This document shows, piece after piece, positions 1-23,052 of a stretch of DNA of 23,052 nucleotides (position 1 is its first letter; every line of letters starts with the position of its first letter). This stretch comes from a virus, in IMG/VR virus record IMGVR_UViG_3300006033_000112, positions 1 to 23,052 of that record. One strand, given 5' to 3'. The notes beneath the pieces were generated by a model. The model saw only the letters and a list, made by a program, of their open reading frames with translations. It had not been told where the DNA came from and ran no database searches. The translations under genes were made by a program, and so were the position numbers.

Positions 1-987
1 GGGCAGTACACGCGCGCTTACCTGCGGGCGATGAAGCTCAAGGACGATGTGGCGCCCACGACGCACGCACGGTACTCGTCGCTGCTCCTCGGGACGCTCG
101 ATGACCACCTCGGACAGATCCCGCTGCAGGACCTCGAGGGGGCGGATATCGACGCCTACTACCTGTGGGCGCTCGAGCACGAGAAGACGCGGAAGAAGGA
201 CGCGGACGGCAACCTCAAGCCGATCAGCCCGGCGACGGTCTCCAAGCGACACCAGGCGCTCAAGATGGTGCTGAAAGACGCGGTCCGCAAGCGGGAGATC
301 AGGTATAACCCAGCGGATGAGGCCTCAGCTCCGAAGCAGAAGCGCCCGGAGGGTATCGCGTTCACGGCCAAAGAGGCCAGCATCGTCCTCAAGTCCTGCT
401 ACGGCAAGATGGATGCCACTGACGCCCTAGCGACGCGTGTGGCGTTCTACACCGGTCTGCGCATCGGGGAGGTGCTCGGCCTACGGATCCACGACCTCGA
501 CGGCGAGAAGCTCTCTGTCGCGGGGAAGATACTCGAGATGAGCGGGCGGCTCGAGTGGAGCCCGTACCCGAAGAGCGCTCACTCGAGGCGCACCATCACG
601 ATCGACCAGCTGACGGCCTCGCTTCTCAGGGCGCATATCGCCGAGCAGAAGAAGCGCCGGCTGACCATCGGCAAAGCGTGGGCGCACAAGGAGCTCGTCT
701 TCACCACGCCGTTCGGCGGCATCGTGCGCCCGAACACGCTCTCCGGTCACTTCACGGACATCGTCCGGCCGCTCGAGGAATCGCACCGCATCTCGACCAA
801 GGGAGCCACGTTCCACTCCACACGCCACACGCACGCCACGACGCTGCTCAGGGCCGGTGTGCCGATCTCAGTGGTCTCCAAGCGCCTGGGACACTCGAGC
901 GAGCTCATCACGCTCCTGTACTACTCGCATGTGCTCCCTGGCGACGACGCCGCGGCTGCCGAGGTCATCGCCGCAAGCGGCATCTGA
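1..987 (+). CDS. int: Tyrosine site-specific integrase, 5' end outside window
   Basis: Phage integrase of the tyrosine recombinase family, which recombines attP with a chromosomal attB. The frame is open to base 1 and residues before the first ATG (base 31) already read like the usual N-terminal SAM-like core-binding domain, so the true start lies upstream. Numbering from the ATG at 31, the catalytic set is complete: Arg144 in GLRIGEVLGL, Lys181, His262 and Arg265 in HSTRH, His288 in LGHSS, and the nucleophile Tyr298 in YYSHV. The core-binding domain covers about residues 1-100 and the catalytic domain about 105-310. The gene points at the att core about 155 bases downstream, the standard int-attP arrangement. 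It is the only rightward gene besides the lipoprotein. Family assignment is firm; only the start is unknown. Confidence 0.96.
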   Translation, partial: GQYTRAYLRAMKLKDDVAPTTHARYSSLLLGTLDDHLGQIPLQDLEGADIDAYYLWALEHEKTRKKDADGNLKPISPATVSKRHQALKMVLKDAVRKREIRYNPADEASAPKQKRPEGIAFTAKEASIVLKSCYGKMDATDALATRVAFYTGLRIGEVLGLRIHDLDGEKLSVAGKILEMSGRLEWSPYPKSAHSRRTITIDQLTASLLRAHIAEQKKRRLTIGKAWAHKELVFTTPFGGIVRPNTLSGHFTDIVRPLEESHRISTKGATFHSTRHTHATTLLRAGVPISVVSKRLGHSSELITLLYYSHVLPGDDAAAAEVIAASGI

Positions 988-1026
988 GATGTCGGAATCG
1001 TGTGGGACGCAGCAGCTCTGTGGCAG
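988..1026. repeat. Direct repeat A, copy 1 (candidate integrase arm site)
   Basis: This 39-base block starts directly after the integrase stop. It matches the block at 1240-1278 at 32 of 39 positions, including the shared pieces GATGTCGGAA, TGTGGGA and GCAGCAGC. The two copies lie on opposite sides of the tRNA-derived core at similar distance. Arm-type integrase binding sites are known to flank the core in this way; the assignment here is inference from position and repetition. Confidence 0.65.
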
Positions 1027-1071
1027 TGTCCGGTGTGGACTTGGCTGTAAGACGATGGAAGAAACGAGCGT

Positions 1072-1083
1072 CCTGACCTGCGG
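1072..1083. repeat. Direct repeat B, copy 1
   Basis: The 12-base sequence CCTGACCTGCGG recurs exactly at 1194-1205. The pair is centred at about 1138 and the repeat-A pair at about 1133, so both pairs are nested around the att core. It is a second candidate arm-type or accessory-protein site. The copies are short, so chance is not excluded. Confidence 0.5.
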
Positions 1084-1112
1084 AAACGGCATTTCTTGTG
1101 TAATAGGATGGA

Positions 1113-1129
1113 ACACTGTGGTACAGTGT
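1113..1129. promoter_or_regulatory. Perfect inverted repeat beside att core
   Basis: ACACTGT, a 3-base spacer, then ACAGTGT form a perfect 7-bp dyad 15 bases left of the tRNA homology. It could bind a dimeric protein such as an excisionase or integrase accessory factor, or form a small hairpin after int. The sequence shows only the symmetry; the role is inference. Confidence 0.4.
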
Positions 1130-1143
1130 GGAACCGCGTTACC

Positions 1144-1191
1144 GGACTTTTAATCCCAAGGTCGCAGGTTCGAGACCTGCACGGCCCACCA
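1144..1191 (+). other. attP: attP core: 3' part of tRNA-Lys(UUU)
   Basis: These 48 bases hold the end of the anticodon stem, the loop CTTTTAA with anticodon TTT (1149-1151), the variable region, a perfect T-arm (GCAGG 1164-1168, loop TTCGAGA, CCTGC 1176-1180), the 3' acceptor strand ACGGCCC, discriminator A and encoded CCA (1189-1191). No 5' half exists: the bases to the left lack a D-arm and a GGGCCGT acceptor strand, and two anticodon-stem pairs (1142 and 1143) already mismatch. It is therefore not a tRNA gene but the part a phage carries to rebuild the host tRNA on integration. The homology probably starts at GGA (1144), with strand exchange in or near the anticodon loop as is usual for tRNA-targeting integrases. 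Confidence 0.88.
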
Positions 1192-1193
1192 CA

Positions 1194-1205
1194 CCTGACC
1201 TGCGG
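1194..1205. repeat. Direct repeat B, copy 2
   Basis: Exact second copy of CCTGACCTGCGG (first copy 1072-1083), three bases past the tRNA CCA end. With copy 1 it brackets the att core. Confidence 0.5.
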
Positions 1206-1230
1206 GGATGCGCCTCGTACGTCTCCCCGC
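1202..1230 (+). terminator. Hairpin just after tRNA 3' end
   Basis: GCGGGGA (1202-1208) pairs perfectly with TCCCCGC (1224-1230) across a 15-base loop. It starts 11 bases after the CCA of the tRNA fragment. After integration it would sit directly behind the rebuilt tRNA-Lys and could act as its terminator or processing boundary. There is no T-run, so intrinsic termination is uncertain. Confidence 0.35.
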
Positions 1231-1239
1231 TGCACGATA

Positions 1240-1278
1240 GATGTCGGAAATATGTGGGATGCAGCAGCACCGTGGCAA
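1240..1278. repeat. Direct repeat A, copy 2 (candidate integrase arm site)
   Basis: Second copy of the 39-base repeat at 988-1026 (32 of 39 identical). It ends 11 bases before the lipoprotein start, so integrase bound here could also affect transcription or translation initiation of that gene. Confidence 0.62.
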
Positions 1279-1289
1279 GGGGGAGCGTC

Positions 1290-1706
1290 ATGAGGATCCG
1301 CGCAGCAGTCCTGTCCGTTGTTCTTGCGCTCACGCTCACCGGATGTGCGACCACGTCCGTGAAGGCCACTGAAGCACCTATCCCGAGCGATGCGACGCTC
1401 GATCGGGCGGTCGGCTTCATGAACGATGTGGACACCTTCATAGACCAGACGGAGAGCGGCGCGCCTGGGCTTGCCTTCGACACGCTCGACAGCATCGATG
1501 CCCAGCTAGAGAACTTCGGTAAGGGTCCGGTCTCCAAGGAGATGCCGGCGTTCTACGACGCGGCGCTCGGGTGGCGTGCGGCGCTCGACAAGGCGCTAGA
1601 GGCCGATGATGGCGTGATGGCAGACCGCGCGCTTGACGACCTGAATGCCGCGAAATCTGCGTTGCGCGCCGAGGTCGATCGCGCTCTCGACGCCGCGGGC
1701 AAGTAG
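1290..1706 (+). CDS. Small phage-encoded lipoprotein
   Basis: A 138-residue protein starting at ATG 1290 behind a GGGGGAG Shine-Dalgarno; upstream in-frame codons run through att and are not coding. The N-terminus is a lipoprotein signal: Arg2 and Arg4, a hydrophobic stretch, and lipobox LTGC with the lipidated Cys19. The mature part is helical and acidic with no recognised domain. It should sit on the outer face of the cytoplasmic membrane. The gene lies between attP and the late genes and is transcribed opposite to them, the usual place for a lysogenic-conversion gene. Some phage lipoproteins in such places block superinfection (for example Ltp of TP-J34 or Llp of T5); that role here is inference from location and signal only. 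Confidence 0.8.
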   Translation: MRIRAAVLSVVLALTLTGCATTSVKATEAPIPSDATLDRAVGFMNDVDTFIDQTESGAPGLAFDTLDSIDAQLENFGKGPVSKEMPAFYDAALGWRAALDKALEADDGVMADRALDDLNAAKSALRAEVDRALDAAGK

Positions 1707-1708
1707 GC

Positions 1709-1744
1709 GGCCCCGCTACCGGCGGGAGTTCCGGTAACGGGGCC
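1709..1744. terminator. Long GC-rich hairpin after lipoprotein gene
   Basis: A 14-position stem with one mismatch (1709-1722 with 1731-1744) and an 8-base loop starts two bases after the lipoprotein stop. It lacks a T-run on either side. It lies between convergent genes, so it probably ends or stabilises transcripts from one or both directions. Confidence 0.6.
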
Positions 1745-1798
1745 TAGGGGAGAGGGAGCGGCGGGAGGTCGGCGCCGCGGGCCTCAGACTTCAGTCGA

Positions 1799-1824
1799 GT
1801 CGCGTCCGTACAGCCAGACGCGAC
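1799..1824 (-). terminator. Hairpin after last late gene
   Basis: GTCGCGTC (1799-1806) and GACGCGAC (1817-1824) form a perfect 8-bp stem with a 10-base loop, six bases beyond the stop codon of the last leftward gene (1831). It has no T-run. From its position it is a candidate 3' end of the late transcript. Confidence 0.5.
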
Positions 1825-1830
1825 CCTCGG

Positions 1831-2040
1831 CTATTCCGGGCGGTTCACCGGGACGTTCATCCACAGCGCGAGCGCGGTCGTGGCGACGACGATGACGCCG
1901 GACTGCCCGAACACGTAGTCACGGATGACAACCTGGCCGTCTAGTCCGAGATCGAACAGGAACGCCACGACGACGCCGCCGAACACCTGCACGAGCGTGC
2001 GGCCTACACGGTACCAGTCGATGCGCTTCAGTGCTTCCAT
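1831..2040 (-). CDS. Putative holin, two membrane segments
   Basis: A 69-residue protein with two predicted membrane segments, about residues 15-33 and 47-63, joined by a short loop, and a charged N-terminus. Small size, two segments and a place at the end of a lysis cassette fit a class II-type holin, which opens the cytoplasmic membrane so that the amidase reaches the wall. No specific family is recognised. The start at 2040 has an excellent Shine-Dalgarno AAGGAGG eight bases upstream, in a leader nearly identical to those of the genes starting at 3387 and 13916. It is the last gene of the leftward array. Confidence 0.65.
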   Translation of the reverse strand: MEALKRIDWYRVGRTLVQVFGGVVVAFLFDLGLDGQVVIRDYVFGQSGVIVVATTALALWMNVPVNRPE

Positions 2041-2054
2041 GTGGTGCGCCTCCT

Positions 2055-2417
2055 TCAGGCTCCGACCTTCGTCTTGATGGCCGTGATGTCACGACTCATG
2101 CTTTCAGCGCGTTTGTCGTGCGCCCCGATGTCTGTCTCCAGGCACTCCAGGCGCTCCCCGATGCGCTGGTGGCTCGACTGCGTCTCCTTGAGCATCTCGG
2201 AGTTCTGCGCGACGACCGTCGAGTTGGAGCGAATCACCTCGATCGAGAGCGCCATTTGCGTCGTCATCGTGTCCTGGAGCTGGCGCTGATACTTCTTGTC
2301 CTCTGGCCACACCTTCCAGATGTAGTAGACGATGAACGAGATCACGATCGTCAGCAGCACGACGCCTAGACCGTAGTTCGCGATCGTATCGAAGTTGATG
2401 ACTGGCGTTCCCGTCAC
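2055..2417 (-). CDS. Membrane-anchored coiled-coil protein of the lysis cassette
   Basis: A 120-residue protein. The chosen start is GTG 2417, which overlaps the amidase stop in a GTGA junction with GGAGG upstream; the longer frame would run far into the amidase gene. One strong membrane segment lies at about residues 14-36 (GLGVVLLTIVISFIVYYI), followed by charged WPEDKKYQRQ and a long helical, coiled-coil-like tail of about 80 residues. This layout resembles XhlA/BhlA-type lysis accessory proteins or holins with a cytoplasmic coil. It may act with the two-segment protein encoded next (1831-2040). The exact role is inferred from architecture and neighbours. Confidence 0.62.
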   Translation of the reverse strand: MTGTPVINFDTIANYGLGVVLLTIVISFIVYYIWKVWPEDKKYQRQLQDTMTTQMALSIEVIRSNSTVVAQNSEMLKETQSSHQRIGERLECLETDIGAHDKRAESMSRDITAIKTKVGA

Positions 2418-3139
2418 AGCGGCCTCCGATACCAGCCCCGGTGCCACGTGGGGAGCACTGCCGCCTCCTTCGTCTCGAACAACGCCTTGCCATGCTTCTT
2501 GCACAGCGCGTCGAGTGCGCGGTCAAACTCCGCATCAGCCATGTCGGTTGAGCACGCCATGACCTTGTACTGACGCGGCGCGGACGGCGCAGCTGGCACC
2601 TTGCGCGGAAGTGACGCGACCTCGCGCTGCCCGTGCGCCTTGAGGAGCGCGTTCAGGATGGCAAGCTCGACGGCTTCCTTCTTCGCGAGATACTTCTGCA
2701 CGTCGGCCGGGAAGCAGACCTCGATGAGCGCATCGTTCCTGTTGGCCGAGAGCACCGCCCAGTTTGCGTACTTCATGCCGCGATCCTTGATGCCCATCGT
2801 CTTCGCCATGCGCGCGCTCACGTCTTCGGCGAACGCCCGGGCGACGGGCGTGGAGCTCGACGTGTTGACGAACGCCTCGGTGCCGCTCCCAGGCCCGCCG
2901 TTGAAGTGGACGGACAGGTAGAAGTCCACCCCGGCGGCCTTGGCCTTGTCGTCGCGGCTCTTGTAGGGGCCGGTCGGCAGATACGTCCTGTGGCCGAGCG
3001 CGGCAAGGTCGGTGGCGAGGTTGCCAACGAGCTCCTTCGCGAGCTTGTACTCCTGGTAGCCCTGCATGTTGGCCCCGGGGTCGTAGACGCCAGGAGTGGC
3101 GGAGTCCTGACCGTGTCCGGCGTCGAGTGCGATGTACAT
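2414..3139 (-). CDS. N-acetylmuramoyl-L-alanine amidase (endolysin)
   Basis: A 241-residue zinc amidase of the Amidase_3 type that cuts the bond between N-acetylmuramic acid and L-alanine in peptidoglycan. Visible motifs are LDAGHG with zinc ligand His9, Glu30 in YQEYKL, SVHFN with His78, and catalytic Glu140 in LIEVCF. The catalytic domain spans about residues 1-175. The last 65 residues form no domain I recognise and include two cysteines. There is no signal peptide, so release depends on the neighbouring holin-like proteins. ATG 3139 shares one base with the stop of the peptidoglycan-binding gene before it (TGATG), and its Shine-Dalgarno AAGGAGG lies inside that gene's last codons. The wall-binding domain often fused to such enzymes appears to be that separate gene. 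Confidence 0.92.
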   Translation of the reverse strand: MYIALDAGHGQDSATPGVYDPGANMQGYQEYKLAKELVGNLATDLAALGHRTYLPTGPYKSRDDKAKAAGVDFYLSVHFNGGPGSGTEAFVNTSSSTPVARAFAEDVSARMAKTMGIKDRGMKYANWAVLSANRNDALIEVCFPADVQKYLAKKEAVELAILNALLKAHGQREVASLPRKVPAAPSAPRQYKVMACSTDMADAEFDRALDALCKKHGKALFETKEAAVLPTWHRGWYRRPL

Positions 3140-3387
3140 CAGTCGGCCTCCTTCACCTTCGGCCGCGGCTTCTTGGGCTCGGGATCGGCCTCAAGCGCGC
3201 GCCACGTCTCGGAGGCCACGACACCGTCTTCATGGATCCGGCGCGCCTTCTGGAACCGCGCTACCGCATCCATCGTCGGCCTGTCGGCGAACCCGGTTGT
3301 GTGCGTCTTGAAGCCGTGGACGGTGAGCCGCTCCTGAAGCATCATGACGGCGCCGCCGATGCTGCCGAGTCTGATGGGAATGTTCAC
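3139..3387 (-). CDS. Stand-alone peptidoglycan-binding protein
   Basis: An 82-residue protein that is almost entirely one peptidoglycan-binding domain of the PG_binding_1 type: the helix GGAVMMLQERL, then FADRPTMDAVARFQKARRI, then DGVVASETWRAL, followed by a Lys/Pro-rich tail. The start is GTG 3387, preceded by AAGGAGG with six-base spacing; an upstream in-frame GTG at 3414 would place the Shine-Dalgarno inside the coding region. The gene is translationally coupled to the amidase by a one-base overlap. It probably supplies wall binding for that enzyme, either in a complex or as a free factor. A wall-binding role by itself is well supported; the partnership is inference. Confidence 0.82.
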   Translation of the reverse strand: MNIPIRLGSIGGAVMMLQERLTVHGFKTHTTGFADRPTMDAVARFQKARRIHEDGVVASETWRALEADPEPKKPRPKVKEAD

Positions 3388-3427
3388 GTGGTGCCTCCTT
3401 CCGTCCTCATTCACGCTAGCGGCCGCG

Positions 3428-5356
3428 TCACTCGGCGCGTGCGCTCAGGTTGGCGAGCAGCGTGTCAAGGCGATAGTCGCCGCTGTCGAACTCGAGCGTG
3501 ATGAGCTCGCCTTCAACGGTCATGCGCAGAAGGCGCACATCGATCGCGCCTGCCTCGCTCCCGGTGAGCCTCACGATGTCCCCGCCGCGGACGGCCGTGA
3601 GATCGGCCACCGCCCCATCGATGGTGAGCAGGGTCCGCACCGTCACGGAGCCGCGCACGCGCTGTCGGCCGTTCTCGGCGTTGGCCTCCCAGGCGACCAT
3701 GCCTGCGGCGGTATCGTCGTCAACCTGGGCGGTGATCTCGCCGTAACGCTGGATGCCGAGTGCCACGAGCGGGTGCGTCTCGTCTTGATCGGGACCGGCG
3801 TACGTGGTCTTCATGCCGTCAGGCCGCTCGTAGTGGACGTATGTCCCCGAGGTCATCTCGTCGAGCGACGACAGCTCGAGCTGCGGCAGCTCCTCGCACG
3901 AGTGAAGCGGCAGGAGGTACGCCGGGGCGGTCGGGCGGTCCCACACGTGCGGGAACGCGTCGACCGGGAACGTGGCCACATCCCAGTGGCGGCCTTCGTA
4001 CCAGCCGTATTCGATCGGTGCGCGCTCCATGAGCGTGGCGAACTTCTCGTTCATCGTCGTGGAGTCGAACATCAGCGGCATCAGCGGCTGGGCGGTGTGC
4101 TGGATGAATGGGTAGGCGGCCACTGGCGTCAGGCCGTAGGGCAAATCGATGTCGGAATCGATGATGTTATCAGCGACGGTCTGGGTATCCACGGTCGTCA
4201 GCCCGCGCCCGTTGACCACGATGGCCGATATGGCGATCCCCTGCGCGGCGAGGTTCGGGACGCGCCAGGCGTTCGTGGCGAGAGCGATGGCCACCCACTT
4301 CGTCCCGGGTGGCATAGCCAGGTCGACGGTGCCGCCGGTGCTGTTCTGCAGCGTCAACGGGGTCCCGGCGATGACGCCTTCGCTATCGCCACGGAGCACC
4401 ATGACGCCGTAGCTCGTGGTGGCAGGCTTGCTCCAGGCGAATCGCAGGTTCGTGATGCCGCGCTCGTCGTAGTAGTCGATGCCTGCGCGCCGGTACCAGA
4501 CCGGCGTACCGTTGACCCACAGCGTGCTGATGAGGATGCCGAGGCCTGCCGAGGTTGGCGTCCAGGCCGCTGGCACGGCCAGGCAGATCGCCGCCCAGAC
4601 GGTGCCAGCGGGGAGCGCGAGGTCGATGGTCGCCCCCGTGCCGGTGTTCGAGTACGGGGTCGCCGACACCACGCCTTCTGCGGTGCCGCGGTAGACGATG
4701 AGGCCGAAGTTGGTGTTCGCGGCCTTGCTCCACGTCGCCTGGATGCGGTTCACGCCGTTTTCCGGATCGAAGAACTGCATGCCGCAGACCCCGACCGCCT
4801 GCACGCCGTTGGTGAGGCCGAGCCACACGCCTGCCTCGGTCACCACCGGCGGCGTGATCCCGCTGCCACGGTTCGTCGCGTCGGACCATGCGTCGACGGT
4901 GTAGGGCTGCTCGCCTTTCGTGAGGCCGATCCACCAGGACGACGATGACGGCGTGACGGCGGGGCGGATTGCCCCGGACCCTACGGCCGCGTCCTGCCAT
5001 TCGCGCCACTGGCGCAAGCGGTTGTCGGCGTAAAGTGCGGGCGTGCGCTTGAGCGAGCCTACCCATGCGCCTTTGCCCATGACGATGAGCGGACTGCCTG
5101 GCACCGGCCGCTTGACGATGACGCCGCGCCAGCCCGTGCCGTGGATGTGCACCTCTGCGCCCTGAAGGTCAGGTGCGCTCATGTCCTCGAACGCCACAGG
5201 GATGCTGGCGGCCTCGTAGCCGATGCCACGAGCCACGGAGTAGCTCGGGTGCCCCTCGAGCCTGAGCGCGCGCTCTGCGCCGCCTACGGGCGTCACGGTG
5301 ACCACCGGCGGGTCGGGGCTGATGATGATGTTGGTGGAGTCGTCGCCGGTCGGCAT
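3428..5356 (-). CDS. Large minor tail protein, probable tail-tip hub
   Basis: A 642-residue structural protein encoded directly after the distal tail protein, where the tail-associated hub or lysin normally stands. The N-terminal 120 residues and the C-terminal region (about 400-642) look like the two halves of a hub protein of the Gp37/Tal sort. The middle holds two tandem beta-rich repeats, about residues 202-283 and 301-383, with matching landmarks: ATWSKA and AWSKP, YRGTAEGVV and LRGDSEGVI, IDLALPAGT and VDLAMPPGT, LWVNG and IVVNG. These look like carbohydrate-binding or immunoglobulin-like folds inserted into the hub and could contact the cell surface. No peptidase or hydrolase motif is visible. 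ATG 5356 follows the preceding stop by a few bases, with GGGGTGA as ribosome site. Confidence 0.75.
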   Translation of the reverse strand: MPTGDDSTNIIISPDPPVVTVTPVGGAERALRLEGHPSYSVARGIGYEAASIPVAFEDMSAPDLQGAEVHIHGTGWRGVIVKRPVPGSPLIVMGKGAWVGSLKRTPALYADNRLRQWREWQDAAVGSGAIRPAVTPSSSSWWIGLTKGEQPYTVDAWSDATNRGSGITPPVVTEAGVWLGLTNGVQAVGVCGMQFFDPENGVNRIQATWSKAANTNFGLIVYRGTAEGVVSATPYSNTGTGATIDLALPAGTVWAAICLAVPAAWTPTSAGLGILISTLWVNGTPVWYRRAGIDYYDERGITNLRFAWSKPATTSYGVMVLRGDSEGVIAGTPLTLQNSTGGTVDLAMPPGTKWVAIALATNAWRVPNLAAQGIAISAIVVNGRGLTTVDTQTVADNIIDSDIDLPYGLTPVAAYPFIQHTAQPLMPLMFDSTTMNEKFATLMERAPIEYGWYEGRHWDVATFPVDAFPHVWDRPTAPAYLLPLHSCEELPQLELSSLDEMTSGTYVHYERPDGMKTTYAGPDQDETHPLVALGIQRYGEITAQVDDDTAAGMVAWEANAENGRQRVRGSVTVRTLLTIDGAVADLTAVRGGDIVRLTGSEAGAIDVRLLRMTVEGELITLEFDSGDYRLDTLLANLSARAE

Positions 5357-5360
5357 GCTG

Positions 5361-6569
5361 TCACCCCATCGCCGTCAGATAGCGCGGCCGGGTGCGGTAG
5401 GCGAGCGTGCCGACGGTGCCGGTGGAGAACGTGCCGGTCAGGCCGTAGACGAACCTCGTGGTGCCGTCCGGGACGGCGCGCAGCGGCCTGATGACATCGC
5501 CTACGCCAGCGAGCGCGTAGCCCACTCCGTCAGCGTCAGCGATGAACGGCAGGTCGATGTCGCCATCGTAGACGAGCCCCTGGTTTGCCGGAAGCGCGGC
5601 ACGGCTCAACACGGCAGCATAGTCCAGCGGGATGCGGCACGTGGACTTTAGCGTGATGGTGGGCGCGTTGTCGTCGGTCATCTCGATGTACTGGACAGCC
5701 GTGATGTCAGCGACGATGCCTGCCGACGGGACAGCGGCCGGAGGAAGCACGACCGGCAGCAACTCGATGGAGTTCCCGGCGACGGATGGGGCCGCGAGGC
5801 CCGCCACTTCCTTGTCGGCGGTCATGTTGTATCCGGCGGTCTTGGCCACGCTCCTGACGCGTGTGGTGGACGGGATGCCGCTGCCGCTCGTGTGGATCAG
5901 CGGTAGATGTCGTCCGGCGTTCGCGCGCGACGACACCGACATGAACGGTGAGACGAACCGCTTCCACGTGGCGTCGAGCGTGAGCGTTGCGTCATGCCCG
6001 TCAAGGTAATCGTAGCCAGCGGCGGGCGCTGGGCGGCCGCCCAGGTAGATACCGGTCGTGGCCACAGACGGGATGAGGCGGACGCTCACGAGCGCGTCGG
6101 TGTCACCGCCCGGGTTCGTGATGTCGAAGTGGTTCGGAGCAGGACTCGGAACGGACACGACCGTCCAGTCGCCCCACGGCGCGAGCCAGTACGGGTCGGT
6201 GGTGATGATGACGACCACGCGGCTCGTCCGTGCGGTCGCTTCTTTCGTGGGGTCGTATTCAGGCTCATGGACGGTCGCTTTCCTGATAAGCGACTGATTG
6301 AGCGTCGCTGTGGCGTGACGGCGGAAGCTCAAGATGTTGCCCCGGGAAAGCGCGCGGCGCAGCGCGACGACCGCTGTCGATATCTGCGCCGGTGTGCCGG
6401 TCACGTCGAAATGGAACGTGCGCTCGGCTCTGTCCCATCCACCTGCCCCGTTGCTCTGAGGCTGTGGGAGATTCATGTTCACAGGCTTGTACGCCGTCGG
6501 TGCGGACGGGTTGCCCGACGCGATGACCGTGCCACCAGCTTCAAGGTATATCTGCTCGACCGATGCCAC
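5361..6569 (-). CDS. Distal tail protein (Dit-like) / minor tail protein
   Basis: A 402-residue protein between tape measure and hub, the place of the distal tail (Dit) protein that closes the tail tube and anchors the tip. The N-terminal part (about 1-135, with WDRAERTFHFDV and TTDPYWLAPWG) fits a beta-sandwich Dit/siphovirus tail-component core; residues 140-400 would be extra beta-rich domains. The start is GTG 6569, whose G is also the last base of the tape-measure stop (TAGTG), so translation is coupled; the Shine-Dalgarno is weak. The assignment rests mainly on gene order plus the N-terminal pattern. Confidence 0.68.
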   Translation of the reverse strand: MASVEQIYLEAGGTVIASGNPSAPTAYKPVNMNLPQPQSNGAGGWDRAERTFHFDVTGTPAQISTAVVALRRALSRGNILSFRRHATATLNQSLIRKATVHEPEYDPTKEATARTSRVVVIITTDPYWLAPWGDWTVVSVPSPAPNHFDITNPGGDTDALVSVRLIPSVATTGIYLGGRPAPAAGYDYLDGHDATLTLDATWKRFVSPFMSVSSRANAGRHLPLIHTSGSGIPSTTRVRSVAKTAGYNMTADKEVAGLAAPSVAGNSIELLPVVLPPAAVPSAGIVADITAVQYIEMTDDNAPTITLKSTCRIPLDYAAVLSRAALPANQGLVYDGDIDLPFIADADGVGYALAGVGDVIRPLRAVPDGTTRFVYGLTGTFSTGTVGTLAYRTRPRYLTAMG

Positions 6570-8947
6570 TACGGCCGCCCTCCTATCATCCCGGCGTTGC
6601 GTACGATGTCACGCAGGCGGGTGTCCACCACGTCAGCGACATCACGTGCCGACATGCCAGCGTGGGTGTAGATGGCGACCGCTCCTTCGCCGATGGTCAG
6701 GCTCGAGCTCCGCACCGAGGACAGCGCGGCCGAAGCTACGGGGCCCGGGCTGAAGCGCGCGCCCATGTCCGCGATCGCGGCGTTGATGAGCGAAGCTGCG
6801 TTCGGGGCCTTGGGGTTGATGATGTACTCGGGCTTGTCGCCGACGACCGCCAAGTGAGGCCTGGTGACGTGGCCACCGGTGCCGTAGACCGGGATGTTCG
6901 GATTTGATCTATCGACGTAAGCGCTGCCTCGCCTGGAAAGCGCGCTGTTCGCGCGCTCGGCTGCTGACGCCGCCGCCGCTGCCTTCTCCGCGATTGCCTT
7001 GTAGTACGCCTCCCATGCTGCCTGGTCGCTTGTGGACGGCTTGGGAATCTCGTCGAGGTTGATGTTCAGCGTCGCGGCTTCTTCGTTAAGCTCCGCGTTT
7101 GCATCAGCAGCCCGCCACGTTGCATCCTCCATCCGCTGACGTAACTTCTCAGTCTCGGCAGACTTCGCTCCGTTTTCCTTGAGCGACTCGTTGTAGGCTC
7201 TGGTGGCCTCTGCGGCGGCCATATCCGCTTCTGCGGCGGCGTTCACGAGCTCAGCCATCGTGCGCTCGATGCCTGCGAGCGAGTCAGCGGCCACCTTCTG
7301 GCCGTCCATCGCACGCACGTAGTCGTCCTTCGCCCGCGCTGCGTATTCATCTGCTGCCCCGGCGTCGTTCGTCGCGTCGGTCAGGATGCCCAGGGAGCGA
7401 GTGTTGTCGTCCGTGTCCTCGGTGCCCTGGCGCATCGCGGCGTTACGCGCCTCAAGCTGCTTCTGGCCGCGCTCGGTGATGTTGTTGTTCTCGTCGAGCT
7501 CGATGCCCCACTCCTCGAGCTGCGCGACCGCTTCATCCGTGAGGACCTGCTGGGCCTTGTGTTCGTTCGTGAGGGTTGCCATAGCTCCGGCGAGCACCTG
7601 CGTGTTCGCGATGCCTGGAAGCAGGTAGTCAACCCACGTCTTCTCGCGCTCAGCGTTGGCCTTCAGGTACTCGCCGAGGTTCTGTGATTCTGCGGCAGCC
7701 TCCGCGAGCGCATCGGTGGTCTGCTCCACGGCCGGGATGCTGTTTATGAGGCTCCCGATCGCATAGCCCGCCGCTCCGGCCAGCGCCACGTATCCGGCCG
7801 AGACCGCGGCGGTCTGGGCCGAGAGGCCTGCAAGCGCGGTCGCCGATGTGCCTGCGTTGGCGGTCACGAGCTGGAACGCCGCGCTCCAGTTCCCGAGCGC
7901 GGTGGCCACCCGTGCGCTCGCCATGATTCCGAGAACGGCGTTCACCGTGCCGATGCCGCCAGCCGTCAGCTTGAGCGCTGGGCCAAGGAGTGCGAGCGCG
8001 GCGATGAGCTTGAGGACGGTCTCCTGCGTCTCATCGTCGGCGTCCGCGAACGCCTTAAGCAGATCAGCGCCCTTCCGGATGATGGGCAGCAGCTCCTCGA
8101 GCACGGCCACGAACGCTGGCATGAGCGAATCGACCAGCGGTCCCGATACGTCGATGAGCTCCTCGAGCACGTCCTTCAGGGGCTCCGCGTTGGCCTGGAA
8201 GCCTTCGCCGAGCTTGATGCTGAACACGTCCTTGAGGTTGCTCCACAGCCCCGAGAGCGTGGTCGCCTGACGCAGCATCATCCCGCCGAAGCGCTCGTCC
8301 ATCATCCCGGTCACAGCGGCGATGGCCGTACCGGAATCGACGGCGCGCTCCTCCACAAGCTTCATCGCCTCGGGGATGGTCACGCCGAGCTTCTTGGCGA
8401 GCGCGTCCCACGCCGGGATACCGGCCTCCGCGAGCTGTCGCATCTCCTCGGCCTGGACGGCGCCCTTCGCGCGCATCTGCCCAAGCGCCACGATGATGCG
8501 GTTCAGGCCGTCGGTGCCGAGTCCGAGGCCAGCGGCGGCGTCCCCGACGCTCGTAAGCATCGGGATGACCTCTTGTGCGGCGAATCCGTACGCCAGCAGG
8601 CGCTTCGTGGCGTCGAGAAGCCCGGGGATCTCGAACGGGGTCTTGGCCGCGAACTCCTTGAGGTCGTCGAACATCTTCTTCGCGGCCTCGCCGCTTCCAA
8701 GCAGCGTCTCGAATGCGATATCGGCCTGCTCGAAGCTCGCCGCCGTCTTGACGCCGAACGCGATGGTCGCGCCAGTGGCAGCGAGCATCGGAGCGGTCAC
8801 ATACCGCGTGAGCGCTCCGCCTGTCTTGGAGAACGCCCTCTCGACGCTCTTGAGGTCGGAGCTCACGGTCTTCGAGAGGTTGCCGACCGCCCGCCTGAAT
8901 GACTTGTCGTCGGCGTCTATGTCGATGACCACGCGCCCGTCAGACAC
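6569..8947 (-). CDS. Tail tape measure protein
   Basis: A 792-residue tape measure. The start chosen is GTG 8947 (protein begins MSDGRVVIDIDADDKSF), preceded by GGGGTGAT, with an eight-base overlap with the upstream gene; a longer frame to 9013 starts inside that gene with an Arg/Pro-rich, non-native-looking stretch. A conserved tape-measure domain spans about residues 65-240, with landmarks AASFEQADIAFETLLGSGEA, KTPFEIPGLLDATKRL and GAVQAEEMRQLAEAGIP. Two hydrophobic segments lie near 311-332 and 379-401; the rest is long helix rich in Ala and Glu, such as residues around 560-690. At the usual 0.15 nm per residue the tail would be about 120 nm. It also contributes to DNA passage through the membrane in known phages. 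Confidence 0.93.
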   Translation of the reverse strand: MSDGRVVIDIDADDKSFRRAVGNLSKTVSSDLKSVERAFSKTGGALTRYVTAPMLAATGATIAFGVKTAASFEQADIAFETLLGSGEAAKKMFDDLKEFAAKTPFEIPGLLDATKRLLAYGFAAQEVIPMLTSVGDAAAGLGLGTDGLNRIIVALGQMRAKGAVQAEEMRQLAEAGIPAWDALAKKLGVTIPEAMKLVEERAVDSGTAIAAVTGMMDERFGGMMLRQATTLSGLWSNLKDVFSIKLGEGFQANAEPLKDVLEELIDVSGPLVDSLMPAFVAVLEELLPIIRKGADLLKAFADADDETQETVLKLIAALALLGPALKLTAGGIGTVNAVLGIMASARVATALGNWSAAFQLVTANAGTSATALAGLSAQTAAVSAGYVALAGAAGYAIGSLINSIPAVEQTTDALAEAAAESQNLGEYLKANAEREKTWVDYLLPGIANTQVLAGAMATLTNEHKAQQVLTDEAVAQLEEWGIELDENNNITERGQKQLEARNAAMRQGTEDTDDNTRSLGILTDATNDAGAADEYAARAKDDYVRAMDGQKVAADSLAGIERTMAELVNAAAEADMAAAEATRAYNESLKENGAKSAETEKLRQRMEDATWRAADANAELNEEAATLNINLDEIPKPSTSDQAAWEAYYKAIAEKAAAAASAAERANSALSRRGSAYVDRSNPNIPVYGTGGHVTRPHLAVVGDKPEYIINPKAPNAASLINAAIADMGARFSPGPVASAALSSVRSSSLTIGEGAVAIYTHAGMSARDVADVVDTRLRDIVRNAGMIGGRP

Positions 8948-9506
8948 TCGTATCACCCCACATCGCCGCTTCGGCCGCGATCGCTTCGGCGTCGGTCTTG
9001 GGCGGCAGCGCATAGGCGCGCCGCAGTTCCTTGAAGTGCTTGACGGCCTCTTTGCCGCTGTCGTATGGCGGGGAGGCAGCGCGGTAGTACATCGCGCGCT
9101 GGATACCGGACTCGGGCGTCAGGCCCTCGAAGTACGCCATGAACGCCCACCAATGGAGCGTCGTCGCGGGGTCCGTGAGATCGATGCCGTACTCGCGCCT
9201 GAAGTCCGCCAGGATGGTCGACGCGTCGTGATCCCAATCGAGCGCGCGCGCCTTGCCCTTACGACGCTTGCGCACCGGCCTGCCGCACTGGAAGAACTCG
9301 ATCGCGGCATCAAGCGCGGCGTCAGGGTCGCTGAAGCCCATGTCCGGGAAGTAGAGCCCGAGGATGACAGAGCCCTTGAGTGATGGCGCGATGTCGGACT
9401 CGAGCGTGCGGGCCACCTGGATGCCCACACGATGGTCAGTGCGGATGGGTATCCTGACCCCGCCGATCTCCACCGCGACGGGCAGCGGCGAGGCCAGGAT
9501 ATTCAT
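8940..9506 (-). CDS. Tail assembly chaperone, Gp15 family
   Basis: A 188-residue protein of the phage Gp15 family (as in Listeria A118-type phages), encoded directly before the tape measure. Typical features are FPDMGFSDPDAALDAAIEFF, DWDHDASTILADFRREYGIDL and LHWWAFMAYFEGL. It corresponds to the second, larger tail-assembly chaperone that coats the tape measure during tube assembly. ATG 9506 lies two bases after the stop of the smaller chaperone gene and in its -1 frame, so a ribosomal frameshift could also make a fused protein. It ends overlapping the tape-measure start by eight bases. Confidence 0.85.
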   Translation of the reverse strand: MNILASPLPVAVEIGGVRIPIRTDHRVGIQVARTLESDIAPSLKGSVILGLYFPDMGFSDPDAALDAAIEFFQCGRPVRKRRKGKARALDWDHDASTILADFRREYGIDLTDPATTLHWWAFMAYFEGLTPESGIQRAMYYRAASPPYDSGKEAVKHFKELRRAYALPPKTDAEAIAAEAAMWGDTSV

Positions 9507-9508
9507 CT

Positions 9509-9832
9509 CTAGTCCCCCACGACGGCCGTGAGGTCGTTCAGCATGCCGAGCAGGCGCTCCATCTCGGGCGCGAGGCGAGCACCGGCAGCACGTGCGGCTA
9601 CCAGCACCTCTGTGGCGCGCGGTGCGTCAGTGAGGATGGTGTCGGTGGCCTCCGCGCCGAGAATGACGCGCAGAGAGCCGTAGAGCGCGTTGACCACGCC
9701 CACGATGCCGATCTCCTCGACCTGGCCGCCCGCGTCCTTCAGCGTGAGGAACGCGTTCAGCACGGCGACATCGTCGATATCGATCTTGGCGGCAGCGACC
9801 GCTGCCGTGATCTCCTTCTCCCGTGTGCTCAT
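9509..9832 (-). CDS. Tail assembly chaperone, smaller
   Basis: A 107-residue, mostly helical acidic protein in the fixed order tail tube, small chaperone, Gp15-like, tape measure. This is the counterpart of gpG of lambda or of A118-type Gp14 proteins. It begins at ATG 9832, three bases from the tube gene end. The last sense codons GTG GGG GAC before the TAG contain a run of five G (9514-9518), a possible slip site into the -1 frame of the next gene. The call relies on size, helix content and position; the sequence itself is not a strong signature. Confidence 0.72.
   Translation of the reverse strand: MSTREKEITAAVAAAKIDIDDVAVLNAFLTLKDAGGQVEEIGIVGVVNALYGSLRVILGAEATDTILTDAPRATEVLVAARAAGARLAPEMERLLGMLNDLTAVVGD
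9512..9518 (-). promoter_or_regulatory. Candidate -1 ribosomal frameshift site
   Basis: Read on the - strand, GGGGGAC stands immediately before the TAG of the small chaperone. A -1 slip on GGG would continue as GGA CTA GAG ATG, straight into the Gp15-like gene with no stop between. It is not a perfect X XXY YYZ heptamer, so efficiency would be low or the site may be unused. Confidence 0.35.
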
Positions 9833-9834
9833 GA

Positions 9835-10320
9835 CTACACCGCCGGGGTGAAGGTCGCCGTAGCCGGGTCGAACGTTCCGGCCGTCCAGCCGTCGGAGGT
9901 CATGTTGAGCGTACCGGTCAGGCGCACGGCCTCACCAGCTGACCCGTCGATCGGGTCCTGGTTCATGTTGAAGGTGGCCTTCTTGGCCTCGTACGTGCCG
10001 GTGCCCGCCAGCGGCTCCCCGGCCATGACCTCCTGGAACATGAGGACGCGGATGACCTCGGTCTCGACGTTGAGCTCGTCCTCGTTCGCAAGCAGGTACG
10101 TCTGCAGGGCGCCGGGGGTGAGCAGGTCGATCTCGAACGGGATGCTGACCTTGTGCCCGGTCACGTACTCGGGCTGGTTGAGGCGGTCCTTGTACGTCGG
10201 GTTGTACCGCTGCTTGTCGTCGGCGGGGTCGAAGACGATGTCCTCGGTGACCCGCACGAACGTCGCGGTGCCGGTCTTCATCCAGTACTGGATCTTGTCG
10301 GTGGTGATGAGCTCTGCCAT
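9835..10320 (-). CDS. Major tail tube protein
   Basis: A 161-residue protein at the tube position: after the tail terminator candidate and before the chaperones. It carries the expected beta-rich pattern with a loop-out region, for example YVTGHKVSIPFEIDLLTPGA and VRLTGTLNMTSDGWTAGTFD, and has no long helices. ATG 10320 is preferred over the ATG six bases upstream because GAGAGG stands six bases before it. It should be one of the most abundant virion proteins. Assignment by order and fold pattern is good. Confidence 0.82.
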   Translation of the reverse strand: MAELITTDKIQYWMKTGTATFVRVTEDIVFDPADDKQRYNPTYKDRLNQPEYVTGHKVSIPFEIDLLTPGALQTYLLANEDELNVETEVIRVLMFQEVMAGEPLAGTGTYEAKKATFNMNQDPIDGSAGEAVRLTGTLNMTSDGWTAGTFDPATATFTPAV

Positions 10321-10322
10321 CG

Positions 10323-10739
10323 TCATCCTCTCTTTCGATACGTCAACGCGAACGTCGCCTGGTAGTCCTCGTAGCCGGTGTCGTCTACCGCCACTCGGGC
10401 CGGTGTCGTCCGGATCCCGAGCCCTACGAAGTCGAAGCCATCAGGCGCTTCGGGCTTCGAGCCGCTCTCGATGTCGGCCCACAACGCACCCAGCACCTCC
10501 ATCGCGTCCAGTCTGCTGGCCGTGTCACTCCCGCCGGTCCTGACCACGACGACGAACGGATACTGGGCGACGTAGCCACCAGACCGATACCGCGTGATGA
10601 CCGGGTCGCCCGGGAGCGACTGGAGCATCGCGCCGTCGGTGCCGTCGGTCGGAAGCCGTTCAAGCTCGCATCCTGTGGCAGCTAGCGCCGCGTGGTCCTT
10701 GAGCCACGCAAGCACAGCCGAGATCACATCCTTGTCCAC
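10323..10739 (-). CDS. Tail terminator / minor capsid protein 3 type
   Basis: A 138-residue protein that fits the Minor_capsid_3 type family, which in structure-solved phages corresponds to the tail terminator that caps the tube and joins the neck. Visible landmarks: an N-terminal helix DVISAVLAWLKDHA, the strand YPFVVVVRTGG, and the C-terminal ATFALTYRKRG. It is the third of three consecutive neck genes (11491 to 10323). GTG 10739 has AAGGGGTGA upstream. Role inferred from conserved order. Confidence 0.7.
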   Translation of the reverse strand: MDKDVISAVLAWLKDHAALAATGCELERLPTDGTDGAMLQSLPGDPVITRYRSGGYVAQYPFVVVVRTGGSDTASRLDAMEVLGALWADIESGSKPEAPDGFDFVGLGIRTTPARVAVDDTGYEDYQATFALTYRKRG

Positions 10740-10745
10740 CTCGCA

Positions 10746-11114
10746 TCACCCCTTCATCGCCTTGCGGTACTCGCGCTTCGCCGTGCGTTCCCACTTCGAG
10801 CGGTTGACGCCCTTGCTCACCTCGAACCACTCCATCGTGGCCAGCGGGTGCCGCTGCTTGGACTTGTTCGGGAACTGGTAGTACTGCCGACGCGCATAGG
10901 GCACCGCGAAGCTGCCCCAGACAAGCAGGCCGTGCTCGGGGGAGGACTCAGCGTCAGCAGAGGCCATCAGGTCGCCGCTCTCGCGCGGGACGTACGGCCG
11001 GGTGTCGAGCCTGGCTTGCTCGGTCATCGCCCACCTGGCGCGCTTACGCGCGTCTGCGGCTTTCACCAGAGCACCAGCGACGTTCACCGAAGCGACGCGC
11101 ATCGACACTCTCAT
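10746..11114 (-). CDS. Neck protein, minor capsid protein 2 / HK97 gp10 type
   Basis: A 122-residue basic protein with the typical core of this neck family: TRPYVPRESGDLMAS, then GSFAVPYARRQYYQF, then HPLATMEWFEVSKG, and a basic C-terminus. Members take part in head-tail joining or tail completion. ATG 11114 overlaps the preceding stop in an ATGA junction, with GAGGTGA seven bases upstream, so it is translationally coupled to the previous neck gene. Confidence 0.8.
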   Translation of the reverse strand: MRVSMRVASVNVAGALVKAADARKRARWAMTEQARLDTRPYVPRESGDLMASADAESSPEHGLLVWGSFAVPYARRQYYQFPNKSKQRHPLATMEWFEVSKGVNRSKWERTAKREYRKAMKG

Positions 11115-11491
11115 GCACCGCTCACCTCGAAGTGGTGCAAGCGGCCGCGGCGGTCGGTGAGAGGCTCGACCCCGGTGATCCGGAACACCGCGCGGCTGGC
11201 GATCAGATGCGGGTCGGCCTCGTCATGGGCGCCGGTGGCCACCATGTCCCCGTCGCGCAGCGTCCAGCCGGAACCGGCGTACTCGTCAGGGTCGACGTAG
11301 GCTCGTGCAGGGGCCGGGACGAACAGCATGAGTCCGTCGGTCGTCGACGAGCCGTTGACGCCAGCCACGGCCCCGCTCCTGACCTCGTAGCGCACGTTGG
11401 GCACGACGGTGCGACGCCACTGCATGTGCCCCGTGGCGTCCTCGCCGAGCGCGTTGTAGATGGTGACGGTATCCGTCTTGATGAGTGGCAC
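11111..11491 (-). CDS. Neck / head-closure protein, minor capsid protein 1 type
   Basis: A 126-residue beta-rich protein of the Minor_capsid_1 type, a head-closure or stopper-like protein placed between connector and tail terminator. Landmarks are KTDTVTIYNALGEDATG near the N-terminus, the central LMLFVPAPARAYV, and the C-terminal FRITGVEPLTDRRGRLHHF. GTG 11491 has GGAGGG seven bases upstream; part of that ribosome site lies in the 3' arm of a hairpin (11501-11530), which may limit its translation. Confidence 0.8.
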   Translation of the reverse strand: MPLIKTDTVTIYNALGEDATGHMQWRRTVVPNVRYEVRSGAVAGVNGSSTTDGLMLFVPAPARAYVDPDEYAGSGWTLRDGDMVATGAHDEADPHLIASRAVFRITGVEPLTDRRGRLHHFEVSGA

Positions 11492-11500
11492 GCTACCGCC

Positions 11501-11530
11501 CTCCGGTGGTCAGCCTCCTGTCCACCAGAG
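11501..11530 (-). promoter_or_regulatory. Hairpin covering the ribosome site of the next gene
   Basis: In the 60-base gap between connector and head-closure genes, bases 11522-11530 pair with 11501-11509 (nine pairs in leftward RNA, one of them G-U) around a 12-base loop. The 3' arm contains the GGAG of the Shine-Dalgarno used by the gene starting at 11491. This could lower its translation or mark a processing site. Seen as complementarity only. Confidence 0.4.
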
Positions 11531-11551
11531 TGAGCGGCGCGTCACTGAATG

Positions 11552-11878
11552 CTAGATCCCCGCGTACAGCAGCCCCGTCCCCGAGAGGTGGCGGCGGATG
11601 ACGCGGTCGAGCGTCGGCACGTCGGCGTACTCATAGCGCGCTCGTCCGACCTGCTCGCTCTTGACCGGCGGCGAATCGATGAACTCGACTGCGGCGAACA
11701 CGGCGGCCTCGTACGCGGACTGCGTGGCGTCGGTGACCGCGTTCGGCCAGATCGCCGCGTCGACAGCGGCCCGCGCCTCCGGGAGCGCGGCTGTGAAGTC
11801 GGCCTCCGAAAGCGTGCCGCCAGCGGCGACGTATGTCGCGTACTCGGTAGGTTCGGGGAGCGGCTGAAGGTCAGGCAA
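11552..11878 (-). CDS. Head-tail connector (Gp6/gp15-like adaptor)
   Basis: A 108-residue helical protein placed before the neck genes, as head-tail connector adaptors of the HK97 gp6 or SPP1 gp15 kind are. It shows an adaptor-like helical layout: LSEADFTAALPEARAAVDAA, then AVTDATQSAYEAAVFAAVEFI, ending in LDRVIRRHLSGTGLLYAG. The start appears to be TTG 11878, with GAGAGG about ten bases upstream and an eight-base overlap with the preceding stop; no ATG or GTG is better placed. It should form the ring below the portal. Confidence 0.72.
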   Translation of the reverse strand: MPDLQPLPEPTEYATYVAAGGTLSEADFTAALPEARAAVDAAIWPNAVTDATQSAYEAAVFAAVEFIDSPPVKSEQVGRARYEYADVPTLDRVIRRHLSGTGLLYAGI

Positions 11879-12554
11879 TGGTGACCGTCCTCTCGGCCAT
11901 GGCCGCGCCGGGGAGCGCGAACCGGAGCGTGTAGGTGTGACCGGGCTCGACCGGCAGCGCGTACGTGCCGAGCGTGTTGCCGACGGTCGTGGCGTTCATG
12001 AGGGCGCCGCCTGTGATCGCCTCGATGCGCATCCCGAGCGCGTCTGCCGTCGAGCCTCCGACGCTTGCCACACCGAGCGGCTCGTCGTCGTCGTCGAGCG
12101 TGGCCTCGGTGATCGTGACCCACCCGGCCGGGATGCTTTCCGCCACCGGAAGCGCCTCGATGACGGCCTGTGCCGCCGCCGCAGCCTCGCCTGTCTTGGC
12201 GTAGTCAGCCGCGATACCGTCCACCACCGTATCCACCGCCGCCAGCGGCGTGAGTACGTCATCCTTCGCGTGGTCGTAGGCGGCGGTGAGCGTCATCGCA
12301 TCGCCTGCGCGTGCGGGTATCGTCGTGAGGCCGTCATCCCACACGCTCGCGTAGTAGGTCACGCCGCCGATGCGTGCGTCGAAGATGAACTCCAGCAGCG
12401 TGCCGGGTGCCGGATGAGCGAAGTTGTACACGCCGCTCCCCGCGATGGCTTCGGTGATGCCAGCCGTGGCGCGTGCGGTGTGGACGGCACCAGCGGCGGT
12501 GAGGATGGTCACGCCTGGGGTGATGCCTGTCTGTCCTGCGTCGAATGAGGGCAT
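11871..12554 (-). CDS. Structural protein of unknown role beside deacetylase fibre
   Basis: A 227-residue acidic protein. About residues 1-90 are beta-rich (GVTILTAAGAVHTARAT, then GVTYYASVWDDG). Residues 85-140 form an Ala-rich helix (DHAKDDVLTPLAAVDTVVDG), perhaps a trimeric stalk. Residues 143-227 are a second beta domain ending YTLRFALPGAAMAERTVTIA. This head-stalk-head layout fits a virion appendage such as a head fibre or neck whisker. ATG 12554 has AAGGAG in good spacing. It lies between the deacetylase gene and the connector, and keeps the high GC of the structural genes, unlike the deacetylase. I recognise no family. Confidence 0.6.
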   Translation of the reverse strand: MPSFDAGQTGITPGVTILTAAGAVHTARATAGITEAIAGSGVYNFAHPAPGTLLEFIFDARIGGVTYYASVWDDGLTTIPARAGDAMTLTAAYDHAKDDVLTPLAAVDTVVDGIAADYAKTGEAAAAAQAVIEALPVAESIPAGWVTITEATLDDDDEPLGVASVGGSTADALGMRIEAITGGALMNATTVGNTLGTYALPVEPGHTYTLRFALPGAAMAERTVTIA

Positions 12555-12563
12555 CGTGTCTCC

Positions 12564-13916
12564 TTAGTCGATACGCTTGACGCGCCAAATCCGCTCCGCG
12601 AGCACTACATCGCTGCCTGTCGTGTTGTGCAGCCGAATCTTCACTGCGCCGTTTCCATAGCTCCAACACGTCCACATGACCCCTGCTTCCAGCGCACCTG
12701 TTGGTTGTGCGACATGGGCGTGTGTGGCGATGATTGACGTGTCGTACACTGTCACATCAACGACACTTCCGGCAGTCAGCGTCCGGGCCGTCATTGTGTA
12801 CGTGATGTCTGTCCGAGCAGTTGTAAACCGTTGCCACGGCTTCCATGCTGCACCGTCCCATTTCCGAATATACACCAGCGCGTCGGAGCCGGACTTGTAG
12901 AACAACTGATACTGCCAGCCATTCGCGTGAGTCCATTCCTCTACAATACCGCTCCCCAGGGTCCACCCAATAGCGGGGAACACCCGCTGCGAGATATAGA
13001 GCGATGCGGGGGCATCAGTCTCAAGCCTTGCGGATATGACTTCCGGTAAGGCATAGGAGTTCGTTGACACGTAGCCATTAGGCTTGATGTTGAAGTATCG
13101 TGTGGCACCCAAGCCCGAACCACTGACAGTGCCGAACACGCGGAGTCCGTCGAATGGGCTTACGATGTCGATGCCTTTGGATTGAACGTAGTCAATGACC
13201 TGACCGACAAGCTCGGCGTCGAAGTCATCCGTTCCACAGTGGAGCATGAATACGACCCACTTGCCGTTGGTGTAGGCGTCATCGACGAGGGCCTGGAACT
13301 CGGAGAGGGAGTTGAGCGATTCCTCCATCATCGTACCGAGCGCACGCCGGTAGATGGCATAATCCTTGAGGTCAGCGGTATTGCTGCTGGTGCCGGTGTT
13401 GAATCCGGCCACGTAATACTTGCTGACGATGGGGTACTGCGCGGCCTGGATCGCGCCCCACGGATAGACGATTGAGTGGACGTGCAGCCCGTAGCCAGCG
13501 AACGTTTCGAGGAAAGTCTTGCAGTCAGCCTCGATCTCGTCGTCGGTCATCGTCGTGAGATTCGTGTGCGCCATCGTGTGCGAGAGGACTTCCCACCCGT
13601 GGTCGTCCTGCAACGCCTTAACCTCGGCGCGTTTGGCGGCGTCAGTGACAAGCGCGGCATTGCCGGGGATTGCCAAGCCACACGGTACACCCTTGCCAAT
13701 GAACAACGGCTTAAGGACGCTGAGTACCGCGTCGTGGCCGTCGTCGTCAATGAACGTCACGAGCGGGCGCGGCGACTCGGTGTTGCGGCAACCCGCCACA
13801 ACACGCAGGTTCGCATCACCGAGCGCACTCGTGAGGCCGGTCACAGCCCCGATAGCGTGCGCGTCAGAGGATGCGGCGCGGTGTGCAGCGTCGATGGGGA
13901 GTCGTGCGGTGGGCAT
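12564..13916 (-). CDS. Polysaccharide deacetylase fused to a fibre/knob module
   Basis: A 450-residue protein. Residues 1-40 contain DAHAIGAVTGLTSALGDAN, the short motif common at fibre attachment ends. Residues 50-260 are a NodB-type (CE4) deacetylase domain: TFIDDDG with Asp57-59, the metal-binding SHTMAH with His113 and His117, VYPWG at 150-154, and MLHCGTDD with His226. Such enzymes remove acetyl groups from GlcNAc- or peptidoglycan-type sugars. Residues 285-365 resemble a pyocin-knob fibre tip (GWQYQLFY, WDGAAWKPWQRF), followed by a beta domain to the end. It is probably a virion appendage that modifies or binds surface glycans. The gene has lower GC than its neighbours (32-34 of 60 G+C per line counted in 12721-12960, against 44 of 60 in 12001-12060). 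ATG 13916 has AAGGAGG six bases upstream. Confidence 0.85.
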   Translation of the reverse strand: MPTARLPIDAAHRAASSDAHAIGAVTGLTSALGDANLRVVAGCRNTESPRPLVTFIDDDGHDAVLSVLKPLFIGKGVPCGLAIPGNAALVTDAAKRAEVKALQDDHGWEVLSHTMAHTNLTTMTDDEIEADCKTFLETFAGYGLHVHSIVYPWGAIQAAQYPIVSKYYVAGFNTGTSSNTADLKDYAIYRRALGTMMEESLNSLSEFQALVDDAYTNGKWVVFMLHCGTDDFDAELVGQVIDYVQSKGIDIVSPFDGLRVFGTVSGSGLGATRYFNIKPNGYVSTNSYALPEVISARLETDAPASLYISQRVFPAIGWTLGSGIVEEWTHANGWQYQLFYKSGSDALVYIRKWDGAAWKPWQRFTTARTDITYTMTARTLTAGSVVDVTVYDTSIIATHAHVAQPTGALEAGVMWTCWSYGNGAVKIRLHNTTGSDVVLAERIWRVKRID

Positions 13917-13970
13917 GTGGTGCCTCCTTCGTCGATGTCAGTGTGCGGGGGAGGTCACTCTAGATGCAGT

Positions 13971-14002
13971 GCGCCCCGCCGGGGGAGAGTCCGACGGGGC
14001 GC
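13971..14002 (-). terminator. GC-rich hairpin behind the capsid gene group
   Basis: A 12-position stem with one mismatch (13971-13982 with 13991-14002) and an 8-base loop stands in the 106-base gap between the acidic protein gene and the deacetylase gene. No T-run follows. It may reduce read-through from the highly expressed capsid genes. The rest of the gap shows only the ribosome site of the next gene. Confidence 0.5.
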
Positions 14003-14022
14003 GAGCGGTGCGGGTGAGAAGG

Positions 14023-14250
14023 CTACTCTTCGTCCTCTTCGTCCTCTTCGGACTCTTCGGACTCTTCGTCCGGATCCGCGGAAGGTTCGATGGCCTCGCG
14101 GATGACGGCGACCGTCGCTTTCGCGTCGATCTCGATGCCGTGCTCCTTGGCGTACGCGATGAGCTCCGCCTTCTTCATGTCGGCGACGGCCTTCGGGGCC
14201 TGGGGCCCCGGTTCGACCGGGTCGACGATCTGCAGCCCGATAGTGCGCAT
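14023..14250 (-). CDS. Small SAP-like protein with acidic tail
   Basis: A 75-residue protein. Residues 25-53 (MKKAELIAYAKEHGIEIDAK and the following helix) match the helix-extension-helix/Rho-N/SAP-like fold, often DNA- or RNA-binding. The last 18 residues are almost only Glu, Asp and Ser, encoded by an imperfect 9-base tandem repeat. Proteins of this form are common directly after major capsid genes; the role is not established and could be head assembly or internal DNA contact. ATG 14250 follows AGAGGAGGAG. Confidence 0.7.
   Translation of the reverse strand: MRTIGLQIVDPVEPGPQAPKAVADMKKAELIAYAKEHGIEIDAKATVAVIREAIEPSADPDEESEESEEDEEDEE
14026..14070. repeat. Five 9-bp tandem repeats (CTCTTCGTC / CTCTTCGGA)
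   Basis: Five contiguous 9-base units, three CTCTTCGTC and two CTCTTCGGA, lie in the 3' end of the SAP-like gene and encode its acidic tail. Unit gain or loss would keep the frame and only change tail length. Confidence 0.9.
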
Positions 14251-14260
14251 GGCTCCTCCT

Positions 14261-15310
14261 CTACGCCTTGTGGCTCAGGTAGATGCCGGCACGCTTGTTC
14301 TCGTAGCCGTCCACCAGGCCGTACTTCCGGTACTTGACGATGTAGCCGTCAGCGTCCGGGTTGTTCTCCGGCAGGATGATGCTCGACGCGACGTGCTTGT
14401 CAAACTTGATGACCGCGGGCTTGTGCACGATCATGAAGTTGATGTCGAGCCCGTACGGGCCGACGTACGTCCACTCGAGGTTCCCCGCGCCATCGGCGAC
14501 CGGGGCAGCGGTGGACCAGGTCGGAGCAGCCGCGCCGGACGTGCCAGCGGTCGAGCATACGAACACGTTGTTGCCGCCGCGGACCTTGTCGCCAAGGACG
14601 TACGCGGTGGCGGCCTCCCACGCGCCGACACCCTCGCCTGCGCGGGTGTAGTGCCCGGCCTCTTCACCGGCGGTCTTGCCGTCGAGCATGTCGATCGCGG
14701 TGTAGAACCGCGACTGCGGGACCTTGACGGCACGCGCGAACGACGCCAGGACCTCGCGGCTCTTGGTCGTGTCGAGCGCCATGATGCCGTTCAGCAGTGT
14801 CGGGGTCGCGAACAGGTACCGCTCCTCGGACGGGACTTCGTCCTCGTCCATCGTGTTCACGGCCGCCAGGAGCGCGGTCAGGAACTCGGCGCCACCGGCG
14901 TACGTCACGCCGGACGACACCTTCGAGATGTTGCTGAGAGCGGCCCAGGAGGCGAACGCGAACGCGTCGGACTCAGGCGCGACCCTCGTGCGGATCAGCT
15001 CGGCCGATGCCTTGCCGAACGCGATGTTGAAGGTCTCCTGGTCGTCCTGCGTGTCGACCTGGATCTTGGTGCCGCGATCGTAGTTGAAGGTCGCGGACTT
15101 CCACGCGACATCGACCGCACCGGTGGTGTAGCCGCTCGCGCGGTCATAGTCGCCGAGGCCGCCGACCACGATCTGCGGGTAGAGAATCTCCTTGGCGTTC
15201 GCTCCGGCCTGCATCAGGTCGGGCGGCGTCACGAGATCGGAGGTGACCGACGCGGCCTTGTAGACCTCGTCGAGCAGCCGGGTGTAACTCTTGGCGAGTG
15301 CGATAGCCAT
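14261..15310 (-). CDS. Major capsid protein with inserted carbohydrate-binding-like domain
   Basis: A 349-residue major capsid protein, HK97-type by length, order (after scaffold) and features such as the N-terminal helix region and the C-terminal FDKHVASSIILPENNPDADGY and YGLVDGYENKRAGIYLSH. Residues about 229-284 do not belong to the capsid core: GAWEAATAYVLGDKVR, FVCSTAGTSGAAAPTW and NLEWTYVG form the Trp-rich repeat of a small CBM5/12-like beta domain seen in many phage virion proteins. Being inserted before the last capsid strands, it would be displayed on the shell in many copies. ATG 15310 has AAGGAG embedded in the last Lys-Glu codons of the scaffold gene. Confidence 0.88.
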   Translation of the reverse strand: MAIALAKSYTRLLDEVYKAASVTSDLVTPPDLMQAGANAKEILYPQIVVGGLGDYDRASGYTTGAVDVAWKSATFNYDRGTKIQVDTQDDQETFNIAFGKASAELIRTRVAPESDAFAFASWAALSNISKVSSGVTYAGGAEFLTALLAAVNTMDEDEVPSEERYLFATPTLLNGIMALDTTKSREVLASFARAVKVPQSRFYTAIDMLDGKTAGEEAGHYTRAGEGVGAWEAATAYVLGDKVRGGNNVFVCSTAGTSGAAAPTWSTAAPVADGAGNLEWTYVGPYGLDINFMIVHKPAVIKFDKHVASSIILPENNPDADGYIVKYRKYGLVDGYENKRAGIYLSHKA

Positions 15311-15313
15311 CGT

Positions 15314-15886
15314 CTACTCCTTTTCCTTGGCGTCGCTCAGACCCATCGCGGACCGGAGTGACGCGTCTTCGGTGTCTGGGGTCCTCCTCGGCGGCAAGCC
15401 ACCGGCGAGAGACTGCGTGCCCTCGAACAGGTACTCGTGTTCCTTCTTGAACGACTCCAGGTCGAAGCCCTTGAGCTTCTCGCCGTCGAGCTCGAGCTTC
15501 TCGGCATCCACGTACGCCTTCGCGGCCTTGAGCCGGTCGGCCGGGATGCCGCTTCCGAGGAGCGCCGTGTCGAGCGCGTACTCACGTGCGCGCGCCGTCA
15601 TCTTGCCCTCGAGCTCGCCACGCTCCCGCTCGGCGGTCTCGCGCATCTCGGTCAGCTGCTTCTCGAGCGCCTCCTTGTCGCCGGAGAGCTTCTCGAGGCC
15701 TGCGACCTGACCCTGGAGCGTCTCGAGCTGCTTCTTGAGCTCGTCGCGCTCGGCCTCGATACGGTCGTGTTTGGCCTGGCTGACGACCTTGTCGAGCGGG
15801 ATCACGTCGCCACTCTCGGAGATCGCAATCGGGTCGCCCTTCTCGTCGAGCACGAGCTTGCCGTCGTCGTCCTTCTTGAACTTCAT
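15314..15886 (-). CDS. Capsid scaffold protein, GP20 type
   Basis: A 190-residue, highly charged protein of the phage minor structural GP20/scaffold type. An N-terminal short beta part (KFKKDDDGKLVLDEKGDPI) is followed by a coiled coil at about residues 35-100, then LLGSGIPADRLKAAKAYVD and a C-terminal LRSAMGLSD segment that would contact the capsid protein. It directs procapsid assembly and then leaves the shell. It is encoded directly before the major capsid gene. ATG 15886 has GGAGG nine bases upstream. Confidence 0.88.
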   Translation of the reverse strand: MKFKKDDDGKLVLDEKGDPIAISESGDVIPLDKVVSQAKHDRIEAERDELKKQLETLQGQVAGLEKLSGDKEALEKQLTEMRETAERERGELEGKMTARAREYALDTALLGSGIPADRLKAAKAYVDAEKLELDGEKLKGFDLESFKKEHEYLFEGTQSLAGGLPPRRTPDTEDASLRSAMGLSDAKEKE

Positions 15887-15947
15887 CGCACCTGTCCTCC
15901 AATGCCTGTCGGTCTCGGCGGGGCTGTATCTCGCCGCGCCTAAGGTC

Positions 15948-15966
15948 GCCGGATTGTCGCTCCGGC
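15948..15966. other. Small perfect hairpin in scaffold leader
   Basis: GCCGGA (15948-15953) pairs with TCCGGC (15961-15966) across seven bases in the 111-base gap upstream of the scaffold gene. It may be a regulatory or processing element; no promoter is recognisable with confidence in this gap. Confidence 0.25.
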
Positions 15967-15997
15967 CCGCGCATGTTCATCGTGGAGTGCGCGTCAC

Positions 15998-16180
15998 TCA
16001 GCGCTGCCTGCGGTGGTGCCTGCCGACGTGCCAGCACCCACAGAACGAGCAGTGGTAGACGCGGCCCTTGTAGGCGAAGCTGTGGTAGAGCGCCTGCAGA
16101 TGACGCTCGGCGCCAGCGCGATCGGCGTGACGCTGCTTTCCGTCGCAGCCGTTCTTCCGGGCGCGAGTCCGTGGCCCCAT
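15998..16180 (-). CDS. Tiny zinc-ribbon protein
   Basis: A 60-residue basic protein with Cys12, then Cys44 and Cys47 in YHCSFCGCWH and His51, the pattern of small phage zinc-ribbon proteins (CxxK...YxCxxCxxWH). It begins at ATG 16180, three bases past the minor capsid gene stop, and precedes the scaffold. It may bind nucleic acid. Small size leaves some doubt, but the cysteine spacing and tight packing support a real gene; the ribosome site (GGGCGG) is weak. Confidence 0.62.
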   Translation of the reverse strand: MGPRTRARKNGCDGKQRHADRAGAERHLQALYHSFAYKGRVYHCSFCGCWHVGRHHRRQR

Positions 16181-16183
16181 CCG

Positions 16184-17314
16184 CTACCGCCCGAGCGCCC
16201 GGGGCTGGACGGCCACGCCGAATGCGCGCTCGAGGTCCGGCCGGCGGATCAGGCCGGTTTCGCGGATGAGTTCTCGTAGGCCTCGCTGGTAACGCCCGAG
16301 CTTGAGCCTGGCGCTGACCATGTCGGCCGCTGCGTGGTCGAGCCCCGCGAGCCTCATCGCCTCGATGTCTGCCTTGACCGCACGAATCGCGCGCTCGAAC
16401 CGGCGCTGCTTCTGCGTGGCCTCGTAGTATTCGTCGCTCGTCATACCGTTCACGCGCTCCGGAAGGTCCGGTGTGTCGGGATCGCCCGGGAACGCGGGGC
16501 CGAACGTGTGGCGGCAGTTCCAACCCTGCAGGCCTGGGCCGGTGCCGTATCCGGTAGCGGCGTAGAAGTCAGGGTAGTCCGGCGATGTGCCGGTGCGCGA
16601 GAAGATGCGCCCCTGCCATGTCGCGTGCGAGGGACGCGCGCCGAAGTGCGCAGATGTGCGCACCAGGTCATGCCCGTACTCCTCAAGGCGGCGCATGCTC
16701 ATGCGCCCGGCGGCCTGCCCCATCTGGCTGACGATATGACGACGCACCGCCACGTCGAGATTGCTCCGGACGCCGGAACGGTAGTCGATAGTTGCCAGGC
16801 CCCCGCGGGCCAGCCTGGCCACGGCCTGAGCGATGATGCGGTCGCGCGCGAGCGAGCCGTGGTTCCACTCGACGATGGCCTGGGCGGTCACGTCGTGCCA
16901 CAACGCAACGGCATGCTCGGCCATCCGGATGTTCTCCCGGGCGATGATCTGCGCGAGGCCCTCGGCGGTCTCACGCGCCATGCGCTCGGCAAGCGCGCTT
17001 GAACCCGGGAGCACCGCGCGGTCGTAGAGTCTCGAGAGGACGACCACGTCGCGCGCGTCAGCGGCCTCAAGCGCTTCTGCGACCAGCTGCATGACCTGCT
17101 GCGAGATGCGCGCCCGGTAGCGCAGCACGATGCCGCGCACTGCCTCTGCGTTGAGTGCGGCGGCCTGCTCGAGCAAGCGGATGTCACGCGTGGTGAGCAT
17201 CCCGCCGCTTGCGATGGCGCGCACAAGCTGCGTGAAGATTCGTTGTGCCATCTCGCGTTCGTAGCCGCCTACGATGCCCGCCGCTACCCGGTCGATGTCC
17301 TCCGGATCGATCAC
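16184..17314 (-). CDS. Phage minor capsid protein 2 (MuF-like)
   Basis: A 376-residue protein of the Phage_min_cap2 family, related in role to SPP1 gp7/MuF. It is an inner head protein that binds the portal and may assist DNA delivery. Helices dominate residues 1-210. The family core follows: SAHFGARPSHATWQGRIFS, then DFYAATGYGTGPGLQGWNCR and HTFGPAFPG. The C-terminus is helical again and basic. GTG 17314 uses GAGGAG formed by the last Glu-Glu codons of the portal gene. Gene order portal, min_cap2, scaffold, capsid is standard for Gram-positive siphoviruses. No fused toxin domain is visible. Confidence 0.87.
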   Translation of the reverse strand: MIDPEDIDRVAAGIVGGYEREMAQRIFTQLVRAIASGGMLTTRDIRLLEQAAALNAEAVRGIVLRYRARISQQVMQLVAEALEAADARDVVVLSRLYDRAVLPGSSALAERMARETAEGLAQIIARENIRMAEHAVALWHDVTAQAIVEWNHGSLARDRIIAQAVARLARGGLATIDYRSGVRSNLDVAVRRHIVSQMGQAAGRMSMRRLEEYGHDLVRTSAHFGARPSHATWQGRIFSRTGTSPDYPDFYAATGYGTGPGLQGWNCRHTFGPAFPGDPDTPDLPERVNGMTSDEYYEATQKQRRFERAIRAVKADIEAMRLAGLDHAAADMVSARLKLGRYQRGLRELIRETGLIRRPDLERAFGVAVQPRALGR

Positions 17315-17320
17315 GGCGCG

Positions 17321-18724
17321 CTACTCCTCGAGCGGGAGCGTGGACGCTGCCTCTGCGACGCGAGTACGCGCGGTGGACTCGTCCTCTCCGTACCACTTCG
17401 CCCGGAACTCCCACGGCGACATGATGCCCTGAGCCACATCCGCCAGGTCCTGCTTGCGCTTGGAGGCTGTGTCCTCGAAGATGCTGTCGTCGAAGAGTAC
17501 GTTCACGTCGGCATCCGGGAGCGCCATGCCGCCAAGGGTGCGGTAGAGCTCGAGCGCACCCTCGAGGACTGTCGCGATCGGCCGCTCGAGTGCGCGCTCA
17601 TGCTTCTTGACCGTGCGGAACAGGTCGTTGTCCTCGGCCATGACCTCGGTCGCAGTCTTCGGATCAGCCGTCGTGCGAGATTCGAAATCGAAGTAGTCAG
17701 CGCCAAGACCTGTGCGCTCGCCGAGCACGATCAGCGCGGTCTTGAGTGCGTTCTTGTTGTCCTCGACGCGCAGGTCGGGGTTGTACTCCTTGAACTCGCT
17801 TGTTGATTGGTCCCCAAGCACATAGAGCTGCTTCTCTATGGATCCCTTGACATCGACTCGTCCACCCTCGATGTTCATGAGCATCGCCTCAGAGAGGAAG
17901 AGGCGCTTCCGCCCGAGATACAGGTCGTTGTGCAGGCTATCGAACGCCTCATCAGTGACCTGGACCGCGCCGATCGCGTCGTCGAATACCGACACGCCGA
18001 ATGGGGAGTAGTCCTCGTAGCTGTTCTCGAGTGCCGGCCGGGCAAGAGCGAACAGCGGCAGCTTCGTGCCCGTCTCGAGCGTCGGGAGCACGCTGTCGTC
18101 GGCGACGAGCTTGCCGCGATCGTCGAACAGCGCCGTCTCGATACGATATGTGCTGTTGTCGTTTAGCACGTGGGCCTGGACCTGCGTGAGCGTCTTTCCC
18201 CTAACGGTCGTGCTCGAAATGAACGCGCACTCGGTGCACCGGCGGCTGTCGTAGGTCAGCGGGATGATGTGCCTGGCGTCATAACGCTCGGGGATGACGC
18301 GGATGCGGTCCGACGGAACGATCCGCTTGAAGATGCGACCTACCTGTACGTTCTCGACTCTGAGTGCCCAACCGGCGGTTCCGAGCGCCATGGCGCGCTC
18401 GGTCACGCCTCGGGATACCGGCCAGAAGTCCGTCTCGTCAACCCATGCCTGAAGGAACTTGTCGGTCGTATCGTTCCCAGCCGCGACTGCCGTGCCCTCC
18501 GAGAGGATGAGCGACGCGTGCTCCTGGCAGACCATGCGCGCTGGCCGCATGGACAGACGCTTGACCGTGAATAGTTGACGGCCGTTCGTCGTATAGGTCT
18601 GCTCCGAGTAGAAGTCGGCCGTCGCCGTATACCATCCCCACCACTCTCTGACCTTCTCCTGCATCGGACGCTCGACACCGGAGAAGCCGAGCTGCCTCAG
18701 GAACTCCTTGATGTGCGCTTCCAC
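17321..18724 (-). CDS. Portal protein, SPP1 gp6 type
   Basis: A 467-residue portal protein that forms the dodecameric ring through which DNA enters and leaves the head. Typical parts: N-terminal MQEKVREWWGWYTATADFY, the stem and wing region with LGTAGWALRVE, NSYEDYSPFGVSVFDDAI and FDSLHNDLYLGRKRLF, and the crown end with KRKQDLADVAQGIMSPWEFR. GTG 18724 has AGAGGAG nine bases upstream, 14 bases from the terminase stop. Length fits the SPP1-type family. Confidence 0.92.
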   Translation of the reverse strand: MEAHIKEFLRQLGFSGVERPMQEKVREWWGWYTATADFYSEQTYTTNGRQLFTVKRLSMRPARMVCQEHASLILSEGTAVAAGNDTTDKFLQAWVDETDFWPVSRGVTERAMALGTAGWALRVENVQVGRIFKRIVPSDRIRVIPERYDARHIIPLTYDSRRCTECAFISSTTVRGKTLTQVQAHVLNDNSTYRIETALFDDRGKLVADDSVLPTLETGTKLPLFALARPALENSYEDYSPFGVSVFDDAIGAVQVTDEAFDSLHNDLYLGRKRLFLSEAMLMNIEGGRVDVKGSIEKQLYVLGDQSTSEFKEYNPDLRVEDNKNALKTALIVLGERTGLGADYFDFESRTTADPKTATEVMAEDNDLFRTVKKHERALERPIATVLEGALELYRTLGGMALPDADVNVLFDDSIFEDTASKRKQDLADVAQGIMSPWEFRAKWYGEDESTARTRVAEAASTLPLEE

Positions 18725-18738
18725 GTGGACTGTCTCCT

Positions 18739-19995
18739 CTAGACGTTGTGCCGCCTGGTCATGACGCGCTCGAGTGCGTAGCGCGTCGCGTCGATCGAGT
18801 GGTTGTCGGCGTCCGGGTAGCTGCTCACGAACTCGCCTTCCCTGTTGCGCTCGAACTCATACGCCGTGAACTCCTTGGCAGCCAGCGGACACCGCCTCGG
18901 GTCGATCACGATCTCGACGCGGCTCGAAAGCCACTTCATGCCGTGCTCGACGCTGCCAGGCCCCTTTGCGGCGTTCCTCGCGTCGATGCCCAGCGCGCGG
19001 TAGTTGTCCACGCTCTTCGGCTCGGCACTATCACACGTGACCGTCTCGCGATACACGTTGCCTCGCGCGTCACTGAGCGCGGCCTTCACGAGAGCCGCTG
19101 ACTGGTCGTTTGAAAGCTTCACGCCGCTCTTCTCGGCGAAGATGAACAGCCGACGCTGGGCGGCCTGGTAGTGCATGCGGACGTACACCCACGGGTCCGG
19201 GTAGTAGCCCCAGTCGACGCCTGAGTACGTGTGGTCGAACGTCGCGATCTCCGCGTCTGTGATCGTGCGCAGCGTCACGTTCTCGAACACCGAGCCGCCC
19301 GTGCCCACGACCTCGCCGAGGTACTCGTGCCGGTACGCGCGCTCGTCGAGTAAGGTCAGCTGCTCGGCTTCCGCGATGAACTGCTCGCCGAGCCAATCGG
19401 CCGGCACGTCGAGATATGTCGAGCGGTAGACGAGCGTCCCGGGAGGCGGCGATGCGAGGTACTTGTTCACCCAGTTGTTCGCGCTCCTGGGCGGGTTGAA
19501 CGAGTAGAAGCACCAGAACCGGTCGCCGCCGCGCATGAGCGACTGGAGCACGTTGCGGACTTCCTCCATGCCGTAGAACTGGTCGATCTCCTCGAACCAG
19601 ACGATGCCGCAGTAGCCCGCCTCGAACTTGAGCGACTTGATCTTCTCGGGCTCGTCGAGCCCCTCGAACACGATCTTCTGCCCGGTCGGCCGGTACGTGA
19701 TCTCCATCGGGGAGACGGTCGCCTTGAACTCGGCAGACAGTCCGAGTGCACCGATGGCCCACTTCACCTGGGCGTAGACGGACTTGCGGAGCGTCTTGGC
19801 GACCTTGCGCAGCACGACGACGTTCACGCCGGGGTTGCGGATGAGCAGGAGCGGGATCTCGAGCGATGTCGCCGATGACTTCGTCGAGCCGCGGCCGCCT
19901 GCCAGCCAGTAGTGCGTGCCAGCGTGCTCGGCAACGTCGCGGTGGAAGCCGTAGTGGTTCGGCGCGATGACCTCGTCGAGCATGACCTCAGCCAT
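18739..19995 (-). CDS. terL: Terminase large subunit
   Basis: A 418-residue packaging motor of the PBSX/SPP1-like Terminase_3 type. The ATPase domain has Walker A GGRGSTKS at 33-40, Walker B ending in Glu135 and Glu136 (GIVWFEEID), and coupling motif SFNP at 165-168. The RNase H-like nuclease has Asp261 (GVDWGYYPDP), Asp322 (TCDSAEPKS) and a C-terminal acidic cluster (DADNHSID, 395-402). ATG 19995 is chosen over the longer frame to 20046: it has GAGG in spacing and overlaps the small-subunit stop by eight bases, and the extra 17 residues look non-native. It cuts concatemers and drives packaging through the portal encoded next. Confidence 0.95.
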   Translation of the reverse strand: MAEVMLDEVIAPNHYGFHRDVAEHAGTHYWLAGGRGSTKSSATSLEIPLLLIRNPGVNVVVLRKVAKTLRKSVYAQVKWAIGALGLSAEFKATVSPMEITYRPTGQKIVFEGLDEPEKIKSLKFEAGYCGIVWFEEIDQFYGMEEVRNVLQSLMRGGDRFWCFYSFNPPRSANNWVNKYLASPPPGTLVYRSTYLDVPADWLGEQFIAEAEQLTLLDERAYRHEYLGEVVGTGGSVFENVTLRTITDAEIATFDHTYSGVDWGYYPDPWVYVRMHYQAAQRRLFIFAEKSGVKLSNDQSAALVKAALSDARGNVYRETVTCDSAEPKSVDNYRALGIDARNAAKGPGSVEHGMKWLSSRVEIVIDPRRCPLAAKEFTAYEFERNREGEFVSSYPDADNHSIDATRYALERVMTRRHNV

Positions 19996-20455
19996 CTTCT
20001 GGCCTCGGGATGTTGTCCACGATGACGACCTTGCCGCCGTCGCCATCCGCGCCGTCGTAGAGGTTGCAAAGCTTGTTGAGCTCAGCTGTCGAGCTCACCA
20101 CGAGCTTGACCGCGTTGGCAGGCAGGTCCGCCAGGTCGCGCTTGAGGTTCGCGTCGAAGTGAGCGCGCATCTCACGGGTCTGACGGATGTGACCGAGCGC
20201 GATGTCGCGGACCTCGAGCAGATCGCGGATCGCGCGCTCCCGTGTCCAGCAGGCCGCCTTCGCCGCCTCGGCCATAAGCTCGTCATGCCTTAGCGACACC
20301 TTGGGTACCTTGAGCACACGGCACGCAGCGACATCGATGCTCTCTGGCTTCATCCGCTGGACGTTGTACGCCGAGAGATACGCCTCGCGCTGGCTCATGC
20401 CTGACACGAGTGCGTTGACGAACTTCTCCTGCTTAGGCGTCAGTCGGTCGCTCAT
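19988..20455 (-). CDS. terS: Terminase small subunit
   Basis: A 155-residue DNA-recognition subunit of the Terminase_2 type. The N-terminus LTPKQEKFVNALVSGMSQREAYLSAYN is the family's helix-turn-helix opening, followed by a central oligomerisation helix and a C-terminus that would contact the large subunit. It overlaps terL. ATG 20455 has only a weak GGGG ribosome site. Immediately upstream is a 117-base gap with nested inverted repeats that may be its binding site. Confidence 0.92.
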   Translation of the reverse strand: MSDRLTPKQEKFVNALVSGMSQREAYLSAYNVQRMKPESIDVAACRVLKVPKVSLRHDELMAEAAKAACWTRERAIRDLLEVRDIALGHIRQTREMRAHFDANLKRDLADLPANAVKLVVSSTAELNKLCNLYDGADGDGGKVVIVDNIPRPEDG

Positions 20456-20460
20456 GCCCC

Positions 20461-20540
20461 GATGATGCCGAGCCCGTCACCACCTGACGCGATGTGAGCC
20501 CCGCTCAGGCCACGTACGGCCATCATCGAGGCTCACATCG
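20461..20540. other. Nested inverted repeats before terS: candidate cos/pac site
   Basis: In the 117-base gap between terS and the next gene, CGATGTGAGCC (20490-20500) and GGCTCACATCG (20530-20540) form a perfect 11-bp inverted repeat. Inside it GGCC-ACGTAC-GGCC (20508-20521) has nearly the same centre. A further pair GATGATG (20461-20467) and CATCATC (20521-20527) interleaves with these. Packaging sites commonly lie directly beside terS, and cos sites are often dyad-symmetric, so this is the best candidate here. It could also be an RNA hairpin; no T-run follows. Confidence 0.45.
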
Positions 20541-20572
20541 TCACGCACGCCTACGGGGCGCCTGCCACGGCC

Positions 20573-20878
20573 TCAGCCGTCAGGACCTGCGCTCTCGTCC
20601 TCGGGGAACAGCGGGGCGAGTGCGTGGTGGAGTGCGTCATACCTGACGGCATCGGCCAGCCCGAGCCTCGTCAACTCGTCCTCACCGTGCAGAACAGCCT
20701 TTGCCGCCTTCACCGTGTCGATGAGTGCGCGGAGGGTGTCGGTGGTACCGTCTGCGGGGAACAACACGTCGCGCAGCACGTCACACGGACACTCGCTCTC
20801 GCTGCACTCGCGACACTCGGTTGTCCGGCATTGGTCGTTCGCGTCCAGCAGTTTCTCCAACTCGGGTACGGTGATCAT
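20573..20878 (-). CDS. Small Cys-rich protein, unknown
   Basis: A 101-residue acidic protein with five cysteines in CRTTECRECSESECPC (residues 17-32), probably a small zinc site, then a helical part ending YDALHHALAPLFPEDES. It resembles the gene at 22747-23052 in its second half (helix, then ALAPL and an acidic end), so the two are likely paralogous. ATG 20878 overlaps the previous stop (ATGA) with GAGGTGG as ribosome site. It is the last gene before the terminase region. No function known to me. Confidence 0.7.
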   Translation of the reverse strand: MITVPELEKLLDANDQCRTTECRECSESECPCDVLRDVLFPADGTTDTLRALIDTVKAAKAVLHGEDELTRLGLADAVRYDALHHALAPLFPEDESAGPDG

Positions 20879-21135
20879 TCGTCCACCTCATCGTAGGTCG
20901 CAAAGAACACCTCGGGCTTGCACGGATAGAACTCCCCCTGCACGCCCTTGATGATGAAGTCGCCCACGTCCGCACGCATCGTCCCCTCAAGCGTTCTGAT
21001 GAACACGGACGGCATAGCTGGCGACATGAACTTAGCCTCACCGCCGCACCACCGTGCCACCTCGACCGCGTTGTTCTGCTCAAGCTGCACTGCCTCGATG
21101 ACGACAGGCTTCTTGCGGTATTCCTTGATGCTCAC
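20875..21135 (-). CDS. Conserved phage protein, IIKGVQGEFYPCKP type
   Basis: An 86-residue protein of a family widespread in prophages: N-terminal YRKKPVVIEAVQ, central IRTLEGTMRADVGDFIIKG, and the hallmark VQGEFYPCKPEVFFATYDEV. Function unknown; members usually occur in early or accessory phage regions. GTG 21135 overlaps the previous stop (GTGA) and has AAAGGAG upstream. Family recognition is good, role is not. Confidence 0.85.
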   Translation of the reverse strand: MSIKEYRKKPVVIEAVQLEQNNAVEVARWCGGEAKFMSPAMPSVFIRTLEGTMRADVGDFIIKGVQGEFYPCKPEVFFATYDEVDE

Positions 21136-21551
21136 AGTCCACGCTCCTTTCGGTAGGCGTCAGTGGCCTCGCACGCGTCCACCCACGCGTCGTACTTCGC
21201 CACGGCGAAACCGACTCCACTGGCGAGCTCGGTGATGAACTCGCGTGCAGCCACCCGCTCGGCCTCCATGAGCGCGACATGCTCGGGGTCGAATGTGGCG
21301 GCGAACGTCGCGTTATCCCATGACGGGTCGATCGGCACCTGGAACACGTTCGCTACTTGGCGCAGGAACTTCTCGGCTGGCCGGAATGACTCAGTGAGTG
21401 CCTGCTCGAAGTCGGCGAACGCCAGAGCCAACGCCATCCGTTCGGCTGACAAGGTGCCGAGTAGCTGCTCCTCCTGCTCCGGTGTCTCGGCAGGACCGTA
21501 CTCGGCCTCCATCGCTTCGAGCACGCGTGCGCAGTACTTGTCGTCGATCAT
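21132..21551 (-). CDS. Hypothetical acidic helical protein
   Basis: A 139-residue protein with mainly helical character, no cysteine cluster and no motif I recognise. It starts MIDDKYCARVLEAMEAEYG and ends KYDAWVDACEATDAYRKERGL. ATG 21551 follows GGCGGTGA. It overlaps the next gene by four bases. Codon use and tight packing support a real gene. Confidence 0.68.
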   Translation of the reverse strand: MIDDKYCARVLEAMEAEYGPAETPEQEEQLLGTLSAERMALALAFADFEQALTESFRPAEKFLRQVANVFQVPIDPSWDNATFAATFDPEHVALMEAERVAAREFITELASGVGFAVAKYDAWVDACEATDAYRKERGL

Positions 21552-21555
21552 GACT

Positions 21556-21633
21556 TCACCGCCTCTCGTGCGGCCTTAAGCATAGCTTCCGCTGACTGAC
21601 AGGCTCGGAGGGTGACGCGCTATGCGCGGTCAT
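21556..21633 (-). CDS. Possible 25-residue ORF or remnant of a small gene
   Basis: ATG 21633 has a perfect AAGGAGG six bases upstream, located in the last codons of the preceding gene, and leads to a 25-codon frame ending four bases before the next ATG. Its sequence does not look native. The other frame over the same bases, in phase with the preceding gene after its TAG, reads RVTLRACQSAEAMLKAAREA and runs to a stop that overlaps the next start, and looks more protein-like. One real small gene may have been damaged here. Low certainty. Confidence 0.3.
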   Translation of the reverse strand: MTAHSASPSEPVSQRKLCLRPHERR

Positions 21634-22315
21634 GGTCTGCCTCCTTCCTGAGTGCGTCGTGGGGAAGCATCTGCGATATGAGCGCCGTTCGCTGTTTGTG
21701 TATATCCCTTAGATGGATGGGGCACCGAGCAGCATCACAGTCAACCGCGCAGAGACGACTGTTGCCTCTATTATCGAAGATGTGGCCAACAGGGAAACGG
21801 TAGTATTGGTCGATAGGAAACGGCTTGCTCATGTGCTTACACGGCCACGCAAGTTCTGGCCTAGTCCAACTACCGTTTGCTATCTTTCCCCTACACGCCG
21901 GACAGCCGAAACTATCAGGGATAGTGGGTATGACCGCTTCCACATACCGTGGTACGAACGCGGCTAGATCAGTGAATGCAACAGGGCCAATGCGCTCTAC
22001 AATATCAATGGCAAGATGGGGCGACATGAAGCCGAGTACGAGTTCTCCAAACCCGTGGCAGCGTTCACAGAGGCTTCTTTTGTTGTCGCTCATGCCAGAA
22101 CCCTTACACTTGCGACACATCTTGCGCTCACCAGGACATCGCTTCAATGCAGCACGGCAGTCATGGCAAAGCATCACGCCCGATGCGACAAACCCACCAC
22201 GAGAGGCATCGTTCAAACGCTCGCCACATGAGGTACAAAGATTGTACGCGGCATAACCTCCCCACGAGAACGGGGAGTCCCATGAGTGTTCTCCGACGAC
22301 ATGCGCTCCACCCAT
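21620..22315 (-). CDS. Multi-CxxC zinc protein with DnaJ-type repeats
   Basis: A 231-residue protein rich in paired cysteines: C27/C30, C50/C53, CRKCKGSG at 67-74, CERCHGFG at 83-90, CPAC at 138-141, and further C159, C189, C193 and C198. Two CxxCxGxG units are the signature of the DnaJ cysteine-rich domain, but no J domain is present. The middle (about 95-130) is helical without cysteines. It probably binds several zinc ions and may act in protein or nucleic acid contacts; no function is claimed. GC is clearly lower than around it (30-32 of 60 per line counted in 21781-21960), suggesting recent acquisition. ATG 22315 has AAGGAG formed by the previous gene's last codons. Confidence 0.75.
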   Translation of the reverse strand: MGGAHVVGEHSWDSPFSWGGYAAYNLCTSCGERLNDASRGGFVASGVMLCHDCRAALKRCPGERKMCRKCKGSGMSDNKRSLCERCHGFGELVLGFMSPHLAIDIVERIGPVAFTDLAAFVPRYVEAVIPTIPDSFGCPACRGKIANGSWTRPELAWPCKHMSKPFPIDQYYRFPVGHIFDNRGNSRLCAVDCDAARCPIHLRDIHKQRTALISQMLPHDALRKEADHDRA

Positions 22316-22318
22316 CTC

Positions 22319-22516
22319 CTACTCCTTCCTGAGTGCGTCGGTGAGGGCGGCGAGAGCACCGCTAGCACGAGGGTCGCTGCGCCGGTCGTACCGTTGCGCG
22401 TCCTGCACAACAGTGGGAGTTGTGGCATCACCCTCATGTGAGGCGATGTCACCTCGGGTAGCGGTAGCAGCCGCTATCTGGTCGGTCGGATTAGCGGGAG
22501 TAGTCGCGTCACTCAC
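22319..22516 (-). CDS. Small polar protein, unknown
   Basis: A 65-residue protein rich in Ala, Thr and Asp, probably disordered for 50 residues, ending in a short helix ALAALTDALRKE. GTG 22516 overlaps the preceding stop by eight bases and uses the AAGGAGG embedded in that gene's C-terminal codons; its own last codons give AAGGAG to the next gene. Function unknown. Confidence 0.6.
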   Translation of the reverse strand: MSDATTPANPTDQIAAATATRGDIASHEGDATTPTVVQDAQRYDRRSDPRASGALAALTDALRKE

Positions 22517-22754
22517 TGTCGGCCTCCTTCACGAGTGTGGCGAGGTGTGCGTCGAGTTCGGATTCGTAGCCGTCCTCATGCAGCAGCCTCCACGCCGCCT
22601 CGTCGGTGATGGGAGCGGCGAGGCGTTCGACCTCGGCACGTTCAGCAAGGAAGTACCGCCACAGTTCGTCAACGCTGATTCGCCTGTGGAGCGCGTCCAT
22701 CTGGTAACTCGACTCAAGGTCAACGAACAGGCCGTCACTCATGCGGTCACTCAT
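22509..22754 (-). CDS. Small acidic protein, unknown
   Basis: An 81-residue helical protein with SVDELWRYFLAERAEVERL and AWRLLHEDG, ending LATLVKEADSE. ATG 22754 uses AAGGAGG seven bases upstream, inside the preceding gene's end, and overlaps it by eight bases (ATGAGTGA). An in-frame ATG at 22742 is possible but has no ribosome site. Function unknown; its C-terminus resembles that of the neighbour at 22747. Confidence 0.65.
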   Translation of the reverse strand: MSDRMSDGLFVDLESSYQMDALHRRISVDELWRYFLAERAEVERLAAPITDEAAWRLLHEDGYESELDAHLATLVKEADSE

Positions 22755-23052
22755 CGTCTACCTCCTTCACAAGTGGGGCGAGAGCGTCACGCATGTCGTC
22801 GAGCGAGCAGCCGATGTCGCTATCGTCCTCGCAGAAGCGGGTGGCACACTCGTCGCATGTGTCTTGCAGGTAGTCGGTCACCGCCTCTGCCACCGCTACG
22901 AGTGCGGCGATGGTGTCGTCGGTGAGGAGACGCGACACGAGTACTGACCTCGCACTCATCTTGCTATCGAGGCGACGGGCCAGCTCAACGATGTCGGCAC
23001 GGTCATACGTCAGATAGGCGTCCTCCGCTTCGAGCCAAGCATCCAACGCCGC
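22747..23052 (-). CDS. Cys-containing small protein, 5' end outside window
   Basis: At least 101 codons are open to the right edge; there is no ATG or GTG near the edge (only a TTG at 23046), so the start is probably outside. The helical N-terminal part reads AYLTYDRADIVELARRLD. A four-cysteine stretch CDECATRFCEDDSDIGC follows, then MRDALAPLVKEVDDE. It is similar in plan to the gene at 20573-20878. Its last Lys-Glu codons supply the next gene's AAGGAGG. Function unknown. Confidence 0.65.
   Translation of the reverse strand, partial: AALDAWLEAEDAYLTYDRADIVELARRLDSKMSARSVLVSRLLTDDTIAALVAVAEAVTDYLQDTCDECATRFCEDDSDIGCSLDDMRDALAPLVKEVDDE

Follow-up and report, generated by a model that had tools for sequence, protein, structure and literature searches.

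Enzymes with which phages act on the host surface are usually sought at the tail tip. There are precedents for CE4 proteins in phages, for knob fibres and for one deacetylase mounted on the head, that of HFTV1. In HFTV1, gp31 (PDB 8QPG) forms a trimer on the capsid turrets and has a zinc site (PMC12494034), and particles of this virus are often seen with the head touching cells (PMC9973310). The gene for gp31 is located between those for the connectors gp26-29 and that for the tail tube gp35. For lactococcal phages, neck fibres with carbohydrate-binding tips are established (PMC6669499), and in TP901-1 the baseplate genes precede the gene for the neck structure (PMC4493119). Here we describe a 450-aa protein with a CE4 domain and a pyocin-type knob, whose gene lies among the head genes of a bacterial phage. 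This protein is very probably a virion adhesin with a CE4 domain, and, granted that, a head or neck site has slightly better than an even chance. The full reading, a virion-borne deacetylating adhesin that is probably head- or neck-mounted and for which we infer both virion placement and activity, is evenly balanced.

The window, meaning the whole stretch of DNA that was analysed, is a viral record 23,052 bases long. Its genes are on the minus strand, except for the integrase end and one short gene beside the integrase. The minus-strand genes run from the small and large terminase, portal, MuF-type minor head protein, scaffold and major capsid protein to a 75-aa gene, the CE4 gene, a 227-aa gene, the head-tail adaptor and further connector genes. 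These are followed by the tail tube, chaperones, tape measure, a distal-tail-like protein of 402 aa, a tail-tip-like protein of 642 aa, and finally a peptidoglycan-binding protein and an amidase (Table 1). The CE4 gene therefore lies between the capsid genes and the head-tail connector, as the earlier note had stated. The integrase gene at the left end indicates that the phage is temperate. A capsid related to that of the window is carried by an Eggerthella phage, and this sequence relationship hints at a host among the Coriobacteriia. Beside the integrase, one frame translates to RTFNPKVAGSRPARPTT, typical of a read-through tRNA 3' end, which may be an attachment-site remnant; no whole tRNA was found there by ARAGORN. 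A cysteine-rich ORF with a GC and GC3 much below the rest is possibly another recent import. The tail-tip-like protein contains two similar beta-rich stretches, which are possibly binding modules.

Table 1. Positions of features in the window and in loci of other phages
Feature	Locus	Positions	Strand	Remarks
450-aa CE4 deacetylase/knob protein	window	12564..13916	-	intact frame; ATG at 13916, stop at 12564
CE4 motif 1, TFIDDDG	window	13737..13757	-	residues 54-60
CE4 motif 2, SHTMAH	window	13566..13583	-	residues 112-117; metal-binding H113 and H117
CE4 motif 5 region, MLHCGTDD	window	13224..13247	-	residues 224-231; H226
Strong hairpin, 12-bp GC stem	window	13938..14005	-	between capsid-side genes and CE4 gene; fold z -2.69; no T run after
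75-aa acidic protein	window	14023..14250	-	directly after capsid gene; in the place of the 50-85-aa post-capsid genes of relatives
Major capsid protein (phrog_422)	window	14261..15310	-	CBM5/12-like insert at residues 230-283
227-aa probable fibre or collar protein	window	11871..12554	-	adaptor gene start overlaps its end
Head-tail adaptor (phrog_541, E 3e-7)	window	11552..11878	-	TTG start
642-aa tail-tip-like protein	window	3428-5356		two beta-rich stretches, each about 110 aa, in the region of residues 140-390
231-aa cysteine-rich ORF	window	21620-22315		GC 0.546, GC3 0.55
Possible attachment-site remnant	window	1128-1200		beside integrase
Long slot protein with tandem repeats, G004	L129	3371-5371
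Long slot protein with tandem repeats, G002	L056/L131			end of L056, continued at L131 start
Enlarged adaptor, G002	L131	451-1041
Enlarged adaptor, G004	L129	5383-6081
Tail-tube protein with CBM5/12-like domain, G002	L131	2233-2895
Tail-tube protein with similar-looking insert	L057	8347-8994
CE4 protein and lectin look-alike	L130	10277-12780

The CE4 gene has exactly the coordinates given before and is preceded by a strong ribosome site of its own, GAAGGAGGCACCAC. Its product consists of a short anchor (residues 1-45), a CE4 domain (46-262), a pyocin-type knob (about 290-360) and a beta-rich C-terminal tip (about 366-450). All three CE4 motifs that had been pointed out are present, and in an alignment of nine sequences D58, D59, H113, H117, P152 and H226 are invariant. 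From the roles in known CE4 enzymes, D58 is presumably the catalytic base and D59 presumably a metal ligand. Pfam PF01522 gives a weak match above the gathering score (E 3.4e-5; 24.2 bits versus 23.1), and a profile of the protein with six homologues matches many CE4 enzymes in the PDB as well as HFTV1 8qpg. The AF2 model reaches a pLDDT of 85-92 over most of residues 51-150 and of 57-87 up to residue 260, and the modelled domain has a NodB-type fold with DALI-scale Z values of 15-23 against CE4 structures (Foldseek and VIA-align). The assignment to the CE4/NodB deacetylases holds, and the CE4 fold is a firm prediction of the model. The top structural match by VIA-align is the HFTV1 turret head (8qpg_TA; Z 23.1, rmsd 2.5 over 203 residues, 21% identity), followed by a match with Z 20.1, and hhalign of the 450-aa protein to HFTV1 gp31 gives a probability of 85% (E 6e-6). 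The arginine of motif 3 (RxxPxG) is missing, as the protein reads IVYPWG; the homologues and HFTV1 gp31 (YPSG) are also without it. This arginine would seem to be a varying, not a required, CE4 feature, and we leave catalysis by the 450-aa protein as a prediction.

A pyocin-knob-like part had likewise been proposed. A knob profile matches R2-pyocin fibres in the PDB (E 1.8e-4 and 7.9e-4), and a profile built without the row of the window scores the protein at 21.0 bits, versus 8.5 for the best of 2000 shuffles. The knob is also supported by Foldseek of the model (6cl5, E 8.8e-5), and the signature G...Q...Y.R....W is present. Judged by these profile comparisons, the pyocin-type knob is real. 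The fibre-type motif that had been proposed for the N terminus could not be confirmed: for residues 1-45 no detectable relative was found, they are tied to no family, and they are modelled at a pLDDT of about 35.

The base composition sets the CE4 gene apart. Its GC content is 0.591, versus 0.662 +/- 0.021 in the 18 other structural and lysis genes, and its GC3 is 0.72 versus 0.86 +/- 0.04, both at a z of about -3.5. The lowest-GC stretch of 1350 nt in the structural block starts at 12414, and within the gene the deficit is greatest in the knob and C-terminal half. The neighbouring 227-aa gene has a normal GC content (0.689), so the CE4 gene, and not the gene pair, looks recently acquired. The lower GC and the absence of the gene from the loci of 107 relatives, described next, support the later insertion that the earlier note had suggested, as far as composition and gene content can tell.

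Related phages were checked for presence or absence of the gene at this locus, as had been advised. In the 107 loci, obtained from scans with the capsid and terminase proteins, a profile search of all frames found no CE4 relative; as the loci are partial, this absence covers mainly the fetched stretches. In the readable relatives, the capsid gene is followed by at most one short gene and then by the connector series, and in Eggerthella phage PMBT5 the annotated connector comes directly after the capsid gene. In L089, a 284-aa ORF follows the capsid gene; it overlaps with two smaller ORFs of a different frame, and we regarded it as spurious. Across the block, L057 and L058 resemble the window most. 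Both match it on either side of the slot between capsid and adaptor, but their capsid is of a different type and the adaptor comes directly after its gene. The adaptor of the window is 57-61% identical to those of L057 and L131. The genes flanking the slot have co-linear homologues in L057 and L058, which speaks against a chimeric assembly, though the capsid gene differs there.

The slot is filled in two relatives, G002 (L056/L131) and G004 (L059/L129), which have three to four extra genes between capsid and adaptor. The terminase of G002 is 81% identical to that of the window, and the ends of this genome overlap by 74 bases, so it is probably a complete circle. Its slot holds genes for proteins of 122 aa and 102 aa and for a long protein with repeats, followed by an adaptor with about 100 extra N-terminal residues. 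In G004 there is first a 349-aa ORF, read by eye and presumably a putative glycosyltransferase, then a similar 122-aa protein, a 109-aa protein and a protein of 666 aa that has long repeats and matches DUF2341, and finally an enlarged adaptor of 232 aa. The long proteins of both slots carry tandem repeats (such as SVTAGLTLAA), and both adjoin the 122-aa protein, which is phrog_5417-like. The extra N-terminal residues of the enlarged adaptors look beta-rich; they gave no family match beyond weak PHROG hits and no BppU hit. It is possible that these extensions are a built-in neck attachment site for appendages. Judged by gene content, this group of phages uses the capsid-adaptor interval to house putative virion genes that are exchangeable.

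The tail end of the genomes was compared as well. The window and G004 have no fibre-sized gene in the interval from the tail-tip gene to the amidase. Where the slot is empty and the tail end is complete, relatives have ORFs there that count as fibre-sized by their size and position. A clean swap, in which the tail fibre is lost when the slot is filled, is rejected as a rule, as G002 combines a filled slot with a short fibre gene behind that for the tail tip. A filled slot and a missing tail fibre thus go together as a tendency only.

The 227-aa neighbour resembles, in its middle and C-terminal part, long putative fibre proteins in L123 and L124. It showed no relation to Pfam, PHROG or PDB entries; the PDB sequence search returned antibody chains and a transporter only (E 0.026 or worse), and an AF2 model from the single sequence has a pLDDT of 37 and no confident fold. 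The idea that it is a split-off N-terminal domain of the G002 adaptor was dropped because there is no BLAST link to the enlarged adaptor. On the other side of the CE4 gene, the capsid protein has a CBM5/12-like insert of about 55 aa. A domain 54% identical to it sits in the tail-tube protein of G002, and the tube protein of L057 has a similar-looking insert. It seems that this decoration domain has moved between capsid and tail tube.

Close relatives of the 450-aa protein were not found by single-sequence scans of genome contigs and viral contigs, and alignments were needed. Homologues with the order CE4, knob and tip are present in Staphylococcus phages EW42, Madawaska and Alsa_2, in a Clostridium prophage (L113), in a further prophage (L114) and in a Paenibacillus prophage (L118). 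The Paenibacillus protein has its N-terminal anchor in common with fibre-like genes that immediately follow Dit. Phage structural proteins with a CE4 domain are fairly common (a single search gave 32 records, many already annotated as 'minor tail protein' or 'glucosaminyl deacetylase'), and the rarity that the earlier note had ascribed to glycan deacetylation by virion proteins was overstated. That note had also regarded the gene position as unusual. This is correct in that most phage CE4 genes come after the tail genes, behind the tape measure, as in Orchid, Eyre, ODay, ZiggyZoo, Lilmac1015, Gorpy and EvePickles, but several unrelated phages have one in the head-to-tail-tube block. In the Gordonia phages LittleMunchkin (gp20), AnClar (gp19) and Forza (gp90), it lies between the capsid genes and the head-to-tail adaptor; in Neville, it is just after the tail-tube gene; and in contig L130, it is between the connectors and the probable tail tube. 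By gene order, this placement recurs across unrelated viruses. The CE4 protein of L130 (497 aa, with a hydrophobic N terminus) is paired with a 337-aa look-alike of LamG/concanavalin-type lectins.

We propose that the short N-terminal anchor holds a zinc-type CE4 domain, which would be followed by the knob and the beta-rich tip. As with the HFTV1 turret head and other knob fibres, the protein would probably form trimers. Its most likely site would be the neck or the outside of the capsid, where it would be a collar appendage, a turret or a head fibre, perhaps mounted on or beside the adjacent 227-aa protein. The knob or the tip would bind a host surface glycan, from which the CE4 domain is predicted to remove acetyl groups. 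In this way, the phage could make an initial, reversible contact and trim wall or capsule glycan locally before its tail comes into play. A head or neck appendage, as already suggested in the earlier note, is plausible because the nearest solved structure is the HFTV1 turret head, whose gene is in the equivalent block, and because two relatives place other putative virion genes in the slot and have an N-terminally extended adaptor. Several points argue against it. The CE4 domain order is unlike that of HFTV1, residues 1-45 give no clue to attachment, the motif-3 arginine is missing, and the trade-off with the tail fibre is not absolute, as G002 has both.

The main rival, and a serious one, is that the protein is an ordinary tail-tip receptor-binding fibre with a CE4 domain and a knob, the gene of which was captured in the head block and the product of which still assembles on the tail. 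All knob-bearing homologues with a known context (L113, L114, EW42, Madawaska and Alsa_2) are tail-operon proteins. Such a gene in the tail-fibre operon of related phages had been named beforehand as evidence against a head or neck site; these homologues come close to it, but they belong to unrelated phages. The window is without a fibre gene between the tail-tip gene and the peptidoglycan-binding and amidase genes, so its receptor-binding protein has to come from elsewhere, and gene position is no strict guide to virion position, as the TP901-1 neck structure illustrates (PMC4493119). On the other hand, where relatives have fibre-sized genes, these come after the tail-tip gene, and the fold is matched best by a capsid turret. 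In addition, relatives fill the slot with genes linked to the neck adaptor, and the tail-fibre homologues have N-terminal regions much longer than the anchor. We consider assembly on the tail a real possibility, to which we give roughly a one-in-three chance.

A lysogenic-conversion gene, made in the lysogen to alter host surface glycans and block superinfection and absent from virions, is improbable. The temperate lifestyle shown by the integrase gene, the GC below that of the neighbours and the absence from relatives are in line with it, and the strong upstream hairpin could decouple expression of the CE4 gene. However, this hairpin was not called a terminator in the terminator scan, no promoter was found in the intergenic gap before the gene, and no terminator was found after it. 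The sole promoter-like site, at 14403-14376, lies inside the capsid gene and is one match near chance, and a moron with its own promoter was therefore rejected. Moreover, residues 1-45 contain no evident signal peptide, a knob is typical of particle fibres, and the gene is co-directional with the structural operon, the next gene starting 9 bp after the CE4 stop (12564 to 12554). A purely adhesive protein, with the CE4 domain as a binding module without useful catalysis, would agree with the YPWG of motif 3 and with catalytically dead family members such as BA3943, which is among the structural matches of the model, but it has little chance, as the protein retains the two aspartates of motif 1, the pair of metal histidines and the histidine of motif 5, and HFTV1 gp31 holds zinc with a comparable motif set (PMC12494034).

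If the deacetylating adhesin is indeed on the head or neck, the new element is a CE4 enzyme at such a site in a bacterial phage, as the sites themselves have precedent. In this analysis, no other bacterial prophage-type genome turned up with CE4 and a pyocin knob combined in its capsid-adaptor slot. A more tentative reading has a little less than an even chance: the head or neck of a bacterial siphophage would carry a glycan deacetylase, as a parallel to the HFTV1 capsid turret, and the capsid-adaptor interval would be a general slot of tailed viruses for exchangeable adhesins of head or neck, which in several unrelated lineages would include CE4 deacetylases. Head-first glycan modification would then be common to bacterial and archaeal tailed viruses. 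If capsid-side CE4 proteins sit on heads or necks, a class of adsorption enzymes would be misplaced under the label 'minor tail protein' in the records of actinophages. Gordonia phages with this gene placement have been isolated, so the idea can be tested now.

These Gordonia phages share with the window the CE4 gene between the capsid genes and the head-to-tail adaptor. Their CE4 proteins, annotated as 'minor tail protein' or 'glucosaminyl deacetylase', are distant in sequence from that of the window (best E 0.02-0.3). The tail fibres of EW42, Madawaska, Alsa_2, L113, L114 and L118 have the same run of CE4, knob and beta-rich tip at 24-35% identity, but their genes are in tail-fibre or baseplate operons and their N-terminal regions are longer. 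The neck passage structures of 936 and P335 phages are similar in that they are neck-mounted fibres ending in carbohydrate-binding or carbohydrate-active modules (PMC6669499, PMC4493119). They differ by an N-terminal BppU-like ring and a long coiled coil, they have no CE4 enzyme, and in TP901-1 the gene comes after the baseplate genes. HFTV1 gp31 belongs to an archaeal virus, stands on a separate turret base protein and is about 21% identical; its CE4 domain is C-terminal, after a galactose-binding-like domain, and it has no pyocin knob. The window protein, in contrast, has about 45 residues before the CE4 domain, a knob and tip after it, and no preceding galactose-binding-like domain. Both have the CE4 fold with similar DD, HxxxH, YPxG and H motifs, and gp31 is a virion protein that combines a deacetylase with binding domains and whose gene, in the head-to-tail-tube block, adjoins another appendage gene.
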